NCBI RefSeq assembly: GCF_040438645.1
Contig: NZ_CP159253.1
Span: 4,030,001-4,094,000 of the forward strand
Length of the DNA stretch: 64,000 nt
Origin: Mesorhizobium sp. WSM2240
GTDB lineage: Bacteria; Pseudomonadota; Alphaproteobacteria; Rhizobiales; Rhizobiaceae
Direction of reading: 5' to 3'
Every line of letters begins with the position of its first letter. Position 1 is the stretch's first letter. Of this stretch, positions 1 through 64,000 are shown one piece after another. A program made the translations under genes and the position numbers. The notes beneath the pieces were generated by a model. The model did no database searches and had not been told where the DNA came from. It was given only the letters and a program-made list of their open reading frames with translations.

Positions 1-71
1 GAAATTGGGGGGAATGGACCGACGATCGCTGGGCGGGGGGCTTGGGGTCGCGACCGCCGGTCCGTGCCCAC

Positions 72-85
72 GTTGAAGCTTCAAC
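72..85. other. short palindrome upstream of rplY
   Basis: GTTGAAGCTTCAAC is a perfect 14-bp palindrome. It could be the tail hairpin of a gene lying to the left of the window or a protein-binding site; there is no T-run to support a terminator. Apart from the promoter at 185-213 I see no gene in the first 340 bases. Confidence 0.3.
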
Positions 86-184
86 AACAAACGTCAGCGG
101 CTTGAAACGCGCAGCCTCCAAGAAGGTTCCCGTCGTCCGATAAATTTTTTCGTTGGTCCGAACAGAGGCCGGAATTCTACACAA

Positions 185-213
185 CTTGCGCTCCGGAACG
201 CCTTCGGCTATAG
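185..213 (+). promoter_or_regulatory. predicted sigma70-type promoter for rplY-pth
   Basis: CTTGCG (185-190) and CTATAG (208-213) are separated by exactly 17 bases. This matches the alphaproteobacterial housekeeping pattern CTTGAC-N17-CTATAT. It would give an untranslated leader of about 120 bases before the rplY ATG. Confidence 0.55.
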
Positions 214-341
214 AGCCGCCACCCGCGTAGACACCCTTGGAGGCAACGCGGCGGAAGGCCGCCTCATCCGGCGGCTTTCGACGTTTGGGGACCGGGCAAG
301 CGCCCGCCGCAGACGCTCCAGTAAACCCGAAAGGAAATGCC

Positions 342-980
342 ATGAGCCACGACACTTACGAGCTCAAGGCCGAAGCACGCGAACAGGTCGGTAAGGGGTC
401 CGCCCGTGAAGTTCGCCGCAACGGCAAAGTGCCTGCAGTCATCTACGGCGACAAGCAGCCTCCCCTGGCGATCGCCCTGTCTTATAAGGACATCTATTAC
501 AAGATTCATGGCGGCGGCTTTCTGACCACCATCGCCACGATCGACGTCGGCGGCAAGAAGGTCCAGGTCCTGCCCAAGGACTATCAGCTCGACCCCGTCC
601 GCGACTTCCCGATGCATGTGGATTTCCTGCGCATCGGCAAGGACACCGAGGTCAACGTCAACGTGCCGGTCCACTTCATCAATGAAGAGAAGTCGCCCGG
701 CATCAAGCGCGGCGGCGTGCTGAACATCGTGCGCCACGAAGTCGAATTCCACTGCCCGGCCAATGCGATCCCCGATTCCATCACGGTCGATCTCACCGGC
801 ACCGATATTGGCGATTCGATCCACATTTCGGCGGTCAAGTTGCCGGCAGGCATCAAGCCGGTCATCTCCGATCGCGACTTCACCATCGCGACCGTCGCAA
901 GTTCCTCGGCCATGAAGCCGGAAGCCGCCGAAGAGGCGGCCCCCGAAGCCGAAGAAGAAGAAGCGGCCGAAGAGGAATAA
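342..980 (+). CDS. rplY: 50S ribosomal protein L25/general stress protein Ctc
   Basis: This 212-residue protein is the long, Ctc-like form of ribosomal protein L25, which binds 5S rRNA in the large subunit. The N-terminal L25 domain (about residues 1-95) carries the family pattern around [22 protein letters not shown]5/Ctc beta domain follows, and the protein ends in a highly acidic Glu/Ala tail. The reading frame is open from 237, but the ATG at 342 follows GAAAGGAAATGCC and begins exactly where the family N-terminus begins, so I chose it. It lies 24 bases upstream of pth, the usual alphaproteobacterial pairing of two translation genes, and probably shares its promoter. Confidence 0.95.
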
Positions 981-1004
981 TCTCGCAATCCGGAGGCCGA
1001 AGCC

Positions 1005-1721
1005 GTGCGTCTCTTTGCTGGTCTTGGCAATCCGGGTGCGAAATACGCCAATCACCGGCACAATGTCGGCTTCATGGCGGCGGACGCGATCGCCCGCCGC
1101 CATGATTTTTCGCCCTGGTCGAAAAAGTTCCATGGCCTTGTCGCCGAAGGAAATCTCGGCGGCGAAAGAGTCATCCTCATCAAGCCCCAGACATTCATGA
1201 ACCTGTCCGGCCAATCCGTCGGAGAGGCGATGCGGTTCTACAAACTGACACCGGCCGATCTCACGGTATTCTATGATGAACTCGATCTGGCGGCCGGCAA
1301 GGTGCGCGTGAAGGTCGGCGGCGGCGCCGGAGGGCACAACGGCATCCGCTCGCTCGACCAACATATCGGCAAGGACTACCGCCGCGTGCGCATCGGCATC
1401 GGCCATCCCGGCGTCAAGGAACTGGTTTCACCGCACGTACTGGGCGACTTCGCCAAATCCGACAAGGTGTGGCTGGAGCCGCTGCTTGACGCAATCGCGG
1501 GCAGTGCCGAACTCCTGGTCAAACGCGACGATTCGAGTTTCATGAACAAAGTCAGCCTTGCCGCTGCCGGCGGCGACAAGGCGAAGCCGGAGCCGGACCG
1601 CCCTGCCCCGAAACAACAAAGCCATATACGCCAGGCGCGGCAGCAGGCCCCCTCCGTGAAGGCTCCAGATACAGGGCCGATGGCCGCGATGCTGAGAAAG
1701 CTCTTCGGCAGCAAGAAGTAG
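1005..1721 (+). CDS. pth: peptidyl-tRNA hydrolase
   Basis: Pth recycles tRNA by hydrolysing the ester bond in peptidyl-tRNAs released from stalled ribosomes. The N-terminus [18 protein letters not shown] contains the conserved Asn9 and the catalytic His19. The substrate-binding segment with [12 protein letters not shown] lies near residues 105-116. The start is GTG, preceded by GGAGG. At 238 residues it is longer than the roughly 190-residue core; the extra part is a Lys/Pro/Gln-rich C-terminal tail common in rhizobial versions. It is cotranscribed with rplY, and a palindromic terminator follows at 1814-1837. Confidence 0.95.
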
Positions 1722-1813
1722 TTGCCCGTGTCGGCGCTCCGATGATCGAGCGCTTTGCGCTTGAAGATGCCATCGCATCAGCAGAGCGCGCCGATAACGA
1801 ATCCGAACAATCC

Positions 1814-1837
1814 AAGGGTTGACGATCGTCAACCCTT
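1814..1837. terminator. 24-bp perfect palindrome, likely terminator of rplY-pth
   Basis: The sequence is a perfect 24-bp self-complementary palindrome centred on CGATCG, with arms AAGGGTTGACGA and its complement, followed by a short CCCTTTCG run. It lies between pth and ychF. Because it is palindromic over its whole length it could instead be a protein-binding site. Confidence 0.5.
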
Positions 1838-1886
1838 TCGCCCATAGCCCTGATCAAATCTTCTCATCCCGCTAGGACGTCAAACC

Positions 1887-2990
1887 ATGGGTTTCAAATG
1901 TGGCATCGTTGGCTTGCCCAATGTCGGCAAATCGACGCTTTTCAACGCATTGACGCGGACGGCCGCCGCGCAGGCGGCCAATTATCCGTTCTGCACCATT
2001 GAGCCCAACACCGGCGAGGTCGCGGTGCCCGATCCCCGCCTGCAGAAGCTCGCTGCCGCCGGCAAATCGAAGGAGATCATCCCGACCCGCATTTCCTTCG
2101 TCGACATTGCCGGTCTGGTGCGCGGCGCTTCCAAGGGCGAAGGCCTCGGAAACCAGTTCCTCGCCAACATCCGCGAGGTCGATGCAATCGTGCATGTGCT
2201 GCGCTGTTTCGAGGATGACGACATCACCCATGTCGAGGGCAGGATCGATCCTGTCGCCGACGCCGAGACGGTAGAGACCGAACTGATGCTTGCCGACCTC
2301 GAAAGCCTTGAGCGCCGCATCGTCCAGTTCCGCAAGCGCGCCAGCGGCAAGGACAAGGAAGCGCTGACCGTGCTGCCGATGATGGAGCAGGCTTTGGCGC
2401 TGCTGCAGGACGGCAAGCCCACGCGCATCCTGCTCGACGGGATCGCGGCCGAGGATCTGGCCATCCTGCAAGGCCTCAATCTCCTTACCTCGCACCCGGT
2501 CCTCTATGTCTGCAACGTATCCGAGGCGGATGCCGCAACGGGCAACGAGCATACCCGCGCTGTCGAGAAAATGGCAGCCGGCCAGGGCGCGCGCGCCGTC
2601 GTCATTTCGGCGGCGATTGAAGCCGAAGTGGCGCAACTCGCCGACGATGAAGCCAAGGAATTCCTGGCCGATCTCGGCCTGGAGGAGCCGGGCTTGGATA
2701 AGCTCATCCGCGCCGGCTACGAGTTGCTGCAACTCATCACCTTCTTCACTGTGGGGCCGAAGGAGACGCGCGCCTGGACCGTCCACAAGGGCGCCAAGGC
2801 GCCACAGGCGGCCGGAGTCATTCACACCGATTTCGAACGCGGCTTCATCCGCGCGCAGACCATCGCCTATAATGATTTCGTGACGCTCGGCGGCGAAGTG
2901 GCGGCGAAGGAAGCCGGCAAGGCGCGCGACGAGGGCAAGGAATATGTCGTGCAGGACGGCGACGTCATGCTGTTCAAGTTTAACACCTGA
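1887..2990 (+). CDS. ychF: redox-regulated ATPase/GTPase YchF
   Basis: YchF (EngD) is a universally conserved Obg-family P-loop NTPase that prefers ATP and associates with ribosomes. G1 is GLPNVGKST (residues 9-17), followed by the family signature PNTGEVAVPD and G3 DIAGLVRGASKGEGLGNQF. The G4 position reads NVSEAD in place of NKxD, the substitution that explains the ATP preference. The C-terminal TGS-like domain (about residues 280-367) ends with the typical VVQDGDVMLFKFN. Length (367) is standard. It stands as a single gene between a palindromic terminator and the corA-like gene. Confidence 0.96.
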   Translation: MGFKCGIVGLPNVGKSTLFNALTRTAAAQAANYPFCTIEPNTGEVAVPDPRLQKLAAAGKSKEIIPTRISFVDIAGLVRGASKGEGLGNQFLANIREVDAIVHVLRCFEDDDITHVEGRIDPVADAETVETELMLADLESLERRIVQFRKRASGKDKEALTVLPMMEQALALLQDGKPTRILLDGIAAEDLAILQGLNLLTSHPVLYVCNVSEADAATGNEHTRAVEKMAAGQGARAVVISAAIEAEVAQLADDEAKEFLADLGLEEPGLDKLIRAGYELLQLITFFTVGPKETRAWTVHKGAKAPQAAGVIHTDFERGFIRAQTIAYNDFVTLGGEVAAKEAGKARDEGKEYVVQDGDVMLFKFNT

Positions 2991-3017
2991 CGATCCGACC
3001 AGGCGGGAGAACGGACG

Positions 3018-3992
3018 ATGATCAAGGCGTTCGTCGTGGACAAGGACCGGCTGCGCGTCGCCGGCGATCTTCTCGCCCACAAGGGAGAGGTCGTCTGGGC
3101 GGACCTCCTTAATCCTACGAAGGAGGAAGAAAAGACGATCGAGGACTGGATCGGCATCGGCATCCCCACGCGCGAGGAGATGGAAGAAATCGAAATCTCG
3201 TCGCGCCTTTACACGGAAAAGGGCGCGTTCTTCATGACCGCGACACTGCCCGCCCATGCCGACGGCGACCGCCCCGTAATGTCGCCGGTAACGTTTGTGC
3301 TCTCCGAAAACCGGCTGATCACCATCCGTTATCACGAGCCGCGGGCCTTCCAGACCTTTCCGATGCGCGCCGAAAAGGCCGACACCGGCTGCACCAGCGG
3401 CGAAACGATCCTGATCGCCTTGCTGGAGGCGATAGTGGACCGCCTCGCAGATGTACTCGAGCGCGCCAGCCGAGAGGTCGTCGAGATCTCGCACGACATT
3501 TTCCATCCCGCCGAAAAGAAAGCGTCGAAGCGCGACCGCAGCTTTCAGATCGTTTTGCGCCGGATCGGACGCAAGGAAGACCTCGTGTCCAAGATCCAGG
3601 ATAGCCTGCTGACGCTGCAGCGCCTGTCCGGTTTCCTCGGGCAGGCGACGGTGCAGCGAGGGAGCGACAAAGATTTGCGCGGCAGGGTGAAGACGCTGTC
3701 GCGAGACGTGGAATCGCTTTCGGACCACGCCACGTTCCTATCGCAGAAGATCACGTTCCTCCTCGATGCGACGCTCGGAATGATCAATATCGAGCAGAAC
3801 GCCATCATCAAGATCGTCTCCGTCGCCGCGGTCGTGTTCCTGCCGCCAACACTGGTCGCTTCGGTCTACGGCATGAATTTCGACGTCATGCCCGAATTGA
3901 AATGGTTGCTGGGCTATCCTTTCGCGCTGGCGCTCATGGTCGTGTCGGCGGTTCTTCCCTTCTGGTACTTCAAGCGCCGCGGCTGGCTTTAA
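3018..3992 (+). CDS. CorA family magnesium/divalent cation transporter
   Basis: This 324-residue protein is a CorA-type inner-membrane channel for Mg2+ and possibly Co2+/Ni2+. The long N-terminal cytoplasmic domain is rich in charged helices. The only two membrane helices are at the C-terminus, and the selectivity loop YGMNF lies between them. The protein ends with the positively charged RRGWL tail usual for CorA. It starts 27 bases after ychF with an AGGCGGGAG ribosome site. CorA homologues such as ZntB share the fold, but the GMN motif favours CorA proper. Confidence 0.92.
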   Translation: MIKAFVVDKDRLRVAGDLLAHKGEVVWADLLNPTKEEEKTIEDWIGIGIPTREEMEEIEISSRLYTEKGAFFMTATLPAHADGDRPVMSPVTFVLSENRLITIRYHEPRAFQTFPMRAEKADTGCTSGETILIALLEAIVDRLADVLERASREVVEISHDIFHPAEKKASKRDRSFQIVLRRIGRKEDLVSKIQDSLLTLQRLSGFLGQATVQRGSDKDLRGRVKTLSRDVESLSDHATFLSQKITFLLDATLGMINIEQNAIIKIVSVAAVVFLPPTLVASVYGMNFDVMPELKWLLGYPFALALMVVSAVLPFWYFKRRGWL

Positions 3993-4016
3993 GCCATTTC
4001 TGGCTCAACCTTTTTT
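3992..4016 (+). terminator. weak stem-loop with T-run after the corA-like gene
   Basis: AGCCA (3992-3996) pairs with TGGCT (4001-4005) across a four-base loop, and six T residues follow at 4011-4016. The five-base gap before the T-run and the short stem make this a weak terminator at best. Confidence 0.3.
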
Positions 4017-4060
4017 CGGAGATCTGCTTGCCGCCCCGAGCCGATCCCGCCATCATGTAA

Positions 4061-4074
4061 GTTCAAACCTGAAC
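4061..4074. promoter_or_regulatory. inverted repeat upstream of the MaoC pair
   Basis: GTTCAAACCTGAAC is an interrupted inverted repeat (GTTCA-N4-TGAAC) ending 12 bases before the first MaoC ATG. It could be an operator, a small RNA hairpin or chance. I know no matching regulator with confidence. Confidence 0.3.
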
Positions 4075-4086
4075 AGGATTTTGGGC

Positions 4087-4548
4087 ATGACAGCCAAGAA
4101 ATGGGCCTATGAGGATTTCCGTGAGGGCGTCGCCGTCGACCTTGGCTCAAAACTCGTGACCGCCGAAGAGATCATCGCATTCGCGGGCGAGTTCGACGCC
4201 CAACCCATGCATCTCGACGAGGAGGCTGGAAAAGCAAGTATCCTCGGCGGTCTGTCGGCCTCGGGCTGGCACACATGCGCGATATTCATGCGCATGATGT
4301 GCGATGCCTTTCTGCTCGATTCGACGTCACAGGGCGCGCCGGGCATCGAATACGTCCGTTGGAAAAAGCCCATTCTTGCCGGCGACACGCTTACCGGCCG
4401 CAGCACTGTCCTCGCCAGGCGTGTTTCGAAATCGCGTCCCAGCCTGGGCTTCGTCACCTGCCGCCACGAGCTCTTCAACCAGAGGGGCGAGCAGGTGTTC
4501 GAACTCGAAAACACCGGAATGTTCCTGAAACGCGAGGCCGCCGCATGA
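4087..4548 (+). CDS. MaoC family (hot-dog) dehydratase
   Basis: This protein of 153 residues has the single hot-dog fold of (R)-specific enoyl-CoA hydratases. The segment around AQPMHLDEEAGKASILGGL matches the MaoC hydratase motif, in which Asp and His activate water for addition to trans-2-enoyl-CoA. The frame also opens at a TTG six bases earlier, but the ATG at 4087 has an AACAGGA site at better spacing. Its stop overlaps the next MaoC gene by four bases (ATGA), so the pair is translationally coupled. The substrate cannot be read from sequence. Confidence 0.85.
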   Translation: MTAKKWAYEDFREGVAVDLGSKLVTAEEIIAFAGEFDAQPMHLDEEAGKASILGGLSASGWHTCAIFMRMMCDAFLLDSTSQGAPGIEYVRWKKPILAGDTLTGRSTVLARRVSKSRPSLGFVTCRHELFNQRGEQVFELENTGMFLKREAAA

Positions 4549-5015
4549 CGCTCGACGAATTTTTCGGCATCGGCGTGACCACCACGCTCGGCTCGCACAA
4601 ATTCGAGGCGGAAGCCATCAAGGCGTTCGCCAGGAAATACGATCCGCAGCCGTTCCATGTCGACGAGATCGCTGCGAAGAACAGCGTCTTCGGAGGCCTT
4701 TGCGCATCCGGCTGGCATACCGCCGCGACCTGGATGAAATACAATCTGGCCACGCGGATGGAGACGGAAGGCAGGCGGTGGGAAGGTCCTGGGCCGCTGC
4801 CGGTATTCGGCCCCTCACCCGGCTTCAAGAACCTGAAATGGCTCAAGCCGGTCTATGCCGGCGAGACCGTCAGCTTCACTCGCACAGGCGTTAGCCACCG
4901 TCCCATCACTTCGCGTCCGGGCTGGCGGCTCCTGACCATCCGCGCCGACGCGTTCGATTCAACCGGCGACAAGGTGCTGGAGTTCGAAAGCGCCGTTCTG
5001 GTACAGGTGGGCTGA
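4545..5015 (+). CDS. MaoC family (hot-dog) dehydratase, second of a pair
   Basis: This is a 156-residue second MaoC-type protein with the equivalent motif DPQPFHVDEIAAKNSVFGGL and the shared downstream pattern CASGWHTAA. It overlaps the stop of the first copy by four bases. Relative to that copy it has an extra loop rich in Gly/Pro (about residues 75-90). The two genes look like an ancient tandem duplication and may form a heterodimer, as split MaoC hydratases do; that is inference. The longer frame starting at 4275 merely reads through the first gene in another frame. Confidence 0.85.
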   Translation: MTLDEFFGIGVTTTLGSHKFEAEAIKAFARKYDPQPFHVDEIAAKNSVFGGLCASGWHTAATWMKYNLATRMETEGRRWEGPGPLPVFGPSPGFKNLKWLKPVYAGETVSFTRTGVSHRPITSRPGWRLLTIRADAFDSTGDKVLEFESAVLVQVG

Positions 5016-5046
5016 AGGCTGGCTGACTGTGACTCGCCGCCGGAAG

Positions 5047-5592
5047 TCAGTGGCCTTCGTACGCGATCAGTGTCCTGACAGGTACATCCAGCGCCTCCAG
5101 CTTCCTGCGCCCGCCAAGTTCCGGTAGGTCGATAATGAAGCAGGCTGCAACGATGTCCGCGCCCATCTGGCGCAGCAGCCTGACGGCGCCGTCTGCCGTG
5201 CCGCCGGTGGCGATCAGGTCGTCGACGAGGATCACCTTTTCGCCAGCCACCACAGCGTCCTTGTGCATTTCCATCTCGTCCAGCCCGTATTCCAGGCTGT
5301 AGGCGACGCGGACGGTCTCGTGCGGCAGCTTTCCCTTCTTGCGGATCGGGATGAAGCCCGAAGAGAGTTGGTGCGCGATGGCGCCGCCGAGGATGAACCC
5401 ACGCGCCTCGATGCCGGCGACCTTGTCGATCTTGGTTCCGGCATAGGGATGCACCAGCTCATCGATGGCGCGGCGGAACGCTCGCGCATTGCCAAGGAGT
5501 GTCGTGATGTCGCGAAACATGATCCCCGGTTTCGGATAATCCGGAATGGTGCGGATCGCCGAGAGGAGCGTGTCTTCGAGTGAGGATTTCAT
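5047..5592 (-). CDS. apt: adenine phosphoribosyltransferase
   Basis: Apt salvages adenine to AMP using phosphoribosyl pyrophosphate. The protein (181 residues) has the start pattern [20 protein letters not shown], the family segment [15 protein letters not shown], and the PRPP-binding motif [13 protein letters not shown]. Length and order match typical bacterial Apt. It lies just downstream of the petABC operon on the same strand, but a terminator sits between them at 5631-5662. Confidence 0.96.
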
Positions 5593-5630
5593 GGCAGGGA
5601 TTCCGTTGCGGTCTAGTTTTGCCGGTGCCG

Positions 5631-5662
5631 GATCAAAAAGAAAAGGGCGCTTTCGAGCGCCC
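5631..5662 (-). terminator. Rho-independent terminator of petABC
   Basis: On the minus strand GGGCGCT pairs with AGCGCCC around a CGAA loop, followed by a T-rich tract TTTTCTTTTT. It lies about 30 bases after the petC stop and ends the cytochrome bc1 operon before apt. Confidence 0.75.
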
Positions 5663-5694
5663 CTTTCAAAATCCCGGTTCCACGACTTCCGTGA

Positions 5695-6555
5695 TCAGTG
5701 CGCCACGCCGGCCCAGACCTTGCGCTTCGTCAGATACACCAATCCGGTGAACAGGATCATGAAGGCCATGACGCTGAAGCCGGTCTGCTTGCGCGCCTCG
5801 AGATGCGGCTCCGCAGCCCACATCAGGAATGCGGCGACGTCGCGGGCATACTGGTCCACCGTTTCGGGCGAACCGTCATCATAGGTTACTTGACCGTCCG
5901 ACAGCGGCGGAGCCATTGCCAGCGACTTGCCGGCGATGAAATATGGGTTGTAGTAAGTGCCCTCCGCAATCTCCATGCCGGCCGGCGCTTCTTCTTCATA
6001 GCCGGTCAGCAGCGCGTGGATATAGTCGGGACCGCCCTCGGCATACTGCGTAAAGATGTCGAACACGAACAGCGGAAAGCCGCGCTCGACACCGCGCGCC
6101 TTTGCGATCAGCGAGAAATCGGGCGGGGCAGCGCCGCTGTTGGCGGCGGCCGCAGCTTCCTGGTTGGGGAAGGGCGAAGGGAAATAGTCCGAAGGCAGCG
6201 CGGGCCTCGTGAACATCTCGCCATCCGCATTCGGCCCGTCGGTCACCTCGTACTCGGCGGCGAACGCCTTCACCTGGGCCTCCGAGTAGCCGAGCCCTTC
6301 GAGGGTGCGGAACGCCACCAGCTCCATCGAGTGGCAGGCCGAACAGACTTCCTTGTAGACCTTCAGGCCGCGCTGCAGCTGAGCCTTGTTGTAGGTGCCG
6401 AAAGGCCCTGCAAACGACCAGCTCTGCTCCTCCGGCTTATGGATCGGGAAGTGGGTGGGCTCGGTCTCGCTGTGCTCCTCCTGCGCGGTGGCTGCGCCCA
6501 GCGCGCCGGCAAGCACGAAGCCCGCCACGGCAAGACCGTTGAGAATCTTTTTCAT
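5695..6555 (-). CDS. petC: ubiquinol-cytochrome c reductase cytochrome c1 subunit
   Basis: Cytochrome c1 carries electrons from the Rieske protein to cytochrome c on the periplasmic side of complex III. The product is 286 residues: a cleavable signal peptide (about 1-24), the haem c site CSACH at 71-75, a MAPPL segment likely to supply the axial Met ligand, and one C-terminal membrane anchor ending in KRKVWAGVAH. A TTG 18 bases upstream extends the frame, but the ATG at 6555 follows AGAGGGA and begins at the signal peptide. It is the last gene of petABC, 27 bases after petB. Confidence 0.95.
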   Translation of the reverse strand: MKKILNGLAVAGFVLAGALGAATAQEEHSETEPTHFPIHKPEEQSWSFAGPFGTYNKAQLQRGLKVYKEVCSACHSMELVAFRTLEGLGYSEAQVKAFAAEYEVTDGPNADGEMFTRPALPSDYFPSPFPNQEAAAAANSGAAPPDFSLIAKARGVERGFPLFVFDIFTQYAEGGPDYIHALLTGYEEEAPAGMEIAEGTYYNPYFIAGKSLAMAPPLSDGQVTYDDGSPETVDQYARDVAAFLMWAAEPHLEARKQTGFSVMAFMILFTGLVYLTKRKVWAGVAH

Positions 6556-6582
6556 TCCGAAAGTCCCTCTCAAGATTCTCAG

Positions 6583-7887
6583 CTAGCCTTTGGTTTCCGG
6601 CGACGCGGTTGCGTGGGCCAGATGCCCGGCGCCACCCATCTTGTTCTTGTGGAGCACGGCTTCGGTGATCGAATTTGGCAGGCGCCGCGGCGTCTCGATG
6701 AAACCAAGAGCCGGCATGATGAAGAGGAAGAAGCCGAAATAATATAGCGTCGAAACCTGCGACATCACCACATAGGCGCCTTCCGCCGGACGCGAGCCGA
6801 GCCAGCCCAGGAACAGTGCGTTCGCTACGAAGAGCCAGAAGAACAGCTTGTACCAGGGGCGGTAGACCGCCGAGCGCACTTTCGACGTGTCGAGCCAGGG
6901 CACGAAGAACAGCACCGCGATGGCGCCGAACATTGCAAGCACGCCGCCGAGCTTCGAATCGATCGGCCCGATGCTGAAAGTGATGGCGCGCAGGATCGCG
7001 TAGAAGGGCAGATAGTACCATTCGGGCACGATATGGGCCGGCGTCTTCAGCGGATCGGCGACGATGTAATTGTCGGGATGGCCCAGATAGTTGGGGATGT
7101 AGAAGAGGAAGTACGCGAACACGAGCAGGAAGACCAGCATGCCGAACGCGTCCTTCATGGTCGCATAGGGCGTGAAGGGCAGCGTGTCGGTCTTGGACTT
7201 GACCTCGATGCCGGTCGGGTTGGTTTGTCCGGTGACATGCAGCGCCCAGACATGCAGGACGACAACGCCGGCGATCATGAACGGCAGCAGGTAATGCAGC
7301 GCAAAGAAGCGGTTGAGCGTCGGATTATCGACCGCGAAGCCGCCGAGCAGCAATTGCTGGATCCAGTCCCCGACCAGCGGGATCGCCGTGAAGAAGCCGG
7401 TGATGACGGTCGCGCCCCAGAAGCTCATCTGGCCCCAAGGCAGCACATAGCCCATGAAGCCTGTCGCCATCATCAGCAGGTAGATGATGCAGCCGAGAAT
7501 CCAGAGCAGTTCGCGCGGCGCCTTGTAAGAGCCGTAATAGAGGCCACGGAAAATATGGATGTAGACCGCAATGAAGAAGAACGATGCTCCGTTGGAATGC
7601 ATGTAGCGCAGAAGCCAGCCCGAATTCACGTCACGCATGATCTTTTCGACCGACGGGAAGGCGAGCGTGGTTTCGGCGGTGTAGTGCATGGCCAGCACGA
7701 CGCCCGTGAGTATCTGCGCCACCAGCATGATCGCCAGGATGCCGCCGAACGTGTAGGCGTAGTTCAGATTGCGCGGCACCGGATAGGAGACGAACGAATC
7801 GTACACCAGGCGCGGCAAAGGCATGCGTGCATCGACCCAGCGGCCAAGGCCCGTTTTCGGCGTGTATGTCGAGTGTCCACCGCTCAT
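6583..7887 (-). CDS. petB: cytochrome b of the bc1 complex
   Basis: This is the membrane core of complex III, holding haems bL and bH and the Qo and Qi quinone sites. The 434-residue protein has eight hydrophobic helices. Its landmarks include [14 protein letters not shown] residues after the second helix, the haem-ligand helices near HSNGASFFF and HYLLPFMI, and the Qo-site PEWY motif. It follows petA by 18 bases and is transcribed with it. The length is that of a full-length alphaproteobacterial cytochrome b, not a split b6/subunit IV form. Confidence 0.96.
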
Positions 7888-7905
7888 GATTTTCCCCCAG
7901 AAACC

Positions 7906-8469
7906 TCAGCCGATCCGGATCGTGGTGTCGGAAACGAACTGATATGTCGGAATGGCCAGGTTTTCCGGCGCCGGACCTTTGCGGACGCGTCCGGCCGTAT
8001 CGTAGTGCGAACCGTGGCAGGGGCAGAACCAGCCGCCGAAGTCGCCCGCCTGGCCGAGCGGCACGCAGCCGAGATGGGTGCACACGCCAACCATGACGAT
8101 CCAGTTTTCCTTGCCTTCGCCGGCGGAGCGGTCGAGGTCCGTAGCCGGCGCGTCGCCCGGAATATTGGCATTGCGCGCGATCGGATCTTTCAACTCGTCG
8201 AGTTTCACCGCTTTGGCGGCCTCGATCTCTTGCGGCGTGCGGTTGCGGATGAAGACCGGCCGTCCGCGCCACTTGGCGGTCAGCGACATGCCAGGCTGCA
8301 GCGAACTGATGTCGACCTCGATGGTGGCGAGCGCCAGCGTCGAAGCGTCCGGGCGCATCTGGTCGATGAAGGGCCATGCAACGGCGCCCACGCCGACCAC
8401 TCCGGCCATGCCGGTGGCCACGTAGAGGAAATCCCGCCGGGTCGGCTCGGTCGTGTCGGTTGCACTCAC
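7906..8469 (-). CDS. petA: ubiquinol-cytochrome c reductase Rieske iron-sulfur subunit
   Basis: The Rieske protein takes electrons from ubiquinol and swings to cytochrome c1. The [2Fe-2S] ligands are in CTHLGC and CPCHGS. The N-terminus has a twin-arginine signal, [11 protein letters not shown], which doubles as the membrane anchor. The open frame extends to 8526, but the GTG at 8469 follows AAAGGA and gives the usual length of 187 residues with RR at positions 11-12. It is the first gene of petABC; the promoter should lie in 8470-8620. Confidence 0.94.
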
Positions 8470-8785
8470 GGGACTATGATCCTTTCGCCTTACTATTGCC
8501 GGGCTAGAGCCAGATCCTCGCTCCATCAGCCGTGCCTTTCAGCGCATGGCTGAACGGGCCGGTCGACCGTCCGGCATTCGCGCATCGGTTTATGCGTGAA
8601 GCCGACGCATGTCCAGACGGTGCAAGGGGGTGACGGCAGATTGTCGCGGGGCCGCGATGCGGGCTCTGTTCAAGTCTATTTCGGGGGCTAGCAAGGGGCA
8701 TGCGCACCGGTCGTATCCATTCTGGGCGGCCTTGGCAGGATCGTCGCGCTCGACAGAGCGAAATCCGACGGCATATCATCCGCCC
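8470..8785. other. intergenic region between petABC and the cupin gene
   Basis: These 316 bases separate the divergent petABC operon and cupin gene and must hold both promoters. I could not identify convincing -35/-10 pairs or a regulator site. The frame open from 8609 on the plus strand has no family-like sequence before 8786. Confidence 0.4.
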
Positions 8786-9127
8786 ATGGCGTATGTTGTC
8801 GATAGAGAAGCCTGGGCTGAAAGCGACCGCTGGCACGGAGAAATGCAGGGCGTGCCTTACGGCGCCGGCATTTCGATTGTGTTCAACGATTTCGACAAGA
8901 TCGGCGGCGGACCGAGGCTGCACAAGCACCCTTATCCCGAAACCTTCATCATCCGGTCGGGTCGGGCGCTCTTTACTGTCGGCGAAAGCGAGATCGAAGC
9001 GAGCGCCGGCCAGATTCTCGTCGTTCCGGCCGATACGCCGCACAAATTCCGCAATCTCGGACCTGAAGCGCTCGTTACGATCGATGTCCACGCTTCGGAA
9101 AAGTTCATAACCGAATGGCTGGAATGA
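8786..9127 (+). CDS. cupin domain-containing protein
   Basis: This is a small single-domain cupin (113 residues). The first metal motif is visible as PRLHKHPYPETFIIRSGRA, with two His and a Glu that would bind Fe, Mn or Zn, and the second is VPADTPHKFRN. The beta-barrel pattern between them is intact. The upstream in-frame extension to 8609 shows no domain character, so I start at the ATG of MAYVVDREAW. Nothing in the neighbourhood suggests a substrate; it could be an isomerase, a dioxygenase or a ligand-binding protein. Confidence 0.8.
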   Translation: MAYVVDREAWAESDRWHGEMQGVPYGAGISIVFNDFDKIGGGPRLHKHPYPETFIIRSGRALFTVGESEIEASAGQILVVPADTPHKFRNLGPEALVTIDVHASEKFITEWLE

Positions 9128-9146
9128 GCGGCGCTGCCGCTCCGGC

Positions 9147-9461
9147 CTACCTTGCGCCCAGCCTGACCAGCACTTCCCGCGGTATTCCGTAGTCGCGGAT
9201 GATGTCGTCGTGACGGCGGAAACCGCAGAGCTCGCGCTGTACGAAATACGCATAGACGGCATCGGCCGTGCGCTTGACCAGCGCCATACGCGTTTCACTG
9301 TCGCCATGGTGCGAACGGAGCTTTTCCAAGCAGTTCTCGACCTTGCGGCCGGCATTGCCGAGGGAGGTCGCCTTTTCGGCCAATATCTCCTGGTCGACCG
9401 CGCTGAGGCTGGTCTCAGCCATGATGGAAACGCCGAATTTCTTGGGCATATGGACCGACAT
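9147..9461 (-). CDS. small conserved protein, probably DUF6665 family
   Basis: This protein of 104 residues consists of an N-terminal helix (about AVDQEILAEKATSLGNAG) and a C-terminal segment ending YGIPREVLVRLG, a pattern I associate with the uncharacterised DUF6665 family. Its ATG lies four bases after the stop of the ABC exporter gene, so the two are probably cotranscribed. There is no signal peptide or membrane segment. Function is unknown. Confidence 0.7.
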   Translation of the reverse strand: MSVHMPKKFGVSIMAETSLSAVDQEILAEKATSLGNAGRKVENCLEKLRSHHGDSETRMALVKRTADAVYAYFVQRELCGFRRHDDIIRDYGIPREVLVRLGAR

Positions 9462-9465
9462 CGGA

Positions 9466-11334
9466 CTATTCCGCCGCCAACTGGTCGGCCAGGAAACCAC
9501 CGGACTGCCGCTTCCAGAGCTGCGCGTAGAGGCCGCCGCGCGCGATCAGCGCCTCATGCGTCCCTTCCTCGACGATTCGCCCCTTATCGAGCACGATCAG
9601 TCGGTCGAGCGCCGCGATCGTCGACAGCCGGTGGGCGATGGCGATGACGGTCTTGCCCTCCATCAGACGGTAAAGATTATCCTGGATTGCTGCCTCGACT
9701 TCCGAATCGAGCGCCGACGTCGCCTCGTCCAGGATCAGGATCGGCGCGTCCTTCAGCATCATGCGGGCGATCGCGACGCGTTGGCGCTGGCCGCCCGAAA
9801 GTTTGACGCCTCGTTCGCCGACATGCGCGTCGTAACCCCGGCGGCCCTTCGGATCGGAAATGCCCCGGATGAATTCGTGCGCCGCGGAGCGCCGCGCAGC
9901 ATCCTCGATCTCGGCCTCGCTGGCTCCCGCCCTGCCGTAGCCAATATTGTCGCGGATCGAGCGGTGCATCAGCATCGCATCCTGGCTGACCACCCCGAAC
10001 TGCTCGCGCAGTGACCCCTGCGTCACCGAACGAACATCCTGACCGTCGATCAGGATGCGCCCGGCCTCGACGTCGAACAGCCGCAGCACCAGATTGACGA
10101 TCGTGGTCTTGCCGGCGCCTGACGGGCCGACCAGCGCTACGCGCTCGCCTGGCCGGATATGAAGGTTGAGATTTTCGATGATGCCGCCGCCCTTGCCGTA
10201 GTGGAAGGAGACGTTCTCGAACCTGATGTCGCCCCTGGCGCGCGGCAACACCTTCGCGTCGCCTGCGTCACGTATAGCCGGCCTTACCGAGATGGTACGC
10301 GTCGCGTCCTGCACAGTAGCATAATTCCGGATCAAGCCGTTGATGTTGAACATCATCCAGCCCGACATCTGGTTGAGCCTGAAGACCAGGCCCAGCGCCG
10401 CCGCGATGGCGCCGGTCGAAATTCCGCCCACAGTGAACTTGTAGATGCAGATCGCCGCGATCGCGCTCATCATCGTACCGTTTAGGATAGCGACGGAGGC
10501 GCGCACCGTGGTGACGGCGCGTGTCAGCCGCATAACGGCACGCAGGAAGCGCTCCAGCCCGTCACGGACATAAGCGTGCTCGCGCCGCCCGCTGTCGAAG
10601 AGCTTGACGGCCATTATGTTGGTGAAGGAGTCGACCAGCCGGCCGTTGAAGATCGAGCGCTCGTCCGCCGTGGCGCGGCCGGCGCTGCGCATCTCGGGCA
10701 GCAGGAAATAGACGATGGAGACATAGCCGGCGAACCATAGTGCGACGACCAGCCCCATCAGCGGGTCGAGCGATACCAGAATGGTGATCGCCAGCAGGAT
10801 AAAGGTCAGGAACGACCACATCGTCTGCAGTATGTTGACGATGAAATCGCCGACCGCCTCGCCGCCCTGCATGATCTTGGTGGCGATTCGCCCGGCAAAA
10901 TCGTTCTGGTAGAAATCATAGGGCTGCTCGATGACGCGGCGAAAAGCCTGCCAGCGCACCATGGAATAGAAGCCGGGCACCACGATCTGCTGCTCGACGA
11001 TCGCCGAAGCAATCATCACCACGGTTCGCACCACCAGCAGCAGCGCAAGCAGCGCTGCGAGTTCAGGCCAATGATCCGCAAACAGCGTCTGTGGATTCGA
11101 GCTGTCGAGCAGGTCGATGAGCCAGCCGACCGACCAGTAGAGCGCCGCGTCGACCGCGCCCGCGGCGCCGCCGACGATCAGCAGAAGGACGAACGGACCC
11201 GTCGCCTGGCGGGCGAAATAGAGGATGAACTGCCACGCGCTGGCCGGCAGAACTTCCCGGTCGGTGTCCTGAAACGGATCCACCGCGCCCTCGAAGCGCT
11301 GCCACAGCCTATCGCGAAATCCTTCCTCAGCCAT
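9466..11334 (-). CDS. ABC transporter, fused permease/ATP-binding protein
   Basis: This is a half-size exporter of 622 residues: an N-terminal six-helix membrane domain (about 30-330) and a C-terminal nucleotide-binding domain with Walker A GPSGAGKTT, signature LSGGQ, Walker B ILILDEATSALD and H-loop AHRLST. It sits about 100 bases downstream of a closely related exporter gene on the same strand. The last ~110 residues are almost identical between the two, while the membrane domains differ, so they could form a heterodimer or two homodimers of different specificity. The substrate cannot be inferred. Confidence 0.92.
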   Translation of the reverse strand: MAEEGFRDRLWQRFEGAVDPFQDTDREVLPASAWQFILYFARQATGPFVLLLIVGGAAGAVDAALYWSVGWLIDLLDSSNPQTLFADHWPELAALLALLLVVRTVVMIASAIVEQQIVVPGFYSMVRWQAFRRVIEQPYDFYQNDFAGRIATKIMQGGEAVGDFIVNILQTMWSFLTFILLAITILVSLDPLMGLVVALWFAGYVSIVYFLLPEMRSAGRATADERSIFNGRLVDSFTNIMAVKLFDSGRREHAYVRDGLERFLRAVMRLTRAVTTVRASVAILNGTMMSAIAAICIYKFTVGGISTGAIAAALGLVFRLNQMSGWMMFNINGLIRNYATVQDATRTISVRPAIRDAGDAKVLPRARGDIRFENVSFHYGKGGGIIENLNLHIRPGERVALVGPSGAGKTTIVNLVLRLFDVEAGRILIDGQDVRSVTQGSLREQFGVVSQDAMLMHRSIRDNIGYGRAGASEAEIEDAARRSAAHEFIRGISDPKGRRGYDAHVGERGVKLSGGQRQRVAIARMMLKDAPILILDEATSALDSEVEAAIQDNLYRLMEGKTVIAIAHRLSTIAALDRLIVLDKGRIVEEGTHEALIARGGLYAQLWKRQSGGFLADQLAAE

Positions 11335-11438
11335 TCATTCTCGCCATTCGCCATGCCAACCCGCCGCCCGGCTGAAACAATATAGGAAGGCCCCCGGGAA
11401 AATCCCGTGAAGAAGCGACATCCGGCATCGGCCCGGCT

Positions 11439-13310
11439 TCACTCCGCGGCCTGCCCCTTCAGGACCGCCCGCTCCACCGAATCGCTATCCAGAAGAAAAC
11501 CGCCGGACTGCCTCTGCCACAATTGCCGATAGAGCCCGCCTCGGGCGAGCAGTTCCTCATGCGTGCCATCCTCGACTATCTGTCCCTTGTCCATCACGAC
11601 GAGCCGGTTCATAGCGGCAATGGTCGAGAGCCGGTGCGCGATGGCAATCACCGTCTTCCCCTCCATCAGCCGGTACAGGTTCTCCTGGATCGCTGCCTCG
11701 ACTTCCGAATCCAGCGCCGACGTCGCCTCATCGAGTATCAGGATCGGCGCGTCCTTGAGCATTACGCGGGCAATCGCGACACGCTGCCGCTGGCCGCCTG
11801 AGACCTTGACGCCGCGCTCGCCGACATGCGCGTCGAACCCCCTTCGCCCCTTCGGATCGGAAAGGCTCGCGACGAAGTCCAGCGCCTCGGCCCGCCGGGC
11901 GGCCTCCACCAGCATTTCCTCTGTGGCGTCGGGCCGGCCGTAGAGGATGTTGTCGCGCACGGAACGGTGCAGGAGCGACGTATCCTGCGTCACTACGCCG
12001 ATATTGGCGCGCAGGCTGTCTTGACTGACGGCCGCAATGTCCTGACCGTCGATCAGGATGCGCCCACTCTCCAGGTCATAGAAGCGCAGGAGCAGGTTCA
12101 CCAGCGTCGATTTGCCGGCGCCCGATCGCCCGACAATGCCGACTTTCTCGCCAGGACGAACCTTGAGCGACAGGTCTTCAATAACGCCCGAGCGCTTGCC
12201 GTAGTGGAACCGGACTTTCTCGAATTCGATCTGGCCGGTCGTGACCAAGATGGCCTTCGCCCCAGGCCTGTCTTCTACAAGGCGCGGCAGCGAAATCGAG
12301 CCGATGCCATCCTGAACGGTGCCGATATTCTCGAACAGGGTGGACATTTCCCACATGATCCATTGCGACATGCCCCAGAGCCGCAGGACCAGCCCGATGG
12401 CGACGGCGACCGCGCCGATGGTCACGGCTTCGCCGAGCCACAGCCAGATCGACAGCGTCCCGACCGCAAAGAGCAGCGTCGCGTTGAGCAGGTAAAGGGC
12501 GCCATAGAGCTTGGTCACCAACCGCATCGAGCGGTAGACCGTATCCATGAACGTCGCCATGCCCTCCCGTGCGAAGGACGCCTCGCGGCGGGCGTGCGAA
12601 AACAGTTTTACCGTCTGGATATTTGTATAGCTGTCGACTACCCGTCCGGTCATCGACGAGCGGGCATTGGCCTGCTCCTCCGAAACTGCGCCGAGTTGCG
12701 GAATGAAATAGCGAAGCAAACCCACATAACCGACTACCCAGGCGGCGAGCGGGGCAGCGAGCCTCCAGTCGGACGAACCGACGATGAACAACATGCCGAG
12801 GAAGTAGACGACCACATAGTTTATGACATCGATCAGCTTGATGATGCATTCGCGCACGGCGAGCGCCGTCTGCATCAGTTTGGTGGCGATGCGGCCGGCG
12901 AACTCGTCCTGGTAAAAGGTCATCGACTGCTTGAGCAGATAGCGATGCACCTGCCAGCGGATACGCATCGGATAGTTGCCCATCAGCGTCTGCTGCGAAA
13001 TGAGCGCATGCACAAAAACGATCGCCGGCAGCGCGATCATCACGACGAATGCCATGCCGGCCAGTTTCCAGCCTTCGGTCTGCAGGAAGGTCTCGCGGTT
13101 TTGTGTGGACAGCCAGTCGACGATGTCACCGAGAAAGGCGAACAGCCAGACTTCGGTAACCGCGATCGCCGACATCAGAATCGCAGCGATGATTATGTAG
13201 GGCCAGGCGCCCCGCGTGTAGTGCAGGCAGAAGGCGATCAGCGTGTTCGGTGGTTCGACTGGTTCCTGCGGCGGAAACGGGTCGAGCTTCTGTTCAAACC
13301 AGCGGAACAT
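11439..13310 (-). CDS. ABC transporter, fused permease/ATP-binding protein (paralogue)
   Basis: This second half-size exporter (623 residues) has the same architecture: six membrane helices, Walker A GRSGAGKST, signature VSGGQ, Walker B ILILDEATSALD and the H-loop. Note the signature starts with Val where the downstream paralogue has Leu. It starts with MFRWFEQKLDPFPPQEP, a N-terminus similar in plan to its neighbour (WQRFEGAVDPFQ). The pair looks like a tandem duplication with later homogenisation of the ATPase half. Lipids or drugs are common cargo for this family, but nothing here identifies it. Confidence 0.92.
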   Translation of the reverse strand: MFRWFEQKLDPFPPQEPVEPPNTLIAFCLHYTRGAWPYIIIAAILMSAIAVTEVWLFAFLGDIVDWLSTQNRETFLQTEGWKLAGMAFVVMIALPAIVFVHALISQQTLMGNYPMRIRWQVHRYLLKQSMTFYQDEFAGRIATKLMQTALAVRECIIKLIDVINYVVVYFLGMLFIVGSSDWRLAAPLAAWVVGYVGLLRYFIPQLGAVSEEQANARSSMTGRVVDSYTNIQTVKLFSHARREASFAREGMATFMDTVYRSMRLVTKLYGALYLLNATLLFAVGTLSIWLWLGEAVTIGAVAVAIGLVLRLWGMSQWIMWEMSTLFENIGTVQDGIGSISLPRLVEDRPGAKAILVTTGQIEFEKVRFHYGKRSGVIEDLSLKVRPGEKVGIVGRSGAGKSTLVNLLLRFYDLESGRILIDGQDIAAVSQDSLRANIGVVTQDTSLLHRSVRDNILYGRPDATEEMLVEAARRAEALDFVASLSDPKGRRGFDAHVGERGVKVSGGQRQRVAIARVMLKDAPILILDEATSALDSEVEAAIQENLYRLMEGKTVIAIAHRLSTIAAMNRLVVMDKGQIVEDGTHEELLARGGLYRQLWQRQSGGFLLDSDSVERAVLKGQAAE

Positions 13311-13405
13311 TTTCTTCGTCTTTCCAGGCGCTCATGCCGCTGCGCACCATCGTGCAGGCGTGAGGCTAAGATGGATACTGACCGGCTTAATTCCATCGGA
13401 GTCAC

Positions 13406-13433
13406 GACCTCGACACCTTAAGATGTCGAGGTC
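13406..13433. terminator. strong stem-loop between the small hypothetical gene and the ABC pair
   Basis: GACCTCGACA (13406-13415) pairs perfectly with TGTCGAGGTC (13424-13433) around an eight-base loop. It lies after the stop of the minus-strand gene at 13452 and before the ABC gene. There is no T-run, so it may limit readthrough weakly or stabilise RNA ends. Confidence 0.45.
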
Positions 13434-13451
13434 GCTTCGCCGACCCGGCTA

Positions 13452-13778
13452 TCAAAGATTCCTGACAAACGGGTAGCGGCGCTCTTCCTTGGCCGGGTCG
13501 CGGAACACGTTCCGAACCCATCCCGCGATCATGCTGACGCGCGACGGCTTGGTCGGGAACGGAACCGCAAGCGATATGTCAACATCGGGAAGATTGCCCC
13601 GATGCGGGCGAGCCGCCCGGCCTGGCGGATGCGCCACCGGACTTCGGATGCCTGCAGCGAGTTCCCACGCCGCTAGCTTTTCCCGGCTCAGGTTTGATGC
13701 ATTGCCCACAACGCCGGCGGCCTGCTGGCGCGCGAGTAAGGAAAGGACCTTTTGGCCCTTGTCGATATTGGAAGACAT
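13452..13778 (-). CDS. hypothetical protein, 108 residues
   Basis: The ATG at 13778 is preceded by GAAGGAAT at eight bases, a strong ribosome site, and the codons have the GC-rich third positions of the region, which argues for a real gene. The product MSSNIDKGQKVLSLLARQQ... has a helical N-terminus, a Pro/Arg-rich middle, and ends in RYPFVRNL. There is no signal peptide, membrane helix or family I recognise. It is upstream of the ABC exporter pair on the same strand, with a stem-loop between. The longer frame up to 14612 is spurious: it crosses trmL antisense. Confidence 0.6.
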   Translation of the reverse strand: MSSNIDKGQKVLSLLARQQAAGVVGNASNLSREKLAAWELAAGIRSPVAHPPGRAARPHRGNLPDVDISLAVPFPTKPSRVSMIAGWVRNVFRDPAKEERRYPFVRNL

Positions 13779-13843
13779 AGCAAGATTCCTTCGGAAACCA
13801 TGAAAAGGTCCGGCGGGAATCGAGACGATGAAGCTTTGAAGTG

Positions 13844-13927
13844 TCAGATAAAGCGTCGAACCGAAACCGCCAGGACGCGGAGCCCGCGGATGGGGCGGTG
13901 GATATCTACGGTCATCATGAATTCCAT
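13844..13927 (-). CDS. possible 27-residue peptide ORF
   Basis: A GGAGGCGGAC site immediately precedes an ATG opening a 27-codon frame that encodes a basic peptide (MEFMMTVDIHRPIRGL...). It lies 65 bases upstream of the 108-residue gene on the same strand and could be a small protein or a leader. Its only support is the ribosome site. Confidence 0.25.
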   Translation of the reverse strand: MEFMMTVDIHRPIRGLRVLAVSVRRFI

Positions 13928-14057
13928 GTCCGCCTCCTTCGGTTCGAGTTGACAATGGCGGCTCTATAGACCCATTCGCCCAATTTGGCCATGCGGAAGA
14001 TCGCATTCCCGGCAAAGCCGCCGACCGTGTTGCGATTTGGCCACTCATTAGCGGGAG

Positions 14058-14522
14058 ATGATATTGGCGAACGGTATCCGCATCGCGCTCTACCAGCCGG
14101 ACATCGCCGGCAATACCGGCACAATCCTGCGCATGGCGGCCTGCTTCGGGCTCGCGGTCGACATCATAGAGCCGGCCGGCTTCGACATCTCCGACCGCAA
14201 TCTCCGCCGCGCTGGAATGGACTATCTCGAAATGGCGACCCTGACCCGCCATGTCGACTTTGCAAGCTTCGAGGACTGGCGGCGGGGCGAGGCGCGCCGC
14301 CTGCTGCTGTTTTCGACCAAAGCCGCCCTGCCCTATACTGCGTTCAGCTTCGCCGATGGCGACATACTTCTGTTCGGACGTGAATCGGCCGGCGTACCGG
14401 ACCACGTCCGCGACCGTGCCGACGCGCGCCTGCTGATCCCGATGAAGGGCCGCGGACGCAGCCTCAATGTCGCGCTCAGCGCCGCGATGGCGGCCGGTGA
14501 AGCGATCAGGCAGGTCGGCTGA
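14058..14522 (+). CDS. trmL: tRNA (cytidine(34)-2'-O)-methyltransferase
   Basis: TrmL methylates the ribose of the wobble nucleotide in certain leucine tRNAs. The SPOUT (trefoil-knot) motifs are all visible: YQPDIAGNTGTILRMAACFG at the start, LLFGRESAGVP in motif 2, and IPMKGRGRSLNVALSAAMAA in motif 3. Length (154) is standard. A GGGAG site directly abuts the ATG at 14058, which is too close; the in-frame TTG at 14064 would have good spacing and may be the real start. Confidence 0.93.
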   Translation: MILANGIRIALYQPDIAGNTGTILRMAACFGLAVDIIEPAGFDISDRNLRRAGMDYLEMATLTRHVDFASFEDWRRGEARRLLLFSTKAALPYTAFSFADGDILLFGRESAGVPDHVRDRADARLLIPMKGRGRSLNVALSAAMAAGEAIRQVG

Positions 14523-14656
14523 AGACAACGTGAACCGGACGCCGATGCGCCACGCTGCTGCTCCGCATCCGGAACCGTTGACGCCACAGGCAATCCTTAC
14601 ATCCAAGAGCATCGAATTTCCCTTCCGTTTGCATCGTCAGGGATAGCTTGCTACAA

Positions 14657-14674
14657 CCTCGACTTAAGTTGAGG
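14657..14674. promoter_or_regulatory. SoxR operator (soxbox)
   Basis: CCTCGACTTAAGTTGAGG is an 18-bp near-perfect palindrome, very close to the SoxR site CCTCAAGTTAACTTGAGG. It lies 17 bases before the soxR ATG, between a weak -35-like TTGCTA and the start codon, the usual position for a MerR-family operator. It implies autoregulation of soxR. Confidence 0.8.
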
Positions 14675-14691
14675 TCAAGCGGAAAATCGGC

Positions 14692-15153
14692 ATGGCGAAG
14701 GAATTGACGGTAGGCCAGGTAGCGGCTCGAAGCGGAGTGGCGGTTTCCGCCCTGCACTTCTACGAAGCGAAAGGACTGATCGAAAGCCATCGTACCGGCG
14801 GCAACCAGCGCCGATATGGCGGCGATGTCCTGCGCAGGGTGGCGGTCATCAAGGTGGCGCAGGAGGTCGGCATTTCGTTGGCCGAGATCGGCAATGCGCT
14901 CGCCTCGCTGCCGGACGGCAGGACGCCGAACCGCGAAGACTGGAATGCGCTGTCGCAAAGATGGGCGGCAGATCTCGACCGCCGGATTCTCCAGTTGCAG
15001 AAACTGCGCGATGGCTTGACCGACTGCATCGGCTGCGGCTGCCTGTCGATCGACCGCTGCAAACTGCGCAATCCGGGAGACCGGCTGGCCGAGGAAGGCC
15101 CGGGGGCACGACGCTTGCTGGTGAAGCCTAATCCGAACTCGGCAGCCGCCTGA
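14692..15153 (+). CDS. soxR: redox-sensitive transcriptional activator SoxR
   Basis: SoxR is a MerR-family dimer whose [2Fe-2S] cluster senses redox-cycling compounds and activates transcription by twisting its operator. The N-terminal winged helix-turn-helix (residues 6-70, with [19 protein letters not shown]) is followed by the coiled dimerisation helix and the cluster motif C112-X2-C115-X-C117-X5-C123. The soxbox lies directly upstream. As in most bacteria outside the enterics, no soxS is next to it; targets are likely transporters or oxidoreductases elsewhere. The last 26 bases overlap the convergent gene at 15128. Confidence 0.95.
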
Positions 15154-15385
15154 TGGTGAATTCGATCACGTCGCCCGGGCGCTCGAACCAGCTTTCGATA
15201 GCGGTCCAGTAGGCCTGCTTGGGCCAGCGGTCGAACCACTCCTTGGCCTTCTTGCGGGCATCGTTGCGCGGCAGCACGAAAGTCTCGCGCAAAAACCCGT
15301 CGCGCGGCATGCGCGTGCCCTCGGCCCGGCTTTGATCGAGCCTTTTCTTAAGTCCATCGAGCGGCGGCCGCGACGGGGTGCGCAC
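15128..15385 (-). CDS. hypothetical protein, 85 residues
   Basis: The start is GTG at 15385, preceded by AAGGAG at five bases. The product is basic and Arg/Lys-rich at the N-terminus, with a Trp-rich centre ([20 protein letters not shown]) and no membrane segment. It converges on soxR and overlaps its 3' end by 26 bases, which leaves little room for a terminator between them. I do not recognise the family. Confidence 0.6.
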
Positions 15386-15479
15386 AGGAACTCCTTGACC
15401 CTGAACAATTAGAGATTAGGGATCGCGCCGGAAAAAACGAGTCATTTTTGCATGCCCGCGGGCTGTAGGAACGGCCACG

Positions 15480-16409
15480 ATGCGGAGACGGCGCATGGAA
15501 CGCCCCGAAATACCGGCTGGGCTGCCGGAAGACATCGAGGAGAAAAAGGCGACCGCGCGGGCGTGGTTCGAGGAATTGCGCGACCGCGTCTGCGCCGCAT
15601 TCGAGAAGATCGAGGACGATCTGACGGGCCCGCAATCGTCCTGGGCAGCCGGCCGCTTCGAGCGCACACCATGGCAGCGAGAGGAAGGCAAGGGCGGCGG
15701 GGGCGTCATGTCGATGATGCACGGCCGGGTGTTCGAAAAGGTCGGAGTTCACACTTCAACGGTGTACGGCGAGTTCTCGCCGGAGTTCCGCAAGCAGATG
15801 CCAGGCGGCGAGGAGGACCCACGCTTCTGGGCAAGCGGCATTTCGCTCATCGCCCATCCGTGGAACCCGAATGTGCCGGCCGTCCACATGAACACGCGCA
15901 TGGTGGTGACATCGCGCAACTGGTTCGGCGGCGGCGCCGATCTGACGCCGGTGCTCGACCGCCGCCGCAGCCAGGAGGACCCCGACGCGATCGCTTTCCA
16001 TAAAGCCATGCGATTCGCCTGCGAAAAGAACCGGGCCGTCGCCGACTACGAGAACTACAAGGCCTGGTGCGACGAGTATTTTTACCTCCCCCACCGCAAC
16101 GAGCCGCGCGGGATCGGCGGCATCTTCTTCGACTGGCTGCAATCGTCGCCGGAGAATGGCGGCTGGGAGGCCGACTTCCGCTTCGCCCAGGATGTCGGCC
16201 GCTCCTTTCTCGTTGTCTACCAGCACCTGGTGCGCAACAACTTCAACCTGAACTGGACCGATGGCGAGCGCGAGGAGCAGCTTATCCGGCGCGGCCGGTA
16301 CGTCGAATTCAACCTGCTGTACGACCGCGGCACTATCTTCGGCCTGAAGACCGGCGGCAACGTAAACTCGATACTGTCGAGCCTGCCACCGGAAGTGAAG
16401 TGGCCGTAG
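15480..16409 (+). CDS. hemF: oxygen-dependent coproporphyrinogen III oxidase
   Basis: HemF decarboxylates two propionates of coproporphyrinogen III to vinyl groups using O2, a late step of haem synthesis. The 309-residue product shows the family segments [38 protein letters not shown], and the C-terminal [20 protein letters not shown] with conserved Asp/Arg. The start may be 15480 or the ATG at 15495; both have modest ribosome sites. It is a single gene on the plus strand. Confidence 0.96.
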
Positions 16410-16612
16410 GGCCGGTTGCGATTGGCGTGGCCTTCGCGACACACCGGCCCTGCTTCTTGCCGCTTCGTCGAATCGTGTGATGAGCAGCCGGCAAGAAACC
16501 GCTATAAGAGATTTGGGCAGGGGCAATTTTCCCGCAAGGGTCCCGGAAGCGGCGGCATAGCGGGAACTGCAGGCTCCAAAGTTGATTAACGTTTAGCTGA
16601 CAGGGTCGGCCA

Positions 16613-17521
16613 ATGGCTAGAAACTGCATCATCAGCTTGCTGTCGATCGTAATCACCCTCGCTTTCGGGAGCATAGGCAATGCCAGCGACTTGTCTGATT
16701 GCGACCGCAACGCACCGCAGGGAAAGATCGCGGCAGCGGCAAAGAAGAACCCCGCCCTCAGTGCGGAGGCGCTCCAGTCCTGCGCCGATTTTCCCACAGC
16801 AGGAGACGCGGCCGTGCCCTTAGCCCCGAATCGTTCGAATGGCGTAGATGTCGACTCAGCCCCGCAGGATGAGATATCGGCGATCGAGCGGTCGGACCGC
16901 TTCCTTGTCCTGCGGAGGCAGCCGAAGCAGGCAACCGGCGAAACTTTCGTGCTGCTGCACGGCTCCGGCGGCGACGAGAGCACGCTGATGGATCTTGCCT
17001 CGCGCATCGATCCGCACGCCGTTCTGATGGGCATTCGCGGCCGGCTCGTGCAGGACGGCGTGACGCGCTGGTATCGTCGCCTGACGCCGACCCGATTCGA
17101 CCAGAATGATATCCGCTCGGAAGCCGGGGCTTTCGCGTCTTTTCTGCGCGATGCAGTCGAAGCGAAGAAGCTCGATCTCGCCAACACCACCTTCATCGGA
17201 TACTCGAACGGCGCCAATCTTCTGACCGCGATGGCGCTGCTGCATCCGGGCCTTGTCGAACGTGCAGTGCTGTTGCGTCCCATGTCGGTGCTGGAGAGCA
17301 TTCCCGAGGTCGACCTGTCCGGCACGCGGTTTCTCACCGTCGCCGGGGCAGCCGACAGCATCTATGCGCCGTTCGCCCCTGCGCTGGAAGCGATGCTGCG
17401 CAACCATGGCGGCCGTGTCGAGGCCCGCACGATCAAGTCCGGGCACGATCTCGGCAATGACGACGTCACCGTCGTCAGCGAATGGCTCGCCCCCTCGAAT
17501 GCAGTCTCGCTCAACCAATAG
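16613..17521 (+). CDS. secreted alpha/beta hydrolase (esterase/phospholipase-carboxylesterase type)
   Basis: The N-terminus is a clear Sec signal peptide (hydrophobic stretch ISLLSIVITLAFG). After a variable segment, the hydrolase core starts near residue 105 with FVLLHGSGGDES, the oxyanion-hole region. The nucleophile elbow is GYSNGA, and the His is probably in IKSGHDLGND near the C-terminus. This order fits the phospholipase/carboxylesterase branch. Typical family members are cytoplasmic and about 220 residues; the signal peptide plus a ~75-residue N-terminal addition is unusual. The substrate is unknown. Confidence 0.8.
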   Translation: MARNCIISLLSIVITLAFGSIGNASDLSDCDRNAPQGKIAAAAKKNPALSAEALQSCADFPTAGDAAVPLAPNRSNGVDVDSAPQDEISAIERSDRFLVLRRQPKQATGETFVLLHGSGGDESTLMDLASRIDPHAVLMGIRGRLVQDGVTRWYRRLTPTRFDQNDIRSEAGAFASFLRDAVEAKKLDLANTTFIGYSNGANLLTAMALLHPGLVERAVLLRPMSVLESIPEVDLSGTRFLTVAGAADSIYAPFAPALEAMLRNHGGRVEARTIKSGHDLGNDDVTVVSEWLAPSNAVSLNQ

Positions 17522-17616
17522 CGTAAGCCGCACAGGGAAAATTGCCTCCTTCGGCAACCTATCGCCGGATTCCATGTTATGCTGGTTTCCCGTCAGAACG
17601 AGGAAAGGAGAAACCG

Positions 17617-17802
17617 ATGAAGGAATTTCACTGCGGATCGCTTGTCCCCGGCTGTGACTGGCACACCCGCCATGAGGAAGAGGCCGAAATCATGCGGCGC
17701 GCGGTCGAGCATCTGCGCGAAACGCATGGCGAGACCATCATTCGCGAAACGATGATAGAGGCGATCCGCTCGCGCATCGAAAAGGTTCGCGACGCAGCCT
17801 GA
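17617..17802 (+). CDS. DUF1059 domain-containing small protein
   Basis: A 61-residue protein with the DUF1059 pattern: MKEFHCGSLVPGC near the start, then a His/Glu-rich helix with EIMRRAVEHLRETHG. The Cys and His residues suggest metal or redox chemistry, but the family has no established function. The ATG follows AGGAAAGGAG at good spacing, so the frame open from 17542 is not needed. It converges on cca. Confidence 0.85.
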   Translation: MKEFHCGSLVPGCDWHTRHEEEAEIMRRAVEHLRETHGETIIRETMIEAIRSRIEKVRDAA

Positions 17803-17883
17803 AACATGTTTTGAAACAGGCCGTTACAGCAGGTTCGCGACTCAGATCGAGAGCCAGTTGAATCAAATCGTCAATCGCTTGAA

Positions 17884-19149
17884 TCAGTTTCTCAACACTG
17901 TCGCGGCGCGGTCCAGAAGCGCGCCGCGATCCGGCGAAAAGCCGCCGTCAACCCATTGATTTTCCAGTTCGCGCAGCAGTTCGCCCATCCGTGGCCCGTC
18001 CTCGACGCCGAGACCGGCCAGGTCGCGCCCCCTGATCGGGAATTCCGGCTTTTGCCACTGCTCCGCATAGGCGAGCAGACGCGAAAAGCCGCCGGCCTCG
18101 ACCAAAGCCCTGTTGTCCTCGACCCCGCGCGCTCGCGCTGATGCCAATGCCAGTCGCAGCCGGTCGATGAAGCTGCGGCGCTCGCCCCGATAGAGCAGCC
18201 TGGCCAATGCGTCTTCCGGCAAAGTCGAACCCACGGGGGACGTCTTCGCCCACAGCGACAGGCGCTCCGCATCCGCGTTCGAAAGTTTCAGCCGCTCCGC
18301 CAGGCCCGCCATCCGCTCCGGATCCGCCGGCACGATGGCCATCAGGCGAAGCAGCGGATCTGGCGTCCAACCCAGTTCCAGTTCGGCTCTGACCAGAGGA
18401 TGGATCGCGTCGATGCCCCACTTCTCGCTTTCCGGCAAGACGCGGGTCAGCACGCCCGCCTGCCGCATCCAGAGCAGGGCGCGTGACGGGTCGGGCGCCG
18501 AAAGCAGCTTCTTCAGCTCGCTCCAGACGCGCTCCGCCGAGAGATGATCGAGCCCGTCCTTCAGGCGAACGCAGGCCTTCACCCCTTCCGCATCCGGCCG
18601 TCCCGTCCCGTACCAGGCGAAGAATCTGAAAAACCGCAGGATGCGCAGATAATCCTCGCGGATGCGGTCTTCCGCATCGCCTATGAACCGCAGCCTCCTC
18701 GTTTCGATGTCGGCTAGGCCGCCCACCAGGTCGACCACGGTTCCGTCAGCCTCGGCGTAGAGCGCATTGATGGTGAAATCGCGCCTTTGCGCATCTTCCT
18801 TCCAGTCGCTCCCGAACCGCACCTTCGCGCGCCGGCCGTCGGTCTCTACATCGGCGCGCAGCGTCGTCACCTCATACGGCTTGCCGCCGGCGATCACCGT
18901 GATGGTGCCGTGTTCCACGCCCGTCGGAACTGCCTTGAAACCGGCAGCCTCTGCGCGGCGCGCAGTTTCTTGCGGCAGGTTTGTGGTGGCGATGTCGATG
19001 TCGGAAACCGGCTCGGCAAGCAGCGCGTTGCGCACCGCGCCCCCGGCGATGCGGGCCTCCTCGCCATCCGACGACAGCGCCTTCAGCAATCGCTGCAGCT
19101 CATCCCGGGCGAGCCAGTCCGCACCGGCGATCTGGGTCATCCCGTTCAT
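17884..19149 (-). CDS. cca: CCA tRNA nucleotidyltransferase/poly(A) polymerase family
   Basis: The product (421 residues) belongs to the class II nucleotidyltransferases that add or repair the CCA end of tRNA. Visible are the active-site region RIAGGAVRNALL then VSDIDIATT with catalytic Asp residues, the RRDFTINALYAE motif, RFIGDAEDRIREDYLRILRFFRF, and a helical C-terminal body. The start ATG overlaps the stop of the upstream NUDIX gene by four bases (ATGA), so the two are coupled. Many rhizobia carry a single protein of this class that serves as Cca. Confidence 0.92.
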   Translation of the reverse strand: MNGMTQIAGADWLARDELQRLLKALSSDGEEARIAGGAVRNALLAEPVSDIDIATTNLPQETARRAEAAGFKAVPTGVEHGTITVIAGGKPYEVTTLRADVETDGRRAKVRFGSDWKEDAQRRDFTINALYAEADGTVVDLVGGLADIETRRLRFIGDAEDRIREDYLRILRFFRFFAWYGTGRPDAEGVKACVRLKDGLDHLSAERVWSELKKLLSAPDPSRALLWMRQAGVLTRVLPESEKWGIDAIHPLVRAELELGWTPDPLLRLMAIVPADPERMAGLAERLKLSNADAERLSLWAKTSPVGSTLPEDALARLLYRGERRSFIDRLRLALASARARGVEDNRALVEAGGFSRLLAYAEQWQKPEFPIRGRDLAGLGVEDGPRMGELLRELENQWVDGGFSPDRGALLDRAATVLRN

Positions 19150-19775
19150 GTATAGAGCCTCTCATAGAGCGTGCGGATGATGCCGGCTGTCACGCCCCAT
19201 ATCCGCCGTCCGCCATAGGGCATGTCGTAGTAGAACCATTCCTTGTCGTCCCACATGCGGCTGTCGCGCCGGTGATTGGCGGGGTCCATCAGGAAGCGCA
19301 GGGGCACCTCGAAGGCCGCATCGACCTCATGCTCATTGATGATCAACTGGAAGCCTGGCCGGACAATGCCTAGCACCGGCGCAATGCGATAGCCGCTGCC
19401 CGCCACATAGTCCGGAATTCGACCGATGATCTCGATATGGTTTGCATCGAGACCGATCTCCTCCATCGTCTCGCGCAGCGCCGCATGTTCCGGCGTCGGA
19501 TCGATGGGGTCGATACGGCCGCCGGGAAACGCCACCTGCCCCGAATGATTGCGCAGCTTTTCCGCGCGCTTGGTCAGGATCACGGTCGCTTCGTCGCCAT
19601 GGTCGACGACAGGGACGAGCACCGCCGCATCGCGCAAATCGGCCCGCCGGATCAGCGGGCCGTGCTGCGGATTGAAGCGGTGATCGCCGTACTCCTCGTC
19701 GTCCTCGACACGTTCGGCGACAGCGCGCAGCCGGAAATCGGCGGCTGAATAGGGCTTTGCGGCGAAGGCATCCAC
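19146..19775 (-). CDS. NUDIX hydrolase, CoA pyrophosphatase-like
   Basis: The NUDIX box lies at about residues 86-110 (GGRID...REtmEEiGL pattern, read as ALRETMEEIGL), preceded by the KLRNHSGQVAFPGG signature typical of the NudL/CoA diphosphatase branch. Length is 209. The start is GTG at 19775, two bases after the stop of the DUF1285 gene. It is the middle gene of the coupled operon DUF1285-NUDIX-cca. Substrates in this branch include coenzyme A and its derivatives; the exact one here is not shown by the sequence. Confidence 0.88.
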   Translation of the reverse strand: MDAFAAKPYSAADFRLRAVAERVEDDEEYGDHRFNPQHGPLIRRADLRDAAVLVPVVDHGDEATVILTKRAEKLRNHSGQVAFPGGRIDPIDPTPEHAALRETMEEIGLDANHIEIIGRIPDYVAGSGYRIAPVLGIVRPGFQLIINEHEVDAAFEVPLRFLMDPANHRRDSRMWDDKEWFYYDMPYGGRRIWGVTAGIIRTLYERLYT

Positions 19776-19777
19776 GG

Positions 19778-20476
19778 TCAGGCGCTCAGTCTTTTCAGCT
19801 TTTCCGCCGGCATGATCGGATAGACCTCGCCTCCGGAGCGCACTGCAAACATCGTCTTGCCGTCGACCTCGATCTCCTCCCCATATTGGACGAGTTCATA
19901 CATGACCGGCCGCGCCACCAGCGCTTCCAGCCGGCCACGCACCAGCACATAGGGCTTCAAGCCGCCGGTCTTGTCTTCGTCGACAAAGCGCAGCGGATGT
20001 TCCGCGCCTACTTCCACGACGTCCCCGACATTAGTGCGGAAAGTAATCGTCCGCTCGCCGCCCTCGCCCGTAACGCTCATTTCCACTGCCACAAAGGGTG
20101 CATCGAAAACCCTGATGCCGACCTTCTCGACCGGCGTAACAAGATAGGTCTTGCCGTCGGCGTCCTTGCGCAGCACCGTAGAGAAAAGCTGAACCAGCGG
20201 CATGCGGCCGATCGGCGTGCCGAGATAGAACCATGTCCCGTCGGCCTTGATCTCAATATCCAGATCGCCGCAGAAGTCCGGATTCCAGCGCTCCACCGGC
20301 GGCAGCCCCTTGCCCGCGCGTGTAGCGCGCGAGATCAGCGCGGACAGATCCGCGGTGTCGCCGGCGGCGGCAAGGCCGTGTTTCTCGGGTCGCACTTGAT
20401 TGTCCATCGTCACGAAATAGTCACTGTTGTTCCGCTTGTCAGCCTGAATGGGTGATTTAAGTTCATTAGCGCACAC
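19778..20476 (-). CDS. DUF1285 domain-containing protein
   Basis: A soluble protein of 232 residues, or about 209 if translation begins at the ATG at 20407 (MDNQVRPEKHG). The core carries the family pattern PPVERWNPDFCGDLDIEIKADG and GTPIGRMPLVQLFSTVLRKD. DUF1285 proteins are conserved but unassigned. It is the first gene of an operon with a NUDIX hydrolase and cca. Neither start has a strong ribosome site; I keep the longer one with doubt. Confidence 0.8.
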   Translation of the reverse strand: MCANELKSPIQADKRNNSDYFVTMDNQVRPEKHGLAAAGDTADLSALISRATRAGKGLPPVERWNPDFCGDLDIEIKADGTWFYLGTPIGRMPLVQLFSTVLRKDADGKTYLVTPVEKVGIRVFDAPFVAVEMSVTGEGGERTITFRTNVGDVVEVGAEHPLRFVDEDKTGGLKPYVLVRGRLEALVARPVMYELVQYGEEIEVDGKTMFAVRSGGEVYPIMPAEKLKRLSA

Positions 20477-20546
20477 CCGTCATGTGTGAATCGCGGCTCT
20501 GGAAATTTGCCGGCCGGCGTTCCAGGCAAATGAGGACCGAAGCGGC

Positions 20547-21551
20547 ATGAGCATCATCATCAAGCAGGCCCCGATAAGCGAAAAGGAAATGATCGCCGAG
20601 GCCGAAAAGGCGCTTGCCGACATTTCTCGCGTTAGAGAAGGGGTAGGCCGCGTCATCTTCGGTCAGGAGAGCGTCGTCGAACGCACACTGGTCGCGCTTC
20701 TGGCCGGCGGCCATGCGCTGCTGGTCGGCGTTCCCGGCCTCGCCAAGACCAAGCTGGTCGAGACGCTCGGCATCGTGCTCGGCATGGATGCCCGCCGCAT
20801 TCAGTTCACCCCGGACCTCATGCCTTCCGACATTCTCGGCTCCGAAGTTATGGAGCAGGACGAATTCGGAAAGCGCTCGTTCCGCTTCATTCCCGGTCCG
20901 ATCTTCGCGCAATTGCTGATGGCCGACGAGATCAATCGCGCCAGCCCGCGCACGCAGTCGGCGCTTCTGCAATCGATGCAGGAGTATCATGTGACCGTGG
21001 CAGGCGCGCGCCATGACCTGCCCTCGCCCTTCCATGTGCTCGCGACGCAGAACCCGCTTGAGCAGGAAGGCACCTATCCGCTACCCGAAGCCCAGCTCGA
21101 TCGCTTCCTGATGCAGATCGACATCCTCTACCCCGAACTGGAAGCCGAACGCCGCATCCTGCTCGAGACCACCGGCACCGAGGACGCCCGGGCTCAGAAC
21201 GTGCTGACGCCCGACCGGCTGAAGGAGATCCAACAACTGATCCGCCGTATGCCGGTGCCCGAAAGCGTGGTGGAGGCGATCCTCGCGCTCGTGCGCTCCG
21301 CCCGCCCCGGCCAGGACAACGCCGACACCGACAAGCATGTCGCCTGGGGGCCAGGTCCACGCGCCAGCCAGGCGCTGACGCTCTGCGCCCGCGCCCGCGC
21401 CCTCTACGACGGCCGACTGGCGCCGTCGATCGACGACATCAAGGCCCTGGCCGAGCCGGTCCTCCAGCATCGCATGGCGCTGACCTTCGCAGCCCGCGCC
21501 GAAGGCATGTCGGTGCGCGACGTGGTGGCGCGGCTGGTGAAAGGCATCTAG
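20547..21551 (+). CDS. MoxR family AAA+ ATPase
   Basis: MoxR ATPases act as chaperones that help assemble or activate partner proteins, usually encoded beside VWA/DUF58 proteins as here. The 334-residue product has Walker A GVPGLAKTK, Walker B LLMADEINRA, the MoxR signature SRIQFTPDLMPSDI-like region (read as RRIQFTPDLMPSDILG), sensor ATQNPLEQEGTYPLPEAQLDRF, and the C-terminal lid domain. It is the first gene of a tightly packed four-gene operon and is divergent from the DUF1285 operon with about 70 bases between. Confidence 0.95.
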   Translation: MSIIIKQAPISEKEMIAEAEKALADISRVREGVGRVIFGQESVVERTLVALLAGGHALLVGVPGLAKTKLVETLGIVLGMDARRIQFTPDLMPSDILGSEVMEQDEFGKRSFRFIPGPIFAQLLMADEINRASPRTQSALLQSMQEYHVTVAGARHDLPSPFHVLATQNPLEQEGTYPLPEAQLDRFLMQIDILYPELEAERRILLETTGTEDARAQNVLTPDRLKEIQQLIRRMPVPESVVEAILALVRSARPGQDNADTDKHVAWGPGPRASQALTLCARARALYDGRLAPSIDDIKALAEPVLQHRMALTFAARAEGMSVRDVVARLVKGI

Positions 21552-21555
21552 CCTG

Positions 21556-22476
21556 ATGGCGCGTGTCGGCGAGGCGTCCTCCCCCGTCCTTACGCGCGAC
21601 GCGCTCGCCCGCGCCAGGATGCGTGCCTCGCTCGTGCCCGACCTGCTGGTCGAGGCCCGTCGCGTCGTCAACACGGTGATCGGCGGCTGGCACGGCCGTC
21701 GCAAGCGCGGCATCGGGGAGAATTTCTGGCAGTTCCGGCCCTACGTCGAAGGCGAGGCTATAGCCCGCATCGACTGGCGCCGTTCGGCTCGCGACGACCA
21801 TACCTATGTGCGCGACCGCGAATGGGAGGCCGCGCACACTGTCTGGCTCTGGGCCGATCCGTCACCGTCGATGCTCTACAAATCCGCAGGCGCGACCGTG
21901 TCGAAGGAATCGCGCGCCCTCGTCCTTATCCTGGCCATGGCCGAGCTTCTGTCGCGCAGCGGCGAACGCATCGCCTGGCCCGGTCTCACCGATCCTTTCA
22001 CCGCCCGCAACGGCGCGGAACGCCTGGCGTCGCATCTCAGCCACGCGACGGAACTGGACGCGAAACCCGATCTTTCGATCATCCGCCGCTTCTCCGACAT
22101 AGTTATCACCAGCGATTTCCTCGATCCGGTCGAAGAGACGATGGCATGGCTCGATGTGCTGGCGCGCCACGGTGTGCGGGCTCACCTAATCGAGGTGGCT
22201 GATCCCGCCGAGGAAACCTTCCCCTATTCCGGCCGCACGGAGTTCACCGATCCCGAAACGGGCGAGAAATTGACGGCCGGCCGCGCCGAAACGCTGAGCG
22301 AAGCCTATCGCTGGCAGTACACGGCCCGCCGGCAGGAGCTTGCCGCCTGGTGCAAGCGCCTCGGCTGGAGCTTCACCGTCAATCATACCGACCGTCTCGC
22401 CTCGGACGCACTGGTGCGCGTTCACATGGCCATGACGGCCGATAGCGGCTATGCCGCGGGAGGTGCGCGCGCATGA
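21556..22476 (+). CDS. DUF58 domain-containing protein
   Basis: This is the DUF58 partner usually found next to MoxR. The motif RRKRGIGENFWQFRPYVEGEAIARIDWRR-type region (here with YVEGEAIARIDWRRSARDD) marks the DUF58 core, followed by a VWA-like fold. It is 306 residues, starts four bases after moxR, and its stop overlaps the next gene by four bases. It probably links the ATPase to the two membrane proteins encoded downstream; that is inference from the operon. Confidence 0.92.
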   Translation: MARVGEASSPVLTRDALARARMRASLVPDLLVEARRVVNTVIGGWHGRRKRGIGENFWQFRPYVEGEAIARIDWRRSARDDHTYVRDREWEAAHTVWLWADPSPSMLYKSAGATVSKESRALVLILAMAELLSRSGERIAWPGLTDPFTARNGAERLASHLSHATELDAKPDLSIIRRFSDIVITSDFLDPVEETMAWLDVLARHGVRAHLIEVADPAEETFPYSGRTEFTDPETGEKLTAGRAETLSEAYRWQYTARRQELAAWCKRLGWSFTVNHTDRLASDALVRVHMAMTADSGYAAGGARA

Positions 22477-25289
22477 GTTGGCTGCCGCTCTCCTTCGGTT
22501 TTCCCGCCATCCTTTGGGGGCTGCTTGCGCTGCCGGTCATCTGGTGGCTGCTCAGGCTTACACCGCCGAAGCCGCAGATGGAGGTCTTTCCGCCGCTGAG
22601 GATCCTGGCGCGGGTGATGAAAAAGGAAGAGACGCCGCACCAGAGCCCGTGGTGGCTGACGCTGCTTCGGCTGGTGATGGCCGCGCTGATTGTGCTTGCA
22701 CTGGCCGAGCCGGTGTTCAACCCGCGGGAAAAGCTGCCGACCGGTGGCTCCGCACTCGCGCTGGTCGTGGACAATGGCTGGGCCAGCGCTCCCGATTGGG
22801 ATCGCCGCGTCGCCACGGCAGAGCGTCTGATCGCCGACGCGGCCTCGACCGGCGTGCCGGTCCTGCTCGCTTTCACGGCCGAAAAGCCCAACGCTGAAAT
22901 CGGGCCGTTCGATGCCGAGGCCGCCCGGGACAGGCTACGCGCCACGGAGCCGCGGCCGGTGCCGGTCGACCGTCCCGCAGTCTACGCGCGCGTCGCCGCG
23001 GCTCTCGAAACGCTGCCGGGCGCAAGCGTGGCCGTGCTGGCCGACGGGCTCGCGGCGGAGGGCGACGAAACAGCCTTCTCCAATCTCCTTGGCGGCGCCG
23101 CAAATGTGGTCTGGACCGTTCCCGAACGTCTTTCGGCAATCGGGCTGACCGCGGCCGAAAACGAGGTCGATGGCTTCAGGATTTCGGCGATCCGCGCCCC
23201 CGATCCGACGATGCGCCAGATCACGGCGGGAGCGTTCGACGACAAGGGCCGCCGCATAGCCGACGCTGTGCTGACATTCGGCGCGGGCGAGACGGAGACA
23301 ACCGGCCAATTGCAGGTGCCGTTCGAATTGCGTAACGATTTTTCCTCCATCGCCATCGACGGCGAACCGCAGGCCGGCGCAGTTCGCGTGCTCGACGAGA
23401 ATTCCAAGCGCCGCCGCGTCGGGCTTCTGTCGCAGTCCGAGGCGGATCGCGCCCAGCCGCTGCTGTCGCCGCTCTATTACATCCAACGCGCGCTCGAACC
23501 CTTCGCCGATCTGGTCGAGCCTTCGAGCCCCGATCTCGCCGAAGCCATTCCGCAGCTTCTCGAACAGAAGCCGGCTATGATCGTGATGGCCGATGTCGGC
23601 ACCATTCCGGACACGGCGCGCAACCAATTGATCGAATGGGTGAACGAGGGCGGCACGCTGGTGCGCTTCGCGGGTTCAAAGCTCGCCGCCGCTGGCAATG
23701 ACGAAGAATTGCTGCCGGTGCGCCTGCGGGTTGGCGAGCGCTCGCTGGGCGGCACGCTGTCCTGGACCGAGCCGCAGCCGGTCACCGAATTTCCGCCGAC
23801 CGGCCCCTTCGCCGATCTCGCGCCGCCGAACGAAGTCACGGTCACCCGGCAGATTTTGGCCGAGCCGACAGCCGACATCGTCGAACGCACCTGGGCAAAC
23901 CTGGCGGACGGCACACCGCTGGTGACTGGGGCCAAGCGCGAAAAAGGCACCGTGGTGCTGTTCCACATCACGCCTGAGGCCACCTGGTCGAGCCTGCCGA
24001 TCTCCGGCAGTTTCGTCGAGATGCTGCGGCGCATCGTGCAATTGTCGCGCAATCAGGGCGCCGCCGCCGGCGCCGAGGGACAGGCCGGCTCGCTCGCCCC
24101 ATACCGCATGATCGCGGCCAACGGCGCGCTGGTGCCGCCGACGCCGGACGCGCGGCCGCTGACCGTCGGCGGAGGCAAAACCCCGGTGACGATCGAAAAT
24201 CCGCCCGGCCTCTACGGGACCGAAGAGGGCGTGTTTGCCCACAATCTGCTCGACGCCGAAACGGTTCTCGCCCCGCTCGTTCGCCCGCGCATCGAAGCGC
24301 CGGTCACCGAAATGCGCTATGCTTTCGACGAATCGCGCAATCTGAAAGGGCCGCTCGTTGCCGCCGCGCTTCTGCTCATGGTGCTCGATACGCTTGCCGT
24401 CTTCTGGATGGGCGGCATGTTCACCCGCCGGCCAAAGCGGACCGCCCGCACTTCCGGCACGGTCGCAGCGCTGCTCATTGCCGTGACGGCGGGGCTGGCG
24501 CTTTCCGGCCACGCGGATGCCCAGGACGCAAAACCCGGCGACGCCGAAGCGATCGAAGCCATTTCAACCACCAGGCTCGCTTATGTGCTGACCGGCGACG
24601 CCGGGGTCGATTCGATCAGCCGCGCCGGCCTTGCCGGGCTGTCGCGCTTCCTGGTCGAAAAGACCGCGCTGGAGCCGGGCCAGCCGGCCGGCGTGGATAT
24701 CGCGACGGACGAGCTCTCCTTTTATCCGATCATCTACTGGCCTATCGACCCGAACGCCCCAATGCCGTCGGAAGCGGCGATCGCCCGCGTCGACGCCTAT
24801 ATGCAGCAGGGCGGAACGGTTCTTTTCGACACTCGGGACCAGTTCTCGACCGGATTGGATTCCGGCTCCGGTAGCCCTGCGAACGAGCGGTTGCGCGAAA
24901 TCCTCGGCAATCTCAATGTGCCGCCGCTGGAGCCAGTGCCGCCGGATCACGTTCTGACCAAGGCGTTCTTCATCCTTCCCGAGTTTCCCGGCCGCTTCAA
25001 CGGCGGCCCGCTCTGGGTTGAGGCCTCGCTGGAGGCGCAGAACACCGATAACCGGCCGGTTCGAACCGGCGACGGCGTGACCCCGATCATGATAACCGCC
25101 AATGATTTCGCCGGCGCCTGGGCTGTCGACGAGAACGGCGGCGCGATGCTGCCCACGGTGCCGGCCGATCCGATGCAGCGCGCCTATGCGCTGCGGGCCG
25201 GCGTGAACATCGTCATGTACATGCTGACTGGCAACTACAAATCCGACCAGGTGCATGTGCCGATCCTGCTCGAGCGGTTGGGGCAGTGA
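22473..25289 (+). CDS. large membrane protein with BatA-type N-terminus and DUF4159 C-terminus
   Basis: This protein has 938 residues. The first ~85 contain two membrane helices and match the aerotolerance-regulator (BatA) N-terminal domain, with the GLLALPVIWWLLR helix. A long region predicted outside or inside the membrane follows, then two hydrophobic helices near residues 625-645 and 655-675, and a C-terminal DUF4159 domain with LSFYPIIYWPID and GGTVLFDTRDQ, which resembles a glutamine-amidotransferase-like fold. It is coupled to DUF58 by an ATGA overlap. The function is unknown; the domain set is shared by alphaproteobacterial MoxR operons. Confidence 0.88.
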   Translation: MSWLPLSFGFPAILWGLLALPVIWWLLRLTPPKPQMEVFPPLRILARVMKKEETPHQSPWWLTLLRLVMAALIVLALAEPVFNPREKLPTGGSALALVVDNGWASAPDWDRRVATAERLIADAASTGVPVLLAFTAEKPNAEIGPFDAEAARDRLRATEPRPVPVDRPAVYARVAAALETLPGASVAVLADGLAAEGDETAFSNLLGGAANVVWTVPERLSAIGLTAAENEVDGFRISAIRAPDPTMRQITAGAFDDKGRRIADAVLTFGAGETETTGQLQVPFELRNDFSSIAIDGEPQAGAVRVLDENSKRRRVGLLSQSEADRAQPLLSPLYYIQRALEPFADLVEPSSPDLAEAIPQLLEQKPAMIVMADVGTIPDTARNQLIEWVNEGGTLVRFAGSKLAAAGNDEELLPVRLRVGERSLGGTLSWTEPQPVTEFPPTGPFADLAPPNEVTVTRQILAEPTADIVERTWANLADGTPLVTGAKREKGTVVLFHITPEATWSSLPISGSFVEMLRRIVQLSRNQGAAAGAEGQAGSLAPYRMIAANGALVPPTPDARPLTVGGGKTPVTIENPPGLYGTEEGVFAHNLLDAETVLAPLVRPRIEAPVTEMRYAFDESRNLKGPLVAAALLLMVLDTLAVFWMGGMFTRRPKRTARTSGTVAALLIAVTAGLALSGHADAQDAKPGDAEAIEAISTTRLAYVLTGDAGVDSISRAGLAGLSRFLVEKTALEPGQPAGVDIATDELSFYPIIYWPIDPNAPMPSEAAIARVDAYMQQGGTVLFDTRDQFSTGLDSGSGSPANERLREILGNLNVPPLEPVPPDHVLTKAFFILPEFPGRFNGGPLWVEASLEAQNTDNRPVRTGDGVTPIMITANDFAGAWAVDENGGAMLPTVPADPMQRAYALRAGVNIVMYMLTGNYKSDQVHVPILLERLGQ

Positions 25290-25290
25290 C

Positions 25291-27357
25291 ATGAACTACT
25301 CCATCGCCTTCGAACCGCTCCTTTCCTGGCCGCTGTTGGCGGCAGTGCTGGTTCCGATCACGCTGATGGCGCTTGCCGGCCTGTGGTTCCGCCAGCGCGG
25401 CGCGCTGTTCCGCTTTGCAGCCCTGCTGGCGCTGATCGCAGCACTCTTGAACCCGGTGCTGCTCGATGAGGAGCGCGAGCCGCTGCAGAGCGTGGTCGCC
25501 CTGGTCGTCGACCGCAGCCAGAGCCAGGAGATCGGCAATCGCAACGAGCAGACCACGCAAGCCGTCGCCGGGCTGCAGGAGCGATTGGCACGCTTCAAGC
25601 AGTTCGACGTGCGTGTCGTCGAGGCCGGCCGGGCCGACGCCGCCGACGAGCGCACTGAAACCCGTTTGTTCGGCGCGCTGGAAAGCGCGTTCCGCGACGT
25701 GCCACCCTCGCGCATCGCCGGCGCCATCATGGTCACCGACGGCCAGGTCCACGACGCACCGCAGGCAGCCCCCGGTTTCGACGCGCCGCTGCACGCTTTG
25801 ATCACCGGCGACGAGGGCGAGCGCGACCGGCGCATCCGCTTCGAGAAAGCGCCGCGCTTCGGCATCGTCGACAAGCCACTCGATATGAGCTACCGCGTCA
25901 TCGCCACCGGCAACGAACGCGGCTCCGTCGATGTCCGCGTCTCCATCAACGGACAGCTGGTTTCGGTCGAGCGCGCCAATATCGGCCAGGAGACGCCGCT
26001 GCAGGTGACGATCCCAAGCGCCGGGCGCAACATCGTCGAACTGGCGATCGACCCTGTCGAAGGCGAACTGACCGACACCAACAACCGCGCCATCGCCATC
26101 ATAGATGGCATCCGCGAGAACTTGCGCGTGCTTCTTGTCTCCGGCGAACCGCATGCCGGCGAGCGCACCTGGCGCAATCTCCTGAAGTCCGACGCCTCGG
26201 TCGACCTAGTGCACTTCACCATTTTGCGGCCTCCGGAAAAGCAGGACGGCACGCCGATCAACGAATTGTCGCTGATCGCCTTCCCGACCCGCGAGCTTTT
26301 CGTGGAAAAAATCCACGATTTCGACCTGATCATCTTCGACCGCTACCAGCACCGCGACGTGCTGCCGATCCTCTACTACGACTACATCGCCGAATATGTC
26401 GAACGGGGAGGCGCGCTGCTCATCGCCGCCGGACCCGAATATGCCGGCGAACAGTCGATCGCCCGCACCCCGTTGATGTCCGCACTGCCGGCGATGCCGA
26501 CCGGCGATGTCGTGGAAGAGGCGTTCTATCCGCGCCTGACCGAAACCGGACAGCGCCATCCTGTCACCCGTGGTCTCGACGGCTCGGCCGCCGAGCCGCC
26601 CAAATGGAGCCGCTGGTTCCGGCTGGTCGGCATCGAGCAGCCGGAGGGCGAGGTGGTGATGAAGGGCGCCGGCGAACGGCCGCTGCTTCTGCTCGACCGC
26701 AAGGGCGAGGGCCGCGTCGGCATGTTCCTGTCCGACCAGGGCTGGCTCTGGGCGCGAGGCTTCGAGGGCGGCGGTCCGCACGTATCGCTCTACCGGCGCA
26801 TAGCGCATTGGCTGATGAAGGAGCCCGACCTCGAGGAAGAGCGCCTGACCGCCGGCGGCCGAGGCATGGTGCTCGACATACGCCGCCAGACCATGAGCGA
26901 CGACCCCGGCCCGGCGAAGGTCATCACGCCCTCGGGCAAGGCGTTGGACGTGCCGCTGACGGCCGCCGAGCCCGGCATCTTTTCGGGCAGCGTCGAGACC
27001 AACGAGATCGGCCTCTATCAGGTGGCCAATGGCGACCTGACCGCACTTGCTCATATCGGACCCGTCAACGCGCCGGAATTCGCCGACACGGTTTCGACCG
27101 AAGAGGTGCTGCGGCCGGCGGCCGAGGAAAGCGGCGGCTCGGTGCGGCGGCTCGCCTCGCTGACCGGCCAGTCGCTACCCGGCATCGTTCCGGTCCGCGG
27201 TTCGGCCGATGCGGCGGGCCGCGACTGGATCGGGCTCAAGACCACCAACGACAGCCTGCTGAAGTCGGTCAGCCGGGTGCCGCTTTTCGGCGGCTTCTTC
27301 GGGCTCGCCCTGCTGCTTCTGGCGCTCGGCTCGATGTGGTACCGCGAAGGCCGTTGA
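25291..27357 (+). CDS. large membrane protein with amidotransferase/VWA-like core, MoxR operon
   Basis: This 688-residue protein begins one base after the previous stop. Two N-terminal membrane helices (about residues 8-55) precede a VWA-like region (VVALVVDRSQSQEI) and a segment resembling a class I glutamine-amidotransferase fold (GGALLIAAGPEYAG). A last helix, GLALLLLALGSMW, anchors the C-terminus. No catalytic Cys is evident in the amidotransferase-like region, so it is probably a structural variant. It looks like a paralogous partner of the 938-residue protein: both would place a large domain on the periplasmic side. Confidence 0.85.
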   Translation: MNYSIAFEPLLSWPLLAAVLVPITLMALAGLWFRQRGALFRFAALLALIAALLNPVLLDEEREPLQSVVALVVDRSQSQEIGNRNEQTTQAVAGLQERLARFKQFDVRVVEAGRADAADERTETRLFGALESAFRDVPPSRIAGAIMVTDGQVHDAPQAAPGFDAPLHALITGDEGERDRRIRFEKAPRFGIVDKPLDMSYRVIATGNERGSVDVRVSINGQLVSVERANIGQETPLQVTIPSAGRNIVELAIDPVEGELTDTNNRAIAIIDGIRENLRVLLVSGEPHAGERTWRNLLKSDASVDLVHFTILRPPEKQDGTPINELSLIAFPTRELFVEKIHDFDLIIFDRYQHRDVLPILYYDYIAEYVERGGALLIAAGPEYAGEQSIARTPLMSALPAMPTGDVVEEAFYPRLTETGQRHPVTRGLDGSAAEPPKWSRWFRLVGIEQPEGEVVMKGAGERPLLLLDRKGEGRVGMFLSDQGWLWARGFEGGGPHVSLYRRIAHWLMKEPDLEEERLTAGGRGMVLDIRRQTMSDDPGPAKVITPSGKALDVPLTAAEPGIFSGSVETNEIGLYQVANGDLTALAHIGPVNAPEFADTVSTEEVLRPAAEESGGSVRRLASLTGQSLPGIVPVRGSADAAGRDWIGLKTTNDSLLKSVSRVPLFGGFFGLALLLLALGSMWYREGR

Positions 27358-27389
27358 TCGCGCCCGCAATCCGCGCTAGTGCCTTTCCT

Positions 27390-28034
27390 ATGACCTATCT
27401 GCCGGAACGCCTGCTTGCGGGTTATCGCAGTTTCATGACCGGGCGCTACCAGGTCGAGAGTAGCCGTTACCGGGCTCTGGCGCGCGACGGGCAGGAACCC
27501 GAAACCATGGTGATCGCCTGCTGCGACTCCCGCGCCGCGCCCGAGGCGATCTTCGACACCGGCCCCGGCGAACTCTTCGTGGTCCGCAACGTCGCCAATC
27601 TTGTGCCGCCCTACGAACCGGACGGCGAATACCACTCGACCTCGGCCGCGCTCGAATTCGCCGTGCAGAGCCTGAAGGTCAAGAACATCGTGGTGATGGG
27701 CCACGGCCGATGCGGCGGCATCCGCGCGGCGCTTGATCCGGGAGCGGCCCCGCTGTCGCCCGGTGACTTCATCGGCAAGTGGATGAGCCTTGTCGCGCCC
27801 GCAGCCGAGGTCGTCTCGCAAAACACGATGATGACGACCGGCGAGCGCCAGACTGCCTTGGAGCGCATCTCGATCCGCTATTCGATCGCAAATCTCCGAA
27901 CCTTTCCCTGCGTGAAGATCCTGGAGGACAAGGGCCGCCTGACGCTGTCGGGCGCCTGGTTCGACATTTCGGGCGGCGAACTCTGGGTAATGAACCGCGA
28001 CACCGGCGATTTCGAGCGGCCCGAGCTCGACTAG
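27390..28034 (+). CDS. beta-class carbonic anhydrase
   Basis: It interconverts CO2 and bicarbonate with a zinc held by Cys45, His105 and Cys108: the motifs CCDSR (44-48, with the Asp/Arg dyad) and GHGRCGG are both intact. Length is 214, typical for beta-CA. It starts 32 bases after the MoxR operon on the same strand and may be cotranscribed. The frame open from 26604 reads through the previous gene and is not the real start. The stop overlaps the convergent gene at 28031 by four bases. Confidence 0.93.
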   Translation: MTYLPERLLAGYRSFMTGRYQVESSRYRALARDGQEPETMVIACCDSRAAPEAIFDTGPGELFVVRNVANLVPPYEPDGEYHSTSAALEFAVQSLKVKNIVVMGHGRCGGIRAALDPGAAPLSPGDFIGKWMSLVAPAAEVVSQNTMMTTGERQTALERISIRYSIANLRTFPCVKILEDKGRLTLSGAWFDISGGELWVMNRDTGDFERPELD

Positions 28035-28210
28035 CCGGTAGCGGATTCGCCGCGCCGCTTGCGGTCCTGGATGTCTTTGCGCCGCTTGTCTCCTTCTTCG
28101 ACCGGGCCTTCCCTGTCGCGGTTGTGCTCCTGCCGCTCGAGTTCGCGCTCGATCACCTTGCGCGAACCTTCCGGCGGATCCTTCTGCAGTTTGTGGGTCT
28201 CGTCGGCCAT
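28031..28210 (-). CDS. small charged hypothetical protein, 59 residues
   Basis: An AAAGGAGGCGACA site immediately precedes the ATG at 28210, one of the strongest ribosome sites in the window. The product is almost entirely charged (Lys, Arg, Glu, Asp) with no hydrophobic core, suggesting an intrinsically disordered protein. It converges on the carbonic anhydrase gene and the stop codons overlap. Function unknown. Confidence 0.65.
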   Translation of the reverse strand: MADETHKLQKDPPEGSRKVIERELERQEHNRDREGPVEEGDKRRKDIQDRKRRGESATG

Positions 28211-28297
28211 TGTCGCCTCCTTTGCTGACTGGTTGTTGGGGCAACGAAGGCGGGCGGTCGCGGGTTCCGTTGAGAGGCCGGTGGTCGGACATCCTTT

Positions 28298-28488
28298 CCT
28301 TCTCCCCTTGTGGGAGAAGGTGGCCGAGCGGAGCGAGGTCGGATGAGGGGTGTTGGACGAAGATCGAGGCCGGTGATTGGCTGGACATCGACATTGGGTG
28401 AGTTCCATTTCCTCCATCTCATTTCTTCCAACACCCCTCATCCGCCTTCACTTCGTTCAGGCACCTTCTCCCACAAGGGCAGAAGGAA
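28298..28488. repeat. long inverted repeat, rhizobial intergenic palindrome family
   Basis: Two ~60-base arms in opposite orientation (28298-28357 and 28427-28488) share the pattern of a small hairpin CTTCTCCC...GGGAGAAG, then a segment with ATGAGGGGTGTTGGA or its complement. Together they could fold into one large stem with a 70-base loop. Structure and placement resemble the RIME/REP-type elements scattered in rhizobial genomes. Confidence 0.75.
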
Positions 28489-28574
28489 GAGGCGCGCTTC
28501 TCCGTCGCCACGCCCGCTTTCGCGTCTGGCTTCTGAAAAATGTGGGGAGCGGCGCATGGCAACGACGCCTAATC

Positions 28575-28855
28575 AATTTAATTAGTTGACGCGCTGCCAT
28601 GCGCCGCCGGCGTTTTCTCCCCTGATCGCCGTCCGGCCCATCGCCCTACCCCGGTATGCCTGGGAATAGAGCGCGGGCGCACAGGCGCGACCCGGGGCCG
28701 GAGAGACCCGCGCGACCCAGCGGGTATCGTCTCCGGCGCCACACTTGCCTGGATGCCGGTCGTGTACACCCGTCCCCACCAGCAAGCTGCCGGGACTGAG
28801 TATGAGGGAGCGGCCGGATGTGTGAACAAACAGGAGGGTGAAGATTCTTCAAGAA
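28575..28855. ncRNA. candidate structured RNA locus, strand uncertain
   Basis: This GC-rich stretch between clpS and the inverted repeat has no convincing ORF but strong internal pairing. On the minus strand CCGGAGA...CCCGC...GCGGG...TCTCCGG forms a nested hairpin at about 28697-28737, and GGGTCGCGCC...GCGCCC forms another near 28675-28692. GATTCTTCAAGAATC (28843-28857), a 15-base palindrome, lies at one end, and an AT-rich tract (28571-28585) at the other. It does not show the signature sequences of RNase P RNA, SRP RNA or the tmRNA tag. No U-rich terminator settles the strand. Confidence 0.4.
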
Positions 28856-28998
28856 TCGTACATCCCATTGTTCCCAAAGCGATCTTTCTTCATTCGGGCC
28901 GAAACGGGGGTGGATTCTATCCACGGGCGGGTCTGGAGCGCGCCCGCCCCCTCCACTTCGGCGGTCCCCCTCACCCGTAAACAGGGAGGATCAAGCGC

Positions 28999-29310
28999 CT
29001 ATTCCTCGGGCTCGGTCGTGAACATCAGCGGGTAGCCCATGGCCTTGCCGGCGTCGGTGGCGCGGGTCGCCTTGGTCTCGGCGACGTCCTTGGTGAAGAC
29101 GGCGACGACGCAGGCGCCGCGCCGATGCGCCGTGATCATCACCCGGTGCGCCTGATCCTCGCTCATGCGGAACTCGGCCTTCAGCACCGTCACGACGAAT
29201 TCGCGCGGCGTGAAATCGTCGTTGAGCAGGATGACTTTATGCAGCTTCGGCCGCTCGGTCTTCAGCCGGGTGCTGGTGCGGGGGACGGTTACGGTGGCGG
29301 GCATGGACAT
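28999..29310 (-). CDS. clpS: ATP-dependent Clp protease adaptor, ClpS2 type
   Basis: ClpS brings N-degron substrates to the ClpAP protease. The core KVILLNDDFTPREFVVTVLKAEFRMSEDQA contains the Asn-Asp-Asp and Met/Val residues that line the N-degron pocket. The C-terminal end, YPLMFTTEPEE, and the N-terminal Lys/Thr/Pro-rich tail match the second ClpS (ClpS2) of Agrobacterium and relatives rather than the canonical copy, and clpA is not adjacent here as it would be for ClpS1. ClpS2 proteins are reported to have narrower N-degron preference. The start could also be the ATG at 29304. Confidence 0.9.
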   Translation of the reverse strand: MSMPATVTVPRTSTRLKTERPKLHKVILLNDDFTPREFVVTVLKAEFRMSEDQAHRVMITAHRRGACVVAVFTKDVAETKATRATDAGKAMGYPLMFTTEPEE

Positions 29311-29437
29311 TCAGGCGCTGACGGCACTTTGCCCGAAGTTTTGCACAACTGATCGGCGAGGTCCAATTCGACGCATGGGGCTGCGATGGATTCGAAGTCA
29401 GCCTCGCACCCCAGAAGCCGTCTTCTTTCACTCCGAT

Positions 29438-29893
29438 CTATGTCAGCTGAATTGCAGTCGTCTCTTTCGCAGTCCGGATTACAAACGACGTATAGTACCG
29501 GGCGACATTGGCTTGATCCCGGAAGAGCCGCTCGCAAAGCGCATCAAACTCCGCCATGTCCGATAGACGCAACATCAAAATCGCATCCGTTTGCCCACTT
29601 ACGCTGTAGGCTTGAATCACCGCGGGTTCGGCGCTGGCCAGGTCAAGAAAGCGGCGTGTCTGCTGCTCGCCGTGGCGCTCCAGTTCAACGGTCACGATCG
29701 CCTTCAATCCGTGGCCGACTTTGGACGGGTTGAGAATTGCGACAACCCGATCGACGACGCCCGCCATCTTGAGCCTCGCAATGCGCCGCAAGCAGGTCGA
29801 CGCCGAAAGTCCCACTTCTTCGGCGAGGCTGGCATTCGTGCGCGAGGCGTCGATCTGCAACAGATTGAGCAGTCTCTTGTCGAGTCGATCCAT
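29438..29893 (-). CDS. Lrp/AsnC family transcriptional regulator
   Basis: This 151-residue regulator has an N-terminal winged helix (MDRLDKRLLNLLQIDASRT..., with LAEEVGLSASTCLRRI as the helix-turn-helix) and a C-terminal RAM ligand-binding domain. The frame is open to 30010, but the ATG at 29893 matches the family start. It is divergent from the Gate-domain permease gene at 30009, and a perfect palindrome lies between. It likely senses an amino acid or related ligand and controls the permease and itself; the ligand is unknown. Confidence 0.92.
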   Translation of the reverse strand: MDRLDKRLLNLLQIDASRTNASLAEEVGLSASTCLRRIARLKMAGVVDRVVAILNPSKVGHGLKAIVTVELERHGEQQTRRFLDLASAEPAVIQAYSVSGQTDAILMLRLSDMAEFDALCERLFRDQANVARYYTSFVIRTAKETTAIQLT

Positions 29894-29920
29894 CACATCC
29901 GCTCCGTCCGCACCCCAGTT

Positions 29921-29935
29921 TGCAATATTATTGCA
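29921..29935. promoter_or_regulatory. probable operator of the Lrp-type regulator
   Basis: TGCAATATTATTGCA is a perfect 15-bp palindrome in the 115-base divergent intergenic region, 28 bases from the regulator ATG. Its size and AT centre fit Lrp/AsnC binding sites, so it probably controls both genes. Confidence 0.65.
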
Positions 29936-30008
29936 TCTACCCGCAATTTTTGACCACAACCCTCGCCGTCTCCGGCCTATCCAATTGGCGATACAAGGAG
30001 GCTCCGCC

Positions 30009-30989
30009 ATGTCGATACACCAGGCGCTTTACCGCAAAACGCTGGAAACGTTGGAGATTTTTTGGGAACTCGCGCGCATCATCGTGCCGATCACGGTCCT
30101 GACGCAAGTCCTAACCGAGTTGGGAGTCATCCGGGCGGTGTCACCCTTCCTGGCCCCGGTCATGGGTATCTTCGGGCTGCCGCCCGAACTGGCTCTGGCG
30201 TGGCTGACCGGGCTGCTGGTCGGTCTGTGGGGCGCAGTCGCCATAGTCTTCACCTTGGCGCCGGCGTCGGCGTTGACCGTGGCTGACATGACGGTATTTT
30301 CGGCGCTCATCCTCGTCGCGCACGCCATTCCGATTGAACAACGCATCATCCAGAAAGCCGGACCAGGCTTTATCCTGACCTCAGTGCTTCGGATTGCCGG
30401 CGGTATGGTATTCGCCGTGCTGCTCCATCAGCTGTTCGCCGCGACCGGATGGCTGGCTGCACCGCTGGACCCGGCATGGACGCCGACGGCCGAGGCCGGG
30501 GACTGGATGGAATTCGCCATCGGTACGATCGAAACCCTGGCGACAATGCTTGTCGTTTTGCTCGGTCTGAGTTGGGTCATGGAGTTGCTGAAAATCGCCG
30601 GCATCCTCGGCTGGCTTCATGGAGCCTTGGCGCCGCTGTTCCGGTTGTCCGGCCTCGATGCGCAGACAGTGCCGTTCGCAACGATTGGGCTTCTCCTGGG
30701 GATTTCATACGGCGGCGGCCTGCTCATTCAGGAGGCCAGATCGGGGCGGGTCGAGCCGCGGCAGGTATTTCTCGCCTGTGTCTTCATGGGCTTTGCCCAC
30801 TCCATCATTGAGGACACCTTGCTCGTCGTCGCTCTGGGCGCAGACTTCGTCAGTGTTTGCCTTGCTCGTCTGGTCTTTGCCGTGCTGGTCACCGCCTTGC
30901 TGGCCAGTGTGCTTAAACTGACGACGGACCGCACGTTCTTCGCGACAGCATTCCGCCGCCAAACCAACCAGATTCCGCAATCCGAATAG
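30009..30989 (+). CDS. nucleoside recognition (Gate) domain membrane protein
   Basis: The 326-residue protein has about eight hydrophobic segments arranged as two Gate-type repeats (approximately residues 35-135 and 180-300). The second carries the typical GISYGGGLLIQEA and the pattern FMGFAHSIIEDTLL. Similar proteins occur as SpmA/SpmB-like or nucleoside-transporter-related permeases. An ACAAGGAGGC site precedes the ATG at 30009. Divergence from an Lrp regulator suggests that it exports or imports an amino-acid-like or nucleoside-like molecule. Confidence 0.8.
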   Translation: MSIHQALYRKTLETLEIFWELARIIVPITVLTQVLTELGVIRAVSPFLAPVMGIFGLPPELALAWLTGLLVGLWGAVAIVFTLAPASALTVADMTVFSALILVAHAIPIEQRIIQKAGPGFILTSVLRIAGGMVFAVLLHQLFAATGWLAAPLDPAWTPTAEAGDWMEFAIGTIETLATMLVVLLGLSWVMELLKIAGILGWLHGALAPLFRLSGLDAQTVPFATIGLLLGISYGGGLLIQEARSGRVEPRQVFLACVFMGFAHSIIEDTLLVVALGADFVSVCLARLVFAVLVTALLASVLKLTTDRTFFATAFRRQTNQIPQSE

Positions 30990-31026
30990 TACGAGCCAGG
31001 AAGGCGTGAGTTTCCTGCGGCTTTGC

Positions 31027-32436
31027 TCACGAACCGGACTTGCGGGCGTGCTTGAGGGACCTCCGCAGCACCTCGAATATGCGCTCGTCCAGCGTCTGGG
31101 AAACGTTGAAACGCATGAAATCGCCTGCGGACTGCGACGCGCTGAATACATTGCCCGGCGCCAGAACCACGTTCTCGGCAAGCGCCGCCCGGGCAAGGTC
31201 CGCCGCATCGACGTGATCCGGAAGGCGGCACCATAAAAACATGCCGGCCTCAGGGACGAGCCAAGGTTCGATCCCGATGGCTTTCAGCCTGGCCGCGACA
31301 TTGGACATGGCCCCGGCCAGACGGCTGCGCAGCGCCTCCATGTGCTTTCGGTAGCCGCCATCGCTCAACACGGCCAGGACCAGTTCGGCGCCCAGCCGTC
31401 CGCCGCCGAACGAGGTGGCGATCTTCAGATCGATGAGCGCTTCGATCCATTCCGGGCGCGCAGCCACGAACCCGCATCGCACCGACGCCGAAATCGTCTT
31501 GGAGAAGCTGCCGATCAGGACGACACGGTCGAGCCCGTCGAAAGCCGCAAGACGCGGCGCGGGCAAGCGCTCGAAATCGGCGAAAAGATCGTCTTCGATT
31601 ATGGTCAGCCCGAATTGTTCCGCGAGCTTGAGCACCTTGTGCGCCACCGCGGGCGAGAGGGTCGCGCCGGTCGGATTGTGAATCGCGGAGTTGGTGATGT
31701 AGAGCCGCGGACGATGCTCGGCGAGCGCCTGTCCGAACAACTCGATGTCCGGGCCGGATGGCGTGTAGGGCACGCTGACGATCTTTGCACGGTGGGCGCG
31801 AAGCAGAGCCTGGAAGTTGAAGTAGCAGGGGTCGTCGACGAGCACCGTGTCGCCGGCATCGAGCAGGAAACGGCACAGAAGATCCAGTGCCTGCGTCCCG
31901 GATTCCGTCAGCATGATCTGGTCGGGCGGGCAGCCGATGCCTCGCTCGACCATGCGCCGCGCCAGGAACTGGCGCAGTGGCGGCAGGCCCAATGGCGAGC
32001 CGTAGTCGGCAAGGACCGGGCCGTCGGCCCGCGAGAGCGAGCGAAGCGCCTTCCTGATGCCTTCCTCCGGCAGCCATGACGACGGAAGCCAGCCGCAACC
32101 GGGCTTAAGGACGCCGTCGCTTGATTCCAACGACTGCCGCGAGACCCAGAAGGGGTCGACCGCACGGTCGACCTTGGGACCGATCTCCGAGAGCGACAGC
32201 GGAGTTCCCTGGTCAGCGACGTAGAATCCGGAGCCTGGCCGTGAGCGGATCGCTCCCTCCGCAGCCAGGCGTTCGTAAGCATCAACGACGGTCGAAGGCG
32301 AAACCTTCAGCGCCGCGGCGAATTTCCGGATCGAGGGCAGCCTCGCACCGACCGTCAGGCTGCGTCCGGCGATACGCTGGCGGATCGCCGCCATGACCAT
32401 ATCGACACGGGTGCCTGCCGCTGCCTGTTCTTCCAT
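31027..32436 (-). CDS. MocR-type (GntR-HTH plus aminotransferase) transcriptional regulator
   Basis: The N-terminal GntR winged helix (about residues 12-75, including LPSIRKFAAALKVSPSTVVDAYERL) is joined to a fold-type I aminotransferase domain (about 110-469). The PLP lysine is in IGSFSKTISASVRCGF, and the SAIHNPTGATLS motif is intact. MocR proteins use the aminotransferase domain to sense PLP or an amino compound. The start at 32436 has GAAGGTG; an ATG 21 bases upstream is less well placed. It is divergent from the EamA exporter gene, which is probably its target. Confidence 0.9.
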   Translation of the reverse strand: MEEQAAAGTRVDMVMAAIRQRIAGRSLTVGARLPSIRKFAAALKVSPSTVVDAYERLAAEGAIRSRPGSGFYVADQGTPLSLSEIGPKVDRAVDPFWVSRQSLESSDGVLKPGCGWLPSSWLPEEGIRKALRSLSRADGPVLADYGSPLGLPPLRQFLARRMVERGIGCPPDQIMLTESGTQALDLLCRFLLDAGDTVLVDDPCYFNFQALLRAHRAKIVSVPYTPSGPDIELFGQALAEHRPRLYITNSAIHNPTGATLSPAVAHKVLKLAEQFGLTIIEDDLFADFERLPAPRLAAFDGLDRVVLIGSFSKTISASVRCGFVAARPEWIEALIDLKIATSFGGGRLGAELVLAVLSDGGYRKHMEALRSRLAGAMSNVAARLKAIGIEPWLVPEAGMFLWCRLPDHVDAADLARAALAENVVLAPGNVFSASQSAGDFMRFNVSQTLDERIFEVLRRSLKHARKSGS

Positions 32437-32619
32437 CCGTACTGCACCTTCGAGCATAACAGTTTGGCAGAATTGTACTGAACCGTTACTGGCTGCGCCA
32501 GCCGCCGGAGCCGATAAGAATTCGCACACCCCCGTGCGGCGGCGTTGCTCTTTCGACGAGGGCCCCGCCCCAGACCGCATCGAGTGCGAGACATGCGGGC
32601 CAAATCGAAGGATCGGAAC
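32437..32619. promoter_or_regulatory. MocR-EamA divergent control region
   Basis: These 183 bases hold both promoters. TTGTACTG (32475-32482) and CGTTACTG (32486-32493) form a short imperfect direct repeat, the kind of arrangement MocR regulators bind. I cannot assign the hexamers with confidence. Confidence 0.35.
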
Positions 32620-33483
32620 ATGGACCGGACAGCGGCCGGGTGGATCAACGGTTTCATCGGCGTGGTGATCTTCAGCGGGTCGCTTCCCGCCACGCGTGTT
32701 GCCGTGATGCAGTTCGACCCCGTTTTCCTGACCGTGGCGCGGGCGGCGATCGCCGGTGCGCTGGCGCTCGCCCTGCTGATTGCATTCAGGCAAAAGCGTC
32801 CCACCCGCCGCGACATCGCCTCCCTGGCGGTCGTCGCGCTCGGTGTCGTAGTCGGCTTTCCCTTGTTGACTGCATTGGCGCTGCAGCACGTGACGTCCGC
32901 GCATTCGATCGTTTTTATCGGCTTGCTGCCGCTGGCGACGGCGATCTTCGGCGTCGTTCTCGGAAGCGAGCGGCCGAAGCCTGCATTCTGGCTATTCTCC
33001 GTGCTCGGTAGTGCGCTGGTGGCGGGCTTCGCCATGTCGCAAGGGCTCGCCGCATCGGGTATCGGCGATGCGCTGATGCTTGCGGCAATCATCGCTTGCG
33101 GGCTGGGTTATGCCGAGGGCGCGAGGCTGTCCCGAACGCTCGGCGGCTGGCAGGTCATCTCCTGGGCGTTGGCGCTGTCGCTGCCGATCATGAGCGGGCT
33201 GGCATGGGCTTACATGCCGCCGTCGTTCTCCGGTATCGAATCCCCCGCCTGGATCGGCCTCGCCTATGTCTCGGTGTTCAGCATGTTGGTTGGCTTCGTG
33301 TTCTGGTATCGCGGCCTCGCGCAAGGAGGCATCGCAGCCGTGGGTCAGTTGCAGCTCCTGCAGCCTTTTTTCGGACTGGCGATCGCCGCGATGCTGCTCA
33401 GCGAGCCGGTGACGCCGGCGATGCTTGTGGTGACCGTCGCCGTCATCCTGTGCGTCGCCGGCGCGCGGAAGTTCGCCAGGTAG
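32620..33483 (+). CDS. EamA/DMT superfamily transporter
   Basis: A membrane protein of 287 residues with ten hydrophobic helices in two EamA repeats, the plan of drug/metabolite exporters such as RhaT, YdcZ or PagO relatives. The first repeat starts with INGFIGVVIFSGSLPATRVAV; the second with DALMLAAIIACGLGYAEGARL. The ATG at 32620 follows AAGGATCGG; the earlier ATG at 32593 has no ribosome site. The substrate is unknown, though control by a MocR regulator points to an amino acid or pyridoxal-like compound. Confidence 0.88.
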   Translation: MDRTAAGWINGFIGVVIFSGSLPATRVAVMQFDPVFLTVARAAIAGALALALLIAFRQKRPTRRDIASLAVVALGVVVGFPLLTALALQHVTSAHSIVFIGLLPLATAIFGVVLGSERPKPAFWLFSVLGSALVAGFAMSQGLAASGIGDALMLAAIIACGLGYAEGARLSRTLGGWQVISWALALSLPIMSGLAWAYMPPSFSGIESPAWIGLAYVSVFSMLVGFVFWYRGLAQGGIAAVGQLQLLQPFFGLAIAAMLLSEPVTPAMLVVTVAVILCVAGARKFAR

Positions 33484-33573
33484 CATGGGAGAGGACAAAG
33501 CCTTTGTGCCTCCCCACTCCGAACGACCGCGCCTGCCGGCGTCTGAACTCCGGAGAGGGTCAGTATTCGCCCG

Positions 33574-34203
33574 TCAACCGGCTGCCACCCATCCCACGAT
33601 CCGCTCCGCCGCCGCGTCGAGATTGCCCTTTCCCGTCGCCCTGGAGTCCTTCCGCGGCTTCAAATCGTGATCGCCGTCTTCCAGCCAGTGAAGCGTGATC
33701 GCCGGGGACAGCTTGTAGCCAGCAACCTCATCGCGAGTGCCGAACGGGTCGCGCTCGCCTTGGCAGATCAGCGTCGGTGCAACGAGCTTTTCGAGATGGG
33801 CGGTGCGCAGCTTTTCCGGACTGCCCGGCGGGTGGAACGGGTAACCCAGGCAGACGAGGCCGGCGATCTTCTTCTCCGCATAGAGCGCGTCGGCGACCAT
33901 GCTCGCCACGCGTCCGCCCATCGACTTGCCGCCGATGAACAGTTTCGTCCCCGCCCCGATTGCATCGGCGGCGGCTCGGTATTCGCCAAGCAGCGTCTCT
34001 GCGCGCGGCGGCGGCTTTCGCCCCTCGCCCGTGCGGCGGGCGGCCATGTAGGAAAATTCGAAACGGGCGACGCGGATGTCTTTTGCCGCGAGACGGTCGG
34101 CGAATGCATTCATCCAGGCCGAATCCATCGGTGCGCCCGCGCCGTGGGCGAGGAGAATGGCGGTTTTGGCGTCGTGGGGGCCGGTGAAGAGGAAGTCGGG
34201 CAT
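33574..34203 (-). CDS. alpha/beta hydrolase, KANL3/Tex30-like
   Basis: This 209-residue hydrolase lacks a signal peptide. The elbow region is GGKSMGGRVAS (serine nucleophile in KSMGG), the oxyanion region is LLAHGAGAPMDS, and the C-terminal DGDHDLKPRK segment provides the His. This combination matches the dienelactone-hydrolase-like KANL3/Tex30 group found widely in Proteobacteria. It stands alone on the minus strand. The frame upstream to 34326 runs into a repeat and is not coding. Confidence 0.85.
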   Translation of the reverse strand: MPDFLFTGPHDAKTAILLAHGAGAPMDSAWMNAFADRLAAKDIRVARFEFSYMAARRTGEGRKPPPRAETLLGEYRAAADAIGAGTKLFIGGKSMGGRVASMVADALYAEKKIAGLVCLGYPFHPPGSPEKLRTAHLEKLVAPTLICQGERDPFGTRDEVAGYKLSPAITLHWLEDGDHDLKPRKDSRATGKGNLDAAAERIVGWVAAG

Positions 34204-34290
34204 GTGCGGAGGGTGGACCGGGAGGCCGAGGAGTTCAAGTGCGGCGATCGTTCTGGTCCGATGCTGATTTCTTCTGCGATGCCGGCGCCG

Positions 34291-34320
34291 CCCCTCATCT
34301 TCCTGCGGGGGAGAAGAGAG
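34291..34320. repeat. short rhizobial palindrome (GGGGAGAAG family)
   Basis: Contains CCCCTCATCTTCCTGCGGGG and GAGAAGAGAG. It is a partial copy of the dispersed TCTCCCC/GGGGAGA element seen at 36442, 42009, 54773 and 57836. Confidence 0.6.
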
Positions 34321-34374
34321 CTGCATCGCTGCTTTCGCCCCATGGGGACAAGGAACCCAGGTTCTGCTAGGCAG

Positions 34375-35559
34375 CTACCGCCTCAGCACTGCGCTCAGCA
34401 CGTCCCGCACCCCGATGGAGCCGATGAAGCGGGAGCTTTCGTCGAAGATCGCAACAGGCGCGGTCTGCGAGCGGTGCATGGCGAGCATCACCGTCTTCAG
34501 CGTCGTGCCGGGCTTGGCCCAGAAGACATGGGGAGCGTCGTCGGGCACGCGCTCAATGTCGTCGCACGAGACCCACACCGCTGGCCGGCCATCACGCTCG
34601 GCCGCCGCAACCAGCCCGTCCGTATCGATCCTGAAGCGCGTGGTCTGGCGCCGGTCGAGCCAGATCCAGCCGCCCTCGCCCGCCGGCTCGAGGTCGCGGC
34701 GGTCGCGCATCACGTTCCAGGCGGTGAGCACCGAAAGCGGGTTCACATTGGCGATGAAGTCGCGAACATAGTCGTTGGCCGGCTTGAGAACGATGTCTTC
34801 CGGAGCGCCGGTCTGGACGATGCGGCCGCCTTCCATGATGGTGATGGTGTTGCCGATCTTCAGCGCCTCCTCCAGGTCGTGGGAGACGAAGATGATGGTC
34901 TTCTTCAAGGTCGTCTGAAGCTGCAGCAGCTCGTCCTGCAGCTTCGTGCGGATCAGCGGGTCGAGCGCGGAGAACGGCTCGTCCATCAGAAGGATCGGCG
35001 CTTCGGTGGCGAAGGCGCGGGCAAGCCCGACGCGCTGCTGCATGCCGCCGGAAAGCTCATGGGCGTATTTCTGCGCCCACTGGTCGAGGCCGACGAGCTT
35101 GAGCTGCTGCTCGACGCGCGCCTTGCGCTCGGCTTCCGGCACGCCGGAAAGCTCCAGGCCGAAGCCGACATTTTCAGCGACGGTGCGCCAGGGCAACAGC
35201 GCGAACTGTTGGAACACCATGGCGACGCATTCGCGGCGGATTTTCCGGAGCTGGTCGTCGCCGCAGGAGACGACATCGGCCGACCACTCGCCGTCATGCA
35301 CGATCACCTGGCCGCGAGCGACCTTGTTGAGGCCGTTGACGGCGCGCAGCAAAGTCGACTTGCCCGAGCCGGAGAGGCCCATCAGGACGGAGATCTCGCC
35401 CTCGTTGACGGTGAGTCCGGCGCCGGCGCAGCCGAGCACGGTGCCGGTCTTCTCCAGTATCTCCTGGCGGGTCGCGCCGCGGTCGATCATCGCCAGCGCG
35501 CGCTCCTTGTCATCGCCGAAGACGATGTCAACGTCGCGGAACTCGACGGCGGGCTTCAT
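34375..35559 (-). CDS. choV: choline ABC transporter ATP-binding protein ChoV
   Basis: ATPase of a glycine betaine/choline-type importer. After an N-terminal segment typical of this subfamily (residues 1-50), Walker A is GLSGSGKST, the signature is LSGGMQQRVG, Walker B is ILLMDEPFSAL, and the D- and H-loops follow. The C-terminal third is a CBS-like regulatory domain ending in SIGVRDVLSAVLRR. Length is 394. It overlaps choW by four bases and closes the operon choX-choW-choV. Choline is preferred over betaine because the locus matches the Sinorhizobium choXWV set, not because of a residue in this subunit. Confidence 0.9.
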   Translation of the reverse strand: MKPAVEFRDVDIVFGDDKERALAMIDRGATRQEILEKTGTVLGCAGAGLTVNEGEISVLMGLSGSGKSTLLRAVNGLNKVARGQVIVHDGEWSADVVSCGDDQLRKIRRECVAMVFQQFALLPWRTVAENVGFGLELSGVPEAERKARVEQQLKLVGLDQWAQKYAHELSGGMQQRVGLARAFATEAPILLMDEPFSALDPLIRTKLQDELLQLQTTLKKTIIFVSHDLEEALKIGNTITIMEGGRIVQTGAPEDIVLKPANDYVRDFIANVNPLSVLTAWNVMRDRRDLEPAGEGGWIWLDRRQTTRFRIDTDGLVAAAERDGRPAVWVSCDDIERVPDDAPHVFWAKPGTTLKTVMLAMHRSQTAPVAIFDESSRFIGSIGVRDVLSAVLRR

Positions 35560-36410
35560 TTGGCGTCTCCCGCGCCGATGCGGCTCATCCGGTCGAGGAT
35601 GATGGCGAGCACCACGATGGCGAGGCCGGCTTCCAGCCCAAGCGGGATGTTGACAGAGTTCAGCGCCCGCACCACCGGCTTGCCGAGGCCGTTCGCGCCG
35701 ATCAGCGCCGCGATGACCACCATTGAGAGGCACAGCATGATGCACTGAGTGAGCCCGGCCATGATGGTGGGGAGTGCCGCCGGCAGCTCGACCTTCCACA
35801 GAAGCTGGCGCTTGGTGGCGCCGAACGCTTCGCCGGCCTCGATCATCGGCCTGGGCACCGAGGTGATGCCGAGATAGGTGAGGCGGATCGGCGCGGGCGC
35901 TGCAAAGATGACAGTGACGATGAGGCCGGGCGCGATGCCCAGGCCGAACAGGATGAGCACCGGGATCAGATAGACGAAGGTCGGCATGGTCTGCATCAGG
36001 TCGAGCACTGGCTGCAGATATCGGTAGGCGCGCGCGCTATGGGCTGCCCATATGCCGATCGGCACGCCGATCGCCATGGAGGCGGCGGCGGCGGCCACGA
36101 CCAGCACCAGCGTTTCGACGGTTTCCTTCCAGAGATTCTGGTTGACGATGAAGAGCAGGCCGATAGCGACGCCGAGCGCAAGCTTCCAGGAGCGCTGCAG
36201 ATACCAGGCAAGCGCGGCGATGGCCGCCACGAGCAGAACCGGCGGGATCATCAGCAGAAAATCGACCAGCCCGTCGAGCACGACGGTCAGCGCGTCGGCG
36301 ATGGAATCGAAGAACCATTCGAAATTGGTGGTCAGGAAATCGAAGAAGGCCTTGCCCCAGCGGCCGACCGGAATCTTGAAGCTGGCGAAAAAAGCGGAAA
36401 TCGGATCCAT
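35556..36410 (-). CDS. choW: choline ABC transporter permease ChoW
   Basis: The membrane subunit has 284 residues, about seven hydrophobic helices, and the BPD-permease EAA-type loop GEAFGATKRQLLWKVELPAA that docks on the ATPase. The first helix is preceded by a amphipathic segment starting MDPISAFFASFK. The frame continues to 36479 through a repeat element, so I begin at the ATG of MDPISAFF at 36410. It overlaps choV by four bases. Confidence 0.92.
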   Translation of the reverse strand: MDPISAFFASFKIPVGRWGKAFFDFLTTNFEWFFDSIADALTVVLDGLVDFLLMIPPVLLVAAIAALAWYLQRSWKLALGVAIGLLFIVNQNLWKETVETLVLVVAAAAASMAIGVPIGIWAAHSARAYRYLQPVLDLMQTMPTFVYLIPVLILFGLGIAPGLIVTVIFAAPAPIRLTYLGITSVPRPMIEAGEAFGATKRQLLWKVELPAALPTIMAGLTQCIMLCLSMVVIAALIGANGLGKPVVRALNSVNIPLGLEAGLAIVVLAIILDRMSRIGAGDAK

Positions 36411-36441
36411 GCACCCTCTCAATTTGGAGACGGTTGCGCCG

Positions 36442-36500
36442 TCCCTCACCCTTACCCCCTCCCCGTGATCCTTCGACAAGCTCAGAACGGGGAGAGGGGA
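36442..36500. repeat. palindromic repeat inside the cho operon
   Basis: The element between choX and choW pairs a CCCTCACC...CTCCCCGT arm with an ACGGGGAGAGGGG arm around a TTCGACAAGCTCAG loop, a sequence common in rhizobial REP-like elements. In the operon RNA it would form a strong hairpin just after choX, which could protect the 3' end of the binding-protein message, as REP elements do in malE-malF. Confidence 0.7.
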
Positions 36501-36546
36501 TTGTCAGCGTGCAGCTTTCTTGCTGTTCGCGCCGGTCGTTAAATTC

Positions 36547-37494
36547 TCAGCTTTCGAGCGCCGCCTTCACGGCCGCGGCAGCATCGCCGCCGTCGAAAGT
36601 CGTCACACCCTCCAGCCAGGGCGTGACCGCGTCCGGATTGGCCTTCAGCCAGGCGGTGGCGGCGTCCTTCGGGTCGGCGCCGTCATTGAGAATCGCGCCC
36701 ATGATCTCGTTTTCCATCTCGAGCGAGAAAACCATATTCTTGAGCAGCGCGCCGACATTCGGGCATTCGGTGGTGTAGCCCGCGCGCACGTTGGTGTGGA
36801 CGGTGGCGCCGCCGAAATTCGGACCGAATACCTCATCACCGCCCGACAGGTAGGCCATCTCGATGTTGGCGTTCATCGGATGCGGCTCCCAGCCGAGGAA
36901 GACCACGTCCTCGCCAGACGACGCCGCCTTCTGTACCGCCGACAGCATGCCGGCCTCCGAGCTTTCGACGAGCTCGAAACCCTTGAGGCCGAACTTGTCG
37001 GCGTCGATCATGTCGAGGATCAGCCGGTTGCCATCATTGCCGGCTTCGATGCCGTAGATCTTGCCGTCGAGCTTGTCCTTGAACTTGGCGATGTCCTCGA
37101 AGCTCTTGAGACCGGCGTCATAAGTGTGCTGCGGCACGGCGAGCGTGTATTTCGCGCCTTCGAGATTGGTGACGATCGTCTCGACCGTCTTGGCTTCGAG
37201 ATAGGGCTTGATGTCTGCTTCCATGGTCGGCATCCAGTTGCCGAGGAATACATCGACGTCCTTGTTGGCGAGCGACGTATAGGTGACAGGCACCGAAAGC
37301 ACCTGCACGTCCGGCTCGTAGCCGAGCGCCTCGAGGATGACGCTGGCCGTCGCTGTGGTGGCGGTGATGTCAGTCCAGCCGACATCGGCGAAGCGGACCT
37401 GCTTGCAGCTTTCCGGATCGGCGGCAAGGGCTGCGCCCGACCAGAGCATCGCCGTCAGGCCGAGCGCTGCGGCGAATGTTTTCATACGCGACAT
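36547..37494 (-). CDS. choX: choline-binding periplasmic protein ChoX
   Basis: The binding protein (315 residues) has a clear signal peptide (to about residue 24, ending in AALAAD). Aromatic residues that should form the choline cage are visible in DVGWTD, GNWMPTM and LGWEPHP. This matches the ChoX fold, an OpuAC-type substrate-binding protein. The start is the ATG at 37494 with GGGAGA upstream. It is the first gene of choXWV, used in rhizobia for choline uptake and osmoprotection or as a carbon and nitrogen source. Confidence 0.9.
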   Translation of the reverse strand: MSRMKTFAAALGLTAMLWSGAALAADPESCKQVRFADVGWTDITATTATASVILEALGYEPDVQVLSVPVTYTSLANKDVDVFLGNWMPTMEADIKPYLEAKTVETIVTNLEGAKYTLAVPQHTYDAGLKSFEDIAKFKDKLDGKIYGIEAGNDGNRLILDMIDADKFGLKGFELVESSEAGMLSAVQKAASSGEDVVFLGWEPHPMNANIEMAYLSGGDEVFGPNFGGATVHTNVRAGYTTECPNVGALLKNMVFSLEMENEIMGAILNDGADPKDAATAWLKANPDAVTPWLEGVTTFDGGDAAAAVKAALES

Positions 37495-37777
37495 CTGTAT
37501 TCTCCCATTGTGATCTGTCGGCAAAGCGGAAATTGCGTTTTCTTCTACCGCTCGAGTTACGGCAGCCAAACACCATTTTGGCGCGGTTTCAAGCGCGATG
37601 ACCGCGCAGGCGACGCCGCCGACTTTTCCATAGGCGACAAACTCCTGTTCGCTGCGCGACGGCGGGCGAACGCGCGGTCGGCAAATCCCGATGCGCCCTT
37701 TTCTTCCCGTCTTTCAATCGCCATGCGTGCTGCCTATATTCGCCCGACGATCTGAAGCCGAGGCTGGAGGGACCACT
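37495..37777. other. intergenic region between choX and the coiled-coil gene
   Basis: A 283-base divergent region that must contain the choX promoter and the promoter of the AAA+ operon. The plus-strand frame open from 37691 has no ribosome site before 37778. I saw no clear operator. Confidence 0.4.
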
Positions 37778-38866
37778 ATGGCGACACTGCAGAATTTCGA
37801 TGCCGAAATTGCCAAGACAAAGCAGGTCGTCGAGGAGATGCGCTCCAAGATCGATCAATCGGCCGTGGTGCTGGAAAAATTTGCAAGGACCGACCAGAAG
37901 ATCGGTCAGGCCGATTTCGACATCGAAAACGCCCGCATCGAAGATGTTCTGAAGCAGCAGAAGGTGATGGAAGGCAACATCGCCGACCTGATCATCGGGC
38001 TGGAAGACGCCACAAATGTTTTCGGCACCGAGTTCGAGAACATGAAGAGTTTTACCGGGTGGGAAACCTTCGTCGGCATCTTCTCGGACGGATCCAAGCA
38101 GCGCATGCGCACCGACCGCGTCCGCAACATGTCGCTGGCCGGAAACCTGCAGGAACTGCTGTCGAAGTCCGACACCATCGTCGGCATACTGAAGGCGCAA
38201 AAGCAGGTTCTGGAGCAGCGCTACGCCACCTCCGAAGCGAGCCTTGCGCAGGTCATCGAGCGCCGCAAGGCGACCATTGGGAACCTGACCTCGGTGCAGA
38301 AGCGCATCGAGGAGTTGAACCCGATGCTGCTCGACATCGAGAACAGGATCGCGGCTTCCACGAGCCAGACCGAGCGCACCCAGCTCGAGGGCGAGCGCTC
38401 CAAGCTCGCGACGGAATACAATGAGAGGCAGGCGAAGGAGCAGGAGCTTCTGGCCGAAAGCCAGACGCTGGAGCGCTACACCTCCATGTTCCAGACCTTC
38501 GTGGATTCGCTGAATAACCAGATCGCCGCGCAGAACACTCTGATCAACAAGCTGACCATCGATACCGAACAGCGTATCGTGCTCTACAAGGCTTTGGAGG
38601 ACAGTTTGAAGACGGCCGCGCAGCAGGACGTCGCCCACAAGATCAACACGCTGGGCAGCCAGGTCGACAACACCGCAGAAGAGACCATGGCCGGCATCGG
38701 CGCGGCGGCGCAGAAGCACATCGGCGACCTGCTCGAACTGCACGAGAAGAACATGGTCGCGACCGCCGACATACAACGCCGCAAGAAGCTCGCCGACGAT
38801 GCGTTCGCGCGACGCTTCGAGGAGGTGCTGAGGAAGCACAACGCGTCGGATTATGTACAGCCCTAG
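37778..38866 (+). CDS. coiled-coil protein, first gene of the AAA+/DUF2333 operon
   Basis: A soluble 362-residue protein almost wholly helical, with long heptad-rich stretches (about residues 20-60, 130-230 and 240-330), no signal peptide and no membrane segment. Its general plan, a coiled-coil bundle, resembles TelA-like (toxic anion resistance) proteins but I cannot confirm that relationship by motif. The start ATG follows GGAGGGA. Four further genes follow on the same strand with gaps of 18-49 bases, so this is likely an operon. I do not recognise a family with certainty. Confidence 0.75.
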   Translation: MATLQNFDAEIAKTKQVVEEMRSKIDQSAVVLEKFARTDQKIGQADFDIENARIEDVLKQQKVMEGNIADLIIGLEDATNVFGTEFENMKSFTGWETFVGIFSDGSKQRMRTDRVRNMSLAGNLQELLSKSDTIVGILKAQKQVLEQRYATSEASLAQVIERRKATIGNLTSVQKRIEELNPMLLDIENRIAASTSQTERTQLEGERSKLATEYNERQAKEQELLAESQTLERYTSMFQTFVDSLNNQIAAQNTLINKLTIDTEQRIVLYKALEDSLKTAAQQDVAHKINTLGSQVDNTAEETMAGIGAAAQKHIGDLLELHEKNMVATADIQRRKKLADDAFARRFEEVLRKHNASDYVQP

Positions 38867-38897
38867 CGGCAAAGGGACTATCGGACGAATTTGCAGA

Positions 38898-40040
38898 ATG
38901 ACCTCCTCTGACCCAGCCGCCCGCTATTTCGAGGCCATTCGCGCCGCGCTCTCGGGGCTGGAAATCTTCATGCGCGACGACCGCTCGCCGCTCTACCGGC
39001 ATGGCATCGTCGCCAAGGTGGTCGCCGAATACATTGCGCGCCTGGAAAAATCCTTTGCCTGCTGGGAAAACCGGCTGGGCTTCATGGACAAATTCAGGAT
39101 CTCGCGCGCCGAAAGCGGCTTTCCGGTCTACCAGAATATACTGGAGCTCGAGAACGACCGCCGCACGGCCGCGAAGCGCCTGGCCGGCATACCCGAACCC
39201 GGCGAACTGCGTGTCGAGATGGCCGACTTCATCCTGCGCCACAAGGAGTTCCCGTCGGCCCTCCAGAAATCGATGGCCGAGCGGCTCTATCTGGAAGACG
39301 TCAAGGACGGCGTCGTGTTCGGGCCATTCCTGCTGGCGCAGACGGCAAAGGTATCGGTCAATCCAAAAACCTTCCGGCCGTATTACCTCGTGCATTGGGC
39401 GTCGTTCGACGGCACGGCCAACCTGCCGCTGATTTATATGGCCACGGTCGAGGATTCGTCCGAGGCGATGGTCAAGCAACTGGTCGGCAGCGACGGCAAG
39501 CTTAGCGAGAAAGTCGAGATCCCGCTGCCCGTCGACGGGCTGCTCAATCCCGAGCTTGCCCACCGCTTCGACGATTTCACCGAGAAGAACTCGGCCTATA
39601 CGCTGTCGCCGGCGACCATCGCTTCCAATCTCGACAAGGATTTTCCCGAACTGCATCCCAAGCAGCTCCGGCGCGTGGTGCTCGGGCCGTTCTATTCGGC
39701 CGGCATCACCGAGCACAATTCGGCGGTGGCCGACGTGCTCTCCAAGGTGCGCAAACAGGAAAACGCCTGGCTGCTGACCTGGACGATCCAGGAGATCTAC
39801 TCGAAGGGCGAGCGGCCGGGGCGCAAGGGCCTGTGGTCGAGCGAGCCGGCGACCGAGGAATTCTACATCAACACCGACGATCTCGAAGCCGCCCGCCAGG
39901 GCGTGTCGAGTTATCAGAAGCACGCGCTGGTTCCGCACGAGGCCTACCAGGCGCTCTACGCCGCGGGCGAGGCGCAGAAGATTTTTCTCGGCTACAAGGT
40001 CCACATCCTGTCAAAGGGCCGGGTGATTTCAGATGTGTGA
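38898..40040 (+). CDS. uncharacterised protein of the AAA+/DUF2333 operon
   Basis: This soluble protein has 380 residues with no signal peptide, membrane helix or recognisable catalytic motif. It is mixed alpha/beta, with segments such as VVFGPFLLAQTAKVSVNP and YYLVHWASFDGT that look like beta strands. The ATG at 38898 is preferred; an earlier ATG at 38853 overlaps the previous gene. It is tightly placed between the coiled-coil and AAA+ genes. It could be an adaptor or substrate subunit; I infer no activity. Confidence 0.75.
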   Translation: MTSSDPAARYFEAIRAALSGLEIFMRDDRSPLYRHGIVAKVVAEYIARLEKSFACWENRLGFMDKFRISRAESGFPVYQNILELENDRRTAAKRLAGIPEPGELRVEMADFILRHKEFPSALQKSMAERLYLEDVKDGVVFGPFLLAQTAKVSVNPKTFRPYYLVHWASFDGTANLPLIYMATVEDSSEAMVKQLVGSDGKLSEKVEIPLPVDGLLNPELAHRFDDFTEKNSAYTLSPATIASNLDKDFPELHPKQLRRVVLGPFYSAGITEHNSAVADVLSKVRKQENAWLLTWTIQEIYSKGERPGRKGLWSSEPATEEFYINTDDLEAARQGVSSYQKHALVPHEAYQALYAAGEAQKIFLGYKVHILSKGRVISDV

Positions 40041-40089
40041 GTTTTTGCGGCCAGATCGGCGTTGCGACCAATCAAGTTAGGGACCCTTC

Positions 40090-42000
40090 ATGGACACCGG
40101 CCTGACCACGATTCCCGAAGCGGACATTGAGAAGCATCGCCCCACCGCACAGTCGATGATCACACGCATCGTCGTGCTGGAGGATGGGAGCGGACAGTCC
40201 GGCACCGCTCTCGCCGGCACCGGGCGGCGTTTCGTTTCCACGGTTTCGGCCGGTTCGGTGCGCAAAACCCGCGAGATCGAGCTGTCGAAGACCGTCGCCG
40301 CGGTCCGGCCCGGCGACCAGCTCATGACGATCGGCCAGCACGCCTTGCTCTATCGCGCCCGGCGCGGCCTGTCGGTGGCGCTCGCCATTGCCGAAGTGTT
40401 TGCGCGCGGCAACGACCTCGAAAGCCTGCAGGCCAAGAATGCACGCGCGCCGCTCGAAGGCGATGAGGCCGCGCAGTTCAAGAAGCTGCTCTCGGCGTCG
40501 GCCTATGTTTCGGCATTCAGCTTCGCATCCTACCTGGCGCAGTTGATCGACGGCGACGGGGAGCCGCCCAACGATATCAAGGAGCCGGACTTCCTTTTCG
40601 ACACGCCGCAGGACGCGCTGAAATCGCTGATCGCCGGCCTCGATCGGGCGATCACCGGCGCAAAGGACGACGCCGACCTGATGACGCGCGCCCGCGCTTT
40701 CGCCCGTATCGCGATCGAGGGGCTGTTGACGCGCAAGAACCGCTTCGATGGGCTTGGTGTTTTCGAGAACGCGCATATCCGCATCGAGAGCGACGATTTC
40801 ACAGTGGATGGCTTCGATGTCGCGCCGGGCAAGAAGTCGAAGCCGCTGGTGATGACCTTCAAGAAGCCCGAGGAGGTCGTCGGCAACCACATCGCCAAAT
40901 ACCAGGCCGTAAAACTCTCCAAGATGCTGATGGCCTACGATTTCGACCGCGAGCTGAACCCTTTCGTCGAGCTCGGCGGCTTCCTGTTCACCTTCATCGG
41001 CGACGGGGCGCCGGGCACCGGCAAGACGACGCTGATCCAGATGATCGCCGGACTTGTGCACGGCTACTGCCAGGTCGCCGGCTATCCGTTCGTCTACGAG
41101 AATTTCGGCGTCGACCAGATCTCGTCCTATCAGGGCAAGTCCGGCCAGAGCTGCAAGCAGTTCATCAACAATGTGCTGAACCCGCGCGCCATCGGCTTCG
41201 GCACCATCGACGACATCGACCAGGTCGCGGCCAAGCGCTCCGACGACCGCGCGTCGGCCGGCCAGCAGGAAATCACCGGCGTTTTGATGGAGAGTTTTGG
41301 CGGCGCGTCGACCGTCGTTCGCGGCAATTGCTCCTTCGGCATGTTCTCCAACCATCCCGAAAACGTCGACGATGCGCTGCGCCAGCGCGCCGGCGCTCGC
41401 TGGATGGTCGACGGACCGCAGACGCGCGAGGACTACATAGACATTTTCGTCCTGCTGGCGGGCAAGAACCACAAGATTGATCTCGGCGACCACGACCTCT
41501 ACGCGGCGCAGGAGATTCAACGCGCGGTGGAGGATGCGTACGAGGCACATTCCAAGCCGCAGGAGGACGGGCTGGCGAGGGTCTATGAGCGCTTCATGAA
41601 GGAGAACGGCGAACCCAAGACCATGGCCGATGTCGGCGCCTACCTGCACATGATCAAGGAGGCAGAGCCGCGCTTCACCGGCCGCGCCATCAAGAACGTC
41701 ACCGACGCGATCAAGATGCGGGCGATGGACATCGAGCTGCCCGACGACTGGTTCGAAAAGCCGGAAGCCTTCATGCGCAAGGGCTATGACGAGAAGAAAG
41801 CTATGATCGAGGAACTGCGCGGACCGTTCTCGATGGACATGGTCATGCAGGAGATCAACCGCTACGCGGATTCCGAATTCCGCTATTCGGACCGCTCCGA
41901 CGATGCGGCGGTATCGAAGATGCTGCGCGACGCCCGGCTGCGCGAGCGCGCCGCGCGCGAGATGGAGGAGTTGAAGGCGAAGGGGACGTGGAATGCGTAG
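40090..42000 (+). CDS. atypical AAA+ ATPase, central gene of the AAA+/DUF2333 operon
   Basis: This 636-residue protein has one AAA+ module. Walker A is GAPGTGKTT at 306-314 (Lys312) and a Walker B-like segment, GTIDDIDQVA, lies near 371-380 with its acidic pair at 374-375. The ~300-residue N-terminal part shows no membrane helix and no family I know; an Arg-rich RYADSEFRYSDRSDD segment and helical C-terminus follow the module. The protein is unlike MoxR, ClpX or FtsH types. Fixed neighbours suggest a multi-subunit complex powered by this ATPase, perhaps acting at the membrane through the DUF2333 protein. That role is inference. Confidence 0.85.
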   Translation: MDTGLTTIPEADIEKHRPTAQSMITRIVVLEDGSGQSGTALAGTGRRFVSTVSAGSVRKTREIELSKTVAAVRPGDQLMTIGQHALLYRARRGLSVALAIAEVFARGNDLESLQAKNARAPLEGDEAAQFKKLLSASAYVSAFSFASYLAQLIDGDGEPPNDIKEPDFLFDTPQDALKSLIAGLDRAITGAKDDADLMTRARAFARIAIEGLLTRKNRFDGLGVFENAHIRIESDDFTVDGFDVAPGKKSKPLVMTFKKPEEVVGNHIAKYQAVKLSKMLMAYDFDRELNPFVELGGFLFTFIGDGAPGTGKTTLIQMIAGLVHGYCQVAGYPFVYENFGVDQISSYQGKSGQSCKQFINNVLNPRAIGFGTIDDIDQVAAKRSDDRASAGQQEITGVLMESFGGASTVVRGNCSFGMFSNHPENVDDALRQRAGARWMVDGPQTREDYIDIFVLLAGKNHKIDLGDHDLYAAQEIQRAVEDAYEAHSKPQEDGLARVYERFMKENGEPKTMADVGAYLHMIKEAEPRFTGRAIKNVTDAIKMRAMDIELPDDWFEKPEAFMRKGYDEKKAMIEELRGPFSMDMVMQEINRYADSEFRYSDRSDDAAVSKMLRDARLRERAAREMEELKAKGTWNA

Positions 42001-42008
42001 TCCTGTTT

Positions 42009-42033
42009 CCTCCCCCGTGAATGGGGAGAAGGA
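42009..42033. repeat. short palindrome overlapping the ribosome site of the next gene
   Basis: CTCCCCC and GGGGAG form a hairpin copy of the dispersed element; its 3' arm runs straight into AGAAGGA, which serves as ribosome site for the GTG start at 42037. The repeat may therefore affect translation of that gene. Confidence 0.55.
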
Positions 42034-42036
42034 ATA

Positions 42037-43323
42037 GTGGAACTCCTGCGCGCCAACGAATTGATCTACGGGCGGCTGCTGCCGGTCGAGGAGCCGCATC
42101 TGATCGAGCGCTACAACAAGGCGTTGAAGGCGTTCGGGCTAAAGCCCACCAAGCTCGAGAAATTCGACATCGACCGCACGGGATTCTCGCCCCAGATTGC
42201 CGAGGAACTGGGCGACCCGCACTATCTCGACCCAAACCAGGTCAACCGCCGCTTCATCATTCTGACCCCGGCGCAGGCAGACCTGCCGGTGGTGCACACG
42301 GCGTTCTCCAACACCTCGCAGCTGGTCTACGAGTTCTTCGCGAAAAACTCGCGCGCCATCGACGCGCTGACCATCAAGGACGTGATCTACGGCGAGATCG
42401 AGGATTCGGTTTCCAGGGTCGAGGACATCGAGGACCTGATTTCCATCAACCAGGTCGAGTTCCGGGTCCTGTCGGCCGAGGACGTGCTCGGCAAGGCCTC
42501 CGAGCTTGCGACGCTGGTCGACCGGTTGAAGCAGGAGCCGGACGCCTGGCGCGACAACAAGATGCTGGAGCGGATGGTGGAACTCGCCAAGGTGACGGGC
42601 GACATCCGCGAGAACGCGCTGGTGCCGGACCAGGTGATCTTCCGCCACAACGCCTTCTGGACCAGCCATTTCGGCGGGCTCTATGTCTTCATCGACAAGG
42701 ACATGACGACGGTGGTCAGCGATCCGGGAGCCCCCGGCTTCCGCCGCTCGCGGCCCTGGCAGGTGAGCTATCTGTCAATCCGCGACGCCGACCGCGTGTT
42801 CCGTTTCCTCGCCTCGACCGGGCGCATCGAGCTGCCGCGGGCGTCCTGGATCGAGAGTTCGAACTATCTCGAGCACCGCGCCGAAATGGCGATCGGCGCG
42901 CTGATCCGTGATGTCGAGCCGAACGTCGATCCCGGCAAGTTCGACCGCGTCTGGCTGCAAACCTGGATCCATAGCCACGCCGAACTCATCAACAAGAACG
43001 GCACCTTCCCCTTCCTCAACGCCGCCAAGCGCGAGATCGCGCAGCTCGGCCAGTTGAAGATCAACGAAGTCAATCCGCAGCATCGCTTCCTGGTGGTGCG
43101 CGCCAAGCCCGACCATCCCGACGCCTGGCTGACCAACCGGCTGATCTCGGATTTCGTGCCGGCCGACTTCGTGTCTCGCTACGTCTTCAACAAGCAGGGC
43201 TTCTACAAGGATTACGAGCAATTCGGCGAGGCATGGCGACGCCATGTTGTGAACACGCTGAAAACTACATATCTGAAAGACAAGGAGGCGTTCCGGGCGC
43301 GCCTCTACGGCCTGACCGATTAA
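42037..43323 (+). CDS. uncharacterised protein, possibly DUF6638 family
   Basis: This 428-residue soluble protein starts at a GTG with AGAAGGA upstream. It lacks signal peptide, membrane helices and obvious catalytic motifs. The N-terminal sequence (LLRANELIYGRLLPVEEPHL) and the length fit a family I recall as DUF6638; certainty is limited. It shares with the second operon gene a similar mix of strands and conserved aromatic residues, but not enough to claim homology by eye. Placement between the AAA+ and DUF2333 genes implies joint function. Confidence 0.75.
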   Translation: MELLRANELIYGRLLPVEEPHLIERYNKALKAFGLKPTKLEKFDIDRTGFSPQIAEELGDPHYLDPNQVNRRFIILTPAQADLPVVHTAFSNTSQLVYEFFAKNSRAIDALTIKDVIYGEIEDSVSRVEDIEDLISINQVEFRVLSAEDVLGKASELATLVDRLKQEPDAWRDNKMLERMVELAKVTGDIRENALVPDQVIFRHNAFWTSHFGGLYVFIDKDMTTVVSDPGAPGFRRSRPWQVSYLSIRDADRVFRFLASTGRIELPRASWIESSNYLEHRAEMAIGALIRDVEPNVDPGKFDRVWLQTWIHSHAELINKNGTFPFLNAAKREIAQLGQLKINEVNPQHRFLVVRAKPDHPDAWLTNRLISDFVPADFVSRYVFNKQGFYKDYEQFGEAWRRHVVNTLKTTYLKDKEAFRARLYGLTD

Positions 43324-43341
43324 AAAGACCGAGGGGGTGGC

Positions 43342-44481
43342 ATGCTTGATCCGATCGTGAACTTCTTCACCCGGATTTTCCAATGGATCGGGCGCGGCAT
43401 CGGGCTGGTCATCGGCGTCATCCTGTGGCCGTTCATGTGGGCCGGGCGCTGGTACACGCAGCGCGGCTGGATCCTGAAGGCGGTGCTCGGCCTGGCGCTG
43501 CTGGTGCTGATCGGCCTCTACGGATATTTCATCTGGAACACCCAGGTCTGGACCAATTTCAACCCGACCTACGCCGAAGCGTATAATTTCACGCAAGCCC
43601 CGGCGCAGCCCGCTCCTTCCGCCACTGCGCCGGTCGAGGGCGCCGCCGACGTCGAGGGCGAGGTCAAGACCTGCACCACCTCAGCAATCACCCAGGTGGC
43701 CGCCGATCTCATCGACTTCAACGTCAACCAGAATGCCTGGATTTCGTCGATGATCCTCTACAAGCTGGGGCTCTTCGGCATGGATTGGGACCGCACGCCG
43801 TTCCTCGACAACAAGGCCTCCTTCCAGCGCGGGGTCAATCAAGCGATCCGCCGGACTTCCGTGGAACTGGTGGACACGCTGGGCCGCGTTCGCGGCACCA
43901 GCCAGATAGACCAGAACCTGCAGGACGCGCGCGGTGCGATCACCTTCGACGAGGAGACATGGTATTTCGGCATCAGCCCGTTCGGGCCGAAGACGCCGAC
44001 GCCGAGCTTCTATCGCACAGCCGCGCGCAGCCTGCGCGCCTTCAACGACCGGCTGCAGAAGTGCGAAGTGGTATTCAATGCGCGGGCGGACAATCTGGTG
44101 CAGTTCGTCGACCGCATCGCCAGTGACATAGGCTCGACCTCGGACATGATCAGGGACCGTTCGCAGAACTACAACAGCGGCTGGTTCGATACGCGAGCCG
44201 ACGACCGGTTCTGGTTCGCCTACGGCCAGCTCTACGGTTATTACGGCATCCTCACCGCCGCCCGCCATGATTTCAGGCAGGTCATCGACTCGCGCGAACT
44301 TGGCCCCCTGTGGAACAACGTCGAAGGACAGCTCAAGGCCGCTCTCGCGATCCGGCCTTTCATCATTTCCAACGGCCGCGAGGATGGCTGGATCATGCCA
44401 ACCCACCTTACCACGATGGGCTTCTACGTCCTCAGGGTGCGGTCGAACCTGGTCGAGGTCCGGTCGGTGCTGGATCGGTGA
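43342..44481 (+). CDS. DUF2333 family membrane-anchored protein
   Basis: A 379-residue protein with amphipathic and hydrophobic segments at the N-terminus (about residues 15-35 and one clear membrane helix at 46-66, AVLGLALLVLIGLYGYFIW). A long domain, probably periplasmic, follows, beginning with a Pro/Ala-rich linker. The conserved Trp/Tyr-rich stretches and length match DUF2333. It is the last gene of the five-gene group and the only one with a membrane anchor, so it could tether the complex to the inner membrane. Confidence 0.85.
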   Translation: MLDPIVNFFTRIFQWIGRGIGLVIGVILWPFMWAGRWYTQRGWILKAVLGLALLVLIGLYGYFIWNTQVWTNFNPTYAEAYNFTQAPAQPAPSATAPVEGAADVEGEVKTCTTSAITQVAADLIDFNVNQNAWISSMILYKLGLFGMDWDRTPFLDNKASFQRGVNQAIRRTSVELVDTLGRVRGTSQIDQNLQDARGAITFDEETWYFGISPFGPKTPTPSFYRTAARSLRAFNDRLQKCEVVFNARADNLVQFVDRIASDIGSTSDMIRDRSQNYNSGWFDTRADDRFWFAYGQLYGYYGILTAARHDFRQVIDSRELGPLWNNVEGQLKAALAIRPFIISNGREDGWIMPTHLTTMGFYVLRVRSNLVEVRSVLDR

Positions 44482-44539
44482 GAAAAGAAGGGCGTGGACA
44501 ATAGGCAGCAGGCAATGTGCTGTTCGCTATTCGCCATTC

Positions 44540-44573
44540 CCCTACTGCCTACTGCCCACTCCCTACTCCCCTC
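44540..44573. repeat. low-complexity pyrimidine-rich tandem tract upstream of fhs
   Basis: A run of degenerate heptamers based on CTACTGC/CTACTCC. The bases just before it (CTATTCGCCATTC) resemble CATTCTCGCCATTCGCCA near 11337. It is in the 225-base gap between the DUF2333 gene and fhs. I see no gene in that gap; it must contain the fhs promoter. Confidence 0.45.
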
Positions 44574-44706
44574 CGTCCCCTGTCGCTTTTCGCGCATTCT
44601 CCGACTGTTTTGAGACGGCGCGGCAGCAAGCGGTCGGGCTTCTATGCGCCCAACAGAAGCGCCGCTCTGCGGCGCGAGCCTCACCACAACGCCCGGGGGA
44701 ACCGCC

Positions 44707-46386
44707 ATGGCCGAAGTAAAATCCGACATCGAGATCGCGCGCGGCGCCGACAAGAAGCAGATCCAGGAGATCGGCGCCAAGATCGGCATTCCGCACGAAC
44801 ACCTCCTGCCTTACGGCCACGACAAGGCGAAGGTCTCGGCCGACTTCATCAGGTCGGTGAAGGGCAACCGCGACGGCAAGCTGATCCTGGTCACCGCGAT
44901 CAACCCGACGCCGGCCGGCGAAGGCAAGACGACCACGACGGTCGGCCTCGGCGACGGCCTGAACCGCATCGGCAAAAAGGCGATCGTGTGCATCCGCGAA
45001 GCCTCGCTCGGACCCAATTTCGGCGTCAAGGGCGGCGCGGCCGGCGGCGGCTACGCCCAGGTCGTGCCGATGGAGGACATGAACCTCCACTTCACCGGCG
45101 ATTTCCACGCCATCACCACCGCCCACAATCTGCTGTCGGCGCTGATCGACAACCACATCTACTGGGGCAACGATCTCGGCATCGACATCCGCCGCGTCGC
45201 CTGGCGGCGCGTCATGGACATGAACGACCGGGCGCTGCGCGAAATCCTCTGCTCGCTCGGCGGCGTCGCCAACGGCTTTCCGCGCGAGGCCGGCTTCGAC
45301 ATCACCGTCGCCTCCGAGGTGATGGCGATCCTGTGCCTGGCGACAGATCTGAAGGACCTGGAAAAGCGCCTCGGCGACATCATCGTCGCCTACCGCCGCG
45401 ACAAGACGCCGGTCTATGCCCGCGACCTCAAGGCGGACGGCGCGATGGCCGTGCTCCTGAAGGACGCCATGCAGCCCAACCTGGTGCAGACGCTGGAGAA
45501 CAATCCGGCCTTCGTGCATGGCGGCCCGTTCGCCAACATCGCGCATGGCTGCAACTCGGTGGTGGCGACCACGACGGCGCTGAAGCTCGCCGATTATGTG
45601 GTGACGGAAGCCGGCTTCGGCGCCGACCTCGGCGCGGAAAAATTCTTCGACATCAAGTGCCGCAAGGCCGGCCTGAAGCCGGCGGCGGCGGTGATCGTCG
45701 CCACGGTGCGGGCGCTCAAGATGAATGGCGGCGTCAAGAAGGAAGACCTCGGCGCGGAGAATGTCGCGGCGGTGAAGAAGGGCTGCGCCAATCTCGGCCG
45801 CCACATCGAGAATGTGAAGCAGTTCGGCGTGCCGGCGGTGGTCGCCATCAACCACTTCCACTCCGACACCGAGGCCGAGATCCAGGCGGTCAAGGAGTTC
45901 GTCGCCTCGATGGGCGAGGAAGCGATCCTGTGCAAACACTGGGCGCACGGCTCGGCAGGCATCGAGCATCTGGCCCACAAGGTGGTGTCGCTGGCCGAGT
46001 CGGGCGGCTCGCAATTCGCGCCGCTCTACCCGGACGACATGAAGCTGTTCGACAAGATCAACACCATCGTCAAGCGCATCTATCGCGGCGACGAGGCGAT
46101 CGCCGACAAGAGCGTGCGCGACCAGTTGCACCAGTGGGAGGCCGCCGGCTACGGCAAGCTGCCGGTGTGCATGGCCAAGACGCAGTACTCCTTCTCCACC
46201 GACCCCAATCTGCGCGGCGCGCCGACCGGCCATACCGTGCCGGTGCGCGAAGTGCGGCTCTCGGCCGGCGCCGGCTTCATCGTGGTGATCTGCGGCGAGG
46301 TGATGACCATGCCCGGCCTGCCCAAAACACCCTCCTCCGAGAAGATCTTCCTCAACGAGACGGGCCAGATCGAAGGGCTGTTCTGA
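44707..46386 (+). CDS. fhs: formate-tetrahydrofolate ligase
   Basis: Fhs makes 10-formyl-tetrahydrofolate from formate, ATP and THF, feeding C1 units into purine and other synthesis. The P-loop TPAGEGKT is at 68-75, and the family segments [31 protein letters not shown] region and [13 protein letters not shown] are intact. Length 559 is typical. The ATG at 44707 follows GGGGGA; the earlier frame start at 44644 has none. A strong terminator follows. Confidence 0.96.
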
Positions 46387-46414
46387 GCCGGTCGATCGGC
46401 GCATTTTTAGCTTG

Positions 46415-46443
46415 AAAGCGCCGCCTCCGGGGCGGCGCTTTTT
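46415..46443 (+). terminator. Rho-independent terminator of fhs
   Basis: AGCGCCGCC (46417-46425) pairs with GGCGGCGCT (46431-46439) around a five-base loop, followed by TTTTT. It begins 30 bases after the fhs stop. Confidence 0.85.
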
Positions 46444-46552
46444 CTTGGCCGCGGCTTCTCGCAGTCCGGCTTTGCATTAGGAATTTCGGAACAAAGCGGA
46501 CGAGGAGGTGTTTTGACCCTCGACGGGACGTTGAACTTCTAGGAGACTTTTG

Positions 46553-47368
46553 ATGAAAAGCATCATCGTCAGAAGCGCGATTATTCTCGGCCTCGGGATC
46601 GCTCCCGGCGCAGTTCTCGCACAGACCCAGTACGAAGGCCAAGCCGGCGCCTCGACGGGCGCCCAGACCGAATGCCCGCCCGGCTCCGAATGCCCGGGCG
46701 CGGGGGGCGCGCAGATGGAAGGCCAGGCTGGGGCCACCACGGAACAGCCTGCGGAGGGCCAGGCCGGCGCGACCGCGGAAGGTCAGGCTGAAACAACGAT
46801 AAAGAAGCCGCCTGAAGGCCAGGCCGGTGCGACCACCGAGACTGAAACCGAAGGCCAGGCTGGGGCCACCACCGAGGAACCGGCGGAAGGTCAGGCCGCG
46901 ACTGGAACCGAGACCCAAACCGAGGGTCAGGCCGGAGCGACCACGGAAGAGCCAGCCGAAGGCCAGGCGGAAGCTCCTGCTGAAGAGCCTACTGAAGGCA
47001 CTGCCCAAACCGAGCAGCCCGAAGGCGAGGCCGAGACGGAAGGCACCGCCCAGACCGAGCAGCCTGCCGACAGCCAGGATGAGACCGAGACCGGCGCCAT
47101 CGCGCCTGCCGAGGTAACGGTCGAGCAGAAGACCGAAATCAAGCAGGTCGTTCAGGAAGTGGATGTCGAGCCGGTCGCGGTCGACCGCATCGATTTCGAC
47201 ATCGATGTGGGCGTCGCAGTGCCGAGAACCATCGAGGTTCATCCGCTGCCGCCTCGGATCGTGCGGATCGTGCCGGAATACGAAGGCTATCTGTACTTCA
47301 TTCTGGCCGACGGCCGCATCGTGATCGTCGAGCCCGACACGCTCAAGATCGTCGTCATCATCGTGTGA
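46553..47368 (+). CDS. secreted repeat protein with DUF1236-like C-terminus
   Basis: The 271-residue product has a signal peptide (to about residue 24, AVLAQTQ). Residues 27-185 are acidic low-complexity sequence with several copies of the unit EGQAGATTE and spacers of Glu/Thr/Pro. The C-terminal ~75 residues resemble DUF1236, ending with a strand-rich YFILADGRIVIVEPDT. It is probably an extended, periplasmic or surface-exposed protein; DUF1236 is common in Rhizobiales and unassigned. The number of repeats is likely to vary between strains. Confidence 0.8.
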   Translation: MKSIIVRSAIILGLGIAPGAVLAQTQYEGQAGASTGAQTECPPGSECPGAGGAQMEGQAGATTEQPAEGQAGATAEGQAETTIKKPPEGQAGATTETETEGQAGATTEEPAEGQAATGTETQTEGQAGATTEEPAEGQAEAPAEEPTEGTAQTEQPEGEAETEGTAQTEQPADSQDETETGAIAPAEVTVEQKTEIKQVVQEVDVEPVAVDRIDFDIDVGVAVPRTIEVHPLPPRIVRIVPEYEGYLYFILADGRIVIVEPDTLKIVVIIV

Positions 47369-47385
47369 CGGCCATCCACGGCCTT

Positions 47386-47417
47386 GCATCAGGGGCGCCT
47401 CGCGGCGCCCCTGATGC
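47386..47417. terminator. bidirectional terminator hairpin
   Basis: A 14-base perfect stem, GCATCAGGGGCGCC with its complement, around a TCGC loop sits between the convergent repeat-protein and sigma-factor genes. T-runs are short, but the stem is very stable and placed to end both transcripts. Confidence 0.7.
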
Positions 47418-47420
47418 GTT

Positions 47421-48668
47421 CTATCCTCCCAGTTCCGCCAGCCGTCGCTCGATGAAGCGACGCTCGGGCTCCTGATGGGTAAGCGACAGTGCCTTCACGT
47501 AGGATGCGCGCGCATCGGCGCTTCTGCCGAGACGCCGGCATAGATCGGCGCGCGCCGAATGCGCCAGATGATAATCCAGGAGTTCGTCGCGCGCGAAGAT
47601 CGCGTCGATAAGCTCGAGGCCCGCCGCCGGACCGTCGCGCATCGCTACTGCCGCGGCGCGGTTCAGGGCAATGACCGGCGACAAGTCGGCCTTGAGCAAT
47701 ATGTCGTAGAGGCCGGCGATTTCGCCCCAGTCGGTCGCCGCCGCGTCGGGCGCATTGGCGTGAACCGCAGCGATCGCCGCCTGCAGCGTGTAGGGGCCGA
47801 AGCGGCGCGAAGCCAGCGCGCGCTCGAGCAGCGCCGTCCCTTCCTCGATCTGCTCCCTGTTCCACAGGGCGCGATCCTGGTCGGCGAGCAGCACCAGTTC
47901 CCCGGAAGGAGATGTCCGCGCGGCGCGGCGCGACTCCTGCAGCAGCATCAGCGCCACAAGCCCGATCGCTTCCGGCTCCGGCAGTAAATCGACCAGCAGC
48001 CGTCCGAGCCGGATCGCCTCTCCCGAAAGATCTTGCCGGGTGAGCGAAGCACCGGAGGACGCCGAATAGCCCTCGTTGAACACCAGGTAGATGGTGTGGA
48101 GAACGCTATCCAGCCGGTCCGGCAGATCGGCCAGCGAGGGCACTTCGTAAGGAATTCCGGCGTCGCGGATCTTTGTCTTGGCGCGCACGATGCGCTGCGC
48201 CAGCGTCGGCGCGGCGGTGAGGAAGGCGCGCGCGATCTCCTCGGTGGTCAGGCCGCAGACTTCGCGCAGCGTCAGCGCAAGCTGGGCGTCGGGCGGCAGC
48301 GCCGGATGGCAGCAGGTGAAGATCAGCCGCAAGCGGTCGTCCTCAATCTCTTCCGCCTCCCGCGTCGCGGTATCCTGGTTCTCGGCGTCAAGCCGTTCGG
48401 CAAGCTCGGTCAGCGAGCCGTCGAAGCGGGCGCGGCGGCGCAAGCGGTCTATCGCCTTGAACCGGCCGGCCGAGACCAGCCAAGCGCGCGGATTGGCCGG
48501 CGCGCCGTCTCGCCGCCATTGCTCCGACGCCGAGGCGAACGCATCGTGCAAGGCTTCTTCAGCCAGATCGAAATCGCCGAGCAGGCGGATCAGCGTGGCA
48601 AGCACGCGGCGGGACTCGGAACGGTAGACGGCTTCCACCGTCCGTTCGATGCCGCGCGCCTCGTTCAT
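47421..48668 (-). CDS. ECF sigma factor with C-terminal extension (ECF42-like, DUF6596)
   Basis: A 415-residue sigma factor: region 2 at about residues 10-80 (LLGDFDLAEEALHDAFASA), region 4 at about 115-165 (TLREVCGLTTEEIARAFLTA), then a 230-residue C-terminal extension of helical repeats (TPR-like, DUF6596). The combination with adjacent YCII/DGPF proteins is the hallmark of the ECF42 group, which has no anti-sigma factor and is thought to be controlled by its own C-terminal domain. It overlaps the second YCII gene by four bases (ATGA). Confidence 0.9.
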   Translation of the reverse strand: MNEARGIERTVEAVYRSESRRVLATLIRLLGDFDLAEEALHDAFASASEQWRRDGAPANPRAWLVSAGRFKAIDRLRRRARFDGSLTELAERLDAENQDTATREAEEIEDDRLRLIFTCCHPALPPDAQLALTLREVCGLTTEEIARAFLTAAPTLAQRIVRAKTKIRDAGIPYEVPSLADLPDRLDSVLHTIYLVFNEGYSASSGASLTRQDLSGEAIRLGRLLVDLLPEPEAIGLVALMLLQESRRAARTSPSGELVLLADQDRALWNREQIEEGTALLERALASRRFGPYTLQAAIAAVHANAPDAAATDWGEIAGLYDILLKADLSPVIALNRAAAVAMRDGPAAGLELIDAIFARDELLDYHLAHSARADLCRRLGRSADARASYVKALSLTHQEPERRFIERRLAELGG

Positions 48669-49027
48669 TTCCGGTCCAGGTCGATCTGCATGATGGGCCG
48701 CACCTCGATCGTCCCGTACTGCCCCACCGGAATGTTGGCGGCGATTTCCACCGCCTCGTCCATGCCGGACGCATCGATCAGGATGAACCCGCCCAGATGT
48801 TCCTTGGTCTCGGCATAGGGCCCGTCGGTGGTCGACACCTTGCCGCCCCTCGCGCGAACGATCTTGGCCGTTTCCGGTCCTCGCAGGGCGTCGGATGTGA
48901 TGTACTTGCCGCGGCGCTCGAGCGCCGCGTCATATTCGATCGAGCGGCGATCAAGGTCCTTGCCCTGCGCCTCGTCGAGCTTCCCGATCGCTTCCCCGTC
49001 TATATGCACCAGACACAGATATTTCAT
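48665..49027 (-). CDS. YCII-related (DGPF) protein
   Basis: A 120-residue member of the YCII/DGPF family (named after the Asp-Gly-Pro-Phe motif, here DGPYAETKEHLGGF). It has the ferredoxin-like fold of YciI with no known activity in this branch. The paralogue upstream overlaps it by four bases. In ECF42 loci these proteins are the conserved partners of the sigma factor and are probably its targets. Confidence 0.9.
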   Translation of the reverse strand: MKYLCLVHIDGEAIGKLDEAQGKDLDRRSIEYDAALERRGKYITSDALRGPETAKIVRARGGKVSTTDGPYAETKEHLGGFILIDASGMDEAVEIAANIPVGQYGTIEVRPIMQIDLDRK

Positions 49028-49425
49028 CGCGCCGCCTCCTCCGAAATGTCGATATAGGTGAGTTCCTCGAACGGCCGCACCTCAATGGTGCCGACCCGCG
49101 CCAGCGGATCATCGCTGGCGATTTTGATAGCCTCGTTGAGGTCGCGCGCCTCGATCAGCACGAAGCCGCCGAGATGTTCCTTGGTTTCGGCGAACGGCCC
49201 GTCGGTGACGCTCACCTTGCCGTCGCGCTTCCGCACGCTGACCGCATGCGGCGGCGTCTTGAGCGCCTGCGCCATGATGAGGTGGCCGCTGCGCTTGAGT
49301 TCTGCGTCATGGTCCAGCGAGGCGTTGACGTAACTGTCCCGCTCGCGCTGCGTCATGACGTCGAACTTGGCTTCCTCGAGATATACCAGCAAAGCGTATT
49401 TCATCGTTTGCCCTCGTGAATTCAT
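49024..49425 (-). CDS. YCII-related (DGPF) protein, first gene of ECF42 locus
   Basis: The second YCII/DGPF protein (126 or 133 residues) reads MKYALLVYLEEAKFD and contains DGPFAETKEHLGGFV. Two starts are in frame, at 49425 and 49404, because a 21-bp tandem duplication has copied the ribosome site GAGGGCAAACG and ATG. The shorter starts at MKYALL like its paralogue. It leads the operon YCII-YCII-sigma. The upstream 240 bases must hold its promoter, possibly recognised by the ECF sigma itself. Confidence 0.88.
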   Translation of the reverse strand: MNSRGQTMKYALLVYLEEAKFDVMTQRERDSYVNASLDHDAELKRSGHLIMAQALKTPPHAVSVRKRDGKVSVTDGPFAETKEHLGGFVLIEARDLNEAIKIASDDPLARVGTIEVRPFEELTYIDISEEAAR

Positions 49426-49441
49426 CGTTTGCCCTCGTGAA
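49400..49441. repeat. perfect 21-bp tandem duplication of a ribosome site and start codon
   Basis: Two identical copies of TTCATCGTTTGCCCTCGTGA plus A lie head to tail (49400-49420, 49421-49441). On the minus strand each gives ACGAGGGCAAACG followed by ATG, in the same frame. The 21-base unit keeps the frame, so either ATG can be used. Confidence 0.9.
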
Positions 49442-49662
49442 TAGGTGTCGAGACACACCTAGTCGCCCGGCGGAGGCGGAATTCGACAACGAGCCTAACA
49501 ATTCGTGGCGCAATTCCGCAAACCGCACCTTCCGCACCTGAAGGAAGAAATTTTCTCGGTGATGTCGATTTGCCGGCAGCCGCGTCGACTACCCGGCGAG
49601 GCAGGAAAATTGCCTCGCCCGGTTCCGCGCCGGTCTCCGCGGGTCGAGAAAGGCGATGTGTC

Positions 49663-49905
49663 ATGGATATGTGGATGATGATGATCACGAACCATTTGGC
49701 TGCGGCGTCGAAGCGCGGCGGCAGCCATACGTTTCAATGGGCCGATCACGGGGTTCGCGATGTCGCAGCGAAGCTTGTCGCGGCGATGCTCGTCGTTGCC
49801 GTTGTCTTCGCATCGCTCGAGCTAAGCGGCTCCCGCCAGCCGGCGGGAGAGATTGCCGCGCGAGCCGATTTCACGGCATCAACTGCCCGCCATTCACCTC
49901 GATGA
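49663..49905 (+). CDS. possible small membrane protein, 80 residues
   Basis: The frame encodes MDMWMMMITNHLAAASK..., with a single hydrophobic helix (about residues 34-53, AAKLVAAMLVVAVVFASLEL). GAGAAAGGCG precedes the ATG. The last 35 bases overlap the convergent SDR gene. Family unknown; it could be a chance frame in the GC-rich DNA. Confidence 0.35.
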   Translation: MDMWMMMITNHLAAASKRGGSHTFQWADHGVRDVAAKLVAAMLVVAVVFASLELSGSRQPAGEIAARADFTASTARHSPR

Positions 49906-50656
49906 CCTGGCCGGTGATGTAGCCGGCGAGCAGATCGGAGGAGAGGAACAGGTAGGCGCCGACGCATTCCTCTGCCGTGCCGGCGCGACCCAGCGGAATG
50001 GTCGCGATCTGCGCCTTCATCTGTTCCGGCGACGTCCAGCGCTCGTGGAACGGAGTGGCGATGAGGCCCGGCGCCACCGCGTTCACACGGATCCTGTCGC
50101 CGACGAGTTCCTTGGCGAGGCCGCGCGTGACGTTGGAGACGAAGGCCTTGGCCGAACCGTAGAGCCCGGCGCCGCCGCCCGCGCCATTGCGCGCAGCGAC
50201 CGAGGTCGTGTTGACGATGAAGCCGCCATTCTTCTTCAGCCATGGCAGGGCGACGCGACATGCGGTGACGACGGAGCGGGCGTTGAGGTCCATGACGGCG
50301 TCGTACTGGGCATCGGTCATCTCGCTATAGGGAACGCGGCCGAGCATGCCGCCGGCATTGTTCACCAGGCCGTCGAGGCCGCCGAAATGAGACGCGGTCT
50401 CCTCGACCACGCGCGTGACATCGGCCGAGACGGAGAAATCGCCCTTGATCAGGAAGACCTCACCGCCCCTGTCTTGGATTTCCGCCGCCAGCGCCTCCGC
50501 CTTGGCCGCGCTCGAATTGTAATGCAGGCCGACGCGGCATTTCTGGGCGGCATAGGCGGCGACCAGCGCCGCTCCGATGCCGGTCGAACCGCCGGTGACC
50601 AGCACGGCCTTGCCGGCGAGATCGGGGATGGTGAGCGTGTTTTCCTGTACGGGCAT
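49871..50656 (-). CDS. SDR family NAD(P)-dependent oxidoreductase
   Basis: A classical short-chain dehydrogenase of 261 residues. TGGSTGIG (about 21-28) binds the cofactor, NNAG is present, and the catalytic pair is in YGSAK with an upstream Ser in TTSV. The C-terminal GYITGQVIEVNGGQ is typical. No acidic residue that would fix NADH is obvious after strand 2 (HYNSS...), which suggests NADPH. The reaction cannot be inferred from the neighbourhood. Confidence 0.92.
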   Translation of the reverse strand: MPVQENTLTIPDLAGKAVLVTGGSTGIGAALVAAYAAQKCRVGLHYNSSAAKAEALAAEIQDRGGEVFLIKGDFSVSADVTRVVEETASHFGGLDGLVNNAGGMLGRVPYSEMTDAQYDAVMDLNARSVVTACRVALPWLKKNGGFIVNTTSVAARNGAGGGAGLYGSAKAFVSNVTRGLAKELVGDRIRVNAVAPGLIATPFHERWTSPEQMKAQIATIPLGRAGTAEECVGAYLFLSSDLLAGYITGQVIEVNGGQLMP

Positions 50657-51022
50657 CGGGCAGTCTCCATGGTAAGCGCAACGCGCCGGCTCGCGGGCGG
50701 CGCAGCTTCCTTCAAACCGAAGGTGCGCGTCAACGGCCGGCAGTCGCCGAAATCAGTAGTGTTGGCTGCGGGTGGAAGTGCGTCAGTGCCAACAAGCGCA
50801 CTGGTTTCCAGACATTCCTCTACTCGAAAGCGATCGTTCGCGCTGCGGCCAGAGTCGACCCGAAGCGGACAACACTCACACGAAACCGGTCTCCGCCTCC
50901 ACCCAGCGTGATCTGCCTCACAGATGCGATCATATCATCGGACTATCCTGGCGAGCGTGGTGGATATCGACGTCCATCCGAGAATGTCGCTAACGCCTCG
51001 TGTGATGCTTGGAGGTAGACAG
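50657..51022. other. intergenic region upstream of the 442-residue repeat protein
   Basis: A 366-base gap. The last 20 bases hold a GGAGGT ribosome site for the gene at 51023. The rest has no ORF with a ribosome site; base composition shifts toward lower GC near its right end. Confidence 0.4.
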
Positions 51023-52351
51023 ATGTCCAACCAGGATTTCCTTACCGTCAATCAGGCCACCACCATCCGGAAGGATGGCAGCGTGGAGTTCGTCACGCAT
51101 AACGCCTCGATCCAGACCGTTCAGCATACTTTCGCCAATTACGACGAGTTCACTGCGTACCTTGGAAACATCCTTGGCGGGCATACGGAGGGTCGAGGCA
51201 TCCGCGGGTCCATGTCCCGCAAAGGCATGTACTCACGGCGTGCCGCCGACGGCAGCCAGCCGATCACTTTCGGCGACCCCGTGCTCGACGCCATCTCCTC
51301 GGCGGCCGGAGTGCTCGTCATCGGAGACCAGACCATCGATCTTCGGGACGGCCACAGAACACCCAGGACTCCGGCCGGCGCAGGCGGTGGTGTGGCCGTC
51401 TTCGGCGCGCCAAACCTGAAATTTACCAGCATCGTGAACGGCGCAGAGCGATGGGCCTCCGACGACGGGTCGACGGTAGAGTACCGCCTGGGTACCGGGC
51501 GACTGACCTTCCACGCTTGGAAGAAGAGCACCTTTTATGGCTACTGGTCGATGGGCGGGGAGATCAGTGTCAGCAACACCCATGCCAAGTTCCAGGCCGC
51601 CGACATCGTGTCCCACTACTACATGTCGGTGACCTCACCCTGCCAGTTGGTCGAGATCGATCACGATTCAGACCGTCACGACACTTACGTCGACGAGTAC
51701 GAGTGGGGGTGGAACTCACAGCAGCCGGAGCGGGTCGCGGTCCTGTGCCGGGCGCAATGGCACAACGAGCGGTTTGCCGACCTCGTTACGGCGGGGGAGG
51801 GCTGCCCGAACTATCTTGACGATGGGTGGCCGGTTGGATTCCCTTCGGACTGGAATACGATCAACACCGTGGTGAACCTGAATGGCAACTGGACCGACGG
51901 GAGTTCCCGGAGCGCGGCCATCTCGGTGGATTTCTCATCACTCAAGGTTGATATGTCCGCCTTTCATCGGCCGACCGCCAAAGGGTCGATCGTCGATAGC
52001 TCGACGATCACGGTCACCTTCCCGGACGACAAGACGTATACCGGCCAGCTTCAGTCGCCGAACAAGATCATATGGTCCAATGGTTCGGTCTGGACGAAGA
52101 TCATCAACACCGTGATGGATCTGAACGGCAGCTGGACTGACGGGAGCGCCCGGGCTGCCGTGATCTTCGAAGGTCCATCATCCATCAAGGTTGATATGTC
52201 CGATTATGACCGCCCCAACGCCCACGGGTCCATCGTCAGTATCTCGACAATTACGATCACCTTCCCGGACGACAAGACATACACCGGCCAGCTTCAGTCG
52301 CCGAACAAGATCATATGGTCCAATGGTTCAGTCTGGACGAAGAAAGCTTGA
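51023..52351 (+). CDS. uncharacterised protein with two C-terminal 81-residue repeats
   Basis: The 442-residue product lacks a signal peptide. Its N-terminal ~280 residues form a domain I do not recognise. Two tandem 81-residue repeats end the protein, each beginning INTV.(N/D)LNG.WTDGS and ending IIWSNGSVWTK, a beta-rich pattern resembling small lectin- or avidin-like barrels. The repeats are almost identical in DNA over their second halves. Codon use is lower in GC than neighbours, suggesting acquisition. ATG at 51023 has a perfect GGAGGT. Confidence 0.75.
   Translation: MSNQDFLTVNQATTIRKDGSVEFVTHNASIQTVQHTFANYDEFTAYLGNILGGHTEGRGIRGSMSRKGMYSRRAADGSQPITFGDPVLDAISSAAGVLVIGDQTIDLRDGHRTPRTPAGAGGGVAVFGAPNLKFTSIVNGAERWASDDGSTVEYRLGTGRLTFHAWKKSTFYGYWSMGGEISVSNTHAKFQAADIVSHYYMSVTSPCQLVEIDHDSDRHDTYVDEYEWGWNSQQPERVAVLCRAQWHNERFADLVTAGEGCPNYLDDGWPVGFPSDWNTINTVVNLNGNWTDGSSRSAAISVDFSSLKVDMSAFHRPTAKGSIVDSSTITVTFPDDKTYTGQLQSPNKIIWSNGSVWTKIINTVMDLNGSWTDGSARAAVIFEGPSSIKVDMSDYDRPNAHGSIVSISTITITFPDDKTYTGQLQSPNKIIWSNGSVWTKKA
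51856..52341 (+). repeat. two tandem copies of a 243-bp coding repeat
   Basis: Copy 1 is at about 51856-52098 and copy 2 at 52099-52341, period 243 bases (81 codons). The second ~80 bases from TTCCCGGACGACAAGAC onward are nearly identical, while the first halves have diverged, a sign of recent duplication or gene conversion. Confidence 0.85.
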
Positions 52352-52366
52352 GTCAGCCGGAATCCA

Positions 52367-52395
52367 GTTGCGTCGGCCACCGTTCGCCGCTATGA
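52367..52395 (+). promoter_or_regulatory. predicted promoter of trpL-trpE(G)
   Basis: GTTGCG (52367-52372) and CTATGA (52390-52395) are separated by 17 bases. A start site 6-8 bases downstream of the -10 falls on or next to the trpL ATG at 52403, making trpL leaderless or nearly so, as in Sinorhizobium meliloti. Confidence 0.6.
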
Positions 52396-52402
52396 AAAAT
52401 CC

Positions 52403-52447
52403 ATGAATTCGGTTTCGAACACGATGCTCTGGTGGTGGGCCTGCTGA
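52403..52447 (+). CDS. trpL: trp operon leader peptide, three consecutive Trp codons
   Basis: The 14-residue ORF reads MNSVSNTMLWWWAC, with TGG TGG TGG at 52430-52438. This has the length and Trp triplet of the S. meliloti leader peptide peTrpL. Ribosome stalling at the Trp codons when charged tRNA-Trp is low should favour the antiterminator and allow trpE(G) transcription. In rhizobia the released leader RNA and peptide also act in trans; whether that holds here cannot be read from sequence. Confidence 0.92.
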   Translation: MNSVSNTMLWWWAC

Positions 52448-52448
52448 C

Positions 52449-52520
52449 AGCGGCCTGGTGAGCGCGTGCGCGTGAAAACTTTGTGGCCGCAACGGAATTT
52501 CCGGGCGGCCATTTGTTTTT
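52449..52520 (+). promoter_or_regulatory. trp attenuator (antiterminator/terminator)
   Basis: AGCGGCC (52449-52455) can pair with GGCCGC (52485-52490) as antiterminator, while TGGCCGC (52484-52490) can pair with GCGGCCA (52505-52511) as terminator, followed by TTTGTTTTT. The alternatives are mutually exclusive and lie directly after trpL, the layout of a transcription attenuator. Confidence 0.85.
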
Positions 52521-52564
52521 GAAGGGCGTTCCGGGTCCGTTTGAAAGACTTATGGAGACGGGGA

Positions 52565-54754
52565 ATGTCTGTCGAAACTCTCGAAAACGGCGCTGAACGG
52601 TTCGTTACCGCGGGCGGCATAACAATCACCCGCAGCCGCCACGACACCGCCTATGCCGGTGCGATCGAGGCCTATGTCGACGGGCTGAATTCGCGCCGCG
52701 GCGCAGTGTTTTCCTCCAATTACGAATATCCCGGCCGCTACACCCGCTGGGATACGGCCATTATCGACCCGCCGCTGGTCGTTTCCGCGCGCGGACGGGC
52801 GATGCGGATCGAGGCGCTGAACAGCCGCGGCGAGGCGCTGCTGCCGGTCATCGCCCGTGCCCTTCTGGCTGAGAAGGATGTCGCCCTCACCCAAACTGCC
52901 AAACGCCGCCTGGCGCTGACGGTAGCCGAGCCGGGCCGCGTCTTCACCGAGGAAGAGCGCAGCCGGGTGCCTTCTGTGTTCACCGTGCTGCGCGTCATCA
53001 CCGGTCTGTTCAGGACGGAGCAGGACGCCAATCTCGGCCTATACGGCGCGTTCGGCTACGACCTCGCCTTCCAGTTCGACCCGGTGGAGCACAGGCTGGA
53101 GCGCGCGCAAAGCCAGCGTGACCTGGTGCTTTACCTGCCCGACGAGATCCTGGTCGTCGACCATCACCAGGCGAAAGCCTGGCACGACCGCTACGACTAT
53201 TCCGGCGATGGATTTTCCACGGAGAACCTGCCGCGCGACAGCGAAGCCGAACCGTTCCGGCCGTCCGACCGCATCCCGCCGCGCAGCGACCACGAGCCCG
53301 GCGAATATGCGAGGATTGTCGACAAGGCCAAAGAGAGCTTCCAGCGCGGCGACCTGTTTGAAGTCGTGCCCGGCCAGATGTTCTACGAGCGCTGCGAGAC
53401 CCAGCCGTCGGAAATCTCGCGCCGGCTGAAGCTGATCAACCCCTCGCCCTATTCCTTCTTCATCAATCTCGGCGAAGGCGAATATCTGATCGGCGCATCG
53501 CCCGAAATGTTCGTTCGGGTCAATGGACGCCGGGTCGAAACCTGCCCGATCTCGGGCACGATCAAGCGCGGCGACGACGCGATTTCGGATTCGGAGCAGA
53601 TATTGAAGCTGCTCAACTCAAAGAAGGACGAGAGTGAGCTGACCATGTGCTCGGATGTCGACCGCAACGACAAGAGCCGGGTCTGCGAGCCGGGTTCGGT
53701 GCGCGTCATCGGCCGCCGCCAGATCGAGATGTATTCGCGCCTTATCCACACGGTCGACCATATAGAGGGCCGCCTGCGCGAAGGCATGGACGCCTTCGAC
53801 GCCTTCCTCAGCCATGCCTGGGCCGTCACCGTCACCGGCGCGCCGAAACTCTGGGCGATGCGCTTCATCGAGCAGAACGAGAAGAGCCCGCGCGCCTGGT
53901 ATGGCGGGGCGATCGGCATGGTGCATTTCAACGGCGACCTGAACACCGGCCTGACGCTCAGAACCATCCGCGTCAAGGATGGCATTGCCGAGGTGCGCGC
54001 AGGCGCCACATTGCTGTTCGACAGCGTACCGGAAGAAGAAGAAGCCGAAACCGAACTGAAGGCATCCGCCATGCTCTCCGCCATTCGCGACGCCAAGGCC
54101 GGCAATTCCGCCGCCGCAGAACGCCAGACCGCCAAGGTCGGGGACGGCGTCAACATATTGCTCGTCGACCATGAGGACTCGTTCGTCCACACGCTGGCGA
54201 ACTATTTCCGCCAAACCGGCGCGACCGTGTCGACCATACGCTCGCCTGTGCCGGACGAGGCGTTTGACCGGCTGAAGCCGGACCTCGTCGTGCTCTCGCC
54301 CGGCCCCGGCCTGCCCAAGGATTTCGACTGCGCCGCGACCATCAAGAAGTCGCGGGCGCGCGATCTCCCGATCTTCGGCGTCTGCCTGGGCTTGCAGGCG
54401 CTGGCCGAAGCCTATGGCGGGGAACTCCGCCAGTTGCATATCCCGATGCACGGCAAGCCGTCGCGCATCCGCGTCTCCAAGCCGGGCGTGATCTTCTCCG
54501 GCCTGCCGAAGGAAGTGACCGTCGGCCGCTACCATTCGATCTTCGCCGACCCTGTGCGGCTGCCGGACGATTTCCTCGTCACCGCCGAGACCGAGGACGG
54601 CGTCATCATGGCCTTCGAGCACAAGAAGGAGCCGGTGGCTGCGGTGCAGTTCCATCCCGAATCGATCATGACGCTCGGCCAGAATGCCGGCATGCGCATG
54701 ATCGAGAACATCGTCGCCCACCTGCCGAGGAAGGCGAAGGTGAAGGCGGCGTGA
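52565..54754 (+). CDS. trpE(G): anthranilate synthase TrpE(G), fused components I and II
   Basis: The 729-residue enzyme makes anthranilate from chorismate and glutamine, the first step of tryptophan synthesis. Component I (about residues 1-510) contains the chorismate-binding core with [16 protein letters not shown] and the GGAIGMV and VRAGA segments. Component II starts near residue 528, with the amidotransferase nucleophile Cys607 in GVCLGLQ and the His-Glu pair in QFHPES. The fused gene is characteristic of rhizobia. It begins at an ATG after GGAGACGGGGA and is controlled by the trpL attenuator. Confidence 0.97.
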
Positions 54755-54772
54755 GAGTGAAACCGGCTTCTC

Positions 54773-54800
54773 CTTCTCCCCGTGAACGGGGAGAAGAGAG
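54773..54800. repeat. short palindrome between trpE(G) and the CDF gene
   Basis: CTTCTCCCCGTGAACGGGG plus AGAAG is a near-perfect hairpin copy of the dispersed element. The GGGGAGAAGAGAG arm also offers a ribosome site for the ATG at 54810. Confidence 0.7.
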
Positions 54801-54809
54801 CTAATCGCC

Positions 54810-55718
54810 ATGCCCTCCAAGCAGAAGATCGCCGCCCTCGCCTTCTGGTCGATCGTCATCGCATTCCTGGTGATGGGCCTGAAATTCGTCGCCTGGCGCA
54901 TGACTGGCTCGGTTGCGCTCTATTCCGACGCGCTGGAATCGATCGTCAACGTCATTGCCGCCACCGCCGCGTACTGGGCAATCCAGATCAGCCACACACC
55001 CGCCGATCAGGACCACCCGTTCGGCCACCACAAGGCGGAGTATTTTTCCGCCGTGCTCGAAGGCGTGCTGATCGTGGTCGCCGCGCTTCTGATCCTCGTC
55101 GAAGTGTGGCGGGCATGGCAGATGCCGGTCGTGCTCGACCAACCCTGGCCCGGGCTCGCGGTGAACGGCGCGGCTTCGGTCATCAATCTCGTCTGGGCGA
55201 CGGTGCTGATCCGCGCCGGCCGCGCTGGAAGGTCGCCGGCCCTGGTCGCTGACGGCAAGCACATCATGACCGACGTCATCACTTCCGTCGGCGTGATCAT
55301 CGGCCTGATCGGCGCGGTCGCAACCGGCTGGACCATCCTAGACCCGGCGCTCGCCATCGTGGTTGCGCTCAACATCCTGTGGCAGGGCTGGCACGTCATC
55401 GGCTCGTCGGTGCAGGGCCTGATGGACCGCGCCGTCGGCACTGACGAACATATGCGCATCCGCGACATCATCTCGGCGAACTCGAAGGGCGCGCTGGAGG
55501 TCCACGATCTGAGGACGCGCATCGCCGGCCGCGCCACCTTCATCGAGTTTCATCTGGTGGTCGACGCCGGCATGACCGTCGGCGAAAGCCACGTCATCTG
55601 TGACCGCATCGAGGACGCGCTGCGGGCCGAAATTCCCTCGGTCCGCGTCATCATCCATGTCGAGCCGGACGACGAAGCCAAGCTGCCGCCCGGAACCGCG
55701 GCCGTGCCGTTTGCGTGA
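54810..55718 (+). CDS. cation diffusion facilitator (CDF) family transporter
   Basis: An inner-membrane antiporter for divalent metals (Zn, Fe, Mn or Co) in exchange for protons. The 302-residue product has six membrane helices and a C-terminal cytoplasmic metal-binding domain (about 215-300). The transport-site signature is SDALESIVN in helix 2 and HIMTDVITS in helix 5; a loop with DHPFGHHK lies after helix 2. It is close behind trpE(G), perhaps in readthrough, though a palindrome intervenes. Metal specificity cannot be read. Confidence 0.92.
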   Translation: MPSKQKIAALAFWSIVIAFLVMGLKFVAWRMTGSVALYSDALESIVNVIAATAAYWAIQISHTPADQDHPFGHHKAEYFSAVLEGVLIVVAALLILVEVWRAWQMPVVLDQPWPGLAVNGAASVINLVWATVLIRAGRAGRSPALVADGKHIMTDVITSVGVIIGLIGAVATGWTILDPALAIVVALNILWQGWHVIGSSVQGLMDRAVGTDEHMRIRDIISANSKGALEVHDLRTRIAGRATFIEFHLVVDAGMTVGESHVICDRIEDALRAEIPSVRVIIHVEPDDEAKLPPGTAAVPFA

Positions 55719-55739
55719 CCCTGGCGAGAAAGCTTGTCC

Positions 55740-56612
55740 TTAGGCCGCGCCGCTGACGTTCTTCTTCTCGCGAGCGGCGCGTTCGAATTCGCGCTCCAGC
55801 ACGGATCGGACGAAACGGTAGAAAAGCGGGTTGAAGGCTTGGGGTGTCTGCCAGAACGGCGTGTGTCCGGCTCCGGCTATGACATGGCAGCGGCCGTCCC
55901 ACAGCGAAGCATAGGAAAGGCCGGCGATGTAGTTCAATCGAACGAACGGATCGTCGGCGCCATTGACGATTGCAACTGGCACGGTCGCGTTCTCCACGGC
56001 CCGCTTCTGGTCGACCCCTTCGCCGAGCATCATGCTCTTGAACACATTGGTGCGTACGCGGCCGTCGGCACCCCGGATCATGTCCAGAAAAGCGGGATCA
56101 CTGTCTTCGCCGAAGCAAAGTTCCGCGAAACGCTCCACGTCGCGCTCGGAATAATTTCGCTTCGAGGCAAGCAGCAGGTCCCAATGGGTGTGGAATCCGC
56201 GCAGCGGGCCGAGCGGGCCGCGTGCAACAGGCGGCGTTCCGGTCAGCATCAGGCCGGCGACCGCCGGATGCGAAGCCATCAGTTCGATCGCGACATGTCC
56301 CCCGAGGGACCAGCCATAGACGATAGCCCGGCCGATGCCGAGTTCGTCGAGAACATCGCCGACCGCCGCGGCAAGGCCGCTGATCGTGTATGCGGACAGC
56401 GGATCCAAGGCATCGCCGGATTCGCCATGGCCGGGAAGATCGATGGCGACCATGCGGTGGATTTCGGCTAGCGGGCCGGAAAGCTGTTTCGCAAACACCT
56501 GCCTGGCGCAGCCCGATCCGTGCAGCATCAGGATCGGCAGAGATTTCCCCGAAGTTTCGCTGAGCCGGATTGCAGCGTGGCGTGTGCGGATTGTCTTGTC
56601 GGCGACAGGCAT
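55740..56612 (-). CDS. alpha/beta hydrolase
   Basis: The 290-residue product has the classical fold: HGSGCAR as oxyanion loop, GWSLGGHVAIE as nucleophile elbow (Ser in GWSLG), and GAGHTPFWQ with the catalytic His. The Asp may be in NGADDPFV. The frame extends to 56720 without family-like sequence, so I begin at the ATG at 56612 (MPVADKTIRT). It belongs to the broad esterase/epoxide hydrolase group; no substrate can be proposed. Confidence 0.88.
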   Translation of the reverse strand: MPVADKTIRTRHAAIRLSETSGKSLPILMLHGSGCARQVFAKQLSGPLAEIHRMVAIDLPGHGESGDALDPLSAYTISGLAAAVGDVLDELGIGRAIVYGWSLGGHVAIELMASHPAVAGLMLTGTPPVARGPLGPLRGFHTHWDLLLASKRNYSERDVERFAELCFGEDSDPAFLDMIRGADGRVRTNVFKSMMLGEGVDQKRAVENATVPVAIVNGADDPFVRLNYIAGLSYASLWDGRCHVIAGAGHTPFWQTPQAFNPLFYRFVRSVLEREFERAAREKKNVSGAA

Positions 56613-56776
56613 TTCGGCGAACCTCACGGGCGTGGTCGCCGAGCATCGCAGCAAGCGCTCTACGGGCCGTGTACGATAGTGGTTAACAAGCGGTTCACAG
56701 GCGCAACCTGTGCTTGCCACTGCCGGCCGTCAGAGGCTATCTTGGCTATCGGGGGTATCTCCCTGTCAGGGTTCCG

Positions 56777-57328
56777 ATGCAACTGGTTCTCGATCTCGTC
56801 ATTACGGTCGTGAGTGTCGTCGTGATTGCGTCCTACAGCTGGTCGCTGCGGGGCCATTTCGCTTCATCGAAAATGCCGGCCGGCGCGAAGGTGATCTCCG
56901 CGGGGGTCACCGCGACATCCGTGTACTTTCTCTATCTCGTCTGGAGCGAGGACCAATCGGCCGCCGCGCAGGTCGCCGGACTCTTCATCCAGTTGGCCGG
57001 AGCGGCTTTGTTCTGGTCGGCGGTTTCGGCTTCGCGCAAGGCGCGGCTACGTTTTGCCTTCGACCCCGAAAATCCACACAGCATCGTCACCGGCGGCCCT
57101 TATCGATATCTCCGGCACCCCTTCTACACATCCTATCTGCTGTTCTGGTCGGGATGGGCGATTGCCGCCTGGTCGGCGTGGACCATTCTTCCCGTTGCGA
57201 TTTTCGCGGCCATCTACGTCACGGCCGCGCTTGCCGAGGAGAAGAAATTCTCGGGCAGCCCGCTGGCCGGCGACTATGAAGCCTACAAGACGCGCGCAGG
57301 CTTCTTCTGGCCGAGGCTCGGCCGCTAA
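56777..57328 (+). CDS. isoprenylcysteine carboxyl methyltransferase family membrane protein
   Basis: A 183-residue membrane protein with about four to five hydrophobic helices and the ICMT/PEMT methyltransferase motif GPYRYLRHPFYTSYLL followed by AALAEEKKF near the C-terminus, which binds S-adenosylmethionine. In bacteria these proteins methylate unknown, probably lipid or small-molecule, substrates. The ATG at 56777 is chosen because the earlier frame has no ribosome site. Confidence 0.85.
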   Translation: MQLVLDLVITVVSVVVIASYSWSLRGHFASSKMPAGAKVISAGVTATSVYFLYLVWSEDQSAAAQVAGLFIQLAGAALFWSAVSASRKARLRFAFDPENPHSIVTGGPYRYLRHPFYTSYLLFWSGWAIAAWSAWTILPVAIFAAIYVTAALAEEKKFSGSPLAGDYEAYKTRAGFFWPRLGR

Positions 57329-57398
57329 ACGCTGCTGACGTCCGCACGAAACCTTTTCTAGCCGGCGCTGTTGTCCAGCGATGCGAGGAGGATACGCC

Positions 57399-57809
57399 AT
57401 GGAATTTCATCGAGGCCGGCTGATCGATCATCTGCATCTGCGCGTGAAGGATCTGGAGGCCAGCAAACGCTTCTACCGCGCCGCACTCGCCGCCCTGCGG
57501 GGCGACCTAATTGTCCACGAAGGAGAGGGCCACTTCTTCTGCGACGAATTGTGGGTGGATGCCGCCGGCGAAAGCGGCGTTTCGCGCGTCCATCTCGCCT
57601 TCCAGGCATCCGACCGCGCGGCGGTGGACCGGTTCTACCAGGCGGCGCTCTCCGCCGGAGGCAGGGACAATGGCGCGCCCGGCGAGCGTCATTATCATCC
57701 CGGCTACTACGCCGCCTTCGTGTTCGATCCTGACGGAAACAACATCGAAGCGGTTCATCACGGCCCCTCCACGCGTTCAGCGGATTCCGTCGTCATCAAA
57801 GCCGGCTGA
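57399..57809 (+). CDS. VOC family (glyoxalase/bleomycin-resistance fold) protein
   Basis: A 136-residue VOC protein with one full betaalphabetabetabeta repeat pair. Metal ligands are probably His and Glu in LIDHLHLRV and DGNNIEAVHH. GAGGAGG precedes the ATG. The family includes dioxygenases, lyases and resistance proteins; the sequence around the site does not point to one of them. Confidence 0.85.
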   Translation: MEFHRGRLIDHLHLRVKDLEASKRFYRAALAALRGDLIVHEGEGHFFCDELWVDAAGESGVSRVHLAFQASDRAAVDRFYQAALSAGGRDNGAPGERHYHPGYYAAFVFDPDGNNIEAVHHGPSTRSADSVVIKAG

Positions 57810-57835
57810 CGCACTTTCGGTTCGGCTGGAAACCG

Positions 57836-57950
57836 CCCCTCACCCTTACCCTCTCCCCATGAAGAACGGGGAGAGGGGGTCGCCAGCGTTGCGGCCATCT
57901 CCCCTCTCCCTGTTCTTACGGGGAGAGGATGCTGGCAGGCAGGTGAGGGG
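57836..57950. repeat. double palindrome of the rhizobial intergenic element
   Basis: Two hairpins sit in tandem: CTCTCCCCATGAAGAACGGG with GAGAG, then CTCTCCCTGTTCTTACGGGG with AGAG, bounded by CCCCTCACC and GGTGAGGGG. This is the fullest copy of the element in the window. It fills the gap between the VOC and AbrB-family genes. Confidence 0.75.
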
Positions 57951-58062
57951 CAGCGCGGTGTCAACCGCATTCTCCAGCACCGCAACCAACACCAGGCCGC
58001 TGGTCAAAACCTCGCCTTCTTGCGCGCTGGCGTCCACCAATGGTTGCGTCTAAGACGCCACC

Positions 58063-59145
58063 ATGAACCCGGATTCGCAACCGCCCGAGCCGATGGCCAA
58101 GCTCGCGCCCGGCCTGCAGTGGGCGCTGCTCGTCGCGATCTCTCTGCTCTTCGCCGGCATCCTCGAATTCGCCGCACTGCCCGCGGCTCTGCTGATCGGG
58201 CCGATGCTGGCGGGCATCGTCGCAGGAACCAATGGGGCAACGGTGCGCCTGCCAAAGCCGGCCTTCCATGCTGCGCAGGCGATCATCGGCTGCCTCATCG
58301 CCGCCTCGATAGAACTGAAAATCCTGACCTTCTTCATGCGGGACTGGCCGCTTTTCCTCGGCGCGGTGCTGCTAACCGTTGCCGCCTCCAGCTTTCTCGG
58401 CTGGCTGGTCAGCCGCTGGAAGATATTGCCCGGCACGACCGCCGTGTGGGGCTCGGCGCCGGGCGCCGCGACAGCCATGGTGCTGATGGCCGATGCCTTC
58501 GGCGCCGACGCCCGCCTCGTCGCGTTCATGCAGTATCTGAGGGTGATCTTCGTTTCGGTGGCGGCGGCGCTCATCGCAAGGCTGTGGGTCGACACATCAG
58601 GCGTCGAACCGCCGGCGACAATCTGGTTCCCGGCGATCGAGTGGCCGGCTTTTTCCGCGACCCTCGCCATCGCCCTTGCCGGCGGTGTGATCGGCCGACT
58701 CGTCCGCCTGCCCTCGCCCTATTTCCTCGGCAGCCTGATCCTCGGCGTTTCGCTACACTTTGCCGGCCTTGTCGACTTCCAACTGCCGGAATGGCTGCTG
58801 GCGATCAGCTACACCATGATCGGCTGGAGCATCGGCCTGAATTTCAGCCGCAAGATATTGCGCCATGCCGCCCGCGCATTGCCGCAGATCGTACTATCGA
58901 TCCTGGCGCTGATGGCGTTTTGCGGCGGGCTTGCCTGGCTGCTCCATCGATATCTCGGCATCGACCCGCTGACCGCCTATCTGGCGACCAGCCCCGGCGG
59001 CATGGACTCGGTGGCCATCATCGCCGCGGCCTCGGAGAACGTGAACCTTTCCTTCATCATGGCGCTGCAGACCGCCCGCTTCCTTTTTGTGCTCTTGTTC
59101 GGTCCAGCGCTGGCGCGGCTGGTGGCGAGGAGCGTGAGGGTGTGA
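58063..59145 (+). CDS. AbrB family membrane protein (putative transporter/regulator)
   Basis: The 360-residue protein has about ten hydrophobic helices in two repeats, matching the AbrB/GntR-suppressor (ammonia monooxygenase-named) membrane family, including GPMLAGIVAG and ATSPGGMDSVAIIAA. Start ATG at 58063 is preceded by a small hairpin GCGTCTAAGACGC. The function is not established in this family; a transport role is usual inference. Confidence 0.85.
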   Translation: MNPDSQPPEPMAKLAPGLQWALLVAISLLFAGILEFAALPAALLIGPMLAGIVAGTNGATVRLPKPAFHAAQAIIGCLIAASIELKILTFFMRDWPLFLGAVLLTVAASSFLGWLVSRWKILPGTTAVWGSAPGAATAMVLMADAFGADARLVAFMQYLRVIFVSVAAALIARLWVDTSGVEPPATIWFPAIEWPAFSATLAIALAGGVIGRLVRLPSPYFLGSLILGVSLHFAGLVDFQLPEWLLAISYTMIGWSIGLNFSRKILRHAARALPQIVLSILALMAFCGGLAWLLHRYLGIDPLTAYLATSPGGMDSVAIIAAASENVNLSFIMALQTARFLFVLLFGPALARLVARSVRV

Positions 59146-59221
59146 GGGACTACCGCCAGGTCCACTTTGAGCGGTTTTGATATCCAGATCGAACCGTTAG
59201 AAGGCGACACACTCACCTGAG

Positions 59222-59731
59222 CTAACTGGTATGGCTCTCGGATTCAAATGCTGGAGCAAATTTCAGCTCGCCCTGCGGCGCGAAACCGGAGAAGACGATT
59301 CTCTGGACGTAGCTGCTGTCCAAATTCCCGTACGATAACCGGCCGTCGCTTTCGAAGCCCACGCGGCTGTAGATTTCGGGGCTGCCGATCAGCGCGCAAC
59401 CATGAGCACCGCGCTTCTTGAGCATTTCCAACCCACTCAGGATCAGCGCTTTTCCAATGCCCTGCCGTTGCCTGTCCGGCCGTACCGAAACCGGACCCAG
59501 ACCGAACCAGTTATTGTGGATTCCGTCGATCGTGACCGGAGAGAATGCGATATGGCCTATGATTGTCCCATCCTCTTCGGCCACCAGAGACAACGTCAGA
59601 TCGCCGGACGTTCGCAGAGATTTGATTATTGGAGCCTCCGATCCGTCGCTGAACGCCATCGGTTCGAAAGCCGCCAACGTTAGATTGTGAATCGCATCTT
59701 CATCGCCAGGACGTTCGTTTCGGATCAGCAA
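59222..59731 (-). CDS. GNAT family N-acetyltransferase
   Basis: A single GNAT domain of 169 residues. The acetyl-CoA site is in VRPDRQRQGIGKALILSGLE (R/Q-x-x-G-x-G pattern QRQGIGKAL) with GHIAFSPV and LIGSPEIYSRVGF on both sides. This resembles the YhbS-type predicted acetyltransferases. No neighbour indicates the substrate. Confidence 0.88.
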   Translation of the reverse strand: MLIRNERPGDEDAIHNLTLAAFEPMAFSDGSEAPIIKSLRTSGDLTLSLVAEEDGTIIGHIAFSPVTIDGIHNNWFGLGPVSVRPDRQRQGIGKALILSGLEMLKKRGAHGCALIGSPEIYSRVGFESDGRLSYGNLDSSYVQRIVFSGFAPQGELKFAPAFESESHTS

Positions 59732-59873
59732 ATCTCGGCCTCATTGCTACTAAAGCCGTCCATTCTACGTTTGTATCTTACCCTTGCCAGTGACGGCCAA
59801 GTCCACAGGACGCCGCTCGGCGCTTTCCCACCAGACTGCCACGTGCCTTAGATCCGGCCTAGCGAATTCCAGC

Positions 59874-60098
59874 TCAGAACTTCTGCGCTGTCTTCACGAC
59901 CCTGGAGCACTTGATCTTGATGTATTCGCCGGGTCCGCGCCTGGCGATCGACGTCGCCGCGATCAGCGACTGGCCCTGAAGCCCGCAGGATATAGCGCTC
60001 TGGGTTTGCGGGCCGCTGATTACGTCGAGCGCTGTTTCAAGCTGGCAGTCCGCCGGAGAAAGGTTCACCGAACAGACGAGTATCACTATCTGGAGCAT
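59874..60098 (-). CDS. conserved hypothetical protein, 74 residues
   Basis: The ATG at 60098 follows GGGGGTGAAGG. The product MLQIVILVCSVNLSPADCQ... has a hydrophobic start and conserved Cys residues (Cys9, Cys18, Cys38 and Cys64), and resembles small proteins I recall from many Rhizobiales genomes (pattern CS...ADCQ.ETALDVI.GP). It may be an exported or disulfide-bonded protein. The plus-strand frames across it are overlaps without ribosome sites. Upstream lies an inverted GTTGCA repeat at 60174-60200. Confidence 0.7.
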   Translation of the reverse strand: MLQIVILVCSVNLSPADCQLETALDVISGPQTQSAISCGLQGQSLIAATSIARRGPGEYIKIKCSRVVKTAQKF

Positions 60099-60263
60099 TG
60101 CCTTCACCCCCGTGAATGGTTTGCTCCTCCCTTCGCGGGACGAGCTTGCACAAGCCGTGCTGCGTTGCAACAATCATGTTGCAGCGCAACAAACACCACA
60201 TATCGTGGACCGCTGTGTGAAGCCCTATCGGCGAAGCCTCCATCACGAAGGCTCCGTCCCCCA

Positions 60264-60292
60264 CTTGTCCCCTGTACGCCACTCTTGTATAC
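60264..60292 (+). promoter_or_regulatory. predicted promoter of the leuA leader
   Basis: CTTGTC (60264-60269) and GTATAC (60287-60292) are separated by 17 bases. The start site would fall at about 60299-60301, on the ATG of the leader ORF, the same leaderless layout as trpL. Confidence 0.55.
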
Positions 60293-60300
60293 GCTGATTC

Positions 60301-60417
60301 ATGGCTTCGCGCTCGAACATTCGTTCTGTCCGCTCCGCTTTCGCGGGTGCGACCACACGCGCGCTCTCCTCGGCTCTGCTGCTTCTCGGCCTTATCGGCG
60401 ATCGCCGGGCTCGCTGA
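60301..60417 (+). CDS. leuL: probable leucine leader peptide upstream of leuA
   Basis: The 38-codon ORF contains a run of four Leu codons (CTG CTG CTT CTC at 60376-60387) followed by Gly and CTT, ending in LLLLGLIGDRRAR. Its TGA lies in the loop of a hairpin (60400-60438). A ribosome slowed at the Leu codons would alter that hairpin and the downstream one at 60491-60522, next to the leuA ribosome site. There is no ribosome site, which fits leaderless initiation at the predicted start. The name leuL is descriptive. Confidence 0.65.
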   Translation: MASRSNIRSVRSAFAGATTRALSSALLLLGLIGDRRAR

Positions 60418-60522
60418 AGGAGCTCCCGGCGGTCGATCTGCCGCTTGAGGCGCATGCTCCTTGCCATCACCGATAGAACAGTTGACTGAAGGCGCTGTCC
60501 TGGGCTTAGCAGCCGGAGCGCC
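60400..60522 (+). promoter_or_regulatory. leuA leader hairpins
   Basis: Hairpin A: GATCG...CCGGG.CTC (60400-60412) pairs with GAGC.CCCGG...CGATC (60420-60438). Hairpin B: GGCGCT (60491-60496) pairs with AGCGCC (60517-60522), directly before the leuA AGGAGA. No T-run follows, so control may be translational rather than by termination. Confidence 0.5.
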
Positions 60523-60534
60523 AGGAGAATTGAG

Positions 60535-62235
60535 ATGAATATTTCTGAACGGATCCGCGCCATGAAGGGCATGCCCGACGCGGCACGCAAATACCAGCCC
60601 TATCCGGCGGTAGGCCTTGCCGATCGAACCTGGCCGTCAAAACGCATCGAAAAGGCACCGATCTGGTGCTCCGTCGACCTTCGCGACGGCAACCAGGCGC
60701 TGATTGACCCGATGGGCCATGACCGCAAGGCGCGGATGTTCCAGTTGCTGCTCGACATGGGCTTCAAGGAGATCGAGATCGGCTTTCCGTCCGCCTCCCA
60801 AACCGATTTCGATTTCGCGCGCTGGGCGATCGAAGAGGGCGGCGTCGCCGACGACGTATCGCTTCAGGTGCTGGTGCAGTGCCGGCCGGAGCTCATCACG
60901 CGGACTTTCGAATCGCTCCAGGGCGCTACGAACCCGATCGTCCATTTCTACAATTCGACCAGCGAGTTGCAGCGTCGCGTGGTCTTCGAAAAGGACGTGA
61001 GCGGCATCAAGCAAATCGCCACCGACGCCGCCAAGATGATCACCGACATGGCGGCGAAGGCGGGCGGCGGCTACCGATTTGAATATTCGCCCGAAAGCTT
61101 CACCGGCACCGAACTCGAAGTGGCGCTGGAAATCTGCAACGCGGTAGCCGAGATCGTCAGGCCGACGGCGGACAACAAGCTCATCATCAATCTGCCGGCG
61201 ACGGTCGAGATGGCGACGCCCAACATCCATGCCGACCAGATCGAATGGATGTGCCGCAATCTCGACAATCGCGAAAACCTCATCGTCTCGCTGCATCCGC
61301 ACAATGACCGCGGCACGGGAATAGCCGCGACCGAGTTCGGCTTGATGGCGGGCGCCGACCGCGTCGAGGGCACCCTGTTCGGCAATGGCGAGCGCACCGG
61401 CAATGTCGACATCGTGACGCTGGCGCTCAACATGTACACCCAGGGCCTGGACCCGGAGCTCGACTGCTCCGACATCAACCGGATGAAAGACGTCTTCGAA
61501 TATTCGAACCAGATGAAGGTTCCCGAGCGCCACCCTTATGTCGGCGAACTGGTCTATACGGCGTTTTCCGGATCGCATCAGGACGCGATCAACAAAGGCA
61601 TGAAGGCTATCAAGAAGGCCAACACGCCGCTCTGGGAAGTGCCCTACCTGCCGATCGACCCGAAGGATGTCGGCCGCAGCTACGAAGCGATTATCCGCAT
61701 CAACTCGCAGTCGGGCAAGGGCGGCATCGCGTATGTGCTGCAGGCCGATTACGGGTTGAACCTGCCGCGCAATCTGCAGGTCGAGTTCTCCCGCGACATT
61801 CAGGAAATCACCGATGTCGAAGGCAAGGAAGTGCCGTCGCGGCGCATCTACGACCGCTTTCTCGAACTTTACGTCGACCAGCCGAAGGCGCGGCTGAAAT
61901 TCGTCGACCACCAGACGTTCCCCGATACCGAGCACAAGGGCCGGCGCGTGATCGAGGCGGTGATTCTCGACGGCGGCAAGGAAGTGACCATCACCGGCAG
62001 CGGCACGGGACCGATCGACGGCTTCGTCGACGCGCTTTCGCGGCACATTGGTGTTGAAATGTCGGTGCTCGACTATTCCGAGCACTCTATGCAGCGCGGC
62101 TCCAATGCAGCAGCGATCTCCTATGTCGAGGTCGAGCATCCGGGCGGTCGACTGTTCGGCGCGGGCATCAATACCAACATTGTCGCAGCTTCGCTGGAAG
62201 CCGTGACTTCGGCCGCCAATCGGATCATATCTTGA
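60535..62235 (+). CDS. leuA: 2-isopropylmalate synthase
   Basis: LeuA condenses acetyl-CoA with 2-oxoisovalerate, the first committed step of leucine synthesis. The 566-residue product is the longer class: the catalytic TIM barrel with DLRDGNQALIDPM (Arg50/Asp51), LHPHNDRGTGIAATE (HxH metal ligands) and NGERTGNVDIVTLALN, and a C-terminal regulatory domain (about 440-566) that binds leucine for feedback inhibition. AGGAGA precedes the ATG. Control by a Leu-rich leader is likely. Confidence 0.96.
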   Translation: MNISERIRAMKGMPDAARKYQPYPAVGLADRTWPSKRIEKAPIWCSVDLRDGNQALIDPMGHDRKARMFQLLLDMGFKEIEIGFPSASQTDFDFARWAIEEGGVADDVSLQVLVQCRPELITRTFESLQGATNPIVHFYNSTSELQRRVVFEKDVSGIKQIATDAAKMITDMAAKAGGGYRFEYSPESFTGTELEVALEICNAVAEIVRPTADNKLIINLPATVEMATPNIHADQIEWMCRNLDNRENLIVSLHPHNDRGTGIAATEFGLMAGADRVEGTLFGNGERTGNVDIVTLALNMYTQGLDPELDCSDINRMKDVFEYSNQMKVPERHPYVGELVYTAFSGSHQDAINKGMKAIKKANTPLWEVPYLPIDPKDVGRSYEAIIRINSQSGKGGIAYVLQADYGLNLPRNLQVEFSRDIQEITDVEGKEVPSRRIYDRFLELYVDQPKARLKFVDHQTFPDTEHKGRRVIEAVILDGGKEVTITGSGTGPIDGFVDALSRHIGVEMSVLDYSEHSMQRGSNAAAISYVEVEHPGGRLFGAGINTNIVAASLEAVTSAANRIIS

Positions 62236-62252
62236 ACCGATTGTAATCGAAG

Positions 62253-62279
62253 CCCCGCCCGGACTGAATTCGGGCGGGG
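62253..62279. terminator. stem-loop after leuA
   Basis: CCCCGCCCG (62253-62261) pairs with CGGGCGGGG (62271-62279) around a nine-base loop. There is no T-run, so it is a terminator only in the weak sense, but it is the only strong hairpin between leuA and the next gene. Confidence 0.5.
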
Positions 62280-62332
62280 AAACACGCCGCCGATTGGCCA
62301 TGCGCGCTTGTGCCGGCTCGGCAGGCGGCGCT

Positions 62333-64000
62333 ATGATCGGTCGTTCGTGCCGGTCTCGAAAGGTTCGACGCTTGCTACATAACACGCCTGCCGCCCCCGC
62401 AGTGCGCGAAACGCTGGAGCGCATCCTAACCAGCGAGACCTTCGGACGGTCGGAACGCGCTCGCAATCTCCTGCGCTATCTCGTCGAACAGGAACAGGCG
62501 GGCCATGCCGACCGGCTGAAAGGTTTCGCAATCGCCGTCGACGTGTTCGGCAAGGACGCCGACTTCGATCCGTCGACCGACGCGGTGGTGCGGGTGCAAG
62601 CAGGCCGGTTGCGGGAACTGCTCGCGCATTACTACGCCGCCGAAGGCGCGACCGAGCCGATCCGCATCACAGTTCCGCGCGGCAGCTACGTTCCGGCATA
62701 TGAGGTCGACCCGGACCGGCACCCGACGGCAGTCGCTGAAGCGCCCGCTGATGAGACAGCCGAGCCGGTCCACGACATCGATCTGGCCCTGGCCGCTGAA
62801 AGCGCGTCGCCCCCCTCGGGAGCGCAGATGATGCGGCAGCTCAAGCTCTTCTGGGGAGCCATGGCCGTCATCATCCTGATGCTCGGCTTCCTCGTCTACC
62901 GCATCAACGAACCAGCGCCCGGCGATCAGGTTTCAGCCTCGGCGGGCGGTATACCGGCCGAGACCAGCAGTGTAGCCGGCCTGGCCGCCCTCGAAGCACT
63001 GCCGCCTGTCTATATTTCGCAGACATCCGACGCCGAGGGACCGACGCGCGTCGCTTCCGTGCTGCGCACCGGCCTGTCTGGCTTCGACACGGTAGACTTC
63101 ATCGGCCGCGATATTGCCGAGAGCGACCGGGGCAATCCGCTTCAATTCGTGTTCGTGGTCGGCGCGGGCCTTGCCCCAGGCGACGTGCTGGTGGAGTTGC
63201 AGCACAGCGCCAGCGGCAAGGTTCTCTTGTCCCGGGTGCTGCCGGCGGCCGATGTCGCCGCCGCCAAGCTCGATGACACCATCGCCGACATCCTGAGCTC
63301 CACGGTTCCGGCCTCGGGCACCATTTACGGGCACATCGACCAGTTGGGAATCCAGACCGGGTTGACCGCCTGCCTGCTGCTCAATGACGACTATTACCTG
63401 GCCGAATCCGCGGAGAGGCACGCCGAGGCCTACCGCTGCTTCGAAAAGCTTGCCAGCGAGAACGCCAAATCGCCGCTCATCTATGCCGAGATGGCTTCGC
63501 TGCACATGGAGGCGGTGCGCGATGGCTACGACTATCCGCCCGGCGCCACGGCCGATAAGGCGCTAGCGCTCGGCTATCGCGCAGTGCAGATGGTGGCGAC
63601 CAGCCCCTACGCCCACCGCTCCTACGGCTATCTGAACCAGCGCATCGGCAATTCCGAAGAGGCGACGCGCTGGATGCGCAAGGCCTACGAGCTCAACACC
63701 TACGACCTGTCGATGGCGGCAGCATATGGCTACGCCCTGATCTTTTCGGGCAATTACAGCGAAGGTGCGCCGATCATGGAACGTGCGGTCGAGGCTTCGA
63801 GCGCGCATCCGAGCTGGTGGGACTACGGGCTGTTTCTGGCGCGGTTCATGCTGAACGACATGCCCAAGTCGGAACGCGCTGCCGAAGCCCTGGTTACCGC
63901 AAAGCGCGGGCATTACCTCGCTGCCCGCGCCATCGCCGCCGATTGCGCCGGAAAGCCGGAACTGGCCAAACAACTCCTCGATGAGCTTGTGGTCGAATTC
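62333..64000 (+). CDS. TPR-containing membrane protein with adenylate-cyclase-associated N-terminus, partial
   Basis: The frame runs open past the right edge, giving 556 residues. From the ATG at 62333, an N-terminal domain (about residues 20-125, with RNLLRYLVEQEQAGHADRL and a VDVFGKDADFDP..VRVQAGRLR segment) matches the wing-like N-terminus found in alphaproteobacterial TPR and adenylate cyclase-type proteins. One membrane helix lies near 176-193, and TPR-like helices follow from about residue 330. It probably senses or relays signals at the membrane. The C-terminus is missing. Upstream GGCAGGCGG is a plausible ribosome site. Confidence 0.8.
   Translation, partial: MIGRSCRSRKVRRLLHNTPAAPAVRETLERILTSETFGRSERARNLLRYLVEQEQAGHADRLKGFAIAVDVFGKDADFDPSTDAVVRVQAGRLRELLAHYYAAEGATEPIRITVPRGSYVPAYEVDPDRHPTAVAEAPADETAEPVHDIDLALAAESASPPSGAQMMRQLKLFWGAMAVIILMLGFLVYRINEPAPGDQVSASAGGIPAETSSVAGLAALEALPPVYISQTSDAEGPTRVASVLRTGLSGFDTVDFIGRDIAESDRGNPLQFVFVVGAGLAPGDVLVELQHSASGKVLLSRVLPAADVAAAKLDDTIADILSSTVPASGTIYGHIDQLGIQTGLTACLLLNDDYYLAESAERHAEAYRCFEKLASENAKSPLIYAEMASLHMEAVRDGYDYPPGATADKALALGYRAVQMVATSPYAHRSYGYLNQRIGNSEEATRWMRKAYELNTYDLSMAAAYGYALIFSGNYSEGAPIMERAVEASSAHPSWWDYGLFLARFMLNDMPKSERAAEALVTAKRGHYLAARAIAADCAGKPELAKQLLDELVVEF

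Follow-up and report, generated by a model that had tools for sequence, protein, structure and literature searches.

Among the classical AAA ATPases, Vps4 with ESCRT-III, NSF with SNARE, and katanin act on helical assemblies. As to the protein families met at the locus considered here, no paper on DUF6638 was found in the open-access literature, and a general search for a described role of the system likewise returned nothing there (both searches covered open-access papers other than bioRxiv preprints). A search of it for TelA/XpaC also yielded no paper. DUF2333 is mentioned in PMC5256989 and DUF1523 in PMC10783040 and PMC12561309, in each case with no function given in the passages concerned. 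The claim made earlier from the sequence alone (below, the sequence-only reading), that no published role is known for the group, is supported by the results for DUF6638, DUF2333 and DUF1523 as far as open-access papers go, and no described role of the module was found within this literature.

The five genes and their products

Within the window analysed, a stretch of 64,000 nucleotides from Mesorhizobium sp. WSM2240, five open reading frames, A to E, follow one another on the plus strand with spacings of 31 (A-B), 49 (B-C), 36 (C-D) and 18 bp (D-E); the ORF coordinates thus bear out the five same-strand genes with gaps of 18-49 bases noted in the sequence-only reading. The gene upstream, on the opposite strand (36547-37569), would encode a ProX-like substrate-binding protein, and an Fhs-like gene (44644-46386) lies downstream of E, both named by eye from their translations. 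The annotated copy of the locus in S. meliloti has, in the ProX position, the substrate-binding protein of a choline ABC transporter and then thymidine kinase, and, in the Fhs position, formate-tetrahydrofolate ligase. A scan against NCBIfam brought none of the five window proteins near a family cut-off.

The product of gene C (40090..42000, 636 aa) matches the AAA family PF00004 over residues 306-436 (E-value 1.8e-10, 41.8 bits against a cut-off of 21.2), as do all 25 of the 25 C members scanned. Invariant over 25 sequences are GDGxPGTGKT (304-313), Y347-x-G349, D374/D375, N421, R431/R433/R437 and G531-R532, which we take to be, respectively, Walker A, an aromatic pore loop, Walker B, sensor 1, the arginine fingers and sensor 2. 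From these motifs, named by eye after those of known AAA proteins, we expect C to be active, as a translocase or remodeller of the classical AAA type. Its closest sequence matches in the PDB are an i-AAA protease, the proteasome Rpt subunits and Afg2. The AAA core begins near residue 300, and the half of the protein that precedes it matches no family, in agreement with the unusual N-terminal half remarked upon earlier. Gene B (38898..40040, 380 aa) encodes a protein with no Pfam family, 25-31% identical to its distant copies (alignment A2). Gene D (42037..43323, 428 aa, GTG start) encodes a DUF6638 protein (PF20343, E-value 1.5e-70, 238.8 bits against a cut-off of 27), whose AlphaFold model is compact alpha/beta (pLDDT 87.9, pTM 0.83) and has no good match among the 505 PDB chains compared.

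Gene A (37778..38866, 362 aa), also with no Pfam family, is 40-45% identical to its distant copies (alignment A1) and is modelled by AlphaFold as an all-helical rod (pLDDT 74.8) with a long hairpin formed by residues 120-193 and 197-295. Structure comparisons gave no functional match for the models of A and D. Gene E (43342..44481, 379 aa) encodes a membrane protein that matches DUF2333 (PF10095, E-value 5.6e-18, 65.4 bits against a cut-off of 22), with hydrophobic stretches, located by eye, at about 20-35 and 43-65 near the N-terminus. The set therefore contains, as had been supposed, a single ATPase (C, by Pfam AAA) and a single membrane protein (E, by DUF2333 and its hydrophobic stretches).

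Distribution, gene order and inserted genes

C was found in 88 of the 151 genomes sampled from the window's family, in 63 of 149 genomes of another family (that of genome G067) and in 7 of 385 genomes of a class-wide draw spread over families. Genomes usually carry a single copy; where two matches occur, as in a few cases, one gene is divided between contigs or frames. Of 398 genomes of the phylum, 26 have DUF6638. A profile of A detected it in 79 of 131 genomes of the window's family, 76 of which are among the 88 C-positive ones; the three others are G854, which is 68% complete, and G043 and G107, with a divergent A only.

Gene order was compared over 139 relative loci, selected for encoding C or D and possibly including near-duplicates: 80 from genome contigs (the best 80 of at least 583 C relatives), 55 from other genomes and 4 from plasmid records. 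Wide stretches were taken from 15 of the 26 DUF6638 genomes of the phylum draw, 18 of the 88 C-positive genomes of the window's family, two further C-positive genomes of the class-wide draw and 20 of the 63 C-positive genomes of G067's family. Whichever of the A-E homologues are present, they lie on a single strand and in a single order in all 139 loci of this selected set, and A, B, C and D occur together in all 137 loci uncut by contig ends, among them loci from several families and from Vibrio plasmids; in the 15 DUF6638 genomes with a wider stretch, A, B and C precede D in every case. The fifth gene varies: DUF2333 follows D in 98 loci and DUF1523 in 36, neither is found in three, and two loci end at contig edges (A-B-C and C-D-E). 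As for the question, raised by the sequence-only reading, of whether the gene order is conserved, all five genes thus keep the same order and strand in 98 of the 139 relatives. Its five-gene set stands for the constant core A-B-C-D, but not for the fifth gene, which is exchangeable between DUF2333 and DUF1523 and absent from 3 of 139 loci. The conserved unit is A-B-C-D, and E is lineage-specific, being swapped elsewhere for DUF1523 (PF07509, assigned by Pfam in all 4 copies scanned). In 25 of 64 loci compared, D and DUF1523 are separated by sTM5, a short gene whose product has two hydrophobic stretches. The three loci with no fifth gene are on two Vibrio plasmids (>900 kb), where mfd comes after D, and on one Rhizobium leguminosarum plasmid, where D is followed by a gene that reads in translation as sigma-factor-like.

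In a tree of C (FastTree, 62 sequences, rooted on Vibrio), the DUF2333 and DUF1523 types form two clades with support of 1.0 each, the R. leguminosarum plasmid copy belonging to the former. The C proteins of G262, from the window's order, and of G050, from another class, are nested in the DUF1523 clade, and their positions suggest transfer. Within the window's family, the fixed surroundings suggest vertical descent. The best 80 C relatives (mostly Mesorhizobium, but also Aminobacter, Aquamicrobium, Phyllobacterium and others) retain the complete series ProX, A, B, C, D, E, Fhs in 71 cases; of the remainder, Fhs alone is missing from the stretch in six and ProX alone in one, and contig ends truncate the other two.

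Additional genes are accommodated mainly between C and D, where 85 of 138 gaps exceed 250 bp and 53, the window's included, are shorter; gaps of this length number 13 for A-B, 12 for B-C and none of 99 for D-E, and 34 of 36 gaps between D and DUF1523 are also long, many of them containing sTM5. Genes could be assigned in 66 of the 85 long C-D gaps, all of them on the operon strand: DUF559 in 39, TM11 in 11, PIN in 8, HEPN/DUF4145-like in 3, putAbiC and AbiJ_NTD4 in 2 each, and unknown in 2, one locus being counted twice. The 19 gaps with no assigned gene include nine below 300 bp, the rest having other or no clear genes. DUF559, PIN, putAbiC and AbiJ_NTD4 are supported by Pfam in one example each, DUF4145 falling below the cut-off; the genes in 8 B-C gaps, recognised by eye, are presumably Fic-like. 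Seeds of eight cargo groups gave 0 matches in about 1.6 Mb of flanks.

The commonest cargo, DUF559, behaves as a mobile cassette. Palindromes border both ends of the gene in 30 of its 39 slots and one end in 9; they are mostly missing from the other cargo types. In most of the 14 copies compared, the cassette ends are 33-bp inverted repeats of each other with few changes. In a set of 30 DUF559 loci from 12 genomes, taken from 54 matched stretches and including at least four (L240, L247, L255, L258) that are the same C-D slot, palindromes flank the gene on both sides in 9, on one side in 19 and on neither in 2; of 2000 control places drawn from the flanks of L001-L080, mostly inside genes and hence a lenient control, 7 had them on both sides and 52 on one. 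Such a palindrome also occurs in 10 of the 53 short C-D gaps. The window's own C-D gap contains a lone imperfect palindrome (42007..42034, core CTCCCC...GGGGAG at 42010-42028) that resembles those bracketing the cassettes in relatives; no DUF559 gene is present in the window's genome. A DUF559 Vsr-like endonuclease of Caulobacter is described in PMC12907096, the main text of which does not mention palindromes. The inverted palindromes that bracket the cargo liken it to elements of the REP/REPIN type; those are, however, associated with the REP-associated transposase, whereas the cassette here carries a DUF559 nuclease. The extra C-D genes are probably insertions and not parts of a machine, and DUF559, given its mobile behaviour, is left out of the model below.

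Relatives that lack B, C and D

In four genomes (G043, G107 and G253 of genus g2, and G265 of genus g5) a divergent A, designated A', is followed directly by E at a distance of 85-238 bp, B-C-D being gone, and the pair is flanked by ProX on one side and by Fhs on the other, the latter 1.3-5.8 kb from E. Profiles of B, C and D found no trace of these genes among the ORFs of at least 40 aa between ProX and Fhs. DUF6638 is absent from all four genomes, and a genome-wide absence of C is established for G043 alone. The unity of the five genes assumed in the sequence-only reading does not extend to these relatives, in which the A-E pair persists alone, and this survival bears on what the membrane partner does by itself. 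The loss may have happened once or twice among the four genomes, the three of genus g2 perhaps sharing a single event.

The frame of A' is open, but residues 273-294 of A, LEDSLKTAAQQDVAHKINTLGS in the window, are missing in the three g2 genomes, while G265 lacks 284-305 and, in addition, 202-231. Where the two can be aligned, A' is 22-29% identical to A, with divergence throughout. In complete loci the same part of A is well conserved: region 271-310 has the highest identity to the window of six A regions in each group (93.3% in 13 DUF2333-type, 59.1% in 29 DUF1523-type and 67.5% in two other sequences), and segment 274-295 has 74% identity to the window, whole A averaging 53%, and ranks 23 among 341 segments of 22 residues, of which 269-290 is the top one. 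Segment 274-295 falls in a low-confidence part of the A model, and low confidence combined with conservation might fit a docking segment.

As to E, the four genomes keep 61.5-65.5% identity to the window's protein past residue 75, where complete loci average 62.8%, whereas over the first 75 residues they reach 42.7-57.3% against 66.8%, which indicates that E has changed too. These N-terminal 75 residues contain the hydrophobic stretches of E.

In our preferred interpretation, the B-C-D engine disappeared together with the part of A that served it, while A and E kept a job and the N-terminus of E changed somewhat. The loss of the block in relatives devoid of B-C-D hints that the motor grips A there, and we infer that the ATPase module would engage A at this block, with E as the membrane anchor. 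On the other hand, the loss of the block may reflect a general decay of A, since A' is divergent throughout and G265 has lost 202-231 as well.

Candidate functions and comparison with known systems

A tentative reading, which we put forward at somewhat less than even confidence, is that A-B-C-D constitute a cytoplasmic AAA+ remodelling machine acting on A and tethered by E or DUF1523, with a likely role at the envelope. In this case C would assemble into an ATPase ring and pull on or remodel the helical rod A via the conserved block near residues 269-294; B and D would be dedicated co-factors, adaptor or scaffold; and the lineage-specific membrane protein, DUF2333 here and DUF1523 elsewhere, would tie A, and hence the machine, to the inner membrane. 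The likely task would be envelope repair or homeostasis, and not core metabolism, since the module is absent from many relatives, and a role in envelope stress is our best guess from these sequence data. Against such a machine speak the three A-B-C-D loci that have neither E nor DUF1523 beside them and the frequent occurrence of both membrane families in genomes with no DUF6638.

Swaps of the membrane gene, together with the persistence of the A-E pair alone, are what could be expected of functionally separate genes held together in a persistent operon by co-transcription only; A, B, C and D nevertheless adjoin in all 137 uncut loci, across several families and Vibrio plasmids, albeit in loci selected for C or D, and we regard an association by co-transcription alone as improbable. 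Slightly better placed, although still unlikely, is a stress module of the Tel/Kla type, in which A would be a distant relative of TelA and the operon would protect against toxic oxyanions or envelope-active antimicrobials. The comparison of A with TelA gave the top score of 45 profile pairs and is collinear over 142 columns, but the profile probability is 8%, and 10 of 360 block-shuffled TelA alignments scored as high. Similarly, a Foldseek search of A against viral models placed tellurite/toxic-anion resistance proteins (362-387 aa) at ranks 14, 18, 33 and 44, yet with E-values of 0.008-0.04, TM-scores of 0.22-0.32 and generic coiled coils around them in the ranking. Against PF05816, the window's A gave no match at an E-value of 5 or below; for the other 26 A members, TelA is not among the 25 families listed out of 57. 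The search for the TelA family found none in the window's genome, and TelA proper occurs separately, also in genomes that bear the module. The likeness of A to TelA/Kla thus consists in a weak collinear profile and fold resemblance lying below any family threshold, and A can be called no more than a putative relative of the family.

An anti-phage system, in which A-B-C-D would sense infection and the genes of the C-D and B-C gaps would be exchangeable effectors, is quite doubtful. The operon-strand cargo of 66 of the 85 long C-D gaps, the Fic-like genes and the lack of matches to the cargo seeds in the flanks speak in its favour; but 53 of 138 C-D gaps, the window's among them, are short, and the DUF559 gene forms a cassette, bounded by inverted repeats of its own, which is present elsewhere too. 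Furthermore, the ten flanking proteins scanned look housekeeping-like, and PADLOC has no family for the 25 D sequences and gave for the five window proteins only weak AAA-core matches for C (the best being TRIP13, E-value 2.1e-4), with A and E at 0.12 or worse. Relatives of C are absent from phage records and, by the search patterns used, from viral contigs, and the fixed surroundings that suggest vertical descent also argue against it. That A is a ClyA-like alpha-helical rod inserting into membranes, with C as its chaperone, seems to us most improbable of all.

Returning to the membrane-linked machine of the sequence-only reading, which is still a putative one, the locus provides an AAA+ module (88 of 151 and 63 of 149 genomes in two families), mostly single-copy, for which no described role was found in the open-access literature, and its natural experiments, the swap of the membrane gene and the joint loss of B-C-D and of the A block, may point to the ATPase substrate and to its grip site. 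C is a classical AAA member, D a DUF6638 protein and E a DUF2333 protein, but the set as a whole corresponds to no known system. E and its replacement belong clearly to DUF2333 (PF10095) and DUF1523 (PF07509), respectively; these families, however, occur mostly or often in genomes with no DUF6638 (59 of 68 and 10 of 21). From Vps4, NSF and katanin the system differs in the N-terminal half of C, which matches no family, in B and D, for which no counterpart was found, and in that A is a presumed substrate. The 50 matches listed for the A model do not include the ESCRT-III/PspA superfamily, although A may still adopt that fold. With Vps4/ESCRT-III, NSF/SNARE and katanin, C shares the AAA core, a Y-x-G pore-loop-like motif, arginine fingers and sensors, and a long helical partner, A, is modelled here too. 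By this analogy one could imagine, as a rather unlikely special case, a distinct AAA+ disassembly machine in which a C ring with B and D would unmake or reshape membrane-tethered polymers of A via the block of ~22 residues; equally speculatively, it might in principle do for bacteria what Vps4 does with ESCRT-III or NSF with SNARE, its tether being swapped between lineages.

The DUF559 cassette between C and D

The gap between C, the AAA ATPase gene, and D, the DUF6638 gene, harbors in some relatives a DUF559 nuclease cassette of about 530 bp, whose termini are 33-bp inverted repeats, each of them a palindrome in its own right. DUF559 is present in 39 C–D gaps (for example, in the fetched loci L023, L032, L045 and L167), and palindromes flank it on both sides in 30 of these 39. 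The cassette also occurs at other sites in related genomes and, as a whole, looks like a small mobile element; no description of it was found in the titles or abstract openings of the open-access papers listed for DUF559 or palindromes. A palindrome of the kind bracketing these cassettes lies in the C–D gap of the window itself (42007–42034).

Other genes inserted in the operon

Fic-like genes, named by eye, are located between B and C on the operon strand (L001, L034, L044, L049, L051, L055, L056 and L168). Among L068, L179, L204 and L067, the C–D gaps hold further genes whose translations, judged by eye, read as a P-loop NTPase that begins in a cold-shock-like manner, MazF-like and HicB-like ORFs, a GHKL-like ATPase, and an antisense phospholipase-D-like gene.

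Plasmid copies and DUF2333 apart from A

Two plasmids of more than 900 kb, from Vibrio vulnificus and V. parahaemolyticus (L206, L207), carry A-B-C-D followed by mfd, and a Rhizobium leguminosarum plasmid (L208) carries A-B-C-D without E, the gene after D reading as a sigma factor. In L269–L275, from other genomes of the window's class, DUF2333 is present with no recognizable A adjoining it.
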